Origin: Muribaculaceae bacterium
GTDB taxonomy: Bacteria; Bacteroidota; Bacteroidia; Bacteroidales; Muribaculaceae
Reading direction: 5' to 3'
Length of the DNA stretch: 64,000 nucleotides
Assembly: GCA_017557625.1 (NCBI GenBank)
Contig: JAFYYG010000046.1
Coordinates: 44,271-108,270 of the forward strand
Below, one piece after another: positions 1-64,000 of this stretch (the first letter of the stretch is position 1; every line of letters starts with the position of its first letter). The notes beneath the pieces were generated by a model that saw only the letters and a program-made list of their open reading frames with translations, had not been told where the DNA came from and made no database searches. The translations under genes and the position numbers were made by a program.

Positions 1-1
1 A

Positions 2-1624
2 GAGAATTATAAGGGGTTGACTTTTCTTGCACAAGATGGGCAAATGAAAGAATTTCGAAAATTCTTAGAAAAATATGATCCAGAAAAAGAAGAAAGAACA
101 GTCAGTTTTGGTAACATGATAAAAAATGGTTTTAAAGAAGAACGTTTCACGTTGTTTGTGTTAAAATCATCAGCGGAATATCAGCGTAGGATTCTTAATG
201 TTTATTTCTCTGGAATCATGGGAATATTACCATCTGATTCTATGAATTTCACAAAAACAAATTCAAGAAAAATCCATTATACAGAATTACGAATTTTAGC
301 ATTTCTCCGTAACAAAAATTTTGATTTGAAACGATTTAAAAAGTTTATTGAAAATATAGATGAAAAGGACGTTTCAAATCGTATGCCAATTGATATGGCT
401 TTGCTTGAGGTGTTAGAGAGATTCATGAGCCATGTTCGAAAACCTGATTGGATTGATTCTTTAATATTGACACACCGCGTTACGAAAGGGTTATGGTACA
501 ATGGTTCGAAATTCCTCAACTCATATACACTTCATAATGAAGAGCATGCAGTGACCCTTATTAATAAGTCTCTTGAGATAACTAATAGGATTGATTTCTT
601 CGAATTAAAGAATATTGATTATTATATTCTGTTCCTTGCATGTTACCTTCATGATATAAGTATGGTTATTCATCCAGACCTTGGTAAATTGAGTTCTGGA
701 CAGGGAAATAATAACGCTATTATTTCAAATATTATGATAGAAATGCAAAAAGAGGTAAAAAGTTTTTTTGATGGGACTTCTAGTGGAAAAAACAATGCTA
801 GACTGAAAAATGCTGGAAAATTTCTGGTTGATGTTTTTAGAGAAGTGTATGAATATTTTGAAAGAGAAGTCCGAGGCAATCATGCCAAAGATAGTGCAAC
901 ATTTATCCGTGATAAGTCAAGTACTTTTCTTGGCTATTTGGAGCCTACATTATGTTCTTTTGTTGCTAAAGTTTCAGAAAGCCATGGTTATGATGTCTAT
1001 GATGTATATGGGTTGAAATCTAGAGCTAAGGATGACACTATTAGTATAAAATATTTGATGATTCTACTTCGTTTGGCAGATCTGCTGGATGTAGCAAATG
1101 ATAGGGTTAATTATCATCTTTTACGCCAAAACTTGAATCATCTTTCTCTCGATTCAAAGTTTCACTGGATCTCTCATCTTGTGACGGACAGAATTGAATT
1201 AGTTACAGATTATCAAATTTTAGATGAAAAGAAAACAAAAGAAGATAAATTAAGTGAAAAACCAATTAAAGAAACAATTAATTTGAATTTATATTTGAAT
1301 TTTAAACAATTAACAACTATCCAAAAGAAAGGTAAATGCAAAAGTTGTCAGTGCGAATTGTGTGAGAATCATATCAACATTAAGATTAAAAGTGGAAATA
1401 AAAAACCTATTCATGAATGTGATCATGATTCATGTACAATTCTATGTAGATGGATGATGAAGAAACATGATTGGTTGGTCTCTGAGTTAATTGCTTTAAA
1501 CGATTATTTGTTTTCTGTAAATAATACGTTGTTTAGTACTCAAATCAATTTTAATATCTTTTATGGAGATAAGTCACTAGATCCAGATATGTTTGATAAT
1601 ATACAAGATTATTTGGAAAATTAA
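2..1624 (+). CDS. HD-domain metal phosphohydrolase-like protein (HD-CE type), 5' end outside window
   Basis: The frame is open from base 2, so the gene very likely starts upstream; a TTG at 17 is the first possible start inside the window. Numbering from that TTG, the metal-site residues of an HD hydrolase are visible: H173 and H177 in HNEEH, H212-D213 in YLHDIS, H289, H323 and D355 in RLADLLD. A Cys/His-rich insert near residue 440 (CKSCQCELC, then HECDHDSC) could bind zinc. HD domains of this kind hydrolyse phosphate esters, often nucleotides, and several belong to conflict or defence systems. The gene is clearly more AT-rich than the phage genes that follow, as expected of cargo. The substrate cannot be told, and the upstream partner, if any, is not in view. 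Confidence 0.6.
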   Translation, partial: ENYKGLTFLAQDGQMKEFRKFLEKYDPEKEERTVSFGNMIKNGFKEERFTLFVLKSSAEYQRRILNVYFSGIMGILPSDSMNFTKTNSRKIHYTELRILAFLRNKNFDLKRFKKFIENIDEKDVSNRMPIDMALLEVLERFMSHVRKPDWIDSLILTHRVTKGLWYNGSKFLNSYTLHNEEHAVTLINKSLEITNRIDFFELKNIDYYILFLACYLHDISMVIHPDLGKLSSGQGNNNAIISNIMIEMQKEVKSFFDGTSSGKNNARLKNAGKFLVDVFREVYEYFEREVRGNHAKDSATFIRDKSSTFLGYLEPTLCSFVAKVSESHGYDVYDVYGLKSRAKDDTISIKYLMILLRLADLLDVANDRVNYHLLRQNLNHLSLDSKFHWISHLVTDRIELVTDYQILDEKKTKEDKLSEKPIKETINLNLYLNFKQLTTIQKKGKCKSCQCELCENHINIKIKSGNKKPIHECDHDSCTILCRWMMKKHDWLVSELIALNDYLFSVNNTLFSTQINFNIFYGDKSLDPDMFDNIQDYLEN

Positions 1625-1817
1625 ACTAACTCTCTTATTCACTACATACTTGCAAATTGATGAAGCCCATTAGATTAGATGCTGATATCAACTCATAAAA
1701 TGTAAAGCATGAGTAAGATGTTCTACAATGGTGCCAAGTATCAACATTAACTAGATTTAGAGTATTTATTATTGTTGTCCAATATTTTTAGTGGACAGCG
1801 ATGAGTGTTTATGATGT

Positions 1818-1840
1818 AACCGCCCGTAGGCGGTTTTTTT
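1818..1840 (+). terminator. Intrinsic terminator
   Basis: A 7-bp stem (1818-1824 with 1829-1835) and a 4-base loop are followed by a run of T. It lies about 190 bases after the HD gene and is probably the end of that transcript. Confidence 0.75.
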
Positions 1841-2066
1841 GTTAATAGGTATGGTGCTCGCACCATGCGTTGGCTGCGCCCGTCATTGGGCTGCGGTTCG
1901 GCAACTCTCAAACAAGTTTGGAAGTTCCTCTCACCTTGCACCAATGGTGTTTTTGCTGGGCTCTCCGCAGTCTCTGCTTAAGAATTCTATGTGATGTTCC
2001 CACAACAATTTCCTTGAAGTTATCATTGCCGTACTGCTGTCGCTGATGTATAACTGTTTTCCGGCA

Positions 2067-2095
2067 CAAAGTTAGTGCGAGCCGCTCCCGACAAG
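2067..2095 (-). promoter_or_regulatory. Possible promoter, TAACTTTG box
   Basis: On the minus strand TAACTTTG (2067-2074) has a TTG about 17 bases upstream. An almost identical arrangement occurs at 14186-14214. This spacing is shorter than the usual 19, so the call is tentative. Confidence 0.35.
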
Positions 2096-2098
2096 GCC

Positions 2099-2194
2099 CA
2101 GGTCGGGTTGACCTGAAAATAATCCCACATTTTTTTGCTTCACGCTGCGCTACAAAATAATGCTGCGCCCCAAGGGGTGAGATTTTTTTCGGTC
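2099..2194 (+). promoter_or_regulatory. Leader with overlapping alternative hairpins
   Basis: Bases 2110-2115 (gacctg) can pair locally with 2099-2104, or become the foot of a larger hairpin with the segment ending at 2194 (gatttttttcggtc). The two structures exclude each other, and the larger one ends in a T-rich arm. This looks like a possible conformational switch upstream of the small-gene cluster; no known riboswitch class was recognised. Confidence 0.3.
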
Positions 2195-2303
2195 AAGCCT
2201 TGTCTAACGGTCGCTTCCCTCGCCTCACTTATTCTGCACCGAAAAAAGATTATACGCGACATACGTAGACAATGATTATTCACTTCAATAAAATTTTCTA
2301 GTT

Positions 2304-2546
2304 ATGAGAACATCAGTAAACATATCATTCTTTGTATCACCAGAGTCAGCTGCGAGCACAGCATCGAAAAAAGATTACCGCTCTACCGCATACAATAATT
2401 ATTCCGCCGACTTGGTGGACTTGGACAACGAGGTTTGCACCATTGAGGTTGAGGCACGCACCGAGAGCGAGGCGAGCGAGCAAGCCGAGCGCATAGCTTT
2501 TGAGATGGGCATCCAAGTTAGTTACATCAACATCTACAAGCAGTAA
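2304..2546 (+). CDS. Small hypothetical phage protein (80 aa)
   Basis: I do not recognise this protein. It begins with a beta-rich stretch and has an acidic middle (DLVDLDNEVCTIEVEARTE) followed by an Ala/Glu-rich helix. The ATG at 2304 is supported by the motif TTCACTTC 17 bases before it; the same motif precedes the starts at 2591 and 14355. It is the first of five closely spaced small plus-strand genes ahead of the late block, the kind of position held by early or accessory phage genes. No signal peptide or membrane segment is visible. Confidence 0.6.
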   Translation: MRTSVNISFFVSPESAASTASKKDYRSTAYNNYSADLVDLDNEVCTIEVEARTESEASEQAERIAFEMGIQVSYINIYKQ

Positions 2547-2590
2547 GTTTTTCAAATTCACATATTTATTCACTTCTAATTTTTACTACT

Positions 2591-2968
2591 ATGGCAAATT
2601 TAGTTTTAGCATCTAAGAGAGAGTTAAAGAGCGGCATGTTTTGGCACGTTTACCGCAGTGAGAACAACAACAAGAGCGAGGAGTTCTACTTCGCCAACCC
2701 CCTCAAGGCGTTGCGTTACGCCTTCATCCTCCGCAAGCGCTTTAATGCCATCATCCCTAAAGGAGTCTATGGCAAGCTGATGGCAGACGTGAAGGCAAGC
2801 AAGCCCGAGAGCACCGAACCAGCCACCGCACCGGTGGAGAGCACCGCCCAAGAGAGCGCACCGGCACAAGCTGAGAGCGCACCCAAGAAGAAAGGCGCAC
2901 GCAAGAGCGCACCACGCAAGCGCACCGCCAAGAAAGCGAACACCGAACCAAACACCGAGAGCAAGTAA
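2591..2968 (+). CDS. Small protein with histone-like basic tail (125 aa)
   Basis: The first 65 or so residues look folded (motifs GMFWHVYRS and ALRYAFILRKRF). The rest is low-complexity Ala/Pro/Glu, ending in a Lys/Arg/Ala-rich segment (KKKGARKSAPRKRTAKK) that resembles the tails of bacterial histone-H1-like proteins. This suggests nucleic-acid binding, which is an inference from composition only. The start is supported by TTCACTTC 14 bases upstream. The gene is separated from the next one by a perfect 11-bp hairpin at 2984-3013. Confidence 0.6.
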   Translation: MANLVLASKRELKSGMFWHVYRSENNNKSEEFYFANPLKALRYAFILRKRFNAIIPKGVYGKLMADVKASKPESTEPATAPVESTAQESAPAQAESAPKKKGARKSAPRKRTAKKANTEPNTESK

Positions 2969-2983
2969 ATAGATTGTTTAACC

Positions 2984-3013
2984 GAGTGGTGGAGCGAGAG
3001 ATCTCCACCACTC
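2984..3013 (+). other. Intercistronic hairpin 1
   Basis: Perfect 11-bp stem (gagtggtggag / ctccaccactc) with an 8-base loop. It is preceded by TTAACC and followed by CAAAGAAACC, the same flanks as the hairpin at 3316-3341, whose stem sequence differs. Confidence 0.7.
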
Positions 3014-3034
3014 ACAAAGAAACCTTTTTCAACT

Positions 3035-3307
3035 ATGGTACAAATCAATGATTTTGAGTGGAAGGATGGCAACAAGCTGCCCGAGTGCAGTCTGACACAT
3101 CTAGGCATCGAGACAAGCCACGAAGTAATCGCAGTCATCGAGGACAACGGCTACCGCAGTACTCTCGTACTGCAATACCATCTGCGCCGAGGATGGGAGT
3201 ACGCTAACGGAGTGGAGCTGAAGGCTGTCTTCAAGGATGCAGTTATTTTGCAGTGGTCCTACATCCCTAGACCCGTGCAAAGATGGCAAGAGAGTTTTAC
3301 AGAGTAA
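3035..3307 (+). CDS. Small hypothetical phage protein (90 aa)
   Basis: I do not recognise it. It is a compact, mostly beta-type protein rich in Trp and Glu (FEWKDGNKLPE, RRGWEYANG, ILQWSYIPRP) without signal peptide or membrane segment. It sits between two hairpins that share flanking sequence, in a run of small genes read in one direction. The start ATG at 3035 is the first in frame after the upstream hairpin, and its context, ACTATGGTACA, resembles the start at 14355. Confidence 0.55.
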   Translation: MVQINDFEWKDGNKLPECSLTHLGIETSHEVIAVIEDNGYRSTLVLQYHLRRGWEYANGVELKAVFKDAVILQWSYIPRPVQRWQESFTE

Positions 3308-3315
3308 TTAACCCC

Positions 3316-3341
3316 GAGGTGGGCGAACCTTCGCCCACCTC
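3316..3341 (+). other. Intercistronic hairpin 2
   Basis: Perfect 11-bp stem (gaggtgggcga / tcgcccacctc) with a 4-base loop. Flanks match hairpin 1: TTAACC before and CAAAGAAACC after. Most stem positions differ, yet stem length and the outer GAG/CTC pairs are kept. Confidence 0.7.
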
Positions 3342-3359
3342 TCAAAGAAACCCGAGACT

Positions 3360-3569
3360 ATGATTTACCACAAGATGACCGACCGAGACCTGGAGAGACT
3401 GCAGAGCCTGGCAGTGGAGGCCGCCCTGATAGTTCAGGACTATAGACCAGCTGGAACCGACACAATAGAGTGGATGGCGCAGTGTGACCAGTACCGAGAA
3501 CTGGCGATGATGGGCAGCTACTGCCTTCTTGAACTCACGACACGAAACAAGGAAAGGAGGCAACGATGA
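3360..3569 (+). CDS. Small hypothetical phage protein (69 aa)
   Basis: An unrecognised, mostly helical protein (TDRDLERLQSLAVEAALIVQDY, split by a short loop) with a basic end (RNKERRQR). Its stop overlaps the ATG of the next gene (ATGA at 3566-3569), so the two are translationally coupled and probably act or are regulated together. No homology can be claimed from reading alone. Confidence 0.55.
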   Translation: MIYHKMTDRDLERLQSLAVEAALIVQDYRPAGTDTIEWMAQCDQYRELAMMGSYCLLELTTRNKERRQR

Positions 3570-3700
3570 GACCGACTGAGAGAACTTGCTACTTCTGCAA
3601 ATTTGCCTGTGCATGTGGATGGCACCAATGGTATTGCGAAAAGCACGATGAAGACGTGAGCGAGCAGAATAGCTGTGAGGATTGGGAAGAAGATAACTAA
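3566..3700 (+). CDS. Very small Cys-rich protein (44 aa), zinc-ribbon-like
   Basis: The ATG overlaps the previous stop (ATGA), and GGAAAGGAGG just upstream is an unusually good ribosome-binding site for this region. The protein has CYFCKFACACGWHQWYC, then KHDED and a final C, giving several CxxC-like pairs that could hold a zinc ion. The remainder is acidic. Short zinc-ribbon proteins of this type are common in phages, often without known function. The coupling and the two terminators right after it mark the end of the small-gene operon. Confidence 0.55.
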   Translation: MRPTERTCYFCKFACACGWHQWYCEKHDEDVSEQNSCEDWEEDN

Positions 3701-3708
3701 ACATGGAG

Positions 3709-3747
3709 AGGACACCGAACAATGACTTGATCGGTGTCCTCGCTTTT
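3709..3747 (+). terminator. Intrinsic terminator of the small-gene cluster
   Basis: A perfect 10-bp stem (aggacaccga / tcggtgtcct) with a 12-base loop is followed by cgcTTTTT, directly after the 44-residue gene. Confidence 0.75.
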
Positions 3748-3798
3748 TGGGCGCGGCTCGCTTCGCTCGCTGGTTCACCCTATGACGCACCGAAACTA

Positions 3799-3832
3799 AC
3801 GGAAACCCGATTCGGGATCCGTGAGTTTTTTT
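3799..3832 (+). terminator. Second intrinsic terminator
   Basis: A stem of acgga/tccgt continued by cccg/cggg is followed by a run of seven T. With the terminator at 3709 it isolates the small-gene operon from the late block. Confidence 0.7.
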
Positions 3833-3837
3833 GTGTC

Positions 3838-3903
3838 TTTTAAGGAATGATGTCTATATGGTAAATTTGCCGCATAGAAACCTCGCTTCGCTCGGTTCTA
3901 TGC
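3838..3903 (+). promoter_or_regulatory. Probable late promoter with palindrome at the start site
   Basis: TAAATTTG at 3862-3869 fits the Bacteroidota -7 box, with a T-rich -33 region near 3838. An 8-bp inverted repeat, gcatagaa (3872-3879) and ttctatgc (3896-3903), covers the predicted transcription start, and TATGGTAAA occurs on both sides of it. It would suit an operator controlling the structural genes from 3926 on. Confidence 0.45.
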
Positions 3904-3925
3904 TTTTATGGTAAAATGAAATGAT

Positions 3926-5026
3926 ATGGCTATTACACTCTCAACTCAAATACCGCAGCTCTTGTTCTCCTCAGCAATCCCCGACCTCGCCATCAACACT
4001 GACGGCGATGGCGAGGTGGAGATTGCATTGACCTCGGCTGGCGCCATGGTGTTCACGGCGAGCCACTTCCCATATAACAGGCAGATAAAGGTTTTTGACC
4101 TCCGGTCGGTAGTTGAAATGTTCATGCGTGAGCAAGGCTCAGCGATGAAGGACTTCACGGTTACTGCGACTGCAAACGAAGTAACCCATCAACTATGCTC
4201 TTTCAAGGTGATCTACCTTGAGCATCGGTTTGATGGGAACATCTCCGAATTCCTGAGGAATAACTTCCTCACGAACACGTCATCGAAGATGACTTCGGAG
4301 AACGCCTTGGAAAGACTGACTCTATACCTGGATGCCAACCAGAGCGAGAGGGTGAGATATGAGATAGTGACGCAACGTGAGGGAGAAGAAGCGCAACTTA
4401 CAGTATGCACCGAGAATATATATAGTTATGCTAATCCAAAACTTGTTGAAGTAAGCATTTCGTGTGAGGTAATCAGGAGAATGGCGAACATAGACCAGGC
4501 AACAAAGTTGCTGGCGGTGAGTATCCATGTCGGCGAGAGGGCATTTACCTACTACGTCTCACAGCGTGAGCCGCAGATGAGGATGTTCTTCCGTAACGCA
4601 TTCAATGTCTTTGAGTGCTGCGAGCTCGAGGCTGTCACCACTCAAATTGCCGAGTCGGAACGCTCGATAGCGGTGACGAACCGCATCAGCACGTTCTACA
4701 ACCAGCGCAACGAGAAGAAATATGAGGTCGAGACATCAGGACTCACATACGAGCAGGCTCAATGGATTGAGCAGCTGTTCTACTCGCATGACGTGCGCAT
4801 GGGAAAACTTGATGACGAGATGGAACCGTGGGATATTGATTTCGCACTTCTCCCGAAAGTGCTCATCACGGACTTCACCTGTGAGATCGACGACAGTGAC
4901 GGCGAACTCAACACGGTGAAGTTCACTTACCAGTTCGCGGACCGTAGAACTTGGCTGCAGACGGACTACCTGACGGTAGATCACGACAGAATATTTACTG
5001 AAGAATATGATCCGACATTCCAATAA
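3926..5026 (+). CDS. Phage structural protein, tail-like (366 aa)
   Basis: A cytoplasmic, beta-rich protein with no signal peptide. The middle and end (FFRNAFNVFECCEL, RISTFYNQRNEKKYEVETSG, then a Trp-containing segment) resemble the tail-tip or baseplate type proteins seen in Bacteroidota phages, also reflected in the protein at 22044. It is the first gene of the late block, about 50 bases after the predicted promoter. Its stop overlaps the next start (TAATG). Its place before a portal-like gene is unusual, because terminase is normally expected there. The structural class is fairly likely; the exact role is unknown. Confidence 0.5.
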   Translation: MAITLSTQIPQLLFSSAIPDLAINTDGDGEVEIALTSAGAMVFTASHFPYNRQIKVFDLRSVVEMFMREQGSAMKDFTVTATANEVTHQLCSFKVIYLEHRFDGNISEFLRNNFLTNTSSKMTSENALERLTLYLDANQSERVRYEIVTQREGEEAQLTVCTENIYSYANPKLVEVSISCEVIRRMANIDQATKLLAVSIHVGERAFTYYVSQREPQMRMFFRNAFNVFECCELEAVTTQIAESERSIAVTNRISTFYNQRNEKKYEVETSGLTYEQAQWIEQLFYSHDVRMGKLDDEMEPWDIDFALLPKVLITDFTCEIDDSDGELNTVKFTYQFADRRTWLQTDYLTVDHDRIFTEEYDPTFQ

Positions 5027-5259
5027 TGGCTAACTCGATACACATATCAACACTTCGCAAAATGCTCAAAGCTGGTGACCCCGTGGACATCAAACTATGG
5101 ACGAAATCGGGAGAGATCCAGGAGTGGAGAAATTGCGTCCCATTGCGATATAATTTCTATAAGGGCACACGGCAAATCAAACTGCTCAACAGCGGACAAA
5201 TCCGACAGTTGAGGGATATTTGCGTGTTCATGATTAATGATATGGAAGTGTTCTTGTAA
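5026..5259 (+). CDS. Small phage protein of the late block (77 aa)
   Basis: I do not recognise it. It is basic, has mixed alpha/beta character and lacks a membrane segment. Its ATG overlaps the stop of the 366-residue gene, so it is coupled to it, and 24 bases separate it from the portal-like gene. Such a small gene between a tail-like and a portal-like gene could be a chaperone or minor structural protein, but nothing in the sequence decides this. Confidence 0.55.
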   Translation: MANSIHISTLRKMLKAGDPVDIKLWTKSGEIQEWRNCVPLRYNFYKGTRQIKLLNSGQIRQLRDICVFMINDMEVFL

Positions 5260-5283
5260 CTCACATATAACCCACATGTAACT

Positions 5284-6666
5284 ATGGAACTTCAATTCAA
5301 CTCAGTAGAAACCATTGCCAACCTAAATGCTTCGGCAGCATTCCAGGTTGACAGCGGAAAGGTGTTCAAAGAAGACACCGATATAGTGCCGGTCATCATA
5401 GATGAACGCCTGTCTTATGTGCCCTGGGGTGGTGACAACGCCTTGCCATATAATATTCTTAATCTCATTGAGAGCGACGAAACGCTCTCGACATGTCAGC
5501 AGTTCAACGCTGAGGTGTGCTATGGCAGTGGCCTGCGCTATAACGTGGACGAAAGCACCAAGGCTGTCAAGCAGGAGGTCGAGGACTTCCTTCTTGACAA
5601 CGCCGTTGCGCAGTACTGGCTCGGTGTGTGCCATGACTTCAAACACTTCGCGTTTTGCGTCTCGGTCATCATCCTAAATGCAGAAGGCAATAAGGTGGTG
5701 AGGCTGATTCGCAAGGAGGCGTGCTACTGCCGGCTCTCTCCAGCTGAGAAGGACGGCAGCATAAAGTATCTTCTTTACGCCAACTGGCGCAATGTCATCG
5801 CTTCGCGTGATGACATAGAGGTGATTGACCTGCTTGACGTGAACAGTCCGTGGCGAGACCTCGCCATCCGTATGGGCAAGATCGCTGGCGATGACGGCAA
5901 GACAGCCATTCGCACGAAGTCAAGGAAGTTTGCCGTGCTGACACGTGTCCCGACCCCCGACAGCACTTATTACCCCATACCTTATTACGGTTCGCTGTTC
6001 CGAGGGAAATGGTACAATATCAAGCAGCTCATCGGGATGGCGAAGGAGGCGAAGCTCAAGAACATCGCCCCCATAAAGTACCAGATTGAAATCAGCAACA
6101 AGTACTGGGATTCAATCTTCAAGAGCGAGGGCATCACTGACCGAAAGGAGCAGCAGAAACGCATAGTAAAGGAGAAACAGCAGATTCTTGACTTCCTCAC
6201 AGGCGTTGAGAACGCTGGCAAGGTGTGGTTCTCCACATTCTATGTGGCTCCCACTGGAGAGGTGCAACACGAGGTCGTGATCAACAAGATTGACAACGAC
6301 AAGGAAGGCGGCGACTGGTCCACCGACATACAGGAAGCGGTGAACATGTTCTGCTTCACTATGCGTGTGCACTCGAACCTCGTGGGTTCGGTGCCAGGCA
6401 AGTCGCAGACCAACAACAGCGGTTCGGACAAGCGTGAGCTATATACTATCGCTCACTCCCTGCAGAAACCGTACCACGACCTGCTCTTCACCGTGCATCG
6501 GATGATAATCCGTTTCAACGGATGGAAAGGAGCATACCCCGAATGCCCATTTGTGCAGCTGTCGCTGCTAAGTGACCACGTGGATGCCCAGGAAGTGACA
6601 ATGGAGAATGATGATGATAAGGACGGAAAACCAAGTAAAGACGAAGTATGGAAACACAACTCATAA
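5284..6666 (+). CDS. Portal-like phage protein (460 aa)
   Basis: Length, the acidic opening and the overall pattern suit a phage portal protein: an early WGGDNALPYNIL segment, a central mixed domain, and late helices with GVENAGKVWFSTF and SVPGKSQTNNSGSDKRELY. Portals form the dodecameric DNA channel at the capsid vertex. The call also rests on the genes that follow, which look like connector and tail-completion proteins. It ends inside the next gene (19 bp overlap). Notably, no protease, scaffold or capsid gene follows, and no terminase precedes it in the window. A different structural role cannot be excluded. Confidence 0.5.
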   Translation: MELQFNSVETIANLNASAAFQVDSGKVFKEDTDIVPVIIDERLSYVPWGGDNALPYNILNLIESDETLSTCQQFNAEVCYGSGLRYNVDESTKAVKQEVEDFLLDNAVAQYWLGVCHDFKHFAFCVSVIILNAEGNKVVRLIRKEACYCRLSPAEKDGSIKYLLYANWRNVIASRDDIEVIDLLDVNSPWRDLAIRMGKIAGDDGKTAIRTKSRKFAVLTRVPTPDSTYYPIPYYGSLFRGKWYNIKQLIGMAKEAKLKNIAPIKYQIEISNKYWDSIFKSEGITDRKEQQKRIVKEKQQILDFLTGVENAGKVWFSTFYVAPTGEVQHEVVINKIDNDKEGGDWSTDIQEAVNMFCFTMRVHSNLVGSVPGKSQTNNSGSDKRELYTIAHSLQKPYHDLLFTVHRMIIRFNGWKGAYPECPFVQLSLLSDHVDAQEVTMENDDDKDGKPSKDEVWKHNS

Positions 6667-7502
6667 CATCAGATGAGCAGTTGCGCAGATACCTGCCCAA
6701 CGCTTTTGCCACTGTGGAAGGCGAAGCACCGTTCTACGACAAGGTGCTGCCGTGGATGGAGGCAGCGGAACGCTGGCTGTTTATGCAGTTCATAGGCGAT
6801 GAGTTCGCTGACACTCTCATCGCTATGGAAGATGATGAGCCACTGAAGATGACCGCTTGCAGCGTGGTGGCTCATGAGGCACTGATGCGTGTCGTGCCGT
6901 CACTTGACTTGGTGCTCACTCCGAATGGATTCGGTATCGTGAGCAACCAGAATGTGGCACCGGCAAGCCGTGACCGTGTGGTGAGGCTTGTCAACTCGCT
7001 GGAGGCGAGTCGTGACATCGCCATCGAGCAGATGCTGCAGTACCTGTTCCAGAATGAGCGCTGGTTTGCCACCTCAAAACGCCGATGGTTCACCGCTACG
7101 CTGTTCCCCAATATCGACTTGGCAAACCTGTGTGGCATCGCTGAGAAACGCTGGGCAAACTATCTCGCTCTACGCCTGAAGGCGGTAGAGGTGGAGCAGC
7201 GCATCGCAGAGGAGTATATCTCGCCCGAGCAGATGGATGTGCTGCGCAATGAGGTAATTGGCATCGACTGGTCATTTACGGTCGCTGACCGTCTTCATCT
7301 GCGAGTCATTGAGCAACTGCGTTCCATTGTGGTGAACGTGTTGCAGGGCAATATGCTGGACATTCAAGGGCTTCGTGACATCGTGGATCTTATGCGGAAG
7401 AATGAGGAATACTTTGCCGAGTTCGCTAACAGCGACACGGCTAAACTGTTCACCCCACCAATCTTCGAGAATAAAAAGAGAGCACATGGGTACTGGTTCT
7501 AA
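6648..7502 (+). CDS. Connector-type phage protein, DUF6712-like (284 aa)
   Basis: A mostly helical protein that begins with LITSDEQLRRYLPNAFATVEGE. The N-terminal pattern matches Bacteroidota phage proteins usually labelled DUF6712, thought to sit at the head-tail junction. It overlaps the portal-like gene by 19 bases and the next gene by 17 bases, in keeping with a tightly packed structural operon. There are no catalytic motifs, signal peptide or membrane segments. The family name is recalled from pattern, not confirmed by a search. Confidence 0.55.
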   Translation: METQLITSDEQLRRYLPNAFATVEGEAPFYDKVLPWMEAAERWLFMQFIGDEFADTLIAMEDDEPLKMTACSVVAHEALMRVVPSLDLVLTPNGFGIVSNQNVAPASRDRVVRLVNSLEASRDIAIEQMLQYLFQNERWFATSKRRWFTATLFPNIDLANLCGIAEKRWANYLALRLKAVEVEQRIAEEYISPEQMDVLRNEVIGIDWSFTVADRLHLRVIEQLRSIVVNVLQGNMLDIQGLRDIVDLMRKNEEYFAEFANSDTAKLFTPPIFENKKRAHGYWF

Positions 7503-8256
7503 GACTATCGACATCAAACTTCCCACACGATGGGAAGATTTGACGCAAAAGCAGCTGCGCTATTTGTTCACTCTCATAGCGCAGGGGTATTCCATCGATG
7601 AAGTCAAGGCATTCTGCCTTTTCCGATGGAACAAGATCACTATCCTTCATCGCTATGGCGAGAATGGATATATGTGCAAGAAAGGTAAGCAGCGGTTCGT
7701 TATCACTGCGCTACAGGTGACGCAGGCAGTCGCTGCGCTTGACTGGCTCAGAACGCTGCCGGCATATCCCATACGTCTGCAACGGATAGGCAGACTCCAT
7801 GCCCTACCAGCAGACTTCCAGGGAGTGCCGTTTGAGACATTCATCGTGTGCGATAACCTCTATCAAGGTTATATCTCCACTCAGAATGAGCAGCTGCTTG
7901 ACGAGATGACTCACCATCTATACAGAAGCAAATACTTTTCGCTAATCATTCGCCTCTCTCCAGCAGACAGAATCAGCGTGTTTTATTGGTTCGCTTCGCT
8001 CAAGGCGATGCTCTCAAAGGAGTTCAAGAACTTCCTGCAACCCGCCACCTCGGACAATGCGAATCTGCTTGACAGCGACAGATCTCAATATGAGATTCTT
8101 ACTGCCGCAGTCAATGCGCAGATAAGGGCATTGACCAAAGGTGACGTCACAAAGGAGAAGGAGGTTCTCGCTCTCGACACGTGGCGTGCGCTCACGGAGC
8201 TTGACGCACTCGCACGCGAGTACCAGGAAATAAACACTAAATACCCACACAAATGA
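7486..8256 (+). CDS. Hypothetical phage protein (256 aa)
   Basis: The start was placed at ATG 7486 (MGTGSKTIDIKLPTRWEDLT) because it overlaps the previous gene modestly and begins a sensible protein; an earlier in-frame start would add 37 residues out of another gene's frame. The protein is helical and basic (LTQKQLRYLFTLIAQGYS, KAFCLFRWNKITI). Its wording is like proteins that occur beside DUF6712 in Bacteroidota prophages, but I cannot name a function. The stop overlaps the next start (ATGA), so it is co-translated with the 8253 gene. Confidence 0.55.
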   Translation: MGTGSKTIDIKLPTRWEDLTQKQLRYLFTLIAQGYSIDEVKAFCLFRWNKITILHRYGENGYMCKKGKQRFVITALQVTQAVAALDWLRTLPAYPIRLQRIGRLHALPADFQGVPFETFIVCDNLYQGYISTQNEQLLDEMTHHLYRSKYFSLIIRLSPADRISVFYWFASLKAMLSKEFKNFLQPATSDNANLLDSDRSQYEILTAAVNAQIRALTKGDVTKEKEVLALDTWRALTELDALAREYQEINTKYPHK

Positions 8257-8753
8257 ACGAATACCCTCAGGGCATCTGGAATGCCACAGAATATTTCAAG
8301 CATCTGACCGCAACCAACCGCCTAGCAAAAAGTGAAGGCTTCACCTTTTGCTCTGTCAGCGGCTTGGACGGTTTTGAGGAAGCCCTTGACCACATGCAGA
8401 GGTCAAAGGCTTTTATCTGTGTCTCGGATATCGCCAATGGTTACACCGAACTTCACAACACGCCTCGGACTCGGCGAGTGAAGACGGTGTTCCTCGCCAT
8501 GAGGCATCGCATTGACGATATGAGAGCACGCAACACCTGTATGGATACACTGCGTGAGGTGTTCCGTCAGTTCATGAGCAAGCTAATACTGGAGAAGACG
8601 AAACTGGAGAACCACTGCATCTACATAGACCCTCGAATATCGTTCAACGAGATTGACCGCTATTTCTTCTCGGGGTGTGCTTGCGCCTATTTCCAGATTG
8701 CAGTGGACGTATATACTGACCTGAGAATCAATCCCGATGAATGGAACGAATAG
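8253..8753 (+). CDS. Phage protein, possible tail-terminator type (166 aa)
   Basis: A soluble alpha/beta protein containing FTFCSVSGLDGFEEAL and, late, IDRYFFSGCACAYFQIAVDV. In siphophages the slot between connector proteins and tail genes is filled by neck and tail-terminator proteins of about this length, so the role is inferred from position and size. It overlaps both neighbours by a few bases. There is no signal peptide or membrane helix. Confidence 0.45.
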   Translation: MNEYPQGIWNATEYFKHLTATNRLAKSEGFTFCSVSGLDGFEEALDHMQRSKAFICVSDIANGYTELHNTPRTRRVKTVFLAMRHRIDDMRARNTCMDTLREVFRQFMSKLILEKTKLENHCIYIDPRISFNEIDRYFFSGCACAYFQIAVDVYTDLRINPDEWNE

Positions 8754-9174
8754 GATAACAGAGCAGCAGGCAATAGATGCTCGAAAGAAGTATGTAATGG
8801 CGTTCAATGACACGATGCTACGCATCTGGCAGGAGAAGATAACAATGCTCGATGTCATTGACACTGGAGCACTGCTTGCTTCGCCCAAAGCTCTGCCTGT
8901 ACGTGCCGACGGCAGATTCTTTGAGGTCGGGCTGTCGCAAGCATTCCTCGAATATGGTCTTTGGCAAGACTACGGCACTGGCAAGGAAACACCACGTGGA
9001 AACCCTGGCGACATCGGCAGGGCGAAGCGTCGCCAAAGGCGTAAGTGGTTCAGCACCAAATACTATGCCTCGGTGATGAACATCAAGGAATTTCTTGAAG
9101 AGAACCTCGGATGGCAGTTCTGCGGAATCATTGCTGATTCTTTCAACGATAAAGTTTTTCGCAGAAATCACTGA
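8737..9174 (+). CDS. HK97 gp10-like neck/tail-completion protein (145 aa)
   Basis: Several features recall the HK97 gp10 group: a helical start, VIDTGALLAS, a central LEYGLWQDYGTGKE, a basic segment (GRAKRRQRRKWF) and a final helix with MNIKEFLEENL. These proteins join the connector to the tail. It overlaps the 166-residue gene by 17 bases and is the last gene of this packed operon; two terminators follow. The resemblance is by eye and is moderately convincing. Confidence 0.5.
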   Translation: MNGTNRITEQQAIDARKKYVMAFNDTMLRIWQEKITMLDVIDTGALLASPKALPVRADGRFFEVGLSQAFLEYGLWQDYGTGKETPRGNPGDIGRAKRRQRRKWFSTKYYASVMNIKEFLEENLGWQFCGIIADSFNDKVFRRNH

Positions 9175-9192
9175 TAATTAGATTATTTATCG

Positions 9193-9200
9193 TATTTTTG
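9193..9200 (+). promoter_or_regulatory. Possible promoter (TATTTTTG)
   Basis: TATTTTTG fits the TAnnTTTG box and lies just after the structural operon, but no clear -33 TTTG is seen. It would start a leader of about 130 bases with two terminator hairpins ahead of the gene at 9335. Confidence 0.35.
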
Positions 9201-9238
9201 CGAAATCAAAATTAATTAAGGTTTTGAATGCTTTTGAC

Positions 9239-9276
9239 ACAAAAACTGCGGCTGTCACGTCGCAGTTTTTGTCTTT
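9239..9276 (+). terminator. Strong intrinsic terminator
   Basis: A perfect 12-bp stem (acaaaaactgcg / cgcagtttttgt) and 10-base loop are followed by cTTTT. It ends the 3926-9174 operon and could work in both directions. Confidence 0.75.
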
Positions 9277-9298
9277 TATGGTGTGATTCAATCATAGT

Positions 9299-9331
9299 AG
9301 TTTTGCGTCAAGAAAACCGCAAAACTTTTTT
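9299..9331 (+). terminator. Terminator hairpin abutting the 9335 start codon
   Basis: A perfect 9-bp stem (agttttgcg / cgcaaaact) with a 10-base loop runs into six T and then ATTATG. No room is left for a ribosome-binding site, so this hairpin may control expression of the 9335 gene. Confidence 0.7.
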
Positions 9332-9334
9332 ATT

Positions 9335-10828
9335 ATGATTGACACAACACAATTGACCCAATTAATCTCCGCGTTCCGTGTGGAGACGGAGAAGGAGTCG
9401 ATCTCGCCGGAAACCGTCGGCTCACTCCTTCAGAACATCACTGACTTGCTCGCTAATGCGTCAAGCTCCACCGAGCAGCAGATCTTCGAGAACTGGAAGG
9501 CGATTCTCTCGCAACTCAACCTCGTTGAGGACATCGGTATAGGTGTGGAAGGCGTTGAGAGCGTGAACATCGCCATCTCTCTGCGCGACCTCGCCAACGG
9601 AGGACACTCTGCACGCCTTTTCAACATCCCTTCTGCAACACCACTGCGTGCAGGTGTGATGACCGCTCAGCAAGCAAACACTCTGATGACCATTGATGCA
9701 GCTGTTGGCGCATTGGAACTCGCCGTAGTGAACATTGGCAACAAGAACGCTGAGCAGGACTCGCGACTTGACATCATTCAAGGAGGCCATTCGGTGATTA
9801 CCGCCATCACACAAGGTGATGACCACCCGTCGAAGGTGTATTTCAATATCCGAAAGCAGAACCTTGCCACTGGAGAGGAGTACAACAAGAGCAACAACAA
9901 GGAGATTGCTCCTGCGACCAACGAGAAGGCTGGAGTGATGACGAAAGCACATGTCCAGGCTCTGGAGAAAGCAGCACAGGATATCGGCAACCTGCGACAG
10001 CACGTCGACCTGCTGCGGCAACCGCAGATGTATGTGACCGGTGTATATAACCGTCCACATACTAAGGACAGTGTATTTCTGGGAGTGGAGTTCACGGACG
10101 TGTGGACTGGGGACATCATTGAGGCAGGCGACGACATCGAGATTCCTGGAGCCACCGCACAACAGGCTGGCGTGATGACTGCTAAGCACGCAAAACGTCT
10201 TGATGACGCTGAGCGCGACATCTACAACCTGAAGAACGCGCCGGGCGGCGCTGCATCGAAGTCGATGTTCCCCATCTCTGTCGCGATAGAGGAAGACAGC
10301 AACGGCGTGCACCTTAGCGTGCTCGGTGCGAAACCGCTGCTTGACAGAGGATATTATCCTTTCCTTTTCAGACTCTCGAAGAAGCGCAACTACATCCCTC
10401 ACGACGAGACGCACGCACGCGTGCACAAGGGATGGCACCGTGTGGGGCAAGGCACCGACACGCTGCACATCACCGACAGCGGAAGAGTGTCGATAAGCAT
10501 CACTGCACTGAAACACGCAGATATCGATATCGACGCTGAAGAGGAGAACTACAGAGAAGAAGCTGAATGGTTTGTCAACGACCGCGAGAAGAACGGTCTG
10601 CACGTGGCAAGCTACGGAAACAGAATCATCAAGATCCAATATCTGACAGGACATGAGGTGAAGTCGCATAAGGTGAGACTGCTCTATGGCATCGCATTCT
10701 CGAAACAGAAACCGTCACCCAGGGAGAAGTTCGACATGTCGCAACTGGTGACGGACATCGCCACTTTCCATGTGTCGACTGTGCCTTATAACCACGGAAG
10801 CGAATACCGATGGGTGTTCGAGAGATAA
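9335..10828 (+). CDS. Fibre-like phage structural protein with AGVMT repeats (497 aa)
   Basis: The N-terminal 60 residues look like a helical trimerisation or attachment region. Three repeats follow, each with the core AGVMT (ATPLRAGVMTAQQANTL, ATNEKAGVMTKAHVQAL, ATAQQAGVMTAKHAKRL) and a helix after it. The last 150 residues are beta-rich and His-containing, like a receptor-binding or fibre tip domain. Such repeats typify tail-fibre shafts in Bacteroidota phages. A terminator hairpin touches its start codon, and its stop codon lies within the A/T run that terminates the minus-strand RNA at 10827-10921. Confidence 0.6.
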   Translation: MIDTTQLTQLISAFRVETEKESISPETVGSLLQNITDLLANASSSTEQQIFENWKAILSQLNLVEDIGIGVEGVESVNIAISLRDLANGGHSARLFNIPSATPLRAGVMTAQQANTLMTIDAAVGALELAVVNIGNKNAEQDSRLDIIQGGHSVITAITQGDDHPSKVYFNIRKQNLATGEEYNKSNNKEIAPATNEKAGVMTKAHVQALEKAAQDIGNLRQHVDLLRQPQMYVTGVYNRPHTKDSVFLGVEFTDVWTGDIIEAGDDIEIPGATAQQAGVMTAKHAKRLDDAERDIYNLKNAPGGAASKSMFPISVAIEEDSNGVHLSVLGAKPLLDRGYYPFLFRLSKKRNYIPHDETHARVHKGWHRVGQGTDTLHITDSGRVSISITALKHADIDIDAEEENYREEAEWFVNDREKNGLHVASYGNRIIKIQYLTGHEVKSHKVRLLYGIAFSKQKPSPREKFDMSQLVTDIATFHVSTVPYNHGSEYRWVFER

Positions 10829-10921
10829 AAAAAAGGTGAGCCTGAGCTGCACCTTCACAAAGGGGAATGAGCCCGAGCTGCACTCCCGCATCATGTGTGA
10901 GCCCGAGCTGCACACATTCTC
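10827..10921 (-). ncRNA. Candidate three-hairpin small RNA with invariant loop
   Basis: Read on the minus strand, three hairpins follow a textbook promoter. Hairpin 1 (10893-10917) pairs atgtgtg/cacacat, hairpin 2 (10863-10887) pairs gggagtg/cattccc with one G-U, and hairpin 3 (10833-10855) pairs aaggtg/cacctt. All three present an 11-base loop, cagctcgggct in the first two and cagctcaggct in the third. Hairpin 3 runs directly into eight U, forming a terminator. Predicted length is about 95 nt. The stems are unrelated in sequence, so pairing is kept by covariation while the loop is kept by sequence. No known RNA family was recognised. Confidence 0.65.
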
Positions 10922-10927
10922 TCGATG

Positions 10928-10958
10928 CAAAGGTACGCATATTAAATGAATTGACAAA
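10928..10958 (-). promoter_or_regulatory. Consensus promoter of the three-hairpin RNA
   Basis: On the minus strand TTTG (10955-10958), exactly 19 bases, then TACCTTTG (10928-10935). This is the full Bacteroidota housekeeping promoter; transcription would start near 10921. Confidence 0.75.
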
Positions 10959-10985
10959 GAATAAACCCAAGAAAAACACAACAAA

Positions 10986-11492
10986 ATGGAGATTTTTATT
11001 GAGACTATGAAGGGGGCATCGCTCCACATCCATGCGGTGTGGCTCGCATTGACCTACATCGCCGTGATACTGGCGATGGCCATTGATTTTGTGGCCGGGC
11101 TTCGCAAGGCGAAAGCGGCAGGCATCGCATCGAACTCACGCGGTTACAAGATGACCACGGAGAAGGCAGCGAAATACTTCCTGCCGATGCTCTGCCTGAC
11201 GTGCGTCGACATCATGACATCGGTCATTCTGCCGGCACCGTTCTTCACGATGCTGATGGGAGGATTCAACATCTTCTGCGAATGGAAGTCGGTGATGGAG
11301 AGCACCCATGACAAGCAGGAGATGCGCGAGGCGGCGAACACGCTGAACGTGATCGTGAAGAACAAGGACGACATCGTGGGAATCATCACACAGGCGATGG
11401 AGTTGATGGCGAAGAAGCAGGAACTCGAGAGTAAGAACAACAATACTAACCAAAACACAATCGAACATGAAGAAGAAAGTAATGAACATTAA
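10986..11492 (+). CDS. Phage holin family protein (168 aa)
   Basis: One hydrophobic segment lies near residues 18-38 (VWLALTYIAVILAMAIDFVAG). A hydrophobic pair follows near 65-97 (YFLPMLCLTCVDIMTSVIL, then PFFTMLMGGFNIFCEW), and the C-terminus is a charged coil with many Lys/Glu. This is the layout of the holins found beside amidases in Bacteroidota prophages. Holins open the inner membrane so that the lysis enzyme reaches the wall. The amidase (12834) and the spanin-like gene (13442) follow, completing a lysis cassette with two intervening genes. It overlaps the next gene by 26 bases. Confidence 0.7.
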   Translation: MEIFIETMKGASLHIHAVWLALTYIAVILAMAIDFVAGLRKAKAAGIASNSRGYKMTTEKAAKYFLPMLCLTCVDIMTSVILPAPFFTMLMGGFNIFCEWKSVMESTHDKQEMREAANTLNVIVKNKDDIVGIITQAMELMAKKQELESKNNNTNQNTIEHEEESNEH

Positions 11493-12579
11493 GCCGCAGG
11501 AGGTCACTGAAAACGGGGAGCGCACCGTGCGCTACAAGGGCAGCGACGGAAAGTTCCACAACATCGCTGCTGTCTCGCAAGGCTCGCAGCAGAGCACGAC
11601 ACCGTCTGATGCCCAGACGGAGCAGAGCGTAGTGGTTGGAAACGTGACAATCGAAAACGACAAACCCACAATCACTGTTGATGAGCTGTTCGCTGACCGA
11701 TTCTACAAGATAGACTCGGACAACGGCGGTTGCCTTGTCGCCACCTCGATGGATGATGGCGAGCTGGCGCTGCGCATCATCGGCAACAGCAAAATAGGGC
11801 TTGACAGCAAAGTTGTGGAAACTGTGGTGCTTGACGAGCAGGAGCACTGGGTGCTCACCCTGTCGGGATGGGCTGTCAATCCAGTGATGACACTGCTTAG
11901 CGACCGCGACACGCTGAAGCAGCTGACGCTGAACCATCAGGAGCTGTTTGAGGACTTCCTCAATTATACTCAACTCGGTTCAGCGACCTATGACAACCAC
12001 GGCAATTATTTCGGCTCATTCACCCAGTCGGAGGACGGATGGATAATCTGCGACAAGGACGTGGTGGGGCGCAACGCAACGCTAACGCTTGCCATCAACC
12101 TGGGCATGGGCGCAAGAGACAGAACAATCTTCAAGACCTTCAGGCTGAGCAACTACACCGCTACGGTGGGTTCGTTCAAGTTCAAAGAAGTCAACGACAA
12201 GCTGGTGATGGAAGAAACCTCGGGCGATATCATCTGGGGATTCAGCGTGTTCAAGCTCACAGGTGTGCTCGGCACACTGGTGAGCTATGCCGATGAGGCG
12301 CATGTGCGCAAGGTGAACTGGAACCAGTGGCTTGAACCCGCAAACGGCGCGAAGATTATACTCTTTGGAGAAGATTCCTACATCGATGTGTACAGCACAA
12401 TCTCGGACAGCGTTTACATCGACGAGTCTGTAGAACTCAACGGAAAGGGCTATTTCCTGCTTGAATACCTGTGTCTGCCTGACGAGAGCATGCCATCGGG
12501 GTATTCCTGTTTCGTTGTGGTCAACGGCAAGCCGACCATCCTGACTCAGAAAGAGAGAAACACCCATGGCGGTGCGTAA
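11467..12579 (+). CDS. Hypothetical phage protein in lysis cassette (370 aa)
   Basis: I do not recognise this protein. It opens with a short Lys-rich leader (MKKKVMNIKPQEVTENGERT) and continues as a beta-rich, acidic protein with repeated short strands and no membrane segment. Its start lies within the holin gene. A beta-rich protein of this size next to a fibre-like gene could be a tail appendage or receptor-binding subunit, but it could equally be a lysis accessory. The alternative start 15 bases downstream (MNIKPQE) would shorten the overlap and is just as plausible. Confidence 0.5.
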   Translation: MKKKVMNIKPQEVTENGERTVRYKGSDGKFHNIAAVSQGSQQSTTPSDAQTEQSVVVGNVTIENDKPTITVDELFADRFYKIDSDNGGCLVATSMDDGELALRIIGNSKIGLDSKVVETVVLDEQEHWVLTLSGWAVNPVMTLLSDRDTLKQLTLNHQELFEDFLNYTQLGSATYDNHGNYFGSFTQSEDGWIICDKDVVGRNATLTLAINLGMGARDRTIFKTFRLSNYTATVGSFKFKEVNDKLVMEETSGDIIWGFSVFKLTGVLGTLVSYADEAHVRKVNWNQWLEPANGAKIILFGEDSYIDVYSTISDSVYIDESVELNGKGYFLLEYLCLPDESMPSGYSCFVVVNGKPTILTQKERNTHGGA

Positions 12580-12606
12580 TGTTTAACCCAAAAAATCAAC
12601 TAGACT

Positions 12607-12828
12607 ATGAGCAATGTGATAAAGATGAAGCGGCTCACCGCTGACGAGGAACACTGGTATGTGGACCTCTCGCTTGAACCATCACAGATGGTGTTCAGAA
12701 AGACAGTGTATCTGTCGAACCCTGCCGACGCTCGCAAGTGGAGCTACGTGGACAAGGACACGAAGGCCATGTACGAGAAGAAGGCGAAAGAAGCTAAGAA
12801 GCCTAAGAAGAAAACCCAAAAGAAGTGA
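12607..12828 (+). CDS. Small basic phage protein (73 aa)
   Basis: An unrecognised protein with a short folded part (LTADEEHWYVDLSLEPSQM, VYLSNPADARKWSYVDKD) and a Lys-rich tail (KKAKEAKKPKKKTQKK). The tail suggests contact with nucleic acid or a charged surface. The gene overlaps the amidase reading frame only if a GTG start were used there; with the ATG at 12834, five bases separate them. Its upstream sequence, AACCCAAAAAATCAACTAGACT, is AT-rich with no Shine-Dalgarno, as is normal for this phylum. Confidence 0.55.
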   Translation: MSNVIKMKRLTADEEHWYVDLSLEPSQMVFRKTVYLSNPADARKWSYVDKDTKAMYEKKAKEAKKPKKKTQKK

Positions 12829-12833
12829 GAATC

Positions 12834-13445
12834 ATGGACAACAACAAAGTAGTTATCCTCGGTACTGCGCACGGCATCAACACGCCGGGGAAATGCTCGC
12901 CCGACAAGAAGTTCCGCGAGTACAAGTTCAGCCGTGAGGTAATCAACATCCTCAAACCAAAGCTTGAGGCGCTTGGTTTGACGGTCTATATCGACATTCC
13001 GCAGGACGAGGTTCCACGCCCAGCCGGCTCGGAACTCGCCAAGCGTTGCCGAATCGTCAACGCGCTGTGCGAGAAACACGGCACGAAGAACTGCGTGTAT
13101 GTGAGTATTCACGTCAATGCCGCTGGCTCGGGTGGAGTGTGGCGCACCGCACGTGGCTTCGCCGTGTATGTGGCACGCCAATGCTCGGATGCAAGCAGGC
13201 GACTCGCCAAGTCACTCTGTGACACGGCAATCGCCATGGGATTGCGCGGCAACCGCTCCATCCCGAAGGAGCATTACTGGCAGGCGAACTTCTACGTCAT
13301 CAAGAACACTCGTTGCCCTGCGGTTCTCACAGAGAACCTGTTCCAGGACAACCACGAGGATGTGGAGCTGCTGATGTCGGCAGAGGGCAAGGCGAAGATT
13401 GTGGAACTGCATCTGAAATGCATCAAAGCCTACTGTGGTGTATGA
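12834..13445 (+). CDS. N-acetylmuramoyl-L-alanine amidase (Amidase_3 type), phage endolysin
   Basis: Zinc ligands of the Amidase_3 fold are visible: H13 in GTAHG, E29 in FREY and H93 in SIHVNA, with the catalytic E167 in LTENLFQ. The enzyme cuts the bond between muramic acid and L-alanine in peptidoglycan. There is no signal peptide, so export would depend on the holin encoded upstream. The ATG at 12834 (MDNNKVVILG) was preferred to a GTG nine bases earlier that overlaps the previous gene. The stop overlaps the start of the spanin-like gene (ATGA). The length of 203 residues is normal for a single-domain enzyme. Confidence 0.85.
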   Translation: MDNNKVVILGTAHGINTPGKCSPDKKFREYKFSREVINILKPKLEALGLTVYIDIPQDEVPRPAGSELAKRCRIVNALCEKHGTKNCVYVSIHVNAAGSGGVWRTARGFAVYVARQCSDASRRLAKSLCDTAIAMGLRGNRSIPKEHYWQANFYVIKNTRCPAVLTENLFQDNHEDVELLMSAEGKAKIVELHLKCIKAYCGV

Positions 13446-14026
13446 AGAAGATGCTCTTGACGCTCGCCGTACTCGCAATGCTCGTCGGCTGTCGCTCGCA
13501 GAAGAAAGTGGTGAAGACAGAAATCGCCACCGCTGACACCTGCTCGCTGAGCAGCGCATCCACCTTGGCCACGGAGAGGCTAAGGTGGATGGACAGCCTG
13601 ACTCTCGACCTTGACAGTTTCGAGATTGAATGGCGCATGGCACCGAATCATTTTGCTGACATCGGCAAAATGATGGGTGACACGGCAATAGTCGCATCAC
13701 GCTCGTCGTCGGCTGCTGTAACAGACGGTTTTGCCCAGTTCACAGCGCAACCTCGCACAGGCTCGGTTGTGCTGCGGGCAAAACACGCTTCGGTGGGTAA
13801 GGTCGGCAGACTTGAGCGCAACTCTGCGAGTTGCTCTCAGCAAGCCGACAGCGTGGAGCACCACCGCACATCCACTGCCGGCGAGCAGACGGATAATGCG
13901 AAGACTACCATAACCGAACCAATCGAGATGACATGGGTGCCATGGGCCATTGTAGGCGTGGCAGTGGCGATGTTCATCTTCGTGATTTGGCGAATGGAGA
14001 AAGAAGATGAGAATAATCAGAGATAA
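13442..14026 (+). CDS. Probable unimolecular spanin (lipoprotein plus C-terminal membrane helix, 194 aa)
   Basis: The start is a clear lipoprotein signal (MKKMLLTLAVLAMLVGC, lipidated Cys at 17). The middle is soluble, and near residues 164-186 lies a membrane helix (VPWAIVGVAVAMFIFVIWRM) with a charged tail. A lipid anchor at one end and a transmembrane helix at the other are the defining layout of u-spanins, which bridge and fuse inner and outer membranes in the last step of lysis. Its position right after the amidase, with ATGA overlap, fits. The assignment is by architecture and place, not sequence homology; spanins diverge strongly. Confidence 0.6.
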   Translation: MKKMLLTLAVLAMLVGCRSQKKVVKTEIATADTCSLSSASTLATERLRWMDSLTLDLDSFEIEWRMAPNHFADIGKMMGDTAIVASRSSSAAVTDGFAQFTAQPRTGSVVLRAKHASVGKVGRLERNSASCSQQADSVEHHRTSTAGEQTDNAKTTITEPIEMTWVPWAIVGVAVAMFIFVIWRMEKEDENNQR

Positions 14027-14185
14027 TCTTTTTTCATGAAGTGAATCAAGAGGGCGTGGTGCGTGAGCATAGCGCCTTCTGCCGTTATTGATGTTGAGCG
14101 GTTATAAGGATGGTGGAACACTAACCGCCAACTTGACTGATAGAATTGCCGTACCGATGAATTTCTGAAACATATTTTTACTGTG

Positions 14186-14214
14186 CAAAGTTAGCACATC
14201 GCCCACTGCGCAAG
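14186..14214 (-). promoter_or_regulatory. Possible promoter, TAACTTTG box
   Basis: Minus-strand TAACTTTG (14186-14193) with a TTG about 17 bases upstream, in the same wording as at 2067-2095. It points away from the gene at 14355. Confidence 0.35.
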
Positions 14215-14229
14215 GACAAGCCCTGCGGG

Positions 14230-14276
14230 TTTTGCTGAGAAATCTCCACACCTTCGGGTAGTATTTCTCGGCAAAA
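14230..14276 (+). promoter_or_regulatory. Leader hairpin upstream of the 14355 gene
   Basis: A 14-bp stem (ttttgctgagaaat / atttctcggcaaaa, one T-G wobble) encloses a loop with a UUCG tetraloop hairpin (acc-ttcg-ggt). The wobble is of the kind tolerated in plus-strand RNA. It is the only strong element in the 300-base gap between 14027 and 14354. Confidence 0.5.
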
Positions 14277-14354
14277 TTCTTGCGCTCCTCGTGGGCTTGC
14301 ATGTGCACTTTATCGCACGTAAAAATTATGTTTCACTTCATAAATTCATCTATC

Positions 14355-14585
14355 ATGGTACAGCAATTCTTCAACATCAGTCAAGATCAGGCTAACAGTG
14401 ATCCAAACAACATCTATGTCAACATCAATAACGGCTCAGCTGAGATATGGCTTGAGAATCAGCCCGTGTGCACTACCAACTGCAAAGACGCTCTTAAGCA
14501 TATCGTTGAGCTGCTGGCTGTCAAGTTTGACGCTAATCTGACCAACAAGTCGGAGATGATCTACGACACAGTGATGAGCTGGTGA
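14355..14585 (+). CDS. Small hypothetical phage protein (76 aa)
   Basis: Start chosen at 14355 (MVQQFFNISQDQANSD) because TTCACTTC lies 15 bases before it, the same element that precedes the starts at 2304 and 2591; an ATG at 14328 would add nine residues. The protein is small and soluble, with a beta strand pair (NIYVNINNGSAEIWLEN) and a helix (KDALKHIVELLAVKF). I do not recognise it. The shared leader suggests it is expressed together with the early small-gene cluster rather than with the lysis genes. Confidence 0.55.
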   Translation: MVQQFFNISQDQANSDPNNIYVNINNGSAEIWLENQPVCTTNCKDALKHIVELLAVKFDANLTNKSEMIYDTVMSW

Positions 14586-14592
14586 TTTCTCA

Positions 14593-14619
14593 TCAATCCT
14601 CCCTAACCAGGAGGATTGA
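14593..14619 (+). terminator. Hairpin after the 14355 gene
   Basis: A perfect 10-bp stem (tcaatcctcc / ggaggattga) with a 7-base loop lies eight bases after the stop codon. No T run follows on either strand, so it may stabilise or process the RNA rather than terminate it. Confidence 0.5.
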
Positions 14620-14919
14620 TTGGAACCGCAGGAGGCAGCTTATGGAGATAGTGTCCGTTAGAGACCCCCAATATATTTTGCCTCTCGCCATACCGACACC
14701 GGGGCTGCGCCCTCGGCTCTTTGTGGCTTCAGCAGAGCTCGCCACTTAGGTGACGAGCCGGAAGATCATCGGCACGCCGAAACGCCCTCATTCCCACCCC
14801 TCATAGCGACAGGTCGCTTCCCTCAAAACACCGTGCAATGGGCACACATGATGCTTACTCTAAAGTGCTGGCGCCGCCCTGCCTCCGCCGTCGGTTATGC
14901 TGTCGTGAGAGTGCTGCCC

Positions 14920-14962
14920 ATGACCTGCCGCAACTCCGCTGCGCTACGTGTGCGCCAGTCAT
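14920..14962 (-). other. Hairpin C1 of the duplicated region
   Basis: Outer stem atgac/gtcat and inner stem cgca/tgcg enclose a loop containing ACTC and CTACGT. Its counterpart in the second copy is 15634-15668. Confidence 0.4.
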
Positions 14963-15049
14963 CGGGGCGTGTCGCTCTTAACCTAGTGGTGGGGACGCTC
15001 CGAAGTCGCACGGCTGAATCCTACGCTAACGCAGGTGTCCGACCTGTTG

Positions 15050-15098
15050 CCATAACGACACCCGAGCACTCCTGCGTCGGCATCGGGTATCGCCATGG
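15050..15098 (-). ncRNA. Loop-conserved hairpin A1
   Basis: A 16-pair stem from ccat/atgg inward; the three A-C oppositions on the plus strand become G-U on the minus strand. After a one-base bulge the loop carries GACGCAGGA (minus strand). Confidence 0.6.
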
Positions 15099-15191
15099 CG
15101 GTCGAAACTTGCTGTCGCTGCGGCTTCCTCCTTTGCTCCTTCCAAGCTTGTCACTGCGTGGCACAATCGCTGCGCAGGTGTTGACCTGTTG

Positions 15192-15239
15192 CCATAACGA
15201 CACCCGAGCTTCCTGCGTCAGCGTCGGGTATCGCCATGG
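15192..15239 (-). ncRNA. Loop-conserved hairpin A2
   Basis: Same stem as A1, but the apical part is gct/agc around GACGCAGGA. It is followed, as in the other copies of the duplication, by a short spacer and cACTTGCT (plus strand). Confidence 0.6.
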
Positions 15240-15270
15240 CGGTCACCACTTGCTTTCAGCTTGACTACGT

Positions 15271-15286
15271 CACGTGCTACTGCGTG
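15271..15286 (-). other. Small hairpin B1
   Basis: cacg/cgtg stem with loop tgctactg. The partner B2 at 15979-15994 has catg/catg with loop tgctacag: one C-G pair replaced by T-A. Confidence 0.4.
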
Positions 15287-15633
15287 CCACCGCACCACGA
15301 GGGCGACACTCTACGCACACTCACTCCTTGAGCTCCACTGACGGACGCTGCGCTCTACAGCACGGCAGTCGCCATCACACGCAAGCATCCACTACTTTGC
15401 CCATTGCACGGCAGAGAAGTGTTCGCTGCACTCACGGTTTGGTAGAGCCTGACGGCGAACAGTGCACGATGGTCGGTTAGGTATTCGACAGGGTGGCGGG
15501 AGTGCCGATTGTGCCAAAGGCTGACGGAGTGAGCTGATGGAAGCCACGGCAGAGCCACACGCATCCGGGACATGGCGGCACTCTCGCTGCGGCCAACGCT
15601 ATCAGAGGTCTTGAAAGTGCTGACCCCTTGCCA

Positions 15634-15668
15634 TGGCGCAACTCTCCACTACGTTGCGAGATGCGCCA
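15634..15668 (-). other. Hairpin C2 of the duplicated region
   Basis: Perfect 7-bp stem tggcgca/tgcgcca; the loop has ACTC and CTACGT as in C1. Both C hairpins are followed by gggg-(ca)cgtgtcgctc. Confidence 0.45.
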
Positions 15669-15761
15669 CACAGGGGCACGTGTCGCTCGTTCCTCATGGC
15701 CGGGACGCTCCGAGTTCGCACGGCAGAGAAGACTACGCTAAAGCCGTGGGGCTCCCTTTCC

Positions 15762-15804
15762 GTGCGGAGACCAAAGCTTCCTGCGTCAGCATTTGGTCTC
15801 GCAC
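15762..15804 (-). ncRNA. Loop-conserved hairpin A4, stem rewritten
   Basis: Stem gagaccaaa/tttggtctc (9 bp) plus outer gtgc/gcac and apical gct/agc around the same GACGCAGGA loop. The stem shares almost nothing with A1 to A3, but the one-base bulge on the same side and the loop are retained. Confidence 0.65.
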
Positions 15805-15900
15805 CCGGTCGCTTCACTTGCTCCGCTACGTCTCACCGCCTTACCTCACTCCAAGCTTGACACGCTGTGGCACAATCGCTGCGCAGGTGGAGCGCCCTTT

Positions 15901-15948
15901 CCATACCGACACCCGAGCTTCCTGCGTCAGCGTCGGGTATCGGCATGG
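15901..15948 (-). ncRNA. Loop-conserved hairpin A3
   Basis: 16 pairs from ccat/atgg inward; both A-C oppositions on the plus strand are G-U on the minus strand. The loop is identical to A2. Confidence 0.6.
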
Positions 15949-15978
15949 GTCGCCTCACTTGCTACGCTTGGCTGAAGC

Positions 15979-15994
15979 CATGTGCTACAGCATG
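15979..15994 (-). other. Small hairpin B2
   Basis: catg/catg stem with loop tgctacag, the counterpart of B1 at the same place in the second repeat copy. Confidence 0.4.
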
Positions 15995-16231
15995 CCACCC
16001 ATCCACGAGGGCGACACTCATCGCACACTCAAGCCCTCCACGCTTATGTACCTACGCTGTCGTTATGCCATCGTCCCCGATGCTCGGAGGTGGCTCTAAT
16101 CATCGTGACGGCAGCAATGGCATAGAGCTGTATATAAATGATGTGTAGGAGTTGAATGATGTGTGCAATGATGATATGACAGTGGTGGGAGATGGGATGC
16201 CGTTGCGCCTTCAAGAATGGGCCGTGAGGAT

Positions 16232-16270
16232 AAAAAATCTGCGCCACCGTCTCTCGACGAAGGACGCAGA
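16232..16270 (-). terminator. Early terminator or attenuator after the 16.3-kb promoter
   Basis: Minus strand: tctgcg/cgcaga outer stem with an inner cgtc-gaga-gacg hairpin, followed by six U. It starts about 20 bases after the predicted transcription start, so it either ends a very short RNA or gates a longer one through the hairpin region. Confidence 0.6.
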
Positions 16271-16296
16271 CAACTAAAAAGGAATGTATTATGATG

Positions 16297-16327
16297 CAAA
16301 GGTAGTAAAATGTTGTGAAATAGCAAA
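16297..16327 (-). promoter_or_regulatory. Consensus minus-strand promoter
   Basis: Minus strand TTTG (16324-16327), exactly 19 bases, TACCTTTG (16297-16304). It points into the duplicated hairpin region and has no protein gene downstream. Confidence 0.75.
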
Positions 16328-16467
16328 ATACAAGCAGCATTTTTATCTACCAGCAGTCACTCCGTCTCAATTATCGGCACTCCACGTCACCCGAATCACC
16401 GCCCATCGTGCACATTGGCGTTAGATACAGATGAAGAATAGTATCGCCTACACTTGTTACTGATGCC

Positions 16468-16499
16468 GAAATCAAGTCAAACAAGTTTGACACGATTTC
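16468..16499. other. Hairpin
   Basis: gaaatc/gatttc outer stem and gtcaaac/gtttgac inner stem around a two-base turn. A related caaacaagtttg core occurs near 1909-1921. Confidence 0.4.
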
Positions 16500-16521
16500 T
16501 GGCTGAAAGCGGTGCTGACAC

Positions 16522-16562
16522 GCGTGAGCGAAACCGACTCCTGCGTCGCGGTTCTCTCACGC
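16522..16562 (-). ncRNA. Loop-conserved hairpin A5
   Basis: Stem gcgtgag/ctcacgc continued by (a)accg/cggt carries a 12-base loop identical to that of A1 (core GACGCAGGA on the minus strand). It lies outside the tandem duplication, beyond the 16.3-kb promoter, with a third unrelated stem. Confidence 0.55.
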
Positions 16563-16606
16563 ACGTCAGCGATTATACCGCACAATCGCCTTGCTCGCCT
16601 TGCATA

Positions 16607-16741
16607 TTCCGCAAACGGAAAACAAGGTTTTGCGAAAGCGAGTCTTAGGGCGGTCGGGGGGTCTTCCCAGACGGGGCGGGGGCTTGCCCCCGTAACCCCC
16701 AATCGGCTGCTTTACAGCCTCATAACATCCGCAAAAGCGGA
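16607..16741. other. GC-rich hairpin cluster before the tape measure gene
   Basis: Contains ttccg-caaa-cggaa (16607-16620), cggggg-cttg-ccccg type hairpin (16677-16692) and tccgc-aaaa-gcgga (16728-16741), with longer G-run/C-run pairing across the block. No gene is supported. Confidence 0.4.
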
Positions 16742-16857
16742 AAAGCGAGACAAACCGTGAACGACGGTTCGACGCTCACGGATGAGGTCACTTTGTGACC
16801 TGGAACACATCGAACCTGCCCCGGCTCGATGTCTTTTATCAGCTATAGCTGTTTCAG

Positions 16858-16865
16858 TATCTTTG
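16858..16865 (+). promoter_or_regulatory. Promoter of the tape measure gene
   Basis: TATCTTTG fits the -7 box, with T-rich sequence 19 bases upstream in place of TTTG. The leader to the ATG at 16889 is short. Confidence 0.5.
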
Positions 16866-16888
16866 TCTACAACAAATCTGATATCAAC

Positions 16889-19800
16889 ATGAGTAACATC
16901 AACACTACAGCAACTGTTAATCTGACCATCAACGGTCAGCAACCTATCCAGGTCCTGCAGCAACTGCGGCAGAACGCACTGCAGCTGGAGTCAGCCATCG
17001 CACGCGCTGCTGCAGCAGGCAACAGAACGGACTTGCGCCGTCTGCGCAAGGAACTCACGGACACGCGTAGGCAGATCCGTGAGATTGAGTCATCTACTAT
17101 GCAGGTGGAGAGCGTGATGCGAAGACTGAACCGAGCCACTCCCAACGAACTGAACCGGGCTCTGCAGACTCTGAACCGACAACTACAGTACATGGAGCGT
17201 GGCTCTGCAGCATGGAACGCACATGTGGCGAAGATTCAACGCGTGAAAGGGGAACTGGCTCGTCTAAATGCTGAGCTTCGGGCTCAAGAAGGATTCTGGA
17301 AACGCTTCACACGCACAATGAACGACTGGCAGTCATCAATCTTTATGACAGCCGCGCTTCTGTCGGGAATTGTCATGGCGGGCAGACGCGCCGTGAACGC
17401 CTTCGCCGAGATGGAGGAGCAGATGGCGAACACACGCAAATACACACAGATGGCTACGGAACAGGTGGAAGCTCTCAACGAGGCGTTCAAGAAGATGGAC
17501 ACACGTACTGGCCGTGACAAGCTGAACGAGTTCGCTCAGGAGGCAGGACGACTGGGAAAGACCACCATGGAGGATGTTCAAGGATACGTGGAAGCAGCAG
17601 ACATCCTATCGGTAGCACTGGTTGACCTGGGCGAAGGTGCAACACAGACAATCGCCAAAATCTCCAACATCTTCGGTGTGGAGCAGCTGCTGGGCACAAA
17701 GGAAGCGATGCTATCTGTAGGTTCTACAGTGAATGTGCTGTCTCAGAACTGTACCGCATCGAAACCATACCTGGTTGAGTTCGCACAGCGTCTCGCCGGT
17801 GTGGGTGCCCAAGCGCACATGACTATTCCCGAGATTCTGGCATTCGGCGCCACACTGGATGCCAACGGTCAGAAGGTGGAGATGGCGGCTTCGGCTCTTT
17901 CTCGTACAATAATGAAACTCTTCCAGGCACCGGAGGAAATCGCCAAGACCGTAGGTCTTGACGTGGAGCAGTTTGTGGCCACTCTGAATGAGAGCACCAA
18001 CGAGGGACTTCTGATGTTCCTCGAAAGACTGCACCAAATCGGTGACAAGGACGCTCTCGCGGCCCTCTCGCCACTGTTCAAGGACCTCGGTATGGATGGC
18101 ATCCGCATGGCGCAGGTACTTTCTGTGCTATCGGGCAAACTGGAGATGGTACGCTGGGAGCAGCAGGAGGCTAACAAGGCATTCGATGAGGCTACTTCTG
18201 CAACTCGTGAGTACAACATCTTCAACAACACTGCGCAGGCAGGCATCGAGAAGGCGAAGAAGCGCATCCATGAGCTGGCAGTTGAGCTCGGCGAGAAACT
18301 GCTGCCTGTCTACAAGCACCTGATGACGAGCGGAAGCGCCATGCTCAGGCTCCTCAATATGATTGCTGATTTTATCATCACATACAGAAGCGCCATCATG
18401 ACGGCTGTGGCTGCATGGGTATCATACACTCTTGCAGTGAACGTCTCTAACATAGCGTTCAAGGCGCACTACTACTGGCTGACCATAACGCAGGGAGCGA
18501 TGAGGCTGCTGTCTACAGTGACGCTGGCACTGAAGATAGCGTTCTTTGCCGTGACAGGACAGATTGAGAGGGCAAAGGCGGCTTATACGGCATTCCACCT
18601 GCTGACAAAGTCCACTCCGTGGGGCATAATACTTGCTGCCGTAACCGCAGTAGGTGTGGCTATCTACAATATGGCCACGCAGACAAAGGAGCTCACGAAG
18701 TCGGAGCAGGAGCTGAAGCAGATGAACGAGGAGCTGGCTGAGACCAGAAAGCGATATCAGGAGCGTCTTGACGTGGAGAAGAGGCGCATCCAGGATCTTG
18801 TTTCTGTGGCGCGCGATGACAAGGCATCGATGGAGCAGAGAAAGAAGGCCATCGACACTCTGAACCGCATCATACCTAACTACTGCGCCAAACTTGACGC
18901 GGAGACAGGAAAGTACCACGAGAACAAGAAGGCTCTGGACGACTATCTCGTGTCACTGGAGCGCAAGATACGTCTGGAGTCGAACCGTGCGGAATATGAG
19001 CGTCTGATCAAGGAGGATGAGAGGCTGTCACGTGAGATTGCGACTGCACAGGAGTATGACATAGCAAGGGTGCAGGGTGCAGTGGACACTCACAGCGGTA
19101 GTGGACGCTACGAGATGAAGGAGGCTGTGGCGCACGCCTACGGCGCAAGCATGACCGCCAACGGCCAAATTACCGGTGTGCCTGACTCAAAGCAAGTCAG
19201 GCAGCTGAAGGGGCAGCGTGCAGCAGTGAGGGCACAGATTGACCGTCTGGTGAGATACGCCGGTAAGGAGAACCTTATCAGCACAGAGTCAACTACCGTG
19301 ACTGAGCCGGTGATTGTTGATCCGTCATACACTCCTGGTGGTGGAGGCAGTGGAGGCGATGGTGGAAACGGAAGAAACCACAGCAGCCGCAGCCATAGCA
19401 GCCGAAGTCACAGCGGCAGCAGTGGGTCTCAGAAAAAAGAGGACAAGTTCGCTGCCGAGAAGTCATGGCGTGAGCGTGAGGAGGCTCTGGCAAGGATTGA
19501 TTATGCCATCGGCGAGGACAACTACGAGGTGCACACACAGCGAATGCTGAAAATCGAGGAGGAGTTCTACCGCAAGCAGCTAGCACATACCGACCTTGAG
19601 GGCAACGAGCGTGTAGTGATTGAGGCGCATCTGTATGAGACTCTGAAGAAGCAGATGGACGAGGCGAACAAGCAGTCCATCGAGGAGGAGAAGCGTGCCT
19701 ACGCCATCCGTAAGGCTGAGCTTCAGCAGTCGTACCTCGACAACAAGATCTCCACAGAGACATACAACGAGGAGATGACAAGGATAGAGCTGGAGCATCT

Positions 19801-21478
19801 GAAGAACATACAGGACATCTACCGTGACCAGGCACTGGCACCGATAACGGAGTGGCAGGAGACAAAGGACAAGGCGGAGCAGATGATGCTCGAGAACTAC
19901 AACGGCAATGTGGACCTGTTCAACAGACCGATTATTGACGCATACGCGCTGACACAGGCTGGATGGTCGGGCAATCCAGAGAAGGAGGGCGAGGCGGTGG
20001 CCACTGTATATTCCTCGCAGTACGGCATCAAGGACAGTGAGGGGAATGTGCGGGAGATACTGGTGACCCCAATCCTTCCTGACGGCTCTGTTCTGACAGA
20101 GAAAGAGCTGAAGGACTATGTGTATAACACTCTGCAAGGCGCGGAGGACATCCTCGCCGCAGATGACAAAGGTCTTGTAATCTCCGTAGATGTGTCTGCC
20201 GACGGCAAAGCCGGAGAGGAGCTTCACCTGCTGCAGGAGGCATACTACATGGCAAAGCCCGAGGTGGACGGCAAGGCGTGGAACGACTTTCTCAATGCCG
20301 AGGCCGCATACCAGGACAGACTGATACAGGAGCAGCTGAAGAAGCAGCACGAAGCTGAGGAGGAACTGCAGAAACACCAGGCTGAGCTGAAGAAGATCAA
20401 GGACGAATATTTCGGCAACAACGCCGTGGAGGACAAGCAGGAGTTCGACAAGGCGATGGCGCTGCTTGACGAGCAGTACAAGGCAGAGCTGGAGATGGTG
20501 GGTGACAACGCCAAGGAGAAACTACGCATCGAGGAAGCATACGAGAAAGCGAAGCTCGCCCTGAAGAAGAAGTACCACCAGCTCAATGAGGAGGACAACC
20601 TGAATTTCATGCAGAAGTTCAACAAGGACGCTCAGGAGTGGCTGGAGTCGGACGTGGGCAAGGCTGTCACAAAATCCATCGACGCTGTGTCATCGGGAAT
20701 GTCCTCGCTGTTCTCGCAGCTTCGCTCGCTGATGCAGGCAGAGATGGAGATGGAGGTGGCCGCCGTGGAGAAGAAGTATGACCGTGAGATTGAGGCGGCA
20801 CAGGGCAATGCATACATGACAAAGCAGCTGGAGAAGAAGAAGCAGCAGGAGGTGAAGAAGATCAAGGACGAGGCGAACCGAAAAATGTACGCCATGGAGG
20901 TGATGCAGGCGCTGGCACAGACTGCCACGGCTGCCATCAACGCCTATTCATCGGCGGCAGCCATTCCTTTAGTGGGTTACATCATCGCCCCTGTAGCGGC
21001 GGCGATGGCACTTGCGGCTGGTATGGTGCAGGTGGCTGCCATCAAGAAGCAACAGCAGCAGTCGGCTTCGGAAGGATATGCTAAGGGTGGCTTCACCAAG
21101 CCTGGTGCAGTGGACGAGGTGGCTGGAGTGGTGCACGCAGGGGAATGGGTGGCTTCACAGAAACTGCTCGCTTCGCCAGTGGCGCGTCCGCTTATAGAGG
21201 CACTGGACTATGCGCAGCGAACCAACACAATAGGCTCTCTGCGTGGCAGTGACGTGTCACGCTCGATAACGGCACCGCAAGTGCTTGCCCAATCGCAACC
21301 GCAGATAATAGTTCAGGAGAATGCTGAACTGCGAGACACAATCAAGCAACTGAAAGAACGACTTGACGAGCCGTTTGTTACCGTGAACACCGTTACTGGT
21401 GATCTCGGTATCAAACAGGCACAGGACAGTTACCAACGGTTGATGAATAATAAATCGCCTAAAAATAAGAGAAAGTAG
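16889..21478 (+). CDS. Phage tail tape measure protein, TP901 type (1529 aa)
   Basis: The start at 16889 (MSNINTTATVNLTINGQQ) fits the promoter at 16858; a start 60 bases earlier would lie inside it. The N-terminal 130 residues are coiled coil. A TP901-like core follows (AVNAFAEMEEQMANTRKYTQ, EFAQEAGRLGKTTMEDVQGY), then three hydrophobic stretches near residues 490-600. A Gly/Ser/His-rich linker lies near 815-847, followed by long charged coils and a final Ala-rich hydrophobic segment. Tape measure proteins set tail length and help DNA entry; this length implies a long, siphophage-like tail. It is separated from the other structural genes by the non-coding hairpin region and has its own promoter. 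Confidence 0.9.
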   Translation: MSNINTTATVNLTINGQQPIQVLQQLRQNALQLESAIARAAAAGNRTDLRRLRKELTDTRRQIREIESSTMQVESVMRRLNRATPNELNRALQTLNRQLQYMERGSAAWNAHVAKIQRVKGELARLNAELRAQEGFWKRFTRTMNDWQSSIFMTAALLSGIVMAGRRAVNAFAEMEEQMANTRKYTQMATEQVEALNEAFKKMDTRTGRDKLNEFAQEAGRLGKTTMEDVQGYVEAADILSVALVDLGEGATQTIAKISNIFGVEQLLGTKEAMLSVGSTVNVLSQNCTASKPYLVEFAQRLAGVGAQAHMTIPEILAFGATLDANGQKVEMAASALSRTIMKLFQAPEEIAKTVGLDVEQFVATLNESTNEGLLMFLERLHQIGDKDALAALSPLFKDLGMDGIRMAQVLSVLSGKLEMVRWEQQEANKAFDEATSATREYNIFNNTAQAGIEKAKKRIHELAVELGEKLLPVYKHLMTSGSAMLRLLNMIADFIITYRSAIMTAVAAWVSYTLAVNVSNIAFKAHYYWLTITQGAMRLLSTVTLALKIAFFAVTGQIERAKAAYTAFHLLTKSTPWGIILAAVTAVGVAIYNMATQTKELTKSEQELKQMNEELAETRKRYQERLDVEKRRIQDLVSVARDDKASMEQRKKAIDTLNRIIPNYCAKLDAETGKYHENKKALDDYLVSLERKIRLESNRAEYERLIKEDERLSREIATAQEYDIARVQGAVDTHSGSGRYEMKEAVAHAYGASMTANGQITGVPDSKQVRQLKGQRAAVRAQIDRLVRYAGKENLISTESTTVTEPVIVDPSYTPGGGGSGGDGGNGRNHSSRSHSSRSHSGSSGSQKKEDKFAAEKSWREREEALARIDYAIGEDNYEVHTQRMLKIEEEFYRKQLAHTDLEGNERVVIEAHLYETLKKQMDEANKQSIEEEKRAYAIRKAELQQSYLDNKISTETYNEEMTRIELEHLKNIQDIYRDQALAPITEWQETKDKAEQMMLENYNGNVDLFNRPIIDAYALTQAGWSGNPEKEGEAVATVYSSQYGIKDSEGNVREILVTPILPDGSVLTEKELKDYVYNTLQGAEDILAADDKGLVISVDVSADGKAGEELHLLQEAYYMAKPEVDGKAWNDFLNAEAAYQDRLIQEQLKKQHEAEEELQKHQAELKKIKDEYFGNNAVEDKQEFDKAMALLDEQYKAELEMVGDNAKEKLRIEEAYEKAKLALKKKYHQLNEEDNLNFMQKFNKDAQEWLESDVGKAVTKSIDAVSSGMSSLFSQLRSLMQAEMEMEVAAVEKKYDREIEAAQGNAYMTKQLEKKKQQEVKKIKDEANRKMYAMEVMQALAQTATAAINAYSSAAAIPLVGYIIAPVAAAMALAAGMVQVAAIKKQQQQSASEGYAKGGFTKPGAVDEVAGVVHAGEWVASQKLLASPVARPLIEALDYAQRTNTIGSLRGSDVSRSITAPQVLAQSQPQIIVQENAELRDTIKQLKERLDEPFVTVNTVTGDLGIKQAQDSYQRLMNNKSPKNKRK

Positions 21479-21490
21479 TTGAATAATGAC

Positions 21491-21498
21491 TAACTTTG
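21491..21498 (+). promoter_or_regulatory. Promoter of the 21524 moron gene
   Basis: TAACTTTG just after the tape measure stop, 25 bases before the next ATG; no clear -33 element. Confidence 0.45.
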
Positions 21499-21523
21499 TG
21501 CAGCAAAATAAAAACTATAAAAA

Positions 21524-21949
21524 ATGCTTAGAGATAAACTTGTTGAAGTTGCTTTGGAATGGCAATCTAAATTTGGAGTTGCTCCATCCATTACAAGTGC
21601 GGTTTCAGAATACGATGCTGCAATGTTAGTTGGTATGTCAGAATCCGATTATTCTGAATATATGAAAGATAAAACAGCAGTGAGCAAAGGCTCTGATTTT
21701 GTGTTTAATAATATAAGATACCAAATAAAAGCGAATCGTCCGAGTGGAAAACCTGGTAGCTTTGTGACGTTAGTTTCAAAGGCTTCGAATTATTATTGGG
21801 ATAAGCTCATATGGATATTATATGATAAAAACTACGTTATGCAAGAAGCATGGGAATGGAATGTTGAGAATTACAAATCTTCATTCGACACGAAAAAAAG
21901 GCTCTCTCCAAATGATTATAGGAAAGGGCGCAGACTGTTTCCAATATAA
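21524..21949 (+). CDS. AT-rich moron, possibly PD-(D/E)XK nuclease-like (141 aa)
   Basis: Clearly more AT-rich than the tail genes on both sides, with its own promoter before and a terminator hairpin after it: the marks of a moron acquired separately. The protein has a helical start, then KGSDFVFNNIRYQIKANRPSG, where an Asp is followed by Q-I-K, a variant of the PD-(D/E)XK active site in which the acidic residue would be Gln. A conserved-looking DKLIWILYDKNY strand follows. Small proteins with this wording occur beside restriction systems, so a defence or DNA-interaction role is possible. The fold is a guess from motifs. Confidence 0.4.
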   Translation: MLRDKLVEVALEWQSKFGVAPSITSAVSEYDAAMLVGMSESDYSEYMKDKTAVSKGSDFVFNNIRYQIKANRPSGKPGSFVTLVSKASNYYWDKLIWILYDKNYVMQEAWEWNVENYKSSFDTKKRLSPNDYRKGRRLFPI

Positions 21950-22004
21950 ATATCCTAGACTAGATTGGATTCACATTATTACGGAAACGTCTTTTATAAC
22001 ATCA

Positions 22005-22043
22005 AGTGATTGGTTTACTTTTGTGTAAATCAATCGCTTTTTT
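22005..22043 (+). terminator. Terminator hairpin abutting the 22044 start codon
   Basis: A 14-bp stem (agtgattggtttac / gtaaatcaatcgct, two G-U pairs valid on the plus strand) runs into six T that touch the ATG at 22044. It ends the moron transcript and could also govern the next gene, as at 9299-9331. Confidence 0.75.
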
Positions 22044-23984
22044 ATGATACTTACAATTAACGGACAACAAGTTGCTCTGAAGAAAGGCGCATCTATAGAA
22101 TATGTTTCTGAAAACAGAATATTCACGGATGCTGATGACTACAGCATGGAGATAGAACTGCCTCTGGCTGGATGCTCACAGAACCTGGCAGTGTTTGGAA
22201 TGCTTACACGTAAAGACGTGGATGCTGAAACTATCTATTATGATGCTGTACTGCAGGACACCAACTTCTACAAACGAGGCGCGGTAGTGATAACAGAGAT
22301 TACTCACGAGTATGTGAAGGTACAGTTCCTCGAGAAAAGATCTTATCAGAATTTCTTCCCTCGATTCGATGAGAAGTACATCAATGAGCTTGACCTCGGG
22401 AATTGGCCGAGTCTGACTCCTTCAAACATAACGCCTCAGCAGATGTGGTCTAGATGGCAGGACTACACGGCACTTCCATGGGTAAATAACTCTACTGGCG
22501 TTCTGCAGAACTGCGTGAAGTGGAACAGCTCGCAGAACCGATATGAATGGAAAACCGAAGGTGATAATGACGATGACTTGGACTATTCAAAAGGTTTCTC
22601 ATTCCAGCCGAACCTGCTGTGGCTGACCAAGAAGATATGCGACGCTCTCGGTTATACATACGACTTCTCTATGTGGGAGAACAGTATATACAAGTACCTT
22701 ATTGTAATGAACACCACTCCTTATGTATGGTCATCAGGTAAATGGGCGACTGCACTACCTCATTGGACAATCAACGAGTTCTTTATGGAACTGGAGAATC
22801 TGCTTCTCTATGAATTCGACATCGACCACAAGAAAGGTCATATCAGCTGTTCCAAGACGCAGGAAAATGTGGAGTCGGCAGGGAGTGTACTCATAGATCA
22901 AGTGGTGGATGAGTTCTCTGTGGAGGTGGACACGGAAGATGAGGATGATTATAAGGCTATGCTGAACCGTGGATATGCGAAAGGTGGCCACCGTTTGGAC
23001 AACTTCTATTCATGTGAGTGGTACATCCATCGGCTCACAAAACCTGACGGCACTGTGAAATGCACGGAATACGAGACGCTGGCGCAGCTGCTTACCCACA
23101 GACTGAAGCAGGACTGCATAAGCGACAACACCGAGCCTCGTGGAAGCAACTTATATCCTGGTGGCAAATGGGGCTTGCACCATGCGCAGGACGTAGACAC
23201 TTACTTCGTGGTGGAAGTGGTGGAAAGGATTGAATACCGCACACAAGGTGGCAATGTATTCGAGACTTGGGGCAATGTGTGCCGACTGGTGCCGGTGAAC
23301 CGATTCGGAAATCTCATCCTTGACGAGGAGAACCGTGACAGCATTGAAGAATTGAGAATTGTGCCGGTGTGCATCGATGCCACAGATAGAGATAAAGGAC
23401 CAATAACATTCCTGGAGTGTGGAGACTTCGGCAATGATGCAGATACTGGGCCAGCTCACCATTCGCATAATCCAAACAATCCATTCCTCTCTGACTATGC
23501 CGATATTGACGAGGTAATTCAGTTCGGGGCTTGCCGCACTGTAGGCAATGGTGAAAGGGAGGCGAAGGATGAGATATTCAGCAACCTGAATGTGGCATTC
23601 TGGGATGGAGCGACTGCAATGTTCCCGCCACATCTGCCGCATCCGTGGATTGACTCTTATGACACAGATTACTCTTATGTGACACAGAACACCGACTCAC
23701 CACAAGGTACGCTGACAATAACATGGAGGGCTATATATGCTAACCATCCGTTCTCACTGCGAATCAATAACCAGGCATACGGACAGGGAGTGGAGCGCAC
23801 CTCGTTCACTAACATCGACCGAAAGAAGAAGTATCAATTCTCCTTCCTCTCTAAAGAAATACCCAATGTACGCTCCACATTCTTCATCGATGGAAAGAAA
23901 TATCTCTGCGTAAAGATAACGGCCCAGTTCAATGAAGAAGGTATGTCAAATCTTTTGAAGGGAGAGTTTTATAAGGTAATATAA
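22044..23984 (+). CDS. Tail-tip/baseplate-like phage protein (646 aa)
   Basis: It opens with MILTINGQQVALKKGASIEY followed by ADDYSMEIELPLAG, the opening seen in large proteins encoded after the tape measure gene in Bacteroidota phages, where the tail-tip hub is expected. The rest is beta-rich and acidic with many aromatic residues, in keeping with a host-contacting structure. No signal peptide or enzyme motif is seen. Its start codon directly follows a terminator, and no other late gene follows before the integrase, which reads the other way. Confidence 0.6.
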   Translation: MILTINGQQVALKKGASIEYVSENRIFTDADDYSMEIELPLAGCSQNLAVFGMLTRKDVDAETIYYDAVLQDTNFYKRGAVVITEITHEYVKVQFLEKRSYQNFFPRFDEKYINELDLGNWPSLTPSNITPQQMWSRWQDYTALPWVNNSTGVLQNCVKWNSSQNRYEWKTEGDNDDDLDYSKGFSFQPNLLWLTKKICDALGYTYDFSMWENSIYKYLIVMNTTPYVWSSGKWATALPHWTINEFFMELENLLLYEFDIDHKKGHISCSKTQENVESAGSVLIDQVVDEFSVEVDTEDEDDYKAMLNRGYAKGGHRLDNFYSCEWYIHRLTKPDGTVKCTEYETLAQLLTHRLKQDCISDNTEPRGSNLYPGGKWGLHHAQDVDTYFVVEVVERIEYRTQGGNVFETWGNVCRLVPVNRFGNLILDEENRDSIEELRIVPVCIDATDRDKGPITFLECGDFGNDADTGPAHHSHNPNNPFLSDYADIDEVIQFGACRTVGNGEREAKDEIFSNLNVAFWDGATAMFPPHLPHPWIDSYDTDYSYVTQNTDSPQGTLTITWRAIYANHPFSLRINNQAYGQGVERTSFTNIDRKKKYQFSFLSKEIPNVRSTFFIDGKKYLCVKITAQFNEEGMSNLLKGEFYKVI

Positions 23985-24008
23985 GGAACCCACTTATTAC
24001 ATTAATGA

Positions 24009-24231
24009 TTCCATCACCTTGAGACTGCAATAATGTGGTCTCTTTTTGTTATGATTTAAACTTGTTGCTTCACGTACAACATCATTTGCTGGATCACAAA
24101 TAACATCGCTAATACCATCACTAATTCCACCACCTTATATTAATATAGAGGCACAGACAACATCACATTATGCGTCACATACAACACCACGCATAACATC
24201 ACAAACTCCATCACTGATTCCATCACCTATT
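24009..24231. repeat. Cluster of short CATCAC-type repeats
   Basis: About ten close copies of (A/C)CATCAC or ACACCAC lie in some 220 bases, with GATTCCATCACC near both ends. The block separates the convergent 22044 and integrase genes. It could be a set of protein-binding sites (for example for integrase or an excision factor) or plain simple-sequence growth. Confidence 0.5.
24021..24047 (+). terminator. Terminator of the 22044 gene
   Basis: gagac/gtctc stem with a 12-base loop followed by TTTTT. Confidence 0.6.
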
Positions 24232-24237
24232 GTTGAC

Positions 24238-24276
24238 AAAAAAGGCTGCACTTTTTGGATTTAAGTACAGCCTTTT
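24238..24276 (-). terminator. Terminator of the integrase gene
   Basis: A 13-pair stem (aaaggctgcactt / aagtacagccttt) with T runs on both sides, located just past the integrase stop; it may act in both directions. Confidence 0.75.
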
Positions 24277-24292
24277 CTGAATAATTAAGCAT

Positions 24293-25528
24293 TTACTTCT
24301 TTTCGTATAGAACCCAATCAAGCACTTTACGATTTGCGTCATCAACTTTTTGCTGGTCAAAGTCTATATAGATGTCTGTAACTGTGTTTCCACCGTGTCC
24401 CAGAGCATGAGCTATGGTGTCCCGTGGTATATCGAGACTGGCTGCTATTGTTGCCCATGAGTGACGTGCCCAATATGATGATATGTTTGGAAATAACGGC
24501 TTTCGCTCTTTCTTCCCACCCAATCCACTGCGTTTTAACGGGCCAATGTTCTTCAAGGCATTGTTCATGTGCTTGGTGAAGTCATGGTAGTCATTATATC
24601 CATCCAGGATGTTAAGCAACCAATTCTTGCCTCTGTATTTCTCGATTATTTCCATAGCTTCCTTCTCAACTTTAATGGAATATAAGCGTTTAGTCTTTGC
24701 TCGATGGTAGTTGATTCTGCCATTGGAAATCTCTTTAAGGTGACAGAGATCAATGCTGTTGATTCCTATAAGCATGAACATCAGCTTGAACATGTCTAGA
24801 TACTTCTGTGCATACTTTTCGCAAGGATAATTGATTAGCGTCCTCAAATCCTCAACTTTCAAATTGCGTTTTGCAGTTGCCACTGGACGAATCTTAAAAC
24901 GTCTGAAAGGATAAGCGGTTGTAATATCCTCATCAATAGCTTCATTGAAAACAGCACGGATGTTGCGGAAATGAATGTTTCTGGCATTTTGCGAAGGTGA
25001 TGTCTCAGACAAGAATTTCTCAAACGAAGTGAGCCAATCTTTGGTTATGTCTTCGAATTTTAGTTTGGTAAGATGCTCACCCTCAAAGATCTCCATGCGT
25101 GAATAAGTGTGCATATAGATTTTGCGGGTACTTGGTTGTTTGCTGTCAGCGAACTTCAAAAACCTTGTTGAGAAAAGATTCTTGTATTCAGTAATTTCTT
25201 TCTCCTTTTCCGCTTTCTCAGGATGTATAAGCTGATCAATATGCTTCTTGATGTCAACAGCTGTCATTGAAGCGATTTTCCCTTCACTAACTAGTGAGAG
25301 GATTCCATAATCAACCTTTTGCTTAACACCTGAGATGTAGACGTTAAGCTTCATCTGCTCTGGATGATTAATCACCTTCAACTTTTTGCAATCCCACTGA
25401 TGGGTAAAAATCTTTGAGTTTAGTGACACATAGACAGTCTTATGCCTATGAGCAATTGCAATTTTCAAAACACTGGGTTTGCCAGGTTTTGTTCTCCGGT
25501 CATCTAAAAAAATCCTGGTACTTGCCAT
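24293..25528 (-). CDS. Tyrosine-type site-specific integrase (411 aa)
   Basis: Layout is typical of Bacteroidales integrases: an N-terminal arm-binding domain (about 1-100), a SAM-like core-binding domain (about 110-210) and a C-terminal catalytic domain. The nucleophile is Y387 (TDIYIDFD), with H378 in LGHGG and R355 in WARHSW. Two usual catalytic positions differ: the first Arg appears as N257 (IGINSIDL) and the His of HxxR as Y352 (SYWAR). Related Bacteroidota integrases also vary here, so activity is likely but not assured. The gene reads away from tRNA-Val, whose 3' end faces it 220 bases away, the classic position for integration into a tRNA gene. Confidence 0.85.
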   Translation of the reverse strand: MASTRIFLDDRRTKPGKPSVLKIAIAHRHKTVYVSLNSKIFTHQWDCKKLKVINHPEQMKLNVYISGVKQKVDYGILSLVSEGKIASMTAVDIKKHIDQLIHPEKAEKEKEITEYKNLFSTRFLKFADSKQPSTRKIYMHTYSRMEIFEGEHLTKLKFEDITKDWLTSFEKFLSETSPSQNARNIHFRNIRAVFNEAIDEDITTAYPFRRFKIRPVATAKRNLKVEDLRTLINYPCEKYAQKYLDMFKLMFMLIGINSIDLCHLKEISNGRINYHRAKTKRLYSIKVEKEAMEIIEKYRGKNWLLNILDGYNDYHDFTKHMNNALKNIGPLKRSGLGGKKERKPLFPNISSYWARHSWATIAASLDIPRDTIAHALGHGGNTVTDIYIDFDQQKVDDANRKVLDWVLYEKK

Positions 25529-25587
25529 AATAAAAAGAGAGGCACTTGCAACTTTATCGCTTTTTTCATTTCAGATTGCAAAGAAAA

Positions 25588-25610
25588 ATGAGCAATCAAA
25601 TGAGCAATCA
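25588..25610. repeat. Direct repeat between integrase and tRNA
   Basis: Two copies of atgagcaatca separated by one base. Close direct repeats between an integrase gene and its attachment site are often arm-type binding sites. Confidence 0.45.
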
Positions 25611-25696
25611 TTTCACACAAAAAGAATGAAAACATAGGAAAAAGAGTGCATAGTTGCCATTTTTTTTAACGGCTCGCAAGGGTCAATTATAAGAGA

Positions 25697-25741
25697 AAAT
25701 CGCTGATAGTCTTGAATTAATCAAATTACTATCAGCGATTT
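25697..25741 (-). terminator. Hairpin after tRNA-Val
   Basis: A 14-bp perfect stem (aaatcgctgatagt / actatcagcgattt) with a 17-base loop lies just past the tRNA 3' end. It could terminate the tRNA transcript or belong to the phage attachment region. Confidence 0.55.
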
Positions 25742-25750
25742 AATCTTGGG

Positions 25751-25825
25751 TGGGTGCTGACGGATTCGAACCGCCGACCCTCTGCTTGTAAGGCAGATGC
25801 TCTGAACCAGCTGAGCTAAGCACCC
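25751..25825 (-). tRNA. tRNA-Val (anticodon UAC)
   Basis: On the minus strand the acceptor strands gggtgct/agcaccc, a D-arm with AGCTCAGCTGG, an anticodon stem tctgc/gcaga with loop cTTACaa, and a T-arm with GGTTCGAATCC give a full cloverleaf with anticodon TAC. No CCA is encoded. The 3' end points at the prophage, so this is the likely integration target; no second copy of its 3' end is in the window. Confidence 0.95.
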
Positions 25826-25847
25826 GTGCTTTTTCTGAAAAGCGATG

Positions 25848-25855
25848 CAAAGGTA
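25848..25855 (-). promoter_or_regulatory. Promoter of tRNA-Val
   Basis: TACCTTTG on the minus strand, 22 bases before the tRNA. Confidence 0.55.
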
Positions 25856-25968
25856 ATGCAAGTTTTTGAGATGTGCAAGAGATTTTTGATTTTTTCAAAA
25901 GAAAAAAACGATGTTAAGGTGGAACGAGGAACGTGGAATGCGCTACGGGAACAGTTTCCTATTGACTC

Positions 25969-26637
25969 TTACAGCGGTATTCCGTTCTCTATGATAGGCA
26001 TGATGTCTTGGGGCTTGTTAACGATGATGTTGGCGTGATATTCTTTCAGTTCTTTCTCTGGTCGGAACCCCCAGGTCACACCTACGGAGTCGATACATGC
26101 TCGTCTTGCGGCTTCCATGTCGAGGCCCGAATCGCCAATGTATATTGCACTGCTCTTAGGAGTGGTGGCTTTTGAGAGAATCATAAAGAGGATTGACGGG
26201 TCGGGTTTTACTGGCACTCCTTCTTGCTGCCCTTCGATAGCGAGCCATTCGATGTCGGGGAAAAAGTGGTTGATGATGGTGGTAGTAGCACTTTGGTATT
26301 TATTGCTTGCCACGGCGAGTTTCACATCCCGTTCTTGCAGCTCGATCAGCAACTCGTGGATGCCGTCGTAGGGTTTTGTCCGCTTGGTGTTGTTCAAGTC
26401 GTAATACTCTTTAAAGTCTTTAAGCATGGCCTCTACCACCGAGGCCTGCTTGCGTGCGTCTTCGGGCAGTACACGTTCGATGAGCCGTTTAACACCATTT
26501 CCCACGAAGAAAGGGTAGGAAGCGATGCTGTGGGTGTGGAACCCATTGCGGTCGAGGGCATAGTTTGCCGCTTCTCCCAAGTCTTTGATAGTGTTAAGCA
26601 GCGTGCCGTCGAGATCGAATATTGCCAATTGTTTCAT
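25969..26637 (-). CDS. gph: HAD-family phosphatase, phosphoglycolate phosphatase-like
   Basis: It starts with the HAD motif I FDLDGTLLNT (nucleophile D8, acid/base D10), has motif II VASNK, and motif IV YIGDSGLDMEAA near the end; a helical cap domain fills residues 15-90. Length (222) and cap type match Gph-like phosphatases, which remove phosphate from 2-phosphoglycolate and similar small molecules. Closely related enzymes act on other phosphates, so the symbol is provisional. It lies 90 bases after tamL on the same strand and may be co-transcribed with it. Confidence 0.75.
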   Translation of the reverse strand: MKQLAIFDLDGTLLNTIKDLGEAANYALDRNGFHTHSIASYPFFVGNGVKRLIERVLPEDARKQASVVEAMLKDFKEYYDLNNTKRTKPYDGIHELLIELQERDVKLAVASNKYQSATTTIINHFFPDIEWLAIEGQQEGVPVKPDPSILFMILSKATTPKSSAIYIGDSGLDMEAARRACIDSVGVTWGFRPEKELKEYHANIIVNKPQDIMPIIENGIPL

Positions 26638-26727
26638 AATAATTCAGGTTATAGGGTTTTTTATGTGTCGTGCTTGAGATTTGAGCCATCAAATCACTTT
26701 TTTACTTTTTACTTCTGCCTTCATCTT

Positions 26728-29064
26728 TTAGAATGGATATCCTATCGAGAAGTGGAACTCTGCGTCACGTTTGAAAGATGGTGAGAAAAGTGGCCAGTGC
26801 TCTTGTCCTGAAGCGGGGTTATGAGCCTTCATGCCCATGTCGAAGCGCATAAGGAAGTAGGTGAAGTCCATACGTATGCCAAGACCATAGGAGAGTGCTA
26901 GCTGTTCGTAGAACTTGTTGATTTTAAATACTCCGCCAGGCTGGTCCTCATAGTCACGTATAGTCCACACATTGCCGCAGTCGATAAAAGCGCCAAGTTC
27001 GAGTACCCAGAAGAGTTTGCAACGATACTCCACGTTGAGATCGAGTCTGATATCTCCGCATTGGTAAATGAAGCTGTTTTGCGACTTCTTGCCGTCAAAG
27101 CTGCCTGGTCCCAGTGTACGCACTCCCCAGCCTCTAACGCTGTTGGCACCACCTGAGTAGAATCGCTTCTCAAATGGTAGCACTGTGCTGTTCCCGTAAG
27201 GGATAGCGACACCAAGTCCCGCATGTAATGCCACAGAACTTCGCTGGTTGAAGTAGTGTGTCAAAGCGAAGTCTCCATCGAGTTTGATATATTGCGAATA
27301 TCGTGTTCCGAAGACTTTGTAGCTGTCATCGGTTTCGCGTTTCTGCTTGATAATGTGTGAGATACCATAGAGCAGATTTCCTGCTGTCTCGGCCGAGCCA
27401 CGGATGGTGTAGATGTTGTTCTGGAAAACCGTGGTTAGTGGGTTCACTACGCGCTTGTTGGTCTTGTAGAAGGTGTAACCCATGCGCATGATAAGGTGGT
27501 TCTCATAAGAGTATCGCAGCAAAGGGTTTGTGATGCTGTCGAGGAAGTTGATCTTGCTCTTTGGCAGATAGACGTAACTGAGGTCGATGAGGTTGAACGT
27601 GTGACGCATCTGGTTGTTGCGCTCGCTCCAGATGTATTTCCATCCCGCACCGGCAATGATGCGCGTATATTCGGGCCGCTCTTGGTAGTTGAAGCTCGTC
27701 ATAAACTCGGTGGAGGCCTGGATGCGGCGCTTGAAGCTTTCGCGCAGGAAAGGCATCTTAAACTTTGGGAAAGTGATGCCCACATCGCCCGAGTACTCGC
27801 TGTAGTTATCGTTGATGAGGCCACTGAGGTCGCCCGAGAGACTTTCGTATGAGGCTTTGAACTTGACGTTAAGCACTTCTGAACCTTTGAAGATGTTGCG
27901 ATGCTGGTAATCGGCACCGATACCAAATCCAAGGTCACCCTCGCTGTTGGTACCCTCTAGCGAAAAGGATATAGTTTGCGACTTGTCGCGGTTAAGGAGG
28001 ATATAAGCATCAACCCATAGTGCACCGTCAATGTCCATAAACGGTCTCATGTCGATGTTTATGAATTTGAGGATGCCAAGTCTTCCCAGGGCTTTGTAGG
28101 TTCGGTCAACATCACTGGCATTGTAAAGCTGCAGTGGCCTGATAAAGCAGCTTTCATAGAGTACTTCTTTGTCGATATATTTGTCATCGCCATAGAGCAT
28201 GGTTAGACCATTGTAGGTTAGGGTGTCGCCATAGAATCCATTTTGCATTGTCACTGCGTCGTAGTTGGTGACAAACACCACGTTGCGCACATAGAACTGC
28301 CGATGAGTGTCGGTCTTAGGAATGCGTGGCAGCTCTTGGATGGCATCGCTCAATGTCAAAGTGAGGTCTACCTCGCGCGAACCAGCAGCGGTGTCGGCGA
28401 GGAACGTGATATAGTTCTTGTTGAAAGCGTAATATCCATTGTTGCGCATCCTCTGAACGATTAATTCTCGTTCAGCGTCGAGTTTGTTGTGGTCGAGTAG
28501 GGACTGCGTCTTGATGGGGAAATCGGTAGTGTCGCTTAGGATGATGTTGCGCAGACTGTCGCTCTGGATGTCATATTTGATCGAGCGGATGGAGTAAGGT
28601 TCGTTTAAGGTTATGTTGTAGGTCACCTGCGCCTTCTTCTTTTCTGGAATGAGCTTTACTTCGCTAGTGACTTCGTTCTTGAGGAAGCCTTTGTTGATGA
28701 GAGCTCTTTGCAATTGGTTGACACTTGCCATAGTGAGAGTGGAGTCGTAGATGACAGGAGGTGAACCTACACGCTGAATCCAGCGGTTGAACCACTTGGT
28801 GGAATCTTTGCCCGACAGATTGTAGAATGCGAGCTGCATCTTGAAGCCTCCCAACACTTTGTGGTTCTCGGTTTGTCGCAGGTAGTTGACAAGTTCAGTC
28901 GCACTCAGTTCGTTGCTGTTCTGCTTGTCAAGAATGTTGATTTTTGTCTTGTCGAGGAGAAGCTTACCATCGGGGACATGCTTGGTAGAGGAGCACGATA
29001 CTATTACCAGCACCATTATTAGTGCCAGAGTGATGAGTGATAATAGTTTGCTGCCTCTTGACAT
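26728..29064 (-). CDS. tamL: TamL: outer membrane lipoprotein of the BamA/TamA (Omp85) family
   Basis: The N-terminus has a lipoprotein signal ending in IVSCSSTKHVPDGKLLL, the start expected for the lipidated TamA equivalent of Bacteroidota. POTRA-type repeats follow (about residues 45-330, for example SELKLIPEKKKAQVTYNI-like strands). The C-terminal half is an Omp85 barrel with the lid motif GGANSVRGWGVRTLGPGSF (RGW of the V-R-G-(F/Y/W) signature) and an aromatic final residue (SIGYPF). The protein helps insert barrels or export surface material with TamB. At 778 residues the length is normal. TamB is not in the window; the gene is followed by the HAD phosphatase. Confidence 0.85.
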   Translation of the reverse strand: MSRGSKLLSLITLALIMVLVIVSCSSTKHVPDGKLLLDKTKINILDKQNSNELSATELVNYLRQTENHKVLGGFKMQLAFYNLSGKDSTKWFNRWIQRVGSPPVIYDSTLTMASVNQLQRALINKGFLKNEVTSEVKLIPEKKKAQVTYNITLNEPYSIRSIKYDIQSDSLRNIILSDTTDFPIKTQSLLDHNKLDAERELIVQRMRNNGYYAFNKNYITFLADTAAGSREVDLTLTLSDAIQELPRIPKTDTHRQFYVRNVVFVTNYDAVTMQNGFYGDTLTYNGLTMLYGDDKYIDKEVLYESCFIRPLQLYNASDVDRTYKALGRLGILKFINIDMRPFMDIDGALWVDAYILLNRDKSQTISFSLEGTNSEGDLGFGIGADYQHRNIFKGSEVLNVKFKASYESLSGDLSGLINDNYSEYSGDVGITFPKFKMPFLRESFKRRIQASTEFMTSFNYQERPEYTRIIAGAGWKYIWSERNNQMRHTFNLIDLSYVYLPKSKINFLDSITNPLLRYSYENHLIMRMGYTFYKTNKRVVNPLTTVFQNNIYTIRGSAETAGNLLYGISHIIKQKRETDDSYKVFGTRYSQYIKLDGDFALTHYFNQRSSVALHAGLGVAIPYGNSTVLPFEKRFYSGGANSVRGWGVRTLGPGSFDGKKSQNSFIYQCGDIRLDLNVEYRCKLFWVLELGAFIDCGNVWTIRDYEDQPGGVFKINKFYEQLALSYGLGIRMDFTYFLMRFDMGMKAHNPASGQEHWPLFSPSFKRDAEFHFSIGYPF

Positions 29065-29088
29065 GAGTGGTTTGGTCTAAATAAAGTG

Positions 29089-29096
29089 CAAATTTA
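29089..29096 (-). promoter_or_regulatory. Promoter of tamL
   Basis: TAAATTTG on the minus strand, 24 bases before the start codon; no clear -33 TTTG. Confidence 0.45.
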
Positions 29097-29365
29097 GATA
29101 AAAGTTTTCAGTTGTCAGTTATCAGTTGCCAGATTTTTTGAAATCAATAGAAAAATAGTCGAGCTTTCGTTGGTTCTGATGCTTCGCTGGTTTTATGGGG
29201 CAGGAGGAATTATGTGCACTGGAAGATAACCAATAATTACTTTGAGGTTGTAAAAATATGCTATAAAACAGAATTTTTACGGGTTTTATGTTAAATGAGG
29301 TTAAATTTTGGTGATTTCTGCTTGAAAATTATGTTTTATAACACAAAATGCTATAACTTTGCATC

Positions 29366-29511
29366 AGTTTTCATGGTATTAGTTTTTTAAGGTTATGAAA
29401 TCTTTGTCGTCGTGAGACGATACTTTTCATTGTTTTAAGGTTTATGTTAATGGTATTAGAAAGTTAATTAGTTAAGCAATCCCCGACGTTGAGTCAGGGA
29501 TTTCTTTTTTT
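29366..29511 (+). ncRNA. Candidate small RNA between divergent-side genes
   Basis: The 575-base gap 29065-29639 holds no protein gene. A plus-strand box TAACTTTG (29354-29361) is followed by about 145 bases without a sensible frame: an internal hairpin with GTGA tetraloop (tcgtc/gacga), two copies of tggtattag, and a clear terminator (aatccc-gac/gtc-gggatt, then eight T) at 29478-29511. The neighbours both read on the minus strand, so the unit stands alone. No known RNA class was recognised. Confidence 0.5.
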
Positions 29512-29569
29512 ATCTAGGATAGGAATGGTTAGGAATGACTAAGAATGACTAGGAGTTTTGTCATAGCCC

Positions 29570-29635
29570 ATTCCCCTTCTTTTTCCCTTCCACTTTCCAC
29601 TTTCCGCTTTCCACTTTCCGCTTTCCACCTTTATC
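29570..29635. repeat. Degenerate pyrimidine heptamer repeat
   Basis: Repeats of the type ccactttc/cgctttc in tandem, just after the dipeptidyl peptidase stop codon. Similar degenerate repeats lie at 31866-31918, 49487-49524, 50485-50555 and 59110-59213. Confidence 0.5.
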
Positions 29636-29639
29636 ACCT

Positions 29640-31796
29640 TTATTTCAGATAATCCTCAAAATAGCGTGTAATACGTTCGTGGAGGTGGACGCTTTGGTGG
29701 CCACGCATATTGTGGCCCTGGCCGGGATATACATAGAAGTCAGGCTGGGTGTCGGCACCGATGCAGGCCTTTAGGAAGGAGTAGGCGTGCTGCGGCACTA
29801 CGGTTGGGTCGTTGAGACCTATGATGATTTGCAGTCTGCCTTTCAGGTCTTTTGCCTTGTGGATGAGGCTGGTTTGCGCATATCCCTCGGGGTTGCTTTG
29901 CGGTGTGTCCATGTAACGCTCACCGTACATCACTTCATACCATTTCCAGTCAATCACTGGTCCGCCGGCCACGCCCACTTTGAACACGTCGGGGTAGTTG
30001 GTCATCAGGCTTATTGTCATAAATCCTCCATAGCTCCAGCCGTGTACGCCTAGGCGTTGCATATCGACGTAGGGCAGTGAGCGCAGGTAGTCAACGCCAC
30101 ACATCTGGTCTTTCATCTCTTCCTGTCCCAGATGGCGGAAAGTAGCCTGCTCGAAATCTCGCCCGCGGTTCTCGCTGCCTCGGTTGTCGAGGATGAAGAG
30201 CAGATAGCCTTTCTGCGCCATGTAGGTCTCCCAACTACGGCTGCAGTAGTTCCATCTCGCGTCAACATTGTGGGCATGAGGTCCACCATAGACGTAAACC
30301 ACTGTGGGATATTTCTTTGTTGGGTCGAAGTCAACGGGCTTCACCATGCGGTAGTAGAGGTCGGTGACACCGTCGGCAGCCTTGAGAGTGCCGCAAGAAT
30401 ACTCAGGCACGTTATAACCCTCCCAGGGGTTGGAAGCTGTGTAGTAGCGCATTGCCTTGCCGGTGGCGGTGTTCACAATGGCGATATTGCGAGGCACGTC
30501 GGGCTCTTGATAGTAGTCGGCGAGCCAAGTGCAGTTGTCGTTGACAACAGCTCCATGCCAGCCCTTGCCGCCCTCGTCAACCCGAGTGCGCTTGCCGGTG
30601 GCGATGTCCACGCTGAAGATATTCTTCTGGATGGGGCTAATCTCGTTGCTGGTGATGATTATAGCTTTGTGCTCGGTGTCAAAGCCCAGCATCTCCATTA
30701 CCACCCACTTGCCGCTGGTGAGCTGCCTGACGAGAGAACCGTCGGCGTTGTGTAGATATAGGTGGTTGTAGCCGTCCTTCTGGCTCTGCATCACAAACTT
30801 GGTGGCATCCCAGGGCAGGAAAACGATGGGTGTGTTTGGCTCAACGTATTTGTCGCTTGTCTCGCGATAGAGTTCACCCACCTTTGCGCCCGTTGAGGCG
30901 TTGTAGTTCACAAGGCGGCAGTCGTTTTGGTCGCGGTTGAGTTCAAACATGTAAACCAGTTTGTCATCGGGGCTCCAGGCGATGTTGGTGAAATATCGGT
31001 CGGTGGGGTCACCCGTGTCGAGGTAGATTATTTTGCCTGATGTTATGTCGAGGATGCCCACTTGCACTATGTGGGAAGTCTGCCCTGCCATTGGGTATTT
31101 CTCGGGGGCAGGAGTGGCCTCTACTTGTGTGGAGTCGTCAATTTCGGGCACGGTGATGAGAGGGTAGTCGGCTACCATACTCTGATCCATGCGGTAGAAG
31201 GCGAGACGGTCGCCGCTGTTGCTCCAGAATGTGCCCTTCTCGATGCCGAACTCGTTGCGATGCACAGCTTGGGCATACACAATGTCGCGTGAGCCGTCAG
31301 TTGTTATTTGACGATAACCGCCGTTAGCGGTTGTGATCCAGAGGTTGTCATTCTTGACGTATGCTACATTGCGGCTGTTTTTATTCCAGTCGGCTTCTGA
31401 TTCATCGTTAATTATTTGACTCCACTCTGTTTTGTGGTTCTTGATGTCTAAGAGTATGCGTTTGTTGTTGCCATAAATCAGCATCAGCGGCTTGTCGGGG
31501 TAGGGGAACGAAGCCCATTTAAGGTTTGGAGCTTTGTCAAGTCCTGCCCAGTCTTTTATTTGTTGTGATGTGAAGGCCAATTTCTCCTTGCCGGTATTGG
31601 TGTCAACAGTCCAACATGAGTCTTTTTCCATGTGGAAGAGTTGGTTGCCGTGCCAGGTCAAATTTTTGGTCTTTGGCACCATGTTCTGGTAGTTCTTGCC
31701 ACCGAAGTTGAGGTCTTCAAGTGTAAACTGTTTTTGCGCGCTGGCTATTACAGAGCATAGCAGCATCACAGCAAAGCAATTAATAAATCGTCTCAT
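29640..31796 (-). CDS. Dipeptidyl peptidase IV, S9 family serine protease (718 aa)
   Basis: The start was set at 31796 (MRRFINCFAVMLLCSVIASAQ), which gives a proper signal peptide; a longer version would add 18 hydrophilic residues. The N-terminal two thirds form a DPP4-type beta-propeller; the C-terminal alpha/beta-hydrolase has the nucleophile serine in GWSYGGF, an Asp in NDPTVVP context and His in GQGHNMRGH. The enzyme removes X-Pro or X-Ala dipeptides in the periplasm or at the surface. Length fits the family. The ABC exporter half and queA lie upstream on the same strand. Confidence 0.9.
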   Translation of the reverse strand: MRRFINCFAVMLLCSVIASAQKQFTLEDLNFGGKNYQNMVPKTKNLTWHGNQLFHMEKDSCWTVDTNTGKEKLAFTSQQIKDWAGLDKAPNLKWASFPYPDKPLMLIYGNNKRILLDIKNHKTEWSQIINDESEADWNKNSRNVAYVKNDNLWITTANGGYRQITTDGSRDIVYAQAVHRNEFGIEKGTFWSNSGDRLAFYRMDQSMVADYPLITVPEIDDSTQVEATPAPEKYPMAGQTSHIVQVGILDITSGKIIYLDTGDPTDRYFTNIAWSPDDKLVYMFELNRDQNDCRLVNYNASTGAKVGELYRETSDKYVEPNTPIVFLPWDATKFVMQSQKDGYNHLYLHNADGSLVRQLTSGKWVVMEMLGFDTEHKAIIITSNEISPIQKNIFSVDIATGKRTRVDEGGKGWHGAVVNDNCTWLADYYQEPDVPRNIAIVNTATGKAMRYYTASNPWEGYNVPEYSCGTLKAADGVTDLYYRMVKPVDFDPTKKYPTVVYVYGGPHAHNVDARWNYCSRSWETYMAQKGYLLFILDNRGSENRGRDFEQATFRHLGQEEMKDQMCGVDYLRSLPYVDMQRLGVHGWSYGGFMTISLMTNYPDVFKVGVAGGPVIDWKWYEVMYGERYMDTPQSNPEGYAQTSLIHKAKDLKGRLQIIIGLNDPTVVPQHAYSFLKACIGADTQPDFYVYPGQGHNMRGHQSVHLHERITRYFEDYLK

Positions 31797-31865
31797 TGTT
31801 TTATAGATAGTTATGTTGGTTATTTGTTCTTTTTTTTGTTGCGTTAACAACGCAACATACAGGAC

Positions 31866-31918
31866 ATTTTTTCACTCTTCACTCTCCACTCTTTACTCTG
31901 CACTCTGCACTCTCCACT
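31866..31918. repeat. Degenerate cactct repeat
   Basis: Tandem cactctt/ccactct/gcactct units between the DPP IV and ABC transporter genes. Confidence 0.5.
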
Positions 31919-33717
31919 TATTTCGGTTTATCAAAGTCGCCAGAGTCTTGAGTTTGGATGGTGTAAATCTCGCGGTAGATGTCGTTGGTTTTGAGCAGGT
32001 TCTCGTGGGTGTCGAAGCCAGTGATGCGGCCGCTTTCCATCACGATGATGCGGTTGGCGTGCATCACGCTGTGAACACGCTGTGCCACGATAATCTTGGT
32101 AACCTCGGGCATATATTCGCGCAGTGCCTTGCTGATGCGGGCATCGGTAGCTGTGTCGCAGGCACTGGTGGAGTCGTCGAGGACAAGCACTTTGGGGCTT
32201 TTGAGCAATGCGCGCGCTATGCACAGGCGCTGCTTTTGGCCTCCCGACACGTTGGCACCGCCTTGCTCGATTATGGTGTTGTAGCCGTCGGGCATCTCCT
32301 CGATAAACTCGTCGGCGCATGCTAGCTTGCAGGCGTGTTTGCACTCCTCAAGTGTGGCGTTGGTTTTTCCCCAGCGCAAGTTGTCGAGCACGGTGCCGCT
32401 GAAGAGCACATTCTTCTGCAATACCATCGACACGTTGTTGCGTAGCGTCTCGAGGTCGTAGTCGCGCACGTCAACACCGCCCACCATTATGCTGCCTTCG
32501 GTCACGTCATACATGCGGCTGATGAGCATGGCGAGCGTAGATTTGCCGCAACCCGTGCCGCCGATTATGCCTATCGTCTCTCCACTGTTGATGTGGATGT
32601 TGACATCATTGACGGCATAGTCGCAGTCGATTATGGCTGCCAAAGATTGTCCTGCTAGTAAAGTGGCGGGGGTGGGAGGGGCTCCAGTTTTATTATATGT
32701 GAACTTCACGTTGTTGAAGTCGATACTGCCGTCAGAAACTGTCAAAATAGGGTTCTCGGGGTTCACGATGTCGGCTTTTTCGTTGATGACCTCCGCCACG
32801 CGTTTGCCGCTGGCGGCGCTCATGGTTAATTGCACGAAAATCATCGAGAGCATCATCAGTGCCGAGAGGATGGTCATCACGTAGGTGAAGAGCGAGGTGA
32901 GCTGGCCAGTAGTGAGGTCGCCGCCCACAATCTGCTTGGCGCCAAACCATGACAAAGAGATGATGCAGCCATAAACTACAATCATCATCACTGGGTGGTT
33001 CAACGCCATCAGGCTCTCGGTCTTTACAAAGAGCTTGTAAAGTCCTCGTGCCGCCTTGCTGAACTTTTTGTTCTCATAATCCTCACGCACAAAGGCTTTC
33101 ACGACGCGAATCGCTGAGACATTCTCCTGAACCACATTGTTGAGGTCGTCATATTTCTTGAAAACCTGCGTGAAAAGTTTCACGGTGCGGCTGATGATGA
33201 GGTAGAGCGCAGTGCCCAAGATTACAAGCGCGATAATGAAGATAAGGCTCATCTTGGTGTTGATGAACACGCACATGAAGATGCTGAAAATCAGGTTCAG
33301 AGGGGCTCGCACCGACACTCTGAGCAACATCTGGAAGGCGTTCTGGAGATTGTTCACATCGGTGGTCATGCGTGTTACGAGTCCCGATGAGCTGAACTTG
33401 TCGATATTGGAGAACGAGAACGTTTGTATGTTGCGGAACATGGCATCGCGTAAGTTGCGGGCGAAGCCCGATGACGCTATCGCCGAGAAGCGACCCGCCA
33501 AGATGCCGAAAATCATACTCATGGTAGCTAAAACGAGCATGATGGCACCATATTTATACACGTCGGGCAAGTCGTTTTGAGCAATGCCCTCGTCGATGAT
33601 CCATGATGTGACGTAAGGTATCAGCACTCCCATCACCACCTCCAGCGAGATGAAAATCGGGGTGAGTATCGAGGCGGTCTTAAACGTGCCAATCTGTTTT
33701 AATAATGTCTTTAGCAA
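31918..33717 (-). CDS. ABC exporter half-transporter (membrane domain plus ATPase, 599 aa)
   Basis: Six membrane helices occupy about residues 15-300. The ATPase carries Walker A GGTGCGKST, Q-loop VLQKNVLF, signature NVSGGQKQR and Walker B VLVLDDSTSACD. The usual catalytic Glu after Walker B is Asp followed by Ser, as in the degenerate-site half of heterodimeric multidrug exporters such as the YheI/BmrC type, so a partner half-transporter may exist elsewhere. Between the YNKTG strand and the Walker A strand there is an extra segment of about 20 residues (APPTPATLLAGQSLAAI) that looks like an in-frame insertion. Substrate unknown; drug or lipid export is usual. Confidence 0.85.
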   Translation of the reverse strand: MLKTLLKQIGTFKTASILTPIFISLEVVMGVLIPYVTSWIIDEGIAQNDLPDVYKYGAIMLVLATMSMIFGILAGRFSAIASSGFARNLRDAMFRNIQTFSFSNIDKFSSSGLVTRMTTDVNNLQNAFQMLLRVSVRAPLNLIFSIFMCVFINTKMSLIFIIALVILGTALYLIISRTVKLFTQVFKKYDDLNNVVQENVSAIRVVKAFVREDYENKKFSKAARGLYKLFVKTESLMALNHPVMMIVVYGCIISLSWFGAKQIVGGDLTTGQLTSLFTYVMTILSALMMLSMIFVQLTMSAASGKRVAEVINEKADIVNPENPILTVSDGSIDFNNVKFTYNKTGAPPTPATLLAGQSLAAIIDCDYAVNDVNIHINSGETIGIIGGTGCGKSTLAMLISRMYDVTEGSIMVGGVDVRDYDLETLRNNVSMVLQKNVLFSGTVLDNLRWGKTNATLEECKHACKLACADEFIEEMPDGYNTIIEQGGANVSGGQKQRLCIARALLKSPKVLVLDDSTSACDTATDARISKALREYMPEVTKIIVAQRVHSVMHANRIIVMESGRITGFDTHENLLKTNDIYREIYTIQTQDSGDFDKPK

Positions 33718-33834
33718 AGTGGTGATGTTTATTTTAATATTTAAAGTGTGGCAAAGATAAGGCTTTTTGCTTGAATATCCAAAAAATAGTTTATATGTGA
33801 TATGGAATAGGTGAGAGCTGACTTCAGTTCCTTC

Positions 33835-35133
33835 TTAAAGAAAGAGGCAGGCGTCGCCGTAGCTCAGGAAGCGGAAGTTATGGGCGAGGGCGTAGTCGTA
33901 GATGCCGCGCCAGTTGTCGTTGCCCACGAAGGCAGCAACGAGCAGCAGCAGGGTGCTCTGGGGCTGGTGGAAGTTGGTAATCATGCCACGGACGATACGG
34001 TAGGTGTAGCCTGGCGCTATCATCAGTTGGGTGCTGCCCAAGTAGTCGTTGGCATTGTGACGGTCGAGGTAATCGACGATGTTTTGAAGTGCCTGCTGTG
34101 GGGTTATTTCACACGGAGTGGTGTAGGGCATCCACTGGGTTATGCGCAGCTCCTCCTCGGTGGCATCGGGGTTGCTCTCAAGAATTTGCCCTACATAATA
34201 TAGGCTTTCCAATGTGCGGACGCTGGTGGTGCCTACGGCGATTACTGGTCGTGTGGTAGTGGCGAGCTCTGCGAGCAGGTCACGCGGCACGCTGATGAAC
34301 TCGGTGTGCATGGCGTGGTCGCCTATGTTGTCGCTCTTCACGGGTTGGAAGGTGCCGGCTCCCACATGCAGGGTGAGTTCGCGCCGCTCAATGCCTCTGC
34401 GGTCGCACTCGGCGAGCACATCGTCGGTGAAGTGGAGGCCTGCTGTTGGCGCCGCCACGCTGCCGTCGATGTGGCTATATACGGTCTGGTAGTCGGTAAG
34501 GTCGCTCTTCTCCGTGCCTCGGTTGAGGTAGGGGGGGATAGGAATTTCTCCCAATGCTTCTAAAACAGAGGCAAAGGTCACATTATTGCAGGAGTGATTC
34601 TGTAGATTCTCGGATTTTGTCATACTCCCCCCGGCCCCCTCTATCTTAGAGGGGGAGCTTCCCTGCCAAGAGAACGTTATCTCAAAGGCGTTTCCTCGGC
34701 GCTCGCCTCGTGTAGCGTTAATGGTGATGGTGTCGCCGTCAATCTTAATTTCTTGGGTGAGAGCACCGCTTTTCCAGCGCTTGCTGTTGCCCACCAGGCA
34801 AAGCCATGTGCATTGACTGGTAGTCTGGAAAATGAGTTGGTAGTCGTGTGGAGTGACTGGTTCCAAGCAGAATATCTCTATCTGACTGCCAGTGGATTTG
34901 CGGAATCTCAGGCGTGCGTTGATGACACGGGTGTTGTTGTAGATGAGCAGAGCATTGCTGGGCAACAGCGAGGGCACTTCGTGGAAGATGTGCTCCTCAA
35001 TTGCGTTGTCCTTATACATAAGCACTTTGCACTGCTCGCGTTGTGCCAGTGGATGCTTAGCAATGCGCTCATCGGGGAGCGGATAGTTATAATCGGCGAT
35101 GCGCAGGTTGCGCACTTTATCTAATGTGTTCAT
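33835..35133 (-). CDS. queA: S-adenosylmethionine:tRNA ribosyltransferase-isomerase
   Basis: It opens with a QueA-type start (IADYNYPLPDERIAKHPL) and contains YNNTRVINARL, GEIPIPPYLNR, SVAAPTAGLHFT, LHVGAGTFQPV and MHTEFISVP, the signature blocks of the enzyme that adds epoxyqueuosine's cyclopentene part to preQ1 in tRNA. At 432 residues it is longer than the usual 340-360. Part of the excess is an in-frame insert near residues 155-180 (QGSSPSKIEGAGGSMTK) encoded by a hairpin-forming, C/G-run-rich DNA segment around 34620-34665. The core motifs on both sides are intact. Confidence 0.93.
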   Translation of the reverse strand: MNTLDKVRNLRIADYNYPLPDERIAKHPLAQREQCKVLMYKDNAIEEHIFHEVPSLLPSNALLIYNNTRVINARLRFRKSTGSQIEIFCLEPVTPHDYQLIFQTTSQCTWLCLVGNSKRWKSGALTQEIKIDGDTITINATRGERRGNAFEITFSWQGSSPSKIEGAGGSMTKSENLQNHSCNNVTFASVLEALGEIPIPPYLNRGTEKSDLTDYQTVYSHIDGSVAAPTAGLHFTDDVLAECDRRGIERRELTLHVGAGTFQPVKSDNIGDHAMHTEFISVPRDLLAELATTTRPVIAVGTTSVRTLESLYYVGQILESNPDATEEELRITQWMPYTTPCEITPQQALQNIVDYLDRHNANDYLGSTQLMIAPGYTYRIVRGMITNFHQPQSTLLLLVAAFVGNDNWRGIYDYALAHNFRFLSYGDACLFL

Positions 35134-35175
35134 AGTTTAATTTTTCTGCAAAATTACAACATTTATTTCACAAAT

Positions 35176-35206
35176 TTTGCCTTTTCAGAAAAATGTATTA
35201 CCTTTG
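35176..35206 (+). promoter_or_regulatory. Consensus promoter of tRNA-Arg
   Basis: TTTG (35176-35179), exactly 19 bases, TACCTTTG (35199-35206), 36 bases before the tRNA. It is a useful in-window reference for the same spacing at 10928 and 16297. Confidence 0.85.
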
Positions 35207-35241
35207 CACCGCTTTTTGAGGAAGTGAAACTCAAAAAAGCT

Positions 35242-35315
35242 GGATCGGTAGCTCAGCTGGATAGAGCAACAGCCTTCTAAGCTGTGGGTCCTGGGTTCGA
35301 ATCCCAGCCGATTCA
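35242..35315 (+). tRNA. tRNA-Arg (anticodon UCU)
   Basis: Acceptor ggatcgg/ccgattc (one G-U), D-arm with AGCTCAGCTGG, anticodon stem acagc/gctgt with loop ctTCTaa, and T-arm ctggg-ttcgaat-cccag. No CCA is encoded. Confidence 0.95.
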
Positions 35316-35326
35316 CAAAGATTTTT

Positions 35327-35363
35327 GCCAATCGTTTGAATGTCAAATGGTTGGCGTTTTTTT
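35327..35363 (+). terminator. Terminator of tRNA-Arg
   Basis: A 13-pair stem (gccaatcgtttga / tcaaatggttggc, two G-U) followed by seven T. Confidence 0.8.
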
Positions 35364-35529
35364 GTTCCCTTCAAGCGGATCAAGGCGGAGCCGTGATACA
35401 GTGATTCTCCTAGAGAGCGGTTATTTCCTTGAGGACGGTTGTTCTAAACCATTTTTCGAAAAAAAGGTATATTTATCCATTGAAAACTTAAATTGTGTTG
35501 AAACTGCCAATTATATAATAAATTAGTTG

Positions 35530-35537
35530 TATATTTG
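35530..35537 (+). promoter_or_regulatory. Promoter of the giant secreted protein
   Basis: TATATTTG 49 bases before the ATG at 35587. The remaining sequence from 35364 to here holds nothing else recognisable. Confidence 0.5.
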
Positions 35538-35586
35538 CAATTTTAATTCATGATGAAAAAATAATTATCAAATAATATCTATAAAA

Positions 35587-38500
35587 ATGAAAATTCAAAA
35601 ACTACTAATGCGTTTAGCGTTGATAATGACGTTGTTGTTATCACCGCTTGTGGCGAGGGCCATTTCGGGTAACTACAACGACCCTGGTGGTGGTTCTTAC
35701 TGGTGCAACGTGTATGTCGCCCATGTGAGCGACGGCAAGAGTTACAGTTGGTGCACTGGTAAGAGCGAAGATGCGGAGATGAACAATTTCCGTGGCTTCG
35801 AGAGTGAGCACAACGGAGCAGTCTCCGCTGAATATCCAACCATCAGAATGAAGTTTAGATATCATTACCCTCAAGCCAAGGACTTTGAGAAAAATGGAAG
35901 TAAGCAGGAATTCTATGTGATGACCCGTGGAGGCTCACTTCACAAAATCGGAGAGTGGCCTAAAGGTGGCAACTTCAAACAGACCGACTACACCTACGGT
36001 GTGATTGGCGAAGGTAGCATGGACGGCACATGGCTGTCGTTCCGCTACACTCCCAACCTGGCGGGCATTGAGAATGTCACTGCCATCCAGATTGAGAGTG
36101 ATACCTATTATCATCAGGACAACTTTTGGCACAGTGACTACGACTTCACAATTCATTGCCGTTACCTGCGTGGTGTATCAATGGAATTTGAAAAATGTCG
36201 CGATGCAAATGTTGAGTGGAATTCTCCCGACAAGATAAAAGTGACTGCCGAGAACAGTTGGCTGCCTAGCTCTTTTGGTAATAATGTAAGTAACTTTACA
36301 TATACGAGCAAATACGATGCCATGGTGATGGTTGAGGGCAAGAAATACAGTAGCGGTTTATTCACTGCCGTTAACCGAGGCTCAGGCTCGCTTGAACTCG
36401 ATGTTCCTATTAACAAAGACTTCAACGTTGAGGTAATAAGAAATACCACCATTACTTACAAATATAACAACCGGGATGTTTCGTTAAACTTCAATGAGAA
36501 TGAAAGGTCAATCATCCCATGCAAAGCTTTTAACAACACGTCTCCCAATTTGAGTGCGTCGTTCAATCAAGTGACTGGAGAGATGCGATTGCAATGGGAT
36601 GTTGATGACGACATAGCGGCAGACGGGGACTTCCAGATTTATCGCACCACAATGAACGAATATGGGTCCTATACAGGCAATCGCCAGAAACTAAGTTCCA
36701 CTTCCAAGAACTATTTCACCGACAATGCCGAATATGGTCTGGAATACAACAAGCGATATCGTTACGAGATTTTACAGCTCAAGAATAGCTGGGGCAATGT
36801 TGAGATTCCTGATAATCCCAATTCCGAAACAGGTGTCAATGCGGCAACTGTTTTGACCAATACTATTCCAGTGATTCCTCTGCACCTATCGCAAGATGTC
36901 AGTGTCACCGATAATATCAAGATTGACTGGAATTTTGGCAATGTACCACAGAGTGAGACTGATGTCAATTTCTTTGTGAACCGAATAGATCCAGATGGAA
37001 CCGTAAGAACCCATTACGGACAAGTTACAGTGCCTCGTAACGCAGGAGAAGCATCGTTTACCGATGATAAGCCGGCCTCGTCGTGTGAGGTGTATCGATA
37101 TTATGTGACCGCCGACATGATTGGCGGCAAACTGCATTTCACCAGCGACACATTGCAGTCAAGCCTACTTGATGGCAGTATAGTTACCGGTGTCACTATC
37201 AGTAAGGGCAACTACCAGGGGAGCGTACATGTGAACTGGACTGCAAAGCAAGTGGGCACCAGTCCAACTTACTATGAGGTACACCGACGATTCATCGGTG
37301 CCAGCGACTGGCTCACAATCGGATCCACTTCAGGCACTACTACCAATTACACATATATAGATCAAACGGCTGAGCCGGGAAGATTTTATGAATATCGTGT
37401 AGCTGCCTACTCCCCCGACTGTGACGGCACAGGCCGAGTTATCAGCAATGCGATTGTTGAGAGCGGATTCAGCCAAGCTGCGGGTGTGATTGCTGGAAGA
37501 GTGCAGTTTGATACGGGTACGGCGGTAGATAACGTGAGACTGAATTTGATACGTAATGGTGACGAGAATTCGCGTCCGCAATTCTACAGTCGCAATATGC
37601 TTGAGACTGGTGGTGGTATGGAATGGCATACCAATGCCCAGACCGCAAACAGTATGCTTCGCCTTGACCGACCATTCACAGTGCAAATGTGGCTTAATCC
37701 CGAAAAAGACCAGCAATGGGTCGGACTCTTTACAATAGACAATTACGATGCCAATTCTGTTGATGATGAAGGACATGTTAGAGGCTATAATTTCGGACTG
37801 TTCAATTACAATCACAACCAGTATGGCGGCGACCATGACGGATTTGCTTTGATGTTAAAATTCAGCGGCACCGAAAAGTGGTTCAAAAATCCTGTCACCA
37901 ATGCTTACGGAGTAATTGAATATAACAAATATAGCCATATTACCATCCGCAATAATGCCGATGGCACAATAGCCTTCATTATCAATGGAGATGTTGAGAA
38001 TCCTTATATCTTTGATGTAAACCAGTTGGCTCCTTATGTCAACTTCAATTACAGCGAAATTCCAGCCGACGACAATGGCGTGGTGAAAGTGAAAATATGC
38101 TCAACCTACGGTGGAACACATCAAAACACCCTTAAGGGCAACATCGATGAGGTGAGAATATGGAATCGTGCATTACCCGACAATGAAATCGTTACCAACT
38201 ACGACCGTCTGTTGAGTGGTCGCGAAAACGGTTTAAAAGTTTATTGGACATTTGACGAAGGTTTAGAGGAATATGCTTTCGATTACTCTTATACCGATGG
38301 CGTTCCTAACGGAAACCACCCAATTCTAGGCCATAGCAACCGTCCATCGGAGATAGTGCCCAGTGAGGAAAAACTTTCGCTATATGGCATCACCAACACC
38401 AACGGTGAGTACATAATTCGTGGCATACCATTCACAGGCAGCGGCACTGGCTACACCGTGGCACCTAGCAAGGGAGTTCATTCATTCAATCCCACCAGTC

Positions 38501-41500
38501 GTACCGGTTTCATCAGTGCAAATTCGCTGTCGCTCAATGGTTATGACTTTACTGACGTTTCTTCATTTAACGTGAGTGGAACAATTCGCTATTCAGGAAC
38601 CGATGTTCCTGTAGATAGTGTTAATTTCTATATAGACGGAACTCCATGCAGCAAGAATGGCGACCTAATTATGAGCGATGCCAATGGAGAGTATCTGATT
38701 TCTGTTCCCATTGGTGAGCACTATATTGAGGCTCGTCGCAATGGCCACACATTTGAGCTTGGAGGACGATATCCCGCAACCGTAGGAGAGACCTACAACT
38801 TTGTAGAGCCTACTCACATTGATTTCTTTGATAACACGCTGGTAAACTTCAGTGGTCGCATCACAGGTGGCCAAGCCGAGGGCGAGAAACCACTTGGATA
38901 TGGCGTGAGTCGAAATACCATTGGTCAGGCAGTCATAACATTGGGTATGCTCGACCATCCACAGAGACGAATAAATGTGATAAAACAGGAAAACGGTACC
39001 ACCGTCTCGTGGGAGGACAACCCAAATAAGGTAGATATTGCATCGGCAAGTGATGTTATCAAAAGTACAGCTTGGCGAGGTTATGGCGATGCCGACGAGG
39101 TAAAGAATGTCTATATCGTTTCCGACAGTGTAACTGGTGAGTTCAGTGCTATGCTGCCACCGTTGAGATATAATGTCAAGGGCATTACATTCAAGACTAA
39201 CACACCGCTGAATGAGAGCCAGCCATTTGTTTCGGTTCCGGCTATAAACCTCATCAACCCTCTCGACAGTGTTCGTCCTGACACGCTCTGGAACGATGAC
39301 CACAAGACTTATGCAACGCTTTACCGCCCCAACAAGACTATGCGCCTCACGTACCGCAGCAATCCTGTGTTTGACGTGAAGCAGACTGGAGCTCCATCTG
39401 GAGCTTTCGGTACCGACACGTTGATGTTAGGCAAAAATGAAGACATTGCCGTTCCACTTTATTCGGTCAACGAGAACACTGGTAATGTCACTTATAATTA
39501 CAGCTATCCAGTATTTCAGCAACGACGTGAGTATAATTTCAGAATCAAGGTTTATGAACCTTACACAAACTACGATACAGGACCAGGAGTGCTATATAAA
39601 GCCGCACTTTCCGACAGCATCATCACCATCAACAATGAGCTGAGCGGTGATGCATCAGTGGTGATAGAGGATGTGCACAACGACACAATCAATGTCAACC
39701 GTGGAGATATTGTTCCGCTGGAAGCCAACCAAATGCGTCTCGACAGTATAGGAGAGGCAATCTACAAGTGGAAGGCGGGATATCCTAACCTTTACGCTCC
39801 TCACACTCGCACGATGAACATGAGCACTGTTGTAAATGGGCGCAGCTACAACTGGCAGCCCAATAGTTTTGAAGGCATAATACTTGGAGTCATACCAACA
39901 GGAACTAATTTCATAACTGCTGGTCCCGACAAGGTTGAGATGGTGCTGCGCGACCCACCAGGCAGTCAATCAACATTGACATGGGGGGTTGACACTGTCA
40001 CTACCAAGTATCATTATCGACTCGATGGTGCACATAATGCTGATGAGCTGAATGTGACTTACCTAGGTGGTTGTAAAATAACAACCATATTAGGTATGCT
40101 ACCTGTTGCCGCCGAGAACGACTTGGAGTTCATAAATGAACAAACAGGAACATTCAAGTATGAGCTAAAGCATGATTGGGACAATACATCTTATACAACT
40201 TACACTAACTCACATTCTGTGAGTACATCCAGCCGCGACAAGTTTGTGGGATGTGATGGAGATGTGTTTATGGGCTATTCTACAAATTACATTATAGGCT
40301 CTGCCGATCAAGTGGGACTATTCAAACAAGACAACGGCACTTGGGCATTAGGTACTGACCAGTGCGTCACTGTGGGTGAGAGTTTTGGCACACATTTCGA
40401 ATATCCGCAACGCTACATAGAGAACACCTTAATCCCCAACATTAAGAAAGCTCGTAATAGTGCTTTGACTCACATCTCCAGCATGAGCGAGATAGAGGAA
40501 CACCCATTAGTTCCAACCTATTACACTCTGCTTGATAAGGAAGATGAACGCTTCGGCTCGTCGAACGATGATACAGAAGTATGGGGTAGTGAAGCCAAAG
40601 ATGGATATGACGGCCCAAGCTACTGGTTCCGTTATCCTGATGATTATAAGGGCTGTGACAGTGTGAAGTGGCAGAATGAGAATGTACGCTTGTGGCAAAA
40701 CCGCATGGCCGACAATGAGGAGGACAAGATTAAAGCCTTTAATGACACGAAATACAAGAAAGGCAACGAATCGTTCGCTTACGGTACCACGGTTACAAAT
40801 TCTGTGACAACCAACAAGATTACAAAAGACAATCACACATTCTCTTTCACTTTCAACCTTGCTTGGGGAGCGAAGGTCGGTATAACCAACAATGGTCATG
40901 GAGTGGTAATCAAAAACGATCTTTCGGGAGGATATCACTACACCGAGGGGGATGTTAATGAACACCAGTACAAGACGACTTTCTCCTATTCGTTTGTTGA
41001 TGCGTCGAGAGGTACGGCCCACACGGTTGATATTTTTGAGTCTCCGCGCGGGTGGAGCCCGCTTTTCCGCACTCGTGCAGGTCAAACTCGATGCCCTTAT
41101 GAGCCAGAGAGGCGTACCAAGTACTATAATCCTGGCACTTTGCTCGATTACTCGACAATGAAGCTCGACAATCCTAAGATTGCCATTCCAGAGAAGAACA
41201 TCGTTGATGTTCCTGCTGGGCAGACCGCTCAGCTTCAAATCAGCCTCACCAACGAGAGCGAGACACACGACAACTATAACGTGGTGTGGCTTACTGTTGA
41301 CCCATCTACCAACCCTGACGGACTTCAGGTGATGATTGACGGCCAACCACTCGCCACCACCAACGAGATTTGGATTCCTTACGGACAAATCATGCATCGC
41401 ACACTCACATTGAAGCAAAGCAACCCAGCAGTGCTTGACTACAACAATGTGAAACTCGACTTGCTTAGCACTTGTCAGGATGAGGTGGTGTTTGACTCAG

Positions 41501-44500
41501 AGACATTCTCGGTTCACTTTGTTGCAGCAGCTCCCGATGTCACTCTCATGCTCGACAAGCACATTGTCAACAAGAAGACACACGATAACAAAGAAGACAT
41601 TCATGTGACCATCAAGGACGTGAACCGTCAGTTCACAGGATTGAAGGGCGTAAGACTTAAATACCGTTTTGCCGGCGACACTCAATGGATTACAGCCCAT
41701 GAGTGGATGATGGATAGCACAGATCTGAGCGCAGGAGATGATGAGTTGCAATCAATGATGCCTGCCGAAGGAAGTATCTATTACACATTGATTCTACCCG
41801 AAATCGATGGCAACTATGTAGTAGCTGCCGAGTCGATGGCGTTATTTGGCAATCAAGAAGTGGTGAGCACAACTCCCGAGCAGGAGGTGATTCGCGATAC
41901 TCGTGGTCCCAAGCTGCTTGGTCAGGCTTATCCAAACACTGGAATTTTGACACCTACCGATGATATCCGCATCAAATTCAACGAGGATATACGTGAGAGC
42001 TACCTGACCAAAGATCATAACTTCTTTATCACGGGTTCGCTCAACGATGCTCAAGTCTCTCACGATGTGTCGCTACAGTTCAATGGTACACCTGTTGAGA
42101 CAGATGCATACATTCCTGTAGCTAATACCAGTTTTGCTTCTACAGTATGGCTCAAGCGCAAGAGCAGTGGAACAATCTTGGAGCACGGCACTGAGGGTAA
42201 TATGCTTAAAGTGGGTATCAACGATAATGGTCAGATTGAAGCAAGCATCAATGGCAATACCATAACATCGCAAGAGGTGGTGCCTATGGACAAGTGGGTA
42301 TTCTTCGCACTTAATTATGTGAAAGGCTCGTTGGGCAATAGCAACACTCTAACTATGCTCATGGCCGATGATGGCAGCGAGAAAATGCTCTTTGACGAGG
42401 CAATAGTTCCCGACTATAATGCCAACGGACGTCTTACGCTTGGCCGAAACTTCACTGGCATGATGCACGAGTTGGTATTGTGGAACAAGAACTGTCCCGT
42501 GCGCACCTTGCTTGCACAGAAAGACGAGGTTGTAGCGCCTTACCTGCCAGGCCTTGTTGGTTACTGGAAGATGAACGAGGGTTACGGCATCACCGTTACC
42601 GACTATGCCCGTGGACGTAACATCCACTTGCCAGCCGAGACATGGAACGTGGAGAACACAAATCTTGCAGCTCACCTTGATGGCGAACACATCATCAAAG
42701 TTCCTATTGGCGGTGTATCGCCAAGAGATATCGACAGCTATGTTGTCGAGACTTGGTTCCGTGGAGAAAAGGACAAGAATGCTCGAGCCACCTTACTCTC
42801 GGTTACCGACCGAGTGTCGATTGGCTTCGACTACGACAACTCTATGATTCTCCACCTCTACAACGACACTCTGTCATCGCTCACCAGCAATGGTCTTCCC
42901 ATCGTGCTGACCAACACCGACTACAATGACGGCTATTGGCACCACCTTGCGCTGAATGTGCATCGTGGTGTGAGTGCTGTGGTTTACCTCGACGGCAAGC
43001 CAGTGAAGACTCTTGCCGAGCAACAACTGCCAGCTGCTGCAGGCGACTACCTGTATGTGGGCGGAATATTGAAGCTGAACCCTGAGACAAACATGATTGG
43101 CGAAAGCTATAAGTTCACTGGCGACATCGACGAGTTGAGAGTGTGGAATGTGGCTTGCGACGGCACTTCAATAATTGCTAATCGTTACAACCAAGTCGAT
43201 ACAGCCGAAGTGTCAGGACTTGTGGCCTACTACCCAATGGAGCACAGCGCACTCGATGCCAACGGCAACATTGTTACTGAGTTCAGTCTCATCAACAATG
43301 CACCAGGCATGGCTCAGCTTGGTATGGGTGAAGCCATAGGCGACGGAGTTGTTCAATCATCGACAGCTCCCGCGCTTCGCAAGTCGCCATTGAAGCAGAA
43401 TCTCGAATTCGACTTCACGGCATCAAGTAACGAGATTTACATCAATCTCAACACTCTGCCGTCGCGCATGCAAGGCAACCTGCTCACGTTCATTGTCAAG
43501 AATGTGCGTGACATGCAGGACAACCTGTCGGAGACCATCACATGGAGTGCTGTGGTTGACTACAACACCCTGGAATGGGATCAGGAGTCGATAACCATCG
43601 AGAAGGATCGCTTGAGCGATGTGTCGGCATGGGCATCCTTGCGCAACAAGGGCCGTGAGAGTGGACGTTTCAATATCTCAGGTCTTCCTGCTTGGATTAC
43701 TCCTTCGGTTACAACTGGTGTGTTGGGCACTAACGAGTCAACAACTATTCAGTTTAACATTGGAGCCGATGCCCCAGTGGGGACTCACCTAGTTTATGCT
43801 TATGCCGTAAACGATGACGACATCTGCTCTCCACTGATGTTTAATATCACTGTCACTGGCAACGATCCTAAGTGGAGCTTTAATCCCGATGAATATGAGA
43901 GCTCAATGAACATGATTGGTCAGATTTATCTTGATGACAAGATTTGCACCAACACCAATACTAAGATTGCTGCTTTTGTCGATAATGCTTGCTGTGGAGT
44001 GGCATCGCCTAAGTTGGTGACTAGCCGTGACGCTTACTTTGTGAGCATGACCATCTATGGACATGAGGACATCACATCGCCTAAACCCATAACCTTCCGC
44101 ATCTATGATGCCGAGAAGGGTGTGGTTCTTGGTGAAGTGACTTCCAAGTACAAAGGTGAGACAATAAATCCCGCCTATCAGCCTAACGGACTTATCGGCG
44201 ACTACGACTATCCTGTGGTTTGGCAACCCAGCAACCTTATTGAGCAACAACTGAATCTCGCCACTAACTGGAACTGGATTTCGCTCTATGTTCAGCCCGA
44301 GGAAGGCAAGGCCGACCTTGAGAGCATCTTCGGACATGCCAAGGTGTTCAACACCATCAAGGGCAAGGATGGATTTGCTATGAACAGTGGCACGAAATGG
44401 ACTTCTACAGGTCTCGACACGCTCGCTGTGGGCAAGCTCTATAAGCTGAAGGTGAAGAACGATATCAATTTCAGCATCAGTGGAACGATGATCGACACTC

Positions 44501-45378
44501 GCACCACTACTCAGACCATCTATCCCGGATGGAACTGGATTGGTCCGTTGTCAATCTACAACTTGAGCCTGAATGAGGCATTTGCCGACCTGATGCCTAC
44601 TCGTGGCGACATCGTCAAGAGCAAGAATCAGGTGGCGTTCTACGACGGCTACAAGTGGGAGGGTGACCTCACGGCTCTTATTCCAGGTATGGGTTACTAC
44701 TACAAGTCGCAGAAAGACGACGCAGTGACATTCCGCTATCCGACCATCGACGCTACCACTTATCAGGCACCGGCAATGGTGATGCGTGCTCCTGGCAGCT
44801 TGCCATTCACGCCTGTTGACCACCATAATTTCAGCGACAACATGAACATTGTGGCACGTGTGGTGAAAGATGATGTCGATGTCACCGACCTGTGCATTGC
44901 GGCATTCGTCGATGGCGAGTGCCGCGGAGTGACTACTGCAACCGAAGACGGCCTCTACCTGCTCACAGTGGCAGGCAATGCCGACGAGGCAGGCAAGGCC
45001 GTGCGCTTCGCCACTATCTACAATGGCGATGAGGTGTGGTTCAGTGAAGAGCTGCAATGGCTTAGCGACTGGATTTATGGCGACCTCGACGAGCCTCAGG
45101 TGCTTGACCTCAATAACACTTCGGCAATAGAGAACGTGATGGCGTCATCGTCAATCATCATTTCACCTGCTGTGGTGACCGATGTCATTAACGTGCGCGC
45201 TGGTGACATTCTCAAGGAGGTGAGCGTTTACTCGATTAACGGCAAACTGATTGACAAGTTCACTCCCGATAGTAATGAGGTTTCATTGAACATGGGTCAC
45301 TTAATTGATGGCGTTTACTTCGTTGAGGCACGCACTTACAGCGGTGCTCGAGCTGTTAAACAGATTATCAAACGATGA
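35587..45378 (+). CDS. Giant type IX-secreted LamG-domain surface protein (3263 aa)
   Basis: A signal peptide (MKIQKLLMRLALIMTLLLS, cleaved near residue 25) begins the protein. Then come an N-terminal beta domain and fibronectin-III-like repeats (about 310-640). A first LamG/concanavalin-like domain follows (about 655-900, with IDEVRIWNRAL), then carboxypeptidase-regulatory-like beta domains (about 930-1070) and a long middle region. Two more LamG domains lie near 2170-2320 and 2370-2530 (IDELRVWNVA). The last 75 residues form a type A T9SS sorting domain (EVSVYSINGKLIDKF, LIDGVYFVEA, AVKQIIKR). LamG folds bind glycans or proteins, so an adhesin or glycan-binding surface role is inferred. Its stop overlaps the next start, so the LRR protein is co-produced. 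Confidence 0.85.
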   Translation: MKIQKLLMRLALIMTLLLSPLVARAISGNYNDPGGGSYWCNVYVAHVSDGKSYSWCTGKSEDAEMNNFRGFESEHNGAVSAEYPTIRMKFRYHYPQAKDFEKNGSKQEFYVMTRGGSLHKIGEWPKGGNFKQTDYTYGVIGEGSMDGTWLSFRYTPNLAGIENVTAIQIESDTYYHQDNFWHSDYDFTIHCRYLRGVSMEFEKCRDANVEWNSPDKIKVTAENSWLPSSFGNNVSNFTYTSKYDAMVMVEGKKYSSGLFTAVNRGSGSLELDVPINKDFNVEVIRNTTITYKYNNRDVSLNFNENERSIIPCKAFNNTSPNLSASFNQVTGEMRLQWDVDDDIAADGDFQIYRTTMNEYGSYTGNRQKLSSTSKNYFTDNAEYGLEYNKRYRYEILQLKNSWGNVEIPDNPNSETGVNAATVLTNTIPVIPLHLSQDVSVTDNIKIDWNFGNVPQSETDVNFFVNRIDPDGTVRTHYGQVTVPRNAGEASFTDDKPASSCEVYRYYVTADMIGGKLHFTSDTLQSSLLDGSIVTGVTISKGNYQGSVHVNWTAKQVGTSPTYYEVHRRFIGASDWLTIGSTSGTTTNYTYIDQTAEPGRFYEYRVAAYSPDCDGTGRVISNAIVESGFSQAAGVIAGRVQFDTGTAVDNVRLNLIRNGDENSRPQFYSRNMLETGGGMEWHTNAQTANSMLRLDRPFTVQMWLNPEKDQQWVGLFTIDNYDANSVDDEGHVRGYNFGLFNYNHNQYGGDHDGFALMLKFSGTEKWFKNPVTNAYGVIEYNKYSHITIRNNADGTIAFIINGDVENPYIFDVNQLAPYVNFNYSEIPADDNGVVKVKICSTYGGTHQNTLKGNIDEVRIWNRALPDNEIVTNYDRLLSGRENGLKVYWTFDEGLEEYAFDYSYTDGVPNGNHPILGHSNRPSEIVPSEEKLSLYGITNTNGEYIIRGIPFTGSGTGYTVAPSKGVHSFNPTSRTGFISANSLSLNGYDFTDVSSFNVSGTIRYSGTDVPVDSVNFYIDGTPCSKNGDLIMSDANGEYLISVPIGEHYIEARRNGHTFELGGRYPATVGETYNFVEPTHIDFFDNTLVNFSGRITGGQAEGEKPLGYGVSRNTIGQAVITLGMLDHPQRRINVIKQENGTTVSWEDNPNKVDIASASDVIKSTAWRGYGDADEVKNVYIVSDSVTGEFSAMLPPLRYNVKGITFKTNTPLNESQPFVSVPAINLINPLDSVRPDTLWNDDHKTYATLYRPNKTMRLTYRSNPVFDVKQTGAPSGAFGTDTLMLGKNEDIAVPLYSVNENTGNVTYNYSYPVFQQRREYNFRIKVYEPYTNYDTGPGVLYKAALSDSIITINNELSGDASVVIEDVHNDTINVNRGDIVPLEANQMRLDSIGEAIYKWKAGYPNLYAPHTRTMNMSTVVNGRSYNWQPNSFEGIILGVIPTGTNFITAGPDKVEMVLRDPPGSQSTLTWGVDTVTTKYHYRLDGAHNADELNVTYLGGCKITTILGMLPVAAENDLEFINEQTGTFKYELKHDWDNTSYTTYTNSHSVSTSSRDKFVGCDGDVFMGYSTNYIIGSADQVGLFKQDNGTWALGTDQCVTVGESFGTHFEYPQRYIENTLIPNIKKARNSALTHISSMSEIEEHPLVPTYYTLLDKEDERFGSSNDDTEVWGSEAKDGYDGPSYWFRYPDDYKGCDSVKWQNENVRLWQNRMADNEEDKIKAFNDTKYKKGNESFAYGTTVTNSVTTNKITKDNHTFSFTFNLAWGAKVGITNNGHGVVIKNDLSGGYHYTEGDVNEHQYKTTFSYSFVDASRGTAHTVDIFESPRGWSPLFRTRAGQTRCPYEPERRTKYYNPGTLLDYSTMKLDNPKIAIPEKNIVDVPAGQTAQLQISLTNESETHDNYNVVWLTVDPSTNPDGLQVMIDGQPLATTNEIWIPYGQIMHRTLTLKQSNPAVLDYNNVKLDLLSTCQDEVVFDSETFSVHFVAAAPDVTLMLDKHIVNKKTHDNKEDIHVTIKDVNRQFTGLKGVRLKYRFAGDTQWITAHEWMMDSTDLSAGDDELQSMMPAEGSIYYTLILPEIDGNYVVAAESMALFGNQEVVSTTPEQEVIRDTRGPKLLGQAYPNTGILTPTDDIRIKFNEDIRESYLTKDHNFFITGSLNDAQVSHDVSLQFNGTPVETDAYIPVANTSFASTVWLKRKSSGTILEHGTEGNMLKVGINDNGQIEASINGNTITSQEVVPMDKWVFFALNYVKGSLGNSNTLTMLMADDGSEKMLFDEAIVPDYNANGRLTLGRNFTGMMHELVLWNKNCPVRTLLAQKDEVVAPYLPGLVGYWKMNEGYGITVTDYARGRNIHLPAETWNVENTNLAAHLDGEHIIKVPIGGVSPRDIDSYVVETWFRGEKDKNARATLLSVTDRVSIGFDYDNSMILHLYNDTLSSLTSNGLPIVLTNTDYNDGYWHHLALNVHRGVSAVVYLDGKPVKTLAEQQLPAAAGDYLYVGGILKLNPETNMIGESYKFTGDIDELRVWNVACDGTSIIANRYNQVDTAEVSGLVAYYPMEHSALDANGNIVTEFSLINNAPGMAQLGMGEAIGDGVVQSSTAPALRKSPLKQNLEFDFTASSNEIYINLNTLPSRMQGNLLTFIVKNVRDMQDNLSETITWSAVVDYNTLEWDQESITIEKDRLSDVSAWASLRNKGRESGRFNISGLPAWITPSVTTGVLGTNESTTIQFNIGADAPVGTHLVYAYAVNDDDICSPLMFNITVTGNDPKWSFNPDEYESSMNMIGQIYLDDKICTNTNTKIAAFVDNACCGVASPKLVTSRDAYFVSMTIYGHEDITSPKPITFRIYDAEKGVVLGEVTSKYKGETINPAYQPNGLIGDYDYPVVWQPSNLIEQQLNLATNWNWISLYVQPEEGKADLESIFGHAKVFNTIKGKDGFAMNSGTKWTSTGLDTLAVGKLYKLKVKNDINFSISGTMIDTRTTTQTIYPGWNWIGPLSIYNLSLNEAFADLMPTRGDIVKSKNQVAFYDGYKWEGDLTALIPGMGYYYKSQKDDAVTFRYPTIDATTYQAPAMVMRAPGSLPFTPVDHHNFSDNMNIVARVVKDDVDVTDLCIAAFVDGECRGVTTATEDGLYLLTVAGNADEAGKAVRFATIYNGDEVWFSEELQWLSDWIYGDLDEPQVLDLNNTSAIENVMASSSIIISPAVVTDVINVRAGDILKEVSVYSINGKLIDKFTPDSNEVSLNMGHLIDGVYFVEARTYSGARAVKQIIKR

Positions 45379-46949
45379 AACGACAGTTTTTATTAGTTAT
45401 CTTATCTTTGCTGACCGTTATAGCAGGTCATGCCGCCAGAAACTTGGTTGTTGTTGACGGTGTGACCTACAAATGGTCGCCAACTGAGTTGGGCTATATT
45501 GTCACTGGATGGGACGAGGAGACACACATCCAGTCGCTGCACATCCGTGGCGAAGTCGGAGGACTGGATGTCGTGGGAATCGCCAATGGTGCTTTTGAGG
45601 ACAACGAAGACATAGTTTACCTCACCATTGACGAGGGCATTTCCTACATTGGTCAAAACGCCTTTTGCCGATGCTATAATCTTGAGGTAGCCATCCTTCC
45701 CGAGGGACTTGTGACTATCGAGGAGGAGGCTTTCGCTTTCTGCAACAGCCTCACTACTATGGTCATTCCTTCTACAGTAGAGGAAATACAGTCGCATGCC
45801 TTCAGTGGCTGCACAGGAGTGACTGATGTGTATTTCCTGATGGAAACTGCTGAACAACTCGCATTCTTCGACTGGTGGGATGGAATCTATCCATCGCCTG
45901 GAGAGGACTTGCATGGAGGCATGGAGTTCAACACTAACGAAAATACTGTTGTTCATGTGCCTGCTGGCACCTACAATATCTATGATGATTCGGGAAAACT
46001 CGAAGCATGGCTTTTCCAAGAAGACTCAGGCAGTTACCCATTGTGGTGGATTGTGAACTATGGCGTTGTGGGGCGGGAATACACCGTGAGCGACGACCTC
46101 GCGGCAGTTTATGTCGATGTGGAAGACGGTCTCTATGCCAAAGACGACAACCACTGGCTCACCCCCGACCGTGTTTATCCTGGCGAGATAGACTATATGC
46201 GCACTACTGGCCTGATGAGTGACAAGAATAACCAGTATGACCAAAGCAACTGGGTGGTGCTTACCAATGTCAGTGACCCAAGAGATTATTTAGACAATCT
46301 TATTGCTGGCGGAACAATAACAGGTACTCTTGTTGACAAGAAAAATCCAGTGATTGAGGTTAGCGACAATGCAACTTTAGAGTCTGGTGCTCAGAGTCTT
46401 TATGAGAAAAATGTCTATATCCCTGCGTCGTTTATGGGAAGGTCACAGCTTGGGGCAAATGATAAAACCTATGCCTTTGTGCAGCCCAAGCCTCAAGAGC
46501 TCATCAGAGTGGATTGGACAATATATTGCGAAGATGACGAGTGTTTCTATCTTCCTGAGCCCGACGGCGAGGGAATCAACGAGATGGAGCTTGCGGGAGG
46601 TGTGCAGCCGAGCTATGACCTCTACGAGCAGCCTCCTGTTCCCGATTTGGAGGATTGCGGAGTTTATGCCTTTGATGCCATCAACCGACGCATCACCACG
46701 AGCCGCAACGTGAAGAGTCTTTTGAAAGATTACACTCCAAATGTTGACGGCGGTGTGAGCGACAAGTTCGTTGTTTATCCTCTCGAACTCCCCGACGAGC
46801 CAATTCCCACTGCTGTCTCGCAGATTGAAAACCATGCTCGCAAGGCACATAATCGTTGGTACACTATCGACGGTCGTTGCTTGGGAAACATCAAGCCGAC
46901 TATTTCTGGCATTTACATCAATGACAACCGCAAAGTGATAATTAAATAA
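45375..46949 (+). CDS. BspA-like leucine-rich-repeat secreted protein (524 aa)
   Basis: Signal peptide MKRQFLLVILSLLTVIAGHA. Residues about 40-150 hold LRR_5 type repeats of the BspA kind (IANGAFEDNEDIVYLTIDEG, IGQNAFCRCYNLEVAILPEG, IEEEAFAFCNSLTTMVIPST). A unique C-terminal region and an ending related to sorting tails (WYTIDGRCLGN, GIYINDNRKVIIK) follow. BspA-type repeats mediate adhesion to host or microbial surfaces in Bacteroidales. The ATG overlaps the stop of the giant LamG protein (ATGA), so the two are probably a surface pair exported by the same type IX system. Confidence 0.8.
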   Translation: MKRQFLLVILSLLTVIAGHAARNLVVVDGVTYKWSPTELGYIVTGWDEETHIQSLHIRGEVGGLDVVGIANGAFEDNEDIVYLTIDEGISYIGQNAFCRCYNLEVAILPEGLVTIEEEAFAFCNSLTTMVIPSTVEEIQSHAFSGCTGVTDVYFLMETAEQLAFFDWWDGIYPSPGEDLHGGMEFNTNENTVVHVPAGTYNIYDDSGKLEAWLFQEDSGSYPLWWIVNYGVVGREYTVSDDLAAVYVDVEDGLYAKDDNHWLTPDRVYPGEIDYMRTTGLMSDKNNQYDQSNWVVLTNVSDPRDYLDNLIAGGTITGTLVDKKNPVIEVSDNATLESGAQSLYEKNVYIPASFMGRSQLGANDKTYAFVQPKPQELIRVDWTIYCEDDECFYLPEPDGEGINEMELAGGVQPSYDLYEQPPVPDLEDCGVYAFDAINRRITTSRNVKSLLKDYTPNVDGGVSDKFVVYPLELPDEPIPTAVSQIENHARKAHNRWYTIDGRCLGNIKPTISGIYINDNRKVIIK

Positions 46950-46975
46950 TAATCTTTTTTATATCTTTTATTTAG

Positions 46976-47004
46976 CGGGAGCTCGTGATGAGTTCCCGTT
47001 ATTT
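46976..47004 (+). terminator. Hairpin after the LRR gene
   Basis: A 9-pair stem (cgggagctc / gagttcccg, one G-U) with a 5-base loop, followed by a T/A-rich stretch. Confidence 0.5.
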
Positions 47005-47115
47005 ATAATGCCTAATTATGCTACAGAAAGACTTAACAGTAACGAATAACTATGTTTTTTCATAATATATAGATGTTTTCTCTTCGTAAATTTCATATTT
47101 TTATTCAAAAATGTT

Positions 47116-47123
47116 TACCTTTG
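47116..47123 (+). promoter_or_regulatory. Promoter of the first tandem lipoprotein
   Basis: TACCTTTG preceded by an AT-rich region; the -33 element is weak. Confidence 0.5.
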
Positions 47124-47190
47124 CAACTTAATTTTTATGTTTACCATGCTTATAAGAAATAAGTTGGTTTCTCGAAATAGGTTAATAAAT

Positions 47191-48240
47191 ATGCGTACTT
47201 ATAACATTTTTAATCTGATAATAATTGCTGTTTTAGTGTTGCTCTCGTCGTGCTCACATGACGAGCCACAAGTCAAACGTAGAGGCGAGCGTCAAATTTA
47301 TGTGTTGACCTCCGAAGGTCACATTTATGACATGATGGGCGATAAGATTATGGAACTCCCTAACTGCGAATATGCCAGTGAGATTATTAGTGACGGTGAT
47401 GACTATTTTGTCTCGGGAAAAAGCACCAAAGATAGGGTGGGATACTGGAAAAACGGCAAGTGGAACACGCTTCATATCGATTTTATTGAAGATGTAGAAC
47501 ATGAGACTCGAGGCATTAGCAAATGGGATTATTACATCTACCTGTTTGACTATCCAAATATCTTGAAAAACAGTGGAATCTTCCCGCTTGAAGACTGTGA
47601 GATATTCCAACCTGCTGACAAATGCATGTCCGTCAGCAATGGCAAGTGTTATGCTGTGGGATGGGATTTCAACAATCTTGAGAGTGGGTACAACAATGCG
47701 GTGCTTTATTATGAGCATAAGGGCAAATATGCCAAGGCGATTCTACCCAAAACCAGCGAGGATGTTGATGCCTTTGCGTCAACCGTTTATGCTTACGATA
47801 CTGATCACACAATCGTGGGTGGCCATGTGGGAAGCGAGCCGTGCATTTGGGTTGACAAGGAGCTGCAAGTTCTCCCACGCTCTTTTAGCCCACCCAGCAT
47901 GGAAGGCTTTTCATTGGGTCACATTTATTCGGTGGCACAAAACAATGGCCATATCTATGCCGCCGGATATGAGAATGACAATGACGGGCACAATGTGGCA
48001 ACGATATGGGTTGACGGTGTGCCTCAACACAAGCTGTCGGGCAAAGATGGTGTGAAATTATCCTATTGTGATGAGATAATCAGCTATGGTGATGATTTGT
48101 ACGCTCTCACTTTTGAGATGTTTGAGCGCAAATCATCAAATGGCGAGACCGAGACTGGAATCGACATCCTGATTTGGATGAACGACAGGATAATCGCCAT
48201 TTACAATGATATTAATGTTGTGAATTTCACTGTGGTATAG
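47191..48240 (+). CDS. Lipoprotein, paralogue 1 (349 aa)
   Basis: The start at 47191 (MRTYNIFNLIIIAVLVLLSSC) gives a proper lipoprotein signal and aligns with the paralogue; an in-frame ATG 54 bases earlier is less likely. After the lipobox LSSC comes SHDEPQVKRRGERQ. The rest is a beta-rich, propeller-like protein with repeated short strands such as IYVLTSEGHIYDMMGDK and HTIVGGHVGSEPCIWVD. I do not recognise the family. It is roughly 70 percent identical by eye to the gene at 48421, including the sequence after the stop (atagcgcttcgcgc), so this is a tandem duplication. Confidence 0.7.
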   Translation: MRTYNIFNLIIIAVLVLLSSCSHDEPQVKRRGERQIYVLTSEGHIYDMMGDKIMELPNCEYASEIISDGDDYFVSGKSTKDRVGYWKNGKWNTLHIDFIEDVEHETRGISKWDYYIYLFDYPNILKNSGIFPLEDCEIFQPADKCMSVSNGKCYAVGWDFNNLESGYNNAVLYYEHKGKYAKAILPKTSEDVDAFASTVYAYDTDHTIVGGHVGSEPCIWVDKELQVLPRSFSPPSMEGFSLGHIYSVAQNNGHIYAAGYENDNDGHNVATIWVDGVPQHKLSGKDGVKLSYCDEIISYGDDLYALTFEMFERKSSNGETETGIDILIWMNDRIIAIYNDINVVNFTVV

Positions 48241-48395
48241 ATAGCGCTTCGCGCTCCGTGAAACGAGGAACGAAAAAGCACACAACATTCCACCGCTTGC
48301 CCCACACTTGAGAGCACAAATTGACAAATTGTTCGTGAAGGAGCTGTCGCAGTAGCATTTCTGCAAATAATAACGCTCTATTGAGAAATTTTTTA

Positions 48396-48403
48396 TATCT
48401 TTG
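48396..48403 (+). promoter_or_regulatory. Promoter of the second tandem lipoprotein
   Basis: TATCTTTG only 17 bases before the ATG at 48421, implying a very short leader. Confidence 0.55.
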
Positions 48404-48420
48404 CCGAAAATATTGATAAT

Positions 48421-49473
48421 ATGCGAGTATTTACAGTACAATTCTTGTTGGTAATCAGTTCTTTGATTTTGCTTTCATCATGTGATCACGATGAGCCTAC
48501 CGTCAAGCGCCGAGGAGAGCGTCAAATCTATGTGCTCACCTCCGAAGGTCACATCTATGACCTTATGGGCGACAGGATTATGGAGCTTCCCGACTGCGAG
48601 TATGCCAGTGAGATAATTAGTGACGGAGATGACTATTTTGTCTCGGGGAAAAGTACCAAAGACAAAGTAGGGTACTGGAAAAACGGGAAGTGGAACACGC
48701 TGCACATTGATTTTATTGATAATGTGAGCCACGAGACGCAGGGTATAGCCAAGTGGGACTATTACATTTACCTCTTTGACTACCCTTACATCTTGAAAAA
48801 CAGTGGAATCTTTCCAATTGAGGACTGTGAGAATTTCAGTCCTTCAGGTCAGTGCATTGCCGTGAGCAACGGCAAGTGCTATCTCGCTGGTATGGAGTAC
48901 CATGGTGATGAGGCTACAAACGATGCTGTACTCTACTATGAGTACAAGGGCCGGTATGCCAAAGCTATTCTACCCAAGCCCAGCGAGGACGTGCACGGTC
49001 ATGCCACTACGATTTATGCTTATGACACCGACCACACTATTGTGGGTGGCCATGTGGGTGAAGAACCTTGCATTTGGGTTGACAGGGAGCTGCAAGTTCT
49101 CCCGCGTATTTTTAACGCGCCCAATCCTGCTTCTTACTTAACGCTCGCTCACGTGAGTTCGGTGGCTGAACTTAATGGACACATCTATGCTTGCGGATAT
49201 GAAACTGATTTTGATGGTCAGGATAAGGCTGTAATGTGGGTAGATGGCATACCACAACTTATACATTCAGGACGTCAGGAAAAAATAATATTTTCCTTTG
49301 CTGAGGAGTTGGTTCCCTATGGCGATGATTTGTACATGCTTACTTTTGAGTGTTACGAGAAAGAGTTGCCAAATGGCGAGATTGACCATGAAATTGACAT
49401 CCTTATATGGATGAATGACAGGATTATCGCCAAGTACAATAACATTGATATTGTGAATTTCACTGTAGTATAG
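48421..49473 (+). CDS. Lipoprotein, paralogue 2 (350 aa)
   Basis: Lipoprotein signal MRVFTVQFLLVISSLILLSSC, then DHDEPTVKRRGERQ. It is a full-length copy of the 47191 gene with the same order of strands (GHIYDLMGDRIMELPDCEYA, VGYWKNGKWNTLHIDFI). The copies differ mostly in the second half and have separate promoters, so they may be expressed under different conditions. Function is unknown; both would sit in the outer membrane facing periplasm or surface. Confidence 0.7.
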   Translation: MRVFTVQFLLVISSLILLSSCDHDEPTVKRRGERQIYVLTSEGHIYDLMGDRIMELPDCEYASEIISDGDDYFVSGKSTKDKVGYWKNGKWNTLHIDFIDNVSHETQGIAKWDYYIYLFDYPYILKNSGIFPIEDCENFSPSGQCIAVSNGKCYLAGMEYHGDEATNDAVLYYEYKGRYAKAILPKPSEDVHGHATTIYAYDTDHTIVGGHVGEEPCIWVDRELQVLPRIFNAPNPASYLTLAHVSSVAELNGHIYACGYETDFDGQDKAVMWVDGIPQLIHSGRQEKIIFSFAEELVPYGDDLYMLTFECYEKELPNGEIDHEIDILIWMNDRIIAKYNNIDIVNFTVV

Positions 49474-49486
49474 ATAGCGCTTCGCG

Positions 49487-49524
49487 CAGTTTAGAGTGGA
49501 GAGTACAGAGTGGAGAGTACAGAG
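49487..49524. repeat. Tandem 14-bp repeat
   Basis: Two perfect copies of gtggagagtacaga (49496-49509 and 49510-49523) just after gcgcttcgcgc, in the gap before pldA. Confidence 0.6.
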
Positions 49525-49632
49525 TCGTTTTTCGATCCACGATTTTCGATCTCCGAACCCCGATCCCCGAACCACTTTCCACCTTCCACTTCAAGATAAG
49601 GTTAGATTTATAAACTAAAACAATATATAGAA

Positions 49633-50478
49633 ATGAAACTTTTTAGGATTATATTTGCCATAACATTAGTGGGCTGGTTTTATCCGGTATCGGCTCAAAT
49701 CACCCACATAGGCAAGGATCAAGAGAAATTCAATGTTGACAGTCTCATACACGACTTCGACAACCGTCCGTTTTTTGGTATTTTCAAAGACAATTATTTT
49801 GCGCTAGGTACGGCACTGAACCAAAAACCCAACGAGTACAACAGTGACGTGAAGTTCCAAATCAGTTTCCGTCAGCGCCTAACAAAATCGATATTGCCCT
49901 TCCATAGCCACCTCTTCTTGAGCTATTCACAAAAGGCGATGTGGAACATCTTTGAGGAGTCGTTGCCGTTCCATGACTTGAACTTCAATCCTGGAATTGG
50001 TGTGCAAGCCCCCATTTTTAATAAGGGACGGCTGATAGGAAATGCCACGATTATGGTTGAGCATGAGTCCAACGGCCGTGATGGTGAGGCGTCGCGCAGC
50101 TGGAATAAAATTTCGTTTGCCGGCTCTGCTTATATCGACCGTCGCCTGATGGTTCATGGCAAGGTGTGGATTCCCATCATTGATGGCCAGCAGAACAAGG
50201 ACATTCTCAAGTACAGCGGTATTTTCCAGGCTGGAGCTCAGTTTCTCTCAAATAATAAACGCTGGGTTGCCGACGTGACCTTTGTGAAGCGTCAGGGTTG
50301 GAATTTCAGCTTCAACACCATCATCAATGTGGGCTTCCGCATCCGCGAGAAGGACAACCAGTTCCTTATGCTGCACTTCTATGACGGCTATGGCGAGAAC
50401 ATGCTCGACTACAACAAGTACCACTGCCGCCTGAGACTGGGATTGCTCATCCGCCCGTCGTTCTTCAGCGATTTCTAA
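49633..50478 (+). CDS. pldA: Outer membrane phospholipase A
   Basis: Signal peptide MKLFRIIFAITLVGWFYPVSA. The OMPLA active site is intact: H144 and S146 in EHESNGRDG and N158 in SRSWNKISF, the same spacing as the classic His-Ser-Asn triad. The rest is a 12-strand barrel pattern ending in aromatic Phe (SFFSDF). The enzyme hydrolyses acyl chains of phospholipids that reach the outer leaflet, keeping the outer membrane asymmetric. Length (281) is typical. A DUF4421 protein gene follows on the same strand. Confidence 0.9.
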   Translation: MKLFRIIFAITLVGWFYPVSAQITHIGKDQEKFNVDSLIHDFDNRPFFGIFKDNYFALGTALNQKPNEYNSDVKFQISFRQRLTKSILPFHSHLFLSYSQKAMWNIFEESLPFHDLNFNPGIGVQAPIFNKGRLIGNATIMVEHESNGRDGEASRSWNKISFAGSAYIDRRLMVHGKVWIPIIDGQQNKDILKYSGIFQAGAQFLSNNKRWVADVTFVKRQGWNFSFNTIINVGFRIREKDNQFLMLHFYDGYGENMLDYNKYHCRLRLGLLIRPSFFSDF

Positions 50479-50484
50479 ATAATT

Positions 50485-50555
50485 CAAGTTTCACTTGAAG
50501 TTTAGAGTTTAGAGGTTAATGGCGCTTCGCGCAGGTTAGAGTTTAGTGTTTAGAG
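50485..50555. repeat. Degenerate gtttagag repeat
   Basis: Copies of gtttagag(g/t)tta around a gcgcttcgcgc hairpin core, filling the gap between pldA and the DUF4421 gene. Confidence 0.5.
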
Positions 50556-50567
50556 GTTAGAGAGACT

Positions 50568-51794
50568 ATGAACTGTGAACTAAGAACTATCTTGATGTTG
50601 ATGCTCATGCTTTGCGTGCCTGTGCTGTCGTGGGGACAGGAGGCGGAGCAACTTGTTATGCCCGTGCAGCAAGACACCGTTATGGTGCAGCAAGACTCCG
50701 TTCCGCACCTAAACAAACTCCAGCAGTTGAAGCAGGGTGTCACGCAACGTATCAACGACAAGCTCAATGAACCTTACGACACCACTCGCGACAGCCGTTA
50801 TTGGTGGCGAGCAATGAAGCATGGCAAAATCAACTTCAAGGACAGCACGATGGGTTATCCCAAGTTCGTCATGTTCTGCTATAATACATACGTGTGGGGC
50901 GACAAGGCTTTCAACAGTTACGACACCGCCTATGTGAAAGGCACTGGCAAGAACTGGAAACTCATCCTCAAGAGCGAGAACTGGGTGGATAGCTATGTGG
51001 GCACTCCTTTCAAGGATGTGAGGGTGCTGATGAACAGTAACTTGGTGTCGAACATTGGTGTGTCGCTATCGTTCATGGCGGTTAGTTTGGGCTACTCGAT
51101 TAGCATCAGCAACCTGCTCCATGGCGGCAAGGTGTCGAACAAGGCAGAGTTCTCTTTCACCTGCGCACGATTCACCGCCGATGCCTACTATTGGGAAAAC
51201 CAGAACGAAATCAATGTCATCTATACCGACAAGAACATTGACGATGAGCGCCACAAGTTCAGGCAGTCGGGAATAAGTCGCAAGGCGATGGGTTTGACAG
51301 CCTATTATTTCTTCAACAACCGCCGCTATGCCCAGGCCGCAGCCTATTGCTTCTCGAAGTATCAGAGACGCAGCGCGGGCTCATTCTTGGCGGGGCTCAG
51401 TCTCCAGCATTTTGACGTGAAAGTTGATGTGGACCAGCTCGCCGACGAAGCGCACGCCTATATCCCTGAAGGAACTGCCCCTCCACGCATCCTCTACAAC
51501 GACTACTGCTTACTGGTGGGCTACGGTTATAACTGGGTGCTGGGACCAAAATGGCTGTTGAATGTCACTTTCACTCCCTATCTCGGCTATCGCTACAACA
51601 TCCTGCCGCAGCCAGGCGAGAAGCAGAGCGACATATCGCTCAACCTGCGAGGTCGCATTGGTGTGGTCTATAACCACAAAAACTTCTTCATGGGTCTTCA
51701 AGGCTATGCTGACCATCATCGCTACAGTAAAAACGACAGCCGCCTTGTAAACTCCTTGATACAATTCACCGCATTAGCAGGAATCAGATTCTAA
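50568..51794 (+). CDS. DUF4421 family protein, probable outer membrane barrel (408 aa)
   Basis: Signal peptide at the start (ILMLMLMLCVPVLSWGQ), a Gln/Val-rich linker, then the DUF4421 pattern: RYWWRAMKHGKINFKDST, YNTYVWGDKAFNSYDTAYV, and alternating strands that suit a barrel (GVSLSFMAVSLGYSISI, YCLLVGYGYNWVLGPKW). It ends in Phe (ALAGIRF), as barrel proteins do. The function of the family is not known. Only 39 bases separate it from the efflux adaptor gene, so it may be part of that operon. Confidence 0.75.
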   Translation: MNCELRTILMLMLMLCVPVLSWGQEAEQLVMPVQQDTVMVQQDSVPHLNKLQQLKQGVTQRINDKLNEPYDTTRDSRYWWRAMKHGKINFKDSTMGYPKFVMFCYNTYVWGDKAFNSYDTAYVKGTGKNWKLILKSENWVDSYVGTPFKDVRVLMNSNLVSNIGVSLSFMAVSLGYSISISNLLHGGKVSNKAEFSFTCARFTADAYYWENQNEINVIYTDKNIDDERHKFRQSGISRKAMGLTAYYFFNNRRYAQAAAYCFSKYQRRSAGSFLAGLSLQHFDVKVDVDQLADEAHAYIPEGTAPPRILYNDYCLLVGYGYNWVLGPKWLLNVTFTPYLGYRYNILPQPGEKQSDISLNLRGRIGVVYNHKNFFMGLQGYADHHRYSKNDSRLVNSLIQFTALAGIRF

Positions 51795-51833
51795 TATCAC
51801 ATAAAAGATATATTAACATTAAATTAAAACTAA

Positions 51834-53093
51834 ATGATTAAAAATAAATTATATATTTGGGTTGTTTTAATTAGCATGAGCATCGGTTTCTTGGTGTCAT
51901 GCAAGATTGACATGCCTAAAGAGACGGAATCGTCGTTTGAGACTATGACGGTGAAGAAAACCGATATAGAGATTCCCATCAAGTTCAGCGCAAAGATGAA
52001 AGGCCAGTCCGATGTGACCATTTCGCCTCAGGTGAGCGGTCAGCTGATGAAAATATGTGTTACCGAAGGCCAGCAGGTGAGTGCGGGCCAGACACTTTTT
52101 GTCATCGACTCCCGCAATGCCCAAAACGATTTGCAATCGGCGCAAGCCTCTGTTCAGTCGGCTCAGGCTAACGTTCAGTCGGCTCAAGCCAGCCTTCAAT
52201 CGGCTCAAGCTAACTTGCAGTCGGCTCAAGCCAAGGCCAATAGCGCCAAACTTGAGTATGAGAGCAACAAGAACCTCTATGACAAGAAAATCGTGAGTAA
52301 ATATACTCTTGATACCTCTGAAAATAACTATAAGCAGGCGCAAGCCGCTGTGGGGCAAGCTAAGGCTTCGGTAGAACAGGCTCGTGCCACGGTGGAGCAG
52401 GCAAGGGCAGCGGTATCCCAAGCACAAACTGGCGTTAGCCGCGCAAGGGTGAACCTCGGTTTGTGCACCATAACTTCTCCAGTATCGGGTGTTGTGGGTT
52501 CAATCAACGTGCGTGCTGGTGACCAAGTTACTCCTATGACTCAGCTCACTGTCGTCAGTGGCAACCGCCAGATGGAGGCAGAGTTCTCGGTAACAGAGTC
52601 TCTTCTTGAGGCTGGCGTGACCTCGGGTTACAATGCTAACGATAAATCAAAGATTATCGCTGCTCTCCCCGATGTGACATTCATAATGAAGAATGGCACA
52701 GAATATCCTCATAAAGGCCGCGTCTCCAGCATAACAGGTGTGGTTGACGCTGCAACGGGTTCGCTGACATGCAAAGCAATCTTCCCTAACCCCGAAGGTC
52801 ACTTGTATTCGGGTATTCAGGGCACTTTGGTAATGCCCATAAGCGAGAAGGACGTGATGGTGATACCCCAGAGTGCTGTTGTGCGTCTGCAAGACAAGTC
52901 GTTGGTTTATAAAGTTAAATCCGACAGTACTGCTACTGCAGTTACTGTAGTTACTACCGATGCCGGCAACGGCAAGGATTTCATTGTGACCGAGGGCCTC
53001 AATGTTGGCGACCGCATCGTGACCGTTGGAGCCAACAATTTGCAAGAAGGTCAGAAGGTCATATTCTCTTCCGAAGCTAAAAAGGAAAAATAG
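51834..53093 (+). CDS. RND efflux periplasmic adaptor (membrane fusion protein, AcrA type)
   Basis: Lipoprotein signal ending in GFLVSC at about residue 23. The lipoyl half-domain opens with DVTISPQVSGQLMKI; a helical hairpin follows (about 85-200). The second lipoyl half is LCTITSPVSGVVGSINVRAGDQV, followed by the beta-barrel and membrane-proximal domains. The first hairpin arm is built from nearly perfect seven-residue repeats (QSAQASV, QSAQANV, QSAQASL, QSAQANL), an extreme coiled coil. It links the pump at 53097 to the outer membrane factor at 56446; three bases separate it from the pump gene. Confidence 0.92.
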   Translation: MIKNKLYIWVVLISMSIGFLVSCKIDMPKETESSFETMTVKKTDIEIPIKFSAKMKGQSDVTISPQVSGQLMKICVTEGQQVSAGQTLFVIDSRNAQNDLQSAQASVQSAQANVQSAQASLQSAQANLQSAQAKANSAKLEYESNKNLYDKKIVSKYTLDTSENNYKQAQAAVGQAKASVEQARATVEQARAAVSQAQTGVSRARVNLGLCTITSPVSGVVGSINVRAGDQVTPMTQLTVVSGNRQMEAEFSVTESLLEAGVTSGYNANDKSKIIAALPDVTFIMKNGTEYPHKGRVSSITGVVDAATGSLTCKAIFPNPEGHLYSGIQGTLVMPISEKDVMVIPQSAVVRLQDKSLVYKVKSDSTATAVTVVTTDAGNGKDFIVTEGLNVGDRIVTVGANNLQEGQKVIFSSEAKKEK

Positions 53094-53096
53094 CCC

Positions 53097-56000
53097 ATGA
53101 AGAATAACATATTCATCAACAGATATGTGATGGCATGCGCTATATCGATTGTCATCACGCTGGTGGGTGTGATCTGCATGAGCACATTGCCCATTGAGCA
53201 GTATCCCAACATTGCGCCGCCCACGGTGCGCGTCTCTACATCTTACACAGGTGCCGACGCTAACACTATCATGAAATCGGTGGTGCAACCACTTGAAGAA
53301 AGTATAAACGGTGTGCCGGGCATGACATACATAACCAGTTCGGCGTCGGCATCTGGCGATGTCTCAATTCAGGTGTATTTCGAACAAGGCACCGACCCCG
53401 ACCTTGCCGCCGTTAACGTGCAGAATCGTGTCAGCAAAGCCACTGCTCTGCTGCCTTCGGAGGTTACGAAGGTGGGTGTTCAGGTGATGAAACAGCAGAG
53501 CAACATCCTGCACATTGGCGCGCTGAAGAGTGTTGACGGAAAGTATGACACCGATTTCATCGCCAACTATATTGATATTAACGTGCGTCCCCGACTGATG
53601 CGTATCACCGGCGTGGGCGACGTGATGGCGTTAGGTAACACCTATGCGCTTCGCATCTGGCTCAAGCCCGATGTGATGGCACAGTATGGTCTAGAACCCA
53701 ACGACGTGTTTGCCGCCATAGGTGGTCAGAGCTTCGTCGCCGCCACTGGTTCGCTGGGTGAGCAGTCGGAGAACGCTTACCAGTACTCGATGGAGTACAA
53801 GGGAACTCTGAAGACCGTTGAGGAGTTCAACGACATTGTGCTTCGCTCCAGCGATGGTGGTCACCTGTTGCATTTGGGCGATGTCGCCAAGGTGGAAATT
53901 GGAGCCGTGAGCCATAACTTCACGTCAAACATCGACGGCAAGCCTGGAACTATATATATGGTGTTCCAGGCTCCAGGTGCCAATGCTACCGAGGTAAACG
54001 CCCGAATCAACAAGCTTTATGAGGAGCTTAAACCGACAATGCCCGCTGGCTTGGAGTTTGAGATATTGGAGACAAGCGACGACTTTCTTTTCGCCGCCAT
54101 CCACAACGTGGTTGAGACACTCGTCATTGCCATCATCCTCGTAATCCTTGTAGTATATTTCTTCCTTCAGAGCTTCAAGGCGACGGTTATCCCGTCAATT
54201 TCGATTGTTGTATCGTTGTTGGGAACGTTTGCCATTGTGTCGCTCGCAGGATTCTCGCTAAATATCCTGACATTGTTTGCGTTAGTACTTGCCATTGGTA
54301 CTGTGGTGGATGATGCCATTGTCGTCGTCGAGGCGGTGATGGCGAAGATGGAAGGTGGCATCACCGACCCCAAGCAGGCCACCCGCGAAGCCATGAGCGA
54401 TGTGTCGATAGCCGTTATTTCTTGTACCCTGGTGTTTATGGCGGTATTTATCCCCGTGGCATTCATGCCAGGCACCTCGGGTTCGTTCTTCACGCAGTTT
54501 GGTGTGACTCTTGCATCGGCAGTGGGTCTATCGTGCGTGTCGGCGTTGACGCTGTGTCCGGCACTTTGTGCAATCATGATGCGCTTCTCTAAGGACAGGA
54601 AGGAGAAAAAGAATCTGAACTACTATGTCACGAAAGCATATTCAGCAAGTTACAATGCAATCTTAAAGAAATATAAGAAGAGTGTTGGTGGTTTTATCAA
54701 GCGACCATGGATATCGTGGACACTGCTCGCCATCGCTGCTGTATTGCTGTTTATCTTCATGCGAGGCTTGCCATCGGGACTTGTGCCTCAAGAAGACCAG
54801 GGCGTTTTCTTCGCCGAGGTGCGCGCTCCAGAGGGTTGCACCCTGCATGAGACTCAAGAGATAGTCAAAAAGGTGGAGGAAAAGGTTAAGAAGATTCCTG
54901 AACTGGAGAGCTATGCCGTGGTAAGTGGCTACGGTATGATGGCCGGTCGTTCTGGAAGTTGCTATGCCACACTTATTATCCGCCTGAAAAACTGGGACGA
55001 CCGCCCGGGAATGAACCATAATATCATGCTTGTCTATGGCCGTTTCGCTATGGACTGCAAGGACATAAAGAATGCGAAGGTAATCCCCTTCCAGATGCCG
55101 CAGGTACCTGGCTACGGTTCCAATAGCAGTGTGAACCTAGTGTTGCAAGACATGCAGGACCGCCCGATGTCGGAGTTTAATGCCGATGCCACTAAGTTCC
55201 TGGAGAAGCTTAATGAGCGTCCCGAGATTATGATGGCGATGTCAACCTACTCTGAGCGCTTCCCGAAATATCAGGTTGACGTGGATGCTACTCAGTGTGA
55301 CCGCGCTGGTGTGTCGCCGGCAGCAGTGTTGCGTACGCTTGGTTCTTATTGTGGCGGCTCTTACGTGGGTAACTTCAACCAATTTGGCAAGGTGTATCGC
55401 ATCATTGCCAACGCTTCGCCCGAATACCGCCTTGACCCCTCGTCGCTTAACAATATCTTTGTGCGCGTGCAAGGCGGCAAAATGGCGCCTATCTCAGAAT
55501 TTGTGACGTTGAAGGAGGTCGTTGGTTCGGCATCGGTTGATCACTTCAACTTGTTCCAAAGTATTACTTGCGGCGTTATGACCGCCAGCGGATACTCCGA
55601 GGATGATGCCCACAAGGCCATCGCCGAGGTGTTCAAGGAGGAGATGCCTAATGGCTACAGCTACGAGTATGGTGGCATGTCGCGCGAGGTGGAGGAGGCA
55701 TCGGGCTCTAATGCGACTGCCCTCATTTATGTTATTTGTGCAATCCTCATCTATCTAATCCTGGCTTCGCTATATAACTCGTGGTTCACGCCTTGGGCTG
55801 TGCTGCTCAGTGTACCATTTGGACTTATGGGTTCGTTTGGCGCAGTATGGCTTGTTTCGCTGCTCCACCTGCCAGGTATGGAGAACAACATCTACTTGCA
55901 GACGGGTGTAATTATGCTTATAGGATTGTTGGCAAAGACTGCCATCCTCATCACCGAGTTTGCTTCAGAGCGTCGCGCTCAGGGTCTAAGCATCCGCGAC

Positions 56001-56444
56001 GCTGCCTTCGCTGCTTGCGAGGATCGTCTGCGCCCCATCTTGATGACAGTTGTCACGATGATTGCGGGTATGATTCCACTCATCATCGCTGGTGGCGCTG
56101 GTGCCAACGGTAACCGTGTTCTCGCCCTCGGCGTTACTGCAGGTATGGCAGTGGGCACCCTCGCCCTGCTCTTCGTCGTTCCCGCCTTCTTTATTGTGTT
56201 CCAAAAGTTGCATGAAAGATTTCAAGGCAAAACAGTGGCAGAAACTGTTGAACCTGCAACTGAAACAGTTGAAGACAACAAAGAAACACTTGCACCAGTG
56301 AAAGAAACAGTTCAAGACGATAAAAAAATCGATGATACAGCAGCAGAACCAGTTGAAGAAGCTAAAGCCGAGATTGCAGAGGCTAAAGAAGCGATTGATG
56401 ATGCTAAAGATATTATTGAAGACGAGAAAACAACCGAAGAATAA
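53097..56444 (+). CDS. RND multidrug efflux pump, inner membrane (AcrB/HAE1 type, 1115 aa)
   Basis: Twelve membrane helices with two large periplasmic loops. The proton-relay aspartates are present in TM4 (GTVVDDAIVVVEAVM), and the GMSREVEEASGS region matches the AcrB porter domain. The family is usually 1030-1050 residues long; here a hydrophilic tail of about 65 residues rich in Glu/Lys/Thr with heptad-like repeats (ETVEPATETVEDNKET, EEAKAEIAEAKEAIDD) follows the last helix. The pump exports drugs, bile salts or similar compounds with the adaptor upstream and the factor downstream. Its stop is one base before the ATG of the outer membrane factor. Confidence 0.93.
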   Translation: MKNNIFINRYVMACAISIVITLVGVICMSTLPIEQYPNIAPPTVRVSTSYTGADANTIMKSVVQPLEESINGVPGMTYITSSASASGDVSIQVYFEQGTDPDLAAVNVQNRVSKATALLPSEVTKVGVQVMKQQSNILHIGALKSVDGKYDTDFIANYIDINVRPRLMRITGVGDVMALGNTYALRIWLKPDVMAQYGLEPNDVFAAIGGQSFVAATGSLGEQSENAYQYSMEYKGTLKTVEEFNDIVLRSSDGGHLLHLGDVAKVEIGAVSHNFTSNIDGKPGTIYMVFQAPGANATEVNARINKLYEELKPTMPAGLEFEILETSDDFLFAAIHNVVETLVIAIILVILVVYFFLQSFKATVIPSISIVVSLLGTFAIVSLAGFSLNILTLFALVLAIGTVVDDAIVVVEAVMAKMEGGITDPKQATREAMSDVSIAVISCTLVFMAVFIPVAFMPGTSGSFFTQFGVTLASAVGLSCVSALTLCPALCAIMMRFSKDRKEKKNLNYYVTKAYSASYNAILKKYKKSVGGFIKRPWISWTLLAIAAVLLFIFMRGLPSGLVPQEDQGVFFAEVRAPEGCTLHETQEIVKKVEEKVKKIPELESYAVVSGYGMMAGRSGSCYATLIIRLKNWDDRPGMNHNIMLVYGRFAMDCKDIKNAKVIPFQMPQVPGYGSNSSVNLVLQDMQDRPMSEFNADATKFLEKLNERPEIMMAMSTYSERFPKYQVDVDATQCDRAGVSPAAVLRTLGSYCGGSYVGNFNQFGKVYRIIANASPEYRLDPSSLNNIFVRVQGGKMAPISEFVTLKEVVGSASVDHFNLFQSITCGVMTASGYSEDDAHKAIAEVFKEEMPNGYSYEYGGMSREVEEASGSNATALIYVICAILIYLILASLYNSWFTPWAVLLSVPFGLMGSFGAVWLVSLLHLPGMENNIYLQTGVIMLIGLLAKTAILITEFASERRAQGLSIRDAAFAACEDRLRPILMTVVTMIAGMIPLIIAGGAGANGNRVLALGVTAGMAVGTLALLFVVPAFFIVFQKLHERFQGKTVAETVEPATETVEDNKETLAPVKETVQDDKKIDDTAAEPVEEAKAEIAEAKEAIDDAKDIIEDEKTTEE

Positions 56445-56445
56445 A

Positions 56446-57822
56446 ATGAAAAAAATTGCAATCATATTAAGTATAGGTGTTTTGTTCCTTATCTCCGCAA
56501 GCTGTAGCTCCTTTAAAAGCTTGTATGACAAATATGAGCCAAATACCCAGATACCTCCCAATGTAATAGGTGTTGATGGAACATTAGGCGGCGATGCGCC
56601 CGCTCCGCTGTCGTGGCGGGAATTTTTCAGCGACCCATTGTTGCAGCAGCTCATCGACTCGGCATTGGTGCGCAATACCGACCTCAACTCGGCACGCATC
56701 GCTATCGAGCAGAGCGAGACATCGTTGGAGATGGCAAAGAAGTCGATTCTGCCATCACTGTTTTTCTCGCCATCGGGAACTATCGCCAACTTCAACAGCA
56801 ACACGTCAAAGACCTACAATGTGCCGTTGCAGGCTAGTTGGGATATGGGCTCTATAGGGTCTTACACCAATAAAAAACGCGCCGCCAAAGCCGTGCTCCT
56901 TCAAACTCAGACGCGTGAGGAGGCAATTCGTGCTAATCTTATATCAACTGTGGCTCAGCAGTATTGCTTGTTGCAATTACTTGATATGCAGTTGGAGATT
57001 CTCACTCAGACCGATAGCCTGTGGGCTGTTTCATTGGAGGCCGAAAAGGTGCTTTGGGAGAACGGCAAGATTTATTCTACCGCCGTCAATCAGCTGGAGT
57101 CATCGTGCCTGAGCGTGAAGACACAGATTGTGGATGTGAAGCGTAATATACGCGGTGTGGAAAATGCCATCTGCCGAATATTGGCCATCCCTCCACAGCA
57201 CATAGACCGCACTCCATGGGGAAGTTTCTCCATGCCGAAATTGGTCAATGAGGGCATCTCGGCACAGATGCTGATGTATCGTCCCGACATACGTCTCGCC
57301 GATTATGCCATGGAAGAGGCATTCTACAATATGCAGACCGCTCGTTCGGCATTCTATCCGGGGCTCTCGCTATCAGGTACACTCGGGTGGACCAACAGCG
57401 CCGGCGGGGCAGTCATCAACCCCGGTAAGATATTGACCAGCATAGTTGCCTCTATTGCTCAGCCCATCTTTGCCCGCGGCCAGCTGAAGGGCAACCTGGA
57501 GATAGCGAAACTCAACCAGGAGAACCTTCGCAACAAGTATGTGCAGACTGTCATCGATGCTGGAAACCAGGTGAACGAGGCTATTGCCGACTGCCAAGCG
57601 GCAAGTGAGAAATATGGCTACTATCACCGCCAAGTGGAAGTGCTCCATGATGCCTACAATGGCACCCACGAACTGATGGATAACGGCAAGGCCAACTATC
57701 TTGAAGTGCTGACTGCCCAGGAAACCTTGCTCAGCGCCCAAATCAACGAGGCGGCTAATATGTATGACGCCGCTAGAGCAGTCATCGCACTTTATATCGC
57801 ATTAGGCGGTGCCACTAGGTAA
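56446..57822 (+). CDS. Outer membrane efflux factor, NodT/OprM family lipoprotein
   Basis: The start at 56446 (MKKIAIILSIGVLFLISASC) gives a lipoprotein signal and follows the pump stop by one base; a longer in-frame version would lie inside the pump gene. The TolC fold is visible as two repeats with long helices (DPLLQQLIDSALVRNTDLNSA, YRPDIRLADYAMEEAFYNMQT, ARSAFYPGLSLSGTLGW). It forms the outer membrane channel of the tripartite pump. Length (458) is typical. A terminator follows at 57843. Confidence 0.92.
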   Translation: MKKIAIILSIGVLFLISASCSSFKSLYDKYEPNTQIPPNVIGVDGTLGGDAPAPLSWREFFSDPLLQQLIDSALVRNTDLNSARIAIEQSETSLEMAKKSILPSLFFSPSGTIANFNSNTSKTYNVPLQASWDMGSIGSYTNKKRAAKAVLLQTQTREEAIRANLISTVAQQYCLLQLLDMQLEILTQTDSLWAVSLEAEKVLWENGKIYSTAVNQLESSCLSVKTQIVDVKRNIRGVENAICRILAIPPQHIDRTPWGSFSMPKLVNEGISAQMLMYRPDIRLADYAMEEAFYNMQTARSAFYPGLSLSGTLGWTNSAGGAVINPGKILTSIVASIAQPIFARGQLKGNLEIAKLNQENLRNKYVQTVIDAGNQVNEAIADCQAASEKYGYYHRQVEVLHDAYNGTHELMDNGKANYLEVLTAQETLLSAQINEAANMYDAARAVIALYIALGGATR

Positions 57823-57842
57823 CAGAGCGCGGCAATAATCAC

Positions 57843-57878
57843 AAAGTGGGTTCTCACGATGAGTGCCCACTTTTTTGT
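57843..57878 (+). terminator. Terminator of the efflux operon
   Basis: Perfect 8-bp stem (aaagtggg / cccacttt) with a 15-base loop and a run of six T. Confidence 0.75.
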
Positions 57879-57896
57879 GTGGTGAAGAAAAATTAT

Positions 57897-57904
57897 TATC
57901 TTTG
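57897..57904 (+). promoter_or_regulatory. Promoter of the porin gene
   Basis: TATCTTTG 19 bases before the chosen start; no clear -33 TTTG. Confidence 0.5.
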
Positions 57905-57922
57905 CAGTGGACAAACAATGAA

Positions 57923-59107
57923 ATGGCAACGAATTTTTATATAAAACTGATTGTGGCGATTCTCGCCATAGTTCCTGTTATGGCAGTGGCCGCCGAGGAT
58001 GTGACTCCTGCCAGTGAGAAGAAGATAGCAGTGAGTGTGTCAACTCTCAACACCAGCGACAGCGCGGTGATGGCCACTAAGCCTCAAGACGGTGAGCGAC
58101 CTGTGCAGCCGTTGAATATCCACATCGGGCCGAGCAAGCTTACGCTGTTTGGCTATGCACAGACACAGTTTGACATGACAAAGACGGGAGACGAGACAAA
58201 GAACTCGTTCAGCATGACGCGCGTTATCCTGATGGCGAATGCCGAATTGACGCGCAAACTCAGCTTTTTCCTGATGATTGATGTGGCCTCGACGCAAGCG
58301 CCTAAGCATCTGCATGAATACTATGCACAATATGCTTTCATTCCCGAATTTAAGGTTAGGGTGGGGCAGTTCAAGACGCCTTACACGCTTGAGAACATAA
58401 TCTCGCCCACATTGCTTGGCACCGTGAACCTCAACGAGGGCACGCGATACATGGCAGGCATCGCTGGCGACCCGCTTTATGGCAACTATGTGGGGCGTGA
58501 CCTCGGAGCGATGATTACCGGCGACGCCATCAAGGCGCGCGACGGACATTATTTCCTTAATTACAGTATAGGGGTGTTTAACGGCGCCGGCATGAACTTG
58601 CGTGATAACAATAATCACAAAGATGTGGCGGCGATGCTCAACGTGCTGCCCACTAAGGATATAACCCTCTCAGGCTCATTTATCATAGGCAAAGGCAATG
58701 CCCAGGCCGATGATATGTTCGGAACCATCGCTCAAGGCACCGATTACACCCGCAACCGCTGGAGTGTGGGAGCTGAAGCCAAATGGAAGCCGTTGAAGCT
58801 ACGCACCGAGTATATGGGCGGCAAGAACGGCGACATCAAGAACCGCGCCTTCTATGCCGAGCTTTGGTGCCGCCTGTTCCGCAACTTCGACGTGGTGCTC
58901 GACTACGACTATCTCGACAAAAACACATCCTTAAGCAAGGATATGCGTGAAGCGATGCCCGCCTGGACTCGCACCAACAACTACCTTGTGGGCCTTCAGT
59001 ATTGGGTATATAAGGCATGCCGCATCAGCACGCAATTCATCTACAGCGACCGCAACATCGGCCCCGACACGAAATCATGGCTGACGCAGTTCCAGATAGC
59101 GTTTTAA
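57923..59107 (+). CDS. Outer membrane porin, OprO/OprP-like (394 aa)
   Basis: The start at 57923 (MATNFYIKLIVAILAIVPVMA) gives a signal peptide and fits the promoter; an upstream ATG would add 20 unrelated residues and overlap the promoter. After a linker, LTLFGYAQTQFDMT begins a barrel with alternating strands, RVGQFKTPYTLENIISP being the typical porin O/P block, and the C-terminus is aromatic (LTQFQIAF). Such porins pass phosphate or other anions, but specificity cannot be read from the sequence. It stands alone between two terminators or repeats. Confidence 0.8.
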   Translation: MATNFYIKLIVAILAIVPVMAVAAEDVTPASEKKIAVSVSTLNTSDSAVMATKPQDGERPVQPLNIHIGPSKLTLFGYAQTQFDMTKTGDETKNSFSMTRVILMANAELTRKLSFFLMIDVASTQAPKHLHEYYAQYAFIPEFKVRVGQFKTPYTLENIISPTLLGTVNLNEGTRYMAGIAGDPLYGNYVGRDLGAMITGDAIKARDGHYFLNYSIGVFNGAGMNLRDNNNHKDVAAMLNVLPTKDITLSGSFIIGKGNAQADDMFGTIAQGTDYTRNRWSVGAEAKWKPLKLRTEYMGGKNGDIKNRAFYAELWCRLFRNFDVVLDYDYLDKNTSLSKDMREAMPAWTRTNNYLVGLQYWVYKACRISTQFIYSDRNIGPDTKSWLTQFQIAF

Positions 59108-59109
59108 CT

Positions 59110-59213
59110 AATGCATAATGCACAATGCATAATGTATAATGTATAATGTACAATCACCTTATTCTCACCTCCATCTTCGATAAACGATAAACGACCAACG
59201 ATAAACGAAAGAA
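59110..59213. repeat. Degenerate cataatg and cgataaac repeats
   Basis: Runs of gcataatgcacaatg/tataatgtataatg units, then aaacgataaacgacc/aacgataaacg, filling the gap before the BASS gene. It resembles the other degenerate intergenic repeats of this chromosome. Confidence 0.6.
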
Positions 59214-59214
59214 A

Positions 59215-60063
59215 ATGAACGCGACAATATTTATAGTAATCCCCATTCTCACGCTATTGATGTTTGAGCTTGGTTTGAACCTGAAGTTACAGGATTTCAA
59301 GTTGTTTAAGGACCGTCCCAAGCCAGTGTTGGCGGGTTTGATAGGGCAGATAGTGGTGTTGCCGGCACTGGCGTGGCTCATAGGTTGGGCACTGCATTTA
59401 GAGCCTGTTTTCCTTATCGGTTTTGTGCTTATAGCGTGCTGCCCCGGCGGTAGTTCGTCGAACGTGTTCTCAATGCTCGCAAAGGGTGATGTGGCTCTCT
59501 CGGTGTCGCTCACGGCATGCAGCAGCATTATCACTTTGTTCACCGTACCGCTCATCTTGGAATGGGTGACCACTGCTGCGAGCAGCACGGTAGATGTGCA
59601 TCTGCCGGTGGGCAATCTCGTGGTTCAGAACATCGTGCTTATGCTCGTACCGATTATTGTGGGAATCGCTGTAAGGAAGAAGTGGGGTAGAGCTGCCGAG
59701 AAAATACATAAAGTGCTGTCGAAGATTGCCTTCCCAGCGCTCATATTCCTTGCCACAGTGTTTTTTGTCAAGAACCGTGAGGCTATTATTGCCAATTTCG
59801 GACAATTAGGGATTTCAATCACTGTACTGATTCTGCTCGCTATGGCTAGCGGAGTGCTGCTGTCGTGGGGCATGAGGTTGAACACAAAAGAGCGCCGCAC
59901 CATTGTCATCGAGATAGGAATGCAGAATGCCGCCCAGGCCATCACCATCGCCAGTAGTCCGTTAGTATTCGGCAAAGACGAATATGCTATCCCTGCCATC
60001 ATCTACGCCCTGATGATGAACGTCATCCTCATCATCTATGTGGCGGTGGTGAAGAATAAATGA
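59215..60063 (+). CDS. Bile acid:sodium symporter family transporter (BASS/SBF)
   Basis: About nine to ten membrane helices in 282 residues. Diagnostic blocks are ACCPGGSSSNVFSMLAKGD (the crossing helix and sodium site) and EIGMQNAAQAITIA (second half-repeat). Bacterial members carry bile acids, pantoate or other organic anions with sodium; the substrate cannot be told. No partner gene is visible; the next gene has its own promoter. Confidence 0.88.
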   Translation: MNATIFIVIPILTLLMFELGLNLKLQDFKLFKDRPKPVLAGLIGQIVVLPALAWLIGWALHLEPVFLIGFVLIACCPGGSSSNVFSMLAKGDVALSVSLTACSSIITLFTVPLILEWVTTAASSTVDVHLPVGNLVVQNIVLMLVPIIVGIAVRKKWGRAAEKIHKVLSKIAFPALIFLATVFFVKNREAIIANFGQLGISITVLILLAMASGVLLSWGMRLNTKERRTIVIEIGMQNAAQAITIASSPLVFGKDEYAIPAIIYALMMNVILIIYVAVVKNK

Positions 60064-60077
60064 TTTCCAAATAGTTG

Positions 60078-60108
60078 TTTGCGGTTTAGCAATAAATGAT
60101 TATCTTTG
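60078..60108 (+). promoter_or_regulatory. Consensus promoter of the TIR-TPR locus
   Basis: TTTG (60078-60081), exactly 19 bases, TATCTTTG (60101-60108), about 35 bases before the TIR start codon. Confidence 0.8.
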
Positions 60109-60142
60109 CACAGTCTATTTTGTAATCTCTAAAATAAGTGTT

Positions 60143-61321
60143 GTGGAAGATAAACTTAAGAACAAATTCACGGCTTTCATAAGTTATAACTCAGCAGATG
60201 ACAAGCTGGCTCGCTGGTTGCAGAAGCAACTGGAAAGCTACAAGTTGCCCACCGTGATAGCTGATGAAAAAGGTAATGTGCTGAAGTCTTATAGCGGCAA
60301 GCAGCGGAAGATGCGCATTTTTCGTTATGTTAGCGATTTAGTAGCACAGAATCTCAATGATGGTCTGAGACAAGAGCTTGATCGCTCGCAGTATCTTATT
60401 GTTGTTTGTTCGCCCCGCAGTGCGCAATCGGAATGGGTTGGGAAGGAAATCAAGCATTTTGTTGATACTGACAGGTCTAAAAAGATAATTCCATTCATTG
60501 TTGAGGGAACGCCTTACAGTGGAGGTGAAGATGAGTGTTTCAACCCAGAACTTATTAAAGCTTTCCCAAACGGCGAATTGCTTGGAGTAAATCTAAATGA
60601 GAATGGTGACGACTACAGATTTATGCGCCGTCGCAAGGCGGTTGCCAAGACTGTGTCGCTCTTGCTTGGTCTTCCCGATGCTTACGACTTCATATGGAAC
60701 AGATATCGAAAGTCGATAATCGTAAAATGGGCTTTGCGATTGTTGCTCGCTTTGCTTGCTGTTGCTGCAGTGATTGTGGCTTGGACTATGAACAGCAATT
60801 TCAATACAACGATTACTTTGAATGAAGCCACAAAGCCCAACGCCAATTTACCGACATTAGGAGAAACAAAGCTGACTTTATATCTTGACAATGAGACTAA
60901 AGAGACGACGTTGACAGGCTTGAGCTCCGCCACTTTCACCAATGTGCCGCGTGCACTGAAAGGAAGAAAGGTAAGAATCACACTCTCGTGCGTATCGAAA
61001 GGGCTTGGCGATGTGCCTGATTATCTGCCCCTTGACACGACAGTGGTCCTAGGAGAAGATATTAAGCTAAATATCAACCGAAATCCAGCAAAATATGGCA
61101 CCATAAACGCCCATTTGTGGAATCCTAAAATAGAGAATTCACTTCCTAATACTATGCTCTCAATTGCTGGCATAGAGACAAAGACCGATTCTGAAGGTAA
61201 CATTAAGATGCTGATACCTCTTGACCAGCAGCGTACCAGCTATCCAGTAACTTGTTCCTTGCCATTGGAGTGTGACTCAGTGCTGCCTGGCTCAGAGAAA
61301 GTGGCTATTATAGTTAAGTAA
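60143..61321 (+). CDS. Membrane-anchored TIR-domain protein with beta-domain tail (392 aa)
   Basis: GTG start, chosen because it begins the TIR domain and fits the promoter. Residues 7-130 form a TIR domain (TAFISYNSADDKLARWL; then SEWVGKE, with S96, W98 and the candidate NADase glutamate E102). A membrane helix lies at about 192-215 (KWALRLLLALLAVAAVIVAW), placing the TIR in the cytoplasm and the last 175 residues, beta-sandwich-like with TKTDSEGNIKMLIP, in the periplasm. TIR proteins can cleave NAD or signal in defence. The tandem periplasmic TPR genes downstream, 15 bases away, suggest a two-sided sensor-effector unit; that is inference. Confidence 0.75.
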   Translation: MEDKLKNKFTAFISYNSADDKLARWLQKQLESYKLPTVIADEKGNVLKSYSGKQRKMRIFRYVSDLVAQNLNDGLRQELDRSQYLIVVCSPRSAQSEWVGKEIKHFVDTDRSKKIIPFIVEGTPYSGGEDECFNPELIKAFPNGELLGVNLNENGDDYRFMRRRKAVAKTVSLLLGLPDAYDFIWNRYRKSIIVKWALRLLLALLAVAAVIVAWTMNSNFNTTITLNEATKPNANLPTLGETKLTLYLDNETKETTLTGLSSATFTNVPRALKGRKVRITLSCVSKGLGDVPDYLPLDTTVVLGEDIKLNINRNPAKYGTINAHLWNPKIENSLPNTMLSIAGIETKTDSEGNIKMLIPLDQQRTSYPVTCSLPLECDSVLPGSEKVAIIVK

Positions 61322-61336
61322 TTAAAGTTTTTTATT

Positions 61337-63616
61337 ATGAATAAACGACGATTTTTCAGTTTAGTTCTTATGCTGGTTACACTGGCTTCGAGCGCACAGG
61401 TTCAGCATGGTTATGTTAAGACCAAAGGTACTGCCAGCAAGCGCGGCGAGCGTCTCAATGGCGTGACGGTTAGCGTTCGTGGCGGCAGCAGCGTGGTCAG
61501 CACAGGAAAAGGCGAGTTCAGTTTCAACGTGCCTGGCAAGAACTTCTCATTCTCCAGTGTGAGCAAGAATGGTTATGTGCTTACCGACAGGGATTTCTTG
61601 GGTCGCAATTTTGTCCAGTCGAGCGAGTGGAAGGTGATAGTCATGGAGAAGCCCGAGCAACGCGCCCAGGAAGTGAAAAAAATTAAAGAGCAAGTAAGAA
61701 ATTCTCTTGAGGCCGACATCAAGAAGAAAGAGGCTGAGATAGCGAGACTGGAGAAGGAGGGCAAGAGAAGTGCGTCCGAGATCCGCAAACTCAAGCAGCA
61801 GCTCTACAATGCAATCGACGCAAACGAGAAGCTAGTTGAGGAGATGGCGGAGCGTTTCGTGAGCATCGACTACGACCAGATGGATGATGTGAACCGCCGT
61901 GCGACAGAGCTGATACTCAACGGCGAGCTTGAGGAGGCTAAGAAGCTTCTCGACAGCCAAGGTGACATTACCGAAATCATCAACGATGTGAACAAGAAGA
62001 AGGAGGAGGCACAGAAGGCTCAGAACCATGCCGCCGACCTGTGTTACAACAAGTATAACCTGTTCCTGCTTCAGCACCAGAACGACTCGGCGGCCTATTA
62101 TCTTGAGCAGCGCACACTGCTTGACACGACCAACGTGCAATGGCAACTGGAAGCCGGCACGTTCTTTGAAGAATATCTGGCACAGTACGACAAAGCACAG
62201 TCTTTTTTTGAAACGGCGTTGTCACATGCCTTGAAGAATGGGGAGCGAAATGCCGATGTGGCCACCTGCTACGACAAAATAGGATCATTTTCTTTTGGCA
62301 TCAATAATATTTCTAATATATTTAAAGCAGAAGAATACTATAAAAAAGCGTTAGAAATCCGAAGGGAAATCTTTGGTGAATGTCATCCTGATGTGGCCTT
62401 GAGCTACAACAATATTGGAGTATATTATCTACATTATGGTGTAAAGGTATACGATGGAGATCAAATTTATTCTTCATCGGAATATTCGGAATCCATTGCG
62501 ATTGATTATATCCAAAAGGCACTTGAAATCAACAAGGAGGTTTATGGCGAGCTTCATTCTGCGGTCGCTGATAGCTATAACAATATCGGGTTAGCGCTTT
62601 ATGAAACAGAATTTAAGGATTCCGAAGCTCTAGAGTATTACAAAAAGTCACTTGAAATCCGCAAGGAACTCAATGGCGAGCGTCATCCTGCAGTTGCCAC
62701 TTGCTACAACAATATTGGTGATGTGCTTCGTGATCAAAATAAATATAGTGAAGCTCTAGAGTATTACAAAAAGTCGCTTGAAATCCGTAAGGAGGTCTTT
62801 GGCGAGCGTCATCCTGCAGTCGCCACTTGCTACAACGATATCGGTTCTGTGCTAAATAAGATGGGAAATTATGCCGAAGCACTTGAGTGTTATAAAAATG
62901 CGCTTGAAATACGAAAGGAAATCTTGGATGAGTTTAATTTGGATATCTCTGATAACTACTTAATTATCGGTGATTTGCTTTGTGCTCAAGGCAAGTATGG
63001 CGAAGCGCTTGATTATTATAAGAAAGCGTATTGGATTGACAAAGATGACAAGTATGTATCTGATATGGGTTATGTTCCTGAAAACCGCTACATGAATATG
63101 GGTTCGATGCTTTTAGAACGAGATGACTATTACTATAGTGAAGCTCTGGCTTATTTCCAGAAGGTGCTTGAAATCCGTATTGAAAGATATGGTGAGTGTA
63201 GTAAGGAAGTCGCTTCAATGTATTATGGTATTGGGGTGGCGTTCCATCACAGTGGCAAGTATTCTGAAGCGCTTGAGTATTACAATAGAGCACTTGAGAT
63301 CAGCACAAGCGGCGGTTATGATGTTGCCTATATCTATGAATCAGTCGGCGAGATGCTTCGTGAACAAGGCAAATATGCTGAGGCGCTTGAGTATTACAAT
63401 AAAGCACTTGAGCTTTACAATGAAAAAGGTGTCTATGATGATACTACTGTTGCCTTTATATATAATGTAATCGGCGAAATGTTTTATGAACAAGGCAAGT
63501 ATTCCGAGGCGCTTGAGTATTACAATAAAGCACTTGAGCTTTGTCCTGATATTTCATTTATGCAGAAACCTATTGAGGATAATATCAAGAAATTGAGAGA
63601 GGCGATGGGTGAATAG
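61337..63616 (+). CDS. Exported TPR protein with beta-domain head (759 aa)
   Basis: Signal peptide MNKRRFFSLVLMLVTLASSAQ. Residues about 25-105 are a carboxypeptidase-regulatory-like beta domain (RGERLNGVTVSVRGGSS). Residues 110-240 are a long charged coiled coil. From about 265 to the end there are at least nine TPR units of the kinesin-light-chain type (EALEYYKKSLEIRKELNGERHP, split by AVATCYNNIG). TPR arrays bind proteins. It follows the TIR gene by 15 bases and is followed 28 bases later by a close copy of itself, so the three are probably one operon. Confidence 0.85.
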   Translation: MNKRRFFSLVLMLVTLASSAQVQHGYVKTKGTASKRGERLNGVTVSVRGGSSVVSTGKGEFSFNVPGKNFSFSSVSKNGYVLTDRDFLGRNFVQSSEWKVIVMEKPEQRAQEVKKIKEQVRNSLEADIKKKEAEIARLEKEGKRSASEIRKLKQQLYNAIDANEKLVEEMAERFVSIDYDQMDDVNRRATELILNGELEEAKKLLDSQGDITEIINDVNKKKEEAQKAQNHAADLCYNKYNLFLLQHQNDSAAYYLEQRTLLDTTNVQWQLEAGTFFEEYLAQYDKAQSFFETALSHALKNGERNADVATCYDKIGSFSFGINNISNIFKAEEYYKKALEIRREIFGECHPDVALSYNNIGVYYLHYGVKVYDGDQIYSSSEYSESIAIDYIQKALEINKEVYGELHSAVADSYNNIGLALYETEFKDSEALEYYKKSLEIRKELNGERHPAVATCYNNIGDVLRDQNKYSEALEYYKKSLEIRKEVFGERHPAVATCYNDIGSVLNKMGNYAEALECYKNALEIRKEILDEFNLDISDNYLIIGDLLCAQGKYGEALDYYKKAYWIDKDDKYVSDMGYVPENRYMNMGSMLLERDDYYYSEALAYFQKVLEIRIERYGECSKEVASMYYGIGVAFHHSGKYSEALEYYNRALEISTSGGYDVAYIYESVGEMLREQGKYAEALEYYNKALELYNEKGVYDDTTVAFIYNVIGEMFYEQGKYSEALEYYNKALELCPDISFMQKPIEDNIKKLREAMGE

Positions 63617-63644
63617 AGTTTTTTTCTTGAAAAATGATTTAACT

Positions 63645-64000
63645 ATGAATAAACGACGATTGTTCAGTTTAGCTCTTATGCTGGTTGCGCTGGTTTCGAG
63701 CGCACAGGTTCAGCATGGTTATGTTAAGACCAAGGGCACTGCCAGCAAGCGCGGCGAGCGTCTCAATGGCGTGACGGTGAGCGTGCGTGGCGGCAGTAGC
63801 GTGGTCAGTGCCGGTAAAGGCGAGTTCAGTTTCAACGTGCCTGGCAAGAACTTCTCATTCTCCAGTGTGAGCAAGAATGGCTATGTGCTTACCGACAGGG
63901 ATTTCTTGGGCCGCAATTTTGTCCAGTCGAGCGAGTGGAAGGTGATAGTCATGGAGAAGCCCGAGCAACGCGCCCAGGAAGTGAAAAAAATTAAAGAGCA
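63645..64000 (+). CDS. Second TPR-family protein, 3' end outside window
   Basis: It starts MNKRRLFSLALMLVALVSSAQ and is almost identical to the first 118 residues of the 61337 protein, at DNA level as well, with a few silent or conservative changes. The visible part covers the signal peptide, the regulatory-like beta domain and the start of the coiled coil; the TPR part must lie beyond the window. The near identity at DNA level points to a recent tandem duplication or gene conversion. Confidence 0.8.
   Translation, partial: MNKRRLFSLALMLVALVSSAQVQHGYVKTKGTASKRGERLNGVTVSVRGGSSVVSAGKGEFSFNVPGKNFSFSSVSKNGYVLTDRDFLGRNFVQSSEWKVIVMEKPEQRAQEVKKIKE

Follow-up and report, generated by a model that had tools for sequence, protein, structure and literature searches.

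A predicted small RNA gene with three look-alike hairpins upstream of a holin-like gene in Bacteroidales prophages

The window (the whole stretch of 64,000 nucleotides from a Muribaculaceae genome that was analysed) contains, on the minus strand of a prophage, a predicted small RNA gene with three look-alike hairpins. As judged from the comparison with related loci, it is a gene kept for the structure, the strand and the spacing of its RNA. Our preferred explanation, which is held tentatively, is that it encodes a trans-acting RNA of a Bacteroidales prophage lineage, in which three equal sites would titrate an RNA-binding protein of the host or of the phage. The first-pass annotation of this DNA had proposed a self-contained minus-strand phage RNA of about 95 nt. 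This proposal finds support in the promoter, the hairpins, the U-run and the position, all kept in the relatives, and in the covariation of the stems.

The RNA gene and its locus in the window

The minus-strand promoter, the three hairpins and the U-run were confirmed at positions 10827-10958, with the letters of stems and loops as first annotated (Table 1). What had been described as an invariant loop of 11 nt folds on in each hairpin into a bulged C, the three pairs AGC/GCU and a tetraloop (UCGG or UCAG), whose sequence differs from phage to phage and, in most arrays, from hairpin to hairpin. The stems, described as unrelated, all end in the same G-C pair. In the window their 5' arms all end in GUG, and the outer stems consist of Watson-Crick pairs throughout, except for one G.U in hairpin 2. 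The sequence GTGCAGCTCRGGCTCA has three mismatch-free copies in the window, all in the RNA, and none was found elsewhere in the same genome with at most one mismatch. Two of the eight T at positions 10834-10827 double as closing bases of hairpin 3; a generic terminator scan, restricted to loops of 3-8 nt and perfect stems, does not list this terminator.

Table 1. Coordinates of the predicted RNA, its elements and the flanking genes.
Feature	Position in the window	Strand	Basis
-33 promoter box TTTG	10955..10958	-	Read directly; sigma-ABfr consensus TTTG / TAnnTTTG (PMC7366714)
-7 promoter box TACCTTTG	10928..10935	-	19 nt from the -33 box; such a box in all 13 arrays listed
Predicted small RNA, about 95 nt	10827..10922	-	5' end placed from the promoter, 3' end at the U-run; fold and covariance model (44.1 bits, E 2e-12)
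Hairpin 1: AUGUGUG / CACACAU, bulged C, AGC/GCU, tetraloop UCGG	10893..10917	-	Read and fold
Hairpin 2: GGGAGUG / CAUUCCC (one G.U), bulged C, AGC/GCU, tetraloop UCGG	10863..10887	-	Read and fold
Hairpin 3: AAGGUG / CACCUU, bulged C, AGC/GCU, tetraloop UCAG; terminator hairpin	10833..10855	-	Read and fold
Run of eight U, predicted intrinsic terminator	10827..10834	-	Read directly
497-aa phage gene without family match	9335..10828	+	Homologue in 18 of 18 RNA-bearing loci compared
Holin-like gene, 168 aa, divergent from the RNA	10986..11492	+	PF05105 E 4e-4, below cut-off; phrog_20732 E 9e-32; phrog_199 holin E 3e-4

The minus strand of the RNA gene folds with a z-score of -2.75 (3 of 200 shuffles equally good), and no shuffle of 200 is equally good when pairing is limited to 34 nt. 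The plus strand gives a z-score of -2.76 (2 of 200 shuffles). Since these scores are similar, folding alone does not give the strand, which is given by the relatives. For the window RNA without its 5' GCAUC, the unrestricted optimum is a longer-range fold of -37.7 kcal/mol, against -37.0 kcal/mol for the three local hairpins.

The RNA gene sits in a prophage, where plus-strand late genes precede it, including a portal-like protein (phrog_11226, E 9e-5), and where an endolysin, a tape-measure protein and an integrase lie beyond it. The 497-aa gene, whose position and internal repeats suggest a tail-like protein, meets the 3' end of the RNA with its stop codon. Concerning the holin-like gene, the best PHROG is phrog_20732, of unknown function, and the holin family phrog_199 comes second. 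The integrase (phrog_1, E 2e-24) and a tRNA-Val on the same strand, at positions 24293-25825, mark a likely end of the prophage. Between the lysis genes and the tape-measure gene, positions 14679-16031 hold hardly any convincing coding sequence and contain direct repeats of 128 nt (81% identity) at a distance of about 709 bp, together with nested copies of 141 bp.

Structure, strand and core of the related arrays

Eleven distinct arrays, that is 33 hairpins, all keep the promoter, the three hairpins, the core spacing and the 3' U-run. The cores are spaced by 29, 30 or 31 nt in 13 of 13 arrays despite a varying leader length. The 13 arrays listed also match TTG, a spacer of 18-20 nt and TAnnTTTG (TAATTTTG in L006), the full -33 box TTTG being absent from some of them. 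By its promoter pattern (TTTG, about 19 nt, TAnnTTTG), the RNA is a predicted Bacteroidota sigma-ABfr transcription unit.

An alignment of ten arrays (A4) with 22 scored pairs was used to assess covariation. In this alignment, 94.1% of the cells pair, although hairpin 1 of the window is out of register by its bulge and counts against the structure. Double-sided changes affect 10 of the 22 pairs and 26 cells, for shuffled means of 5.2 and 7.8, and none of 500 shuffles reaches either value. A covariance model (R2) was built from eight arrays, with the window and L006 excluded, and replaced a model R1 whose automatic structure was poor. R2 recovers the window at 44.1 bits, L006 at 53.7 bits and L068 at 44.8 bits (the R2 E-values, including that of Table 1, are rough). 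On the plus strand, the window scores 20.7 bits. In the outer stems of the 33 hairpins, we counted 15 G.U wobbles and no A.C, both being allowed alike; the arrays are related, so the 15 G.U are not independent, and the count omits L011 (a near copy of L010) and L069 (a near copy of the window). This bias points to the minus strand as the RNA strand. Compensatory changes and a strand-specific wobble are both present, as in a structured RNA gene. Local folding (span 34) is equalled by at most 6 of 200 shuffles in each of the 11 arrays; a competing fold exists for hairpin 2 in L010 and L023, and hairpin 1 is weak in L022.

Two other roles were rejected. Concerning a coding role, the ATG open reading frames of the transcripts reach 15 codons at most, only L010 and L023 have one in common, and the spacing is 29 or 31 nt in 8 of the 13 arrays. 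Concerning a DNA operator, the outer arms covary, and the wobbles in them are those of a single strand.

The conserved part of each hairpin can be written G-(U.U or C-bulge+A-U)-GC-YNNN-GC-U-C. With cores located by a regular expression that required GC....GC[T/G]C or AC....GTTC, and that yielded exactly three cores in every array, the collar GC/GC is found in 32 of the 33 hairpins (the remaining one has the paired change AC/GU), and is followed by U in 32 and by C in all 33. The pair below is G-C in 33 of 33 hairpins, and the other outer-stem positions take several pair types. The junction is U.U in 22 hairpins, a bulged C plus A-U in six (window and L068) and A-U in two, with one case each of C-bulge plus C-G, G.U and UC/U. 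The tetraloop always begins with a pyrimidine, its other letters are variable, and tetraloops differ within eight of the nine clades compared. The identity of the cores could come in part from common descent of the three copies. With one mismatch allowed, the core pattern has 13 matches outside the array in the same genome, against two for a reversed control. Among the seven of these that were inspected, none can be extended into a stem and six fall within long open frames; the matches outside the array are therefore taken as coding coincidence.

Distribution of the array

With the holin-like protein as query, 11 viral contigs were found, seven of which carry the array; the holins of the four array-less ones are 47-49% identical. 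The same search in genome contigs gave 28 loci, with the array in 11 of the 27 whose upstream DNA was read (L032 begins inside the holin gene and was left out). Among the array-less genome loci, L030 has retained the promoter and the first part of the array, which then breaks off (about positions 1190-1315); it runs on into another promoter-like box and a gene, as a cut or recombined copy. The holin frames of L034 and L039 are broken, L033 shares its upstream DNA with L039 and has a holin match of 112 residues, L047 has merely 62 residues of holin, and the remaining eleven have holins of 47-60% identity. In each of the 18 RNA-bearing loci read, the array lies immediately upstream of the holin-like gene, and a homologue of the 497-aa gene is also present, in some at 33-39% identity. 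In 21 array-less loci, pieces of this gene were seen in three (26, 41 and 163 residues). Records with the array bear the names Muribaculaceae, Prevotellaceae, Prevotella or Bacteroidales, and several titles give ruminant hosts.

At E 1e-3, R2 has a match in 14 of 101 genomes of the genus, 12 of them strong (E 3.5e-9 or better); the other two (G032 and G079) are single terminator-like hairpins. Searches of the family and of the order were run with stricter filters, which lose weak matches: 19 of 397 family genomes match at 1e-4, namely the same 12 strong ones and seven weak ones; of 393 order genomes, 14 match, the window's own genome being the only strong one. No strong match was found outside this genus in the genomes searched. 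Six alignments of weak matches outside the genus (25-33 bits) were read. Four of them belong to other families and two to the same family but to other genera; L245 matches in part, and the other five are hairpins of terminator type. The weak matches in the window's own genome are terminator-like or poor. Four viral loci recovered by a loose DNA pattern were discarded as low-complexity. Further loose patterns gave at least 120 plus 12 stretches of viral contigs, of which 80 and 11 (91 in total) were scored with R2. The strong ones among these 91 are L242 and L236, on the contigs of L010 and L011, and L237, a further copy with UUCG loops; L171 and L149 were rejected as coding repeats.

A blastn search of 50,697 phage records (E up to 1) gave no match to the array. 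Among the matches listed, the nearest holins of named phages are at most 46% identical and come from Bacteroides phages such as LoVEphage and BS-TP2. The holin regions of two such phages gave one R2 match, in LoVEphage (L278, 5074-5190, minus strand; 18.7 bits, E 1e-4), about 1.6 kb downstream of its holin match and on the opposite strand. At gathering score, the Rfam 15 families detect only two tRNAs in the window and nothing in six relatives. At a permissive threshold, nothing credible matches the RNA (best sR60, 18 bits for 50 needed), and a non-exhaustive literature search found no description of this three-hairpin RNA.

Possible functions of the RNA

In the explanation that we prefer, the RNA gene would occupy a moron-like place in the late operon, with the opposite orientation, and the housekeeping polymerase of the host would make the RNA in the lysogen. 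The RNA would act in trans and its partner would be a protein. Each hairpin would offer the same site, in which a U.U mismatch (or a bulged C with A-U) lies between one G-C pair below and two above, closed by a YNNN cap, and the three copies would bind and titrate the RNA-binding protein of host or phage; the tetraloop would vary since the protein reads the helix and not the loop. A protein partner is suggested because strict sequence conservation falls on a mismatched or bulged helix, present three times at nearly fixed spacing, while the part available for base pairing is free. On the other hand, a role in cis would account at least equally well for the position next to the holin, which is constant over all loci read, and the competing fold of hairpin 2 and the weak hairpin 1 mentioned above do not favour this explanation. 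Hairpin 3 resembles ordinary Bacteroidota terminators, and the motif may therefore descend from a terminator. A lysine-rich 73-aa gene was rejected as partner: among 39 loci, only the near-identical L005 has it.

To our knowledge, phage small RNAs have been described mostly from Enterobacteria and Firmicutes. The word element "bacteroid" does not occur in a 2025 review (PMC12197685), and Bacteroides has no obvious Hfq or ProQ (PMC7366714). The small RNAs FopS and GibS of Bacteroides are known with the protein RbpB, and FopS also comes from sigma-ABfr promoters; as described there (PMC11697453), FopS consists of a single-stranded 5' seed region and one terminator hairpin, whereas the present RNA is a hairpin array in which no seed was seen. 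That the array represents a new prophage RNA family sequestering a hairpin-binding protein of gut Bacteroidales seems to us rather unlikely. If this is true, the phage would have discovered, and would point the way to, a global RNA-binding protein recognising GC collars with a U.U mismatch. With its covariation support and its three equal hairpins resembling protein sites, the RNA could serve as bait for RNA-binding proteins in Bacteroidales, the group for which Bacteroides is the model, and it also offers a testable control point for phage lysis.

Because the location is constant, antisense action on the overlapping late transcript, or interference with its transcription, is the chief rival, to which we give a low but real probability. 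Over its whole length, the RNA is complementary to the stretch of late mRNA that separates the 497-aa gene from the holin, and its transcription, or its duplex with this mRNA, would keep leaky late transcription from the lysis genes, as for OOP, aQ and sar. The promoter is directed away from the holin gene, with its -33 box 28 bp upstream of the ATG. In such a cis action, the hairpins would give stability and a start for pairing, so the loops may drift; the tetraloops do drift while the structure is kept, as expected if the target is the other strand. However, it leaves unexplained the same GC collar, U.U mismatch and 30-nt spacing in all three hairpins. Moreover, several caps are UUCG, a stable loop that is poor for kissing, and the RNA ends short of the holin leader, with the start codon uncovered. 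RNA I of ColE1 is an antisense RNA of about 100 nt with three stem-loops whose loops vary between relatives. The present RNA is alike in size, in its three stem-loops and in its varying loops, but its hairpins share one core motif and no plasmid copy control is involved. OOP, aQ and sar are short RNAs. OOP and aQ of lambda and sar of P22 are likewise phage RNAs antisense to a phage gene, and OOP and aQ come from promoters of their own (PMC12197685); contrary to these RNAs, the one described here has three look-alike hairpins, a fixed spacing and a conserved mismatch, and its action in cis is hypothetical.

It is improbable that the array is a tandemly repeated terminator, maintained by inertia or as a roadblock, whose RNA would have no partner. 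Hairpin 3 does resemble common terminators of other genomes (AGGUGUGC....GCACCU and the like), and five U follow hairpin 2 in L068, but the other 10 of 11 arrays have no run of four or more U after hairpin 1 or 2. Hairpins 1 and 2 show, furthermore, nearly exact spacing and covariation, and the conserved promoter drives this RNA alone. A host-terminator origin of the perfect palindrome GTGAGC..GCTCAC was rejected, with one site in the same genome, equal to the control.

The first-pass annotation saw the loop sequence as the functional part, pairing with a phage or host transcript, with three copies for multivalency; this we regard as quite improbable. It had named uncompensated stem changes or a freely drifting loop as counter-evidence: the stem changes proved to be compensated, and the loops do drift. 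In the window, two of the three hairpins have identical tetraloops, as do all three in the UUCG clade, and over nine clades the loops are identical in 6 of 27 pairs within arrays, against 10 of 324 between them, a value as high in 17 of 10000 permutations. Without the UUCG clade, the values are 3 of 24 within and 10 of 252 between arrays, and 881 of 10000 permutations are as high; the difference of loops between phages and inside nearly all clades also speaks against a function of their sequence. In the phage regions of 13 loci, two complementary sites of 9 nt are each found at corresponding positions of two phages that have the same loop, at about 1470 bp (L008/L031) and about 5900 bp (L031/L020) upstream of the holin. 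Nevertheless, phages with other loops also contain most of these letters: L022, L006 and the window for the first site, which lies on the strand opposite the gene, and L027 for the second, so these sites look like conserved coding sequence. In the phage regions searched, the UUCG loci gave no complementary site of at least 9 nt, and no site following the loop was found. For host targets, the search consisted of the core pattern in the window's own genome.

Mimicry of a defence RNA, either of a CRISPR repeat (as by Racr) or of the antitoxin of a type III toxin-antitoxin or AbiF system, is very doubtful. Phage RNAs of related kinds exist (PMC10651486, PMC12373285), AbiF genes adjoin phage lysis modules (PMC12373285), and Abi_2 genes occur in 3 of 12 RNA-bearing genomes against 6 of 89 other genomes of the genus. 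Racr is described as a phage small RNA mimicking a protein-binding RNA (PMC10651486), whereas the present hairpin does not resemble the CRISPR repeats seen in the genus: those obtained with a simple finder in 26 of 33 fetched stretches (L080-L112) are unlike it when compared by eye. Cas1 is found in 3 of the 12 genomes with the RNA and in 29 of the 89 others, and CRISPR repeat mimicry is not supported. The abiF RNA (RF03085) and the RCd22 antitoxin RNA, of about 100-130 nt with repeated hairpins, are likewise phage-borne, with their own promoter and terminator, in the lysis region (PMC12373285). Unlike abiF RNA, the present RNA has a different motif without Rfam match, and no Abi_2 match was found in its own genome. 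Neither the RF03085 motif nor an adjacent Abi_2 gene was found at the RNA, and R2 gave one weak match on 12 Abi_2 stretches (L267, 14 bits) and none at abiF RNAs, so that abiF antitoxin mimicry is not supported either. A ToxN search of 101 genomes gave no match, nor did its control genomes. Independently of the array, abiF RNA adjoins Abi_2 genes at L258, L260, L262 and L265, in three genomes of this genus. The genus also carries several unlike CRISPR repeat types (L080-L112), presumably I-C, II-C and V-A.
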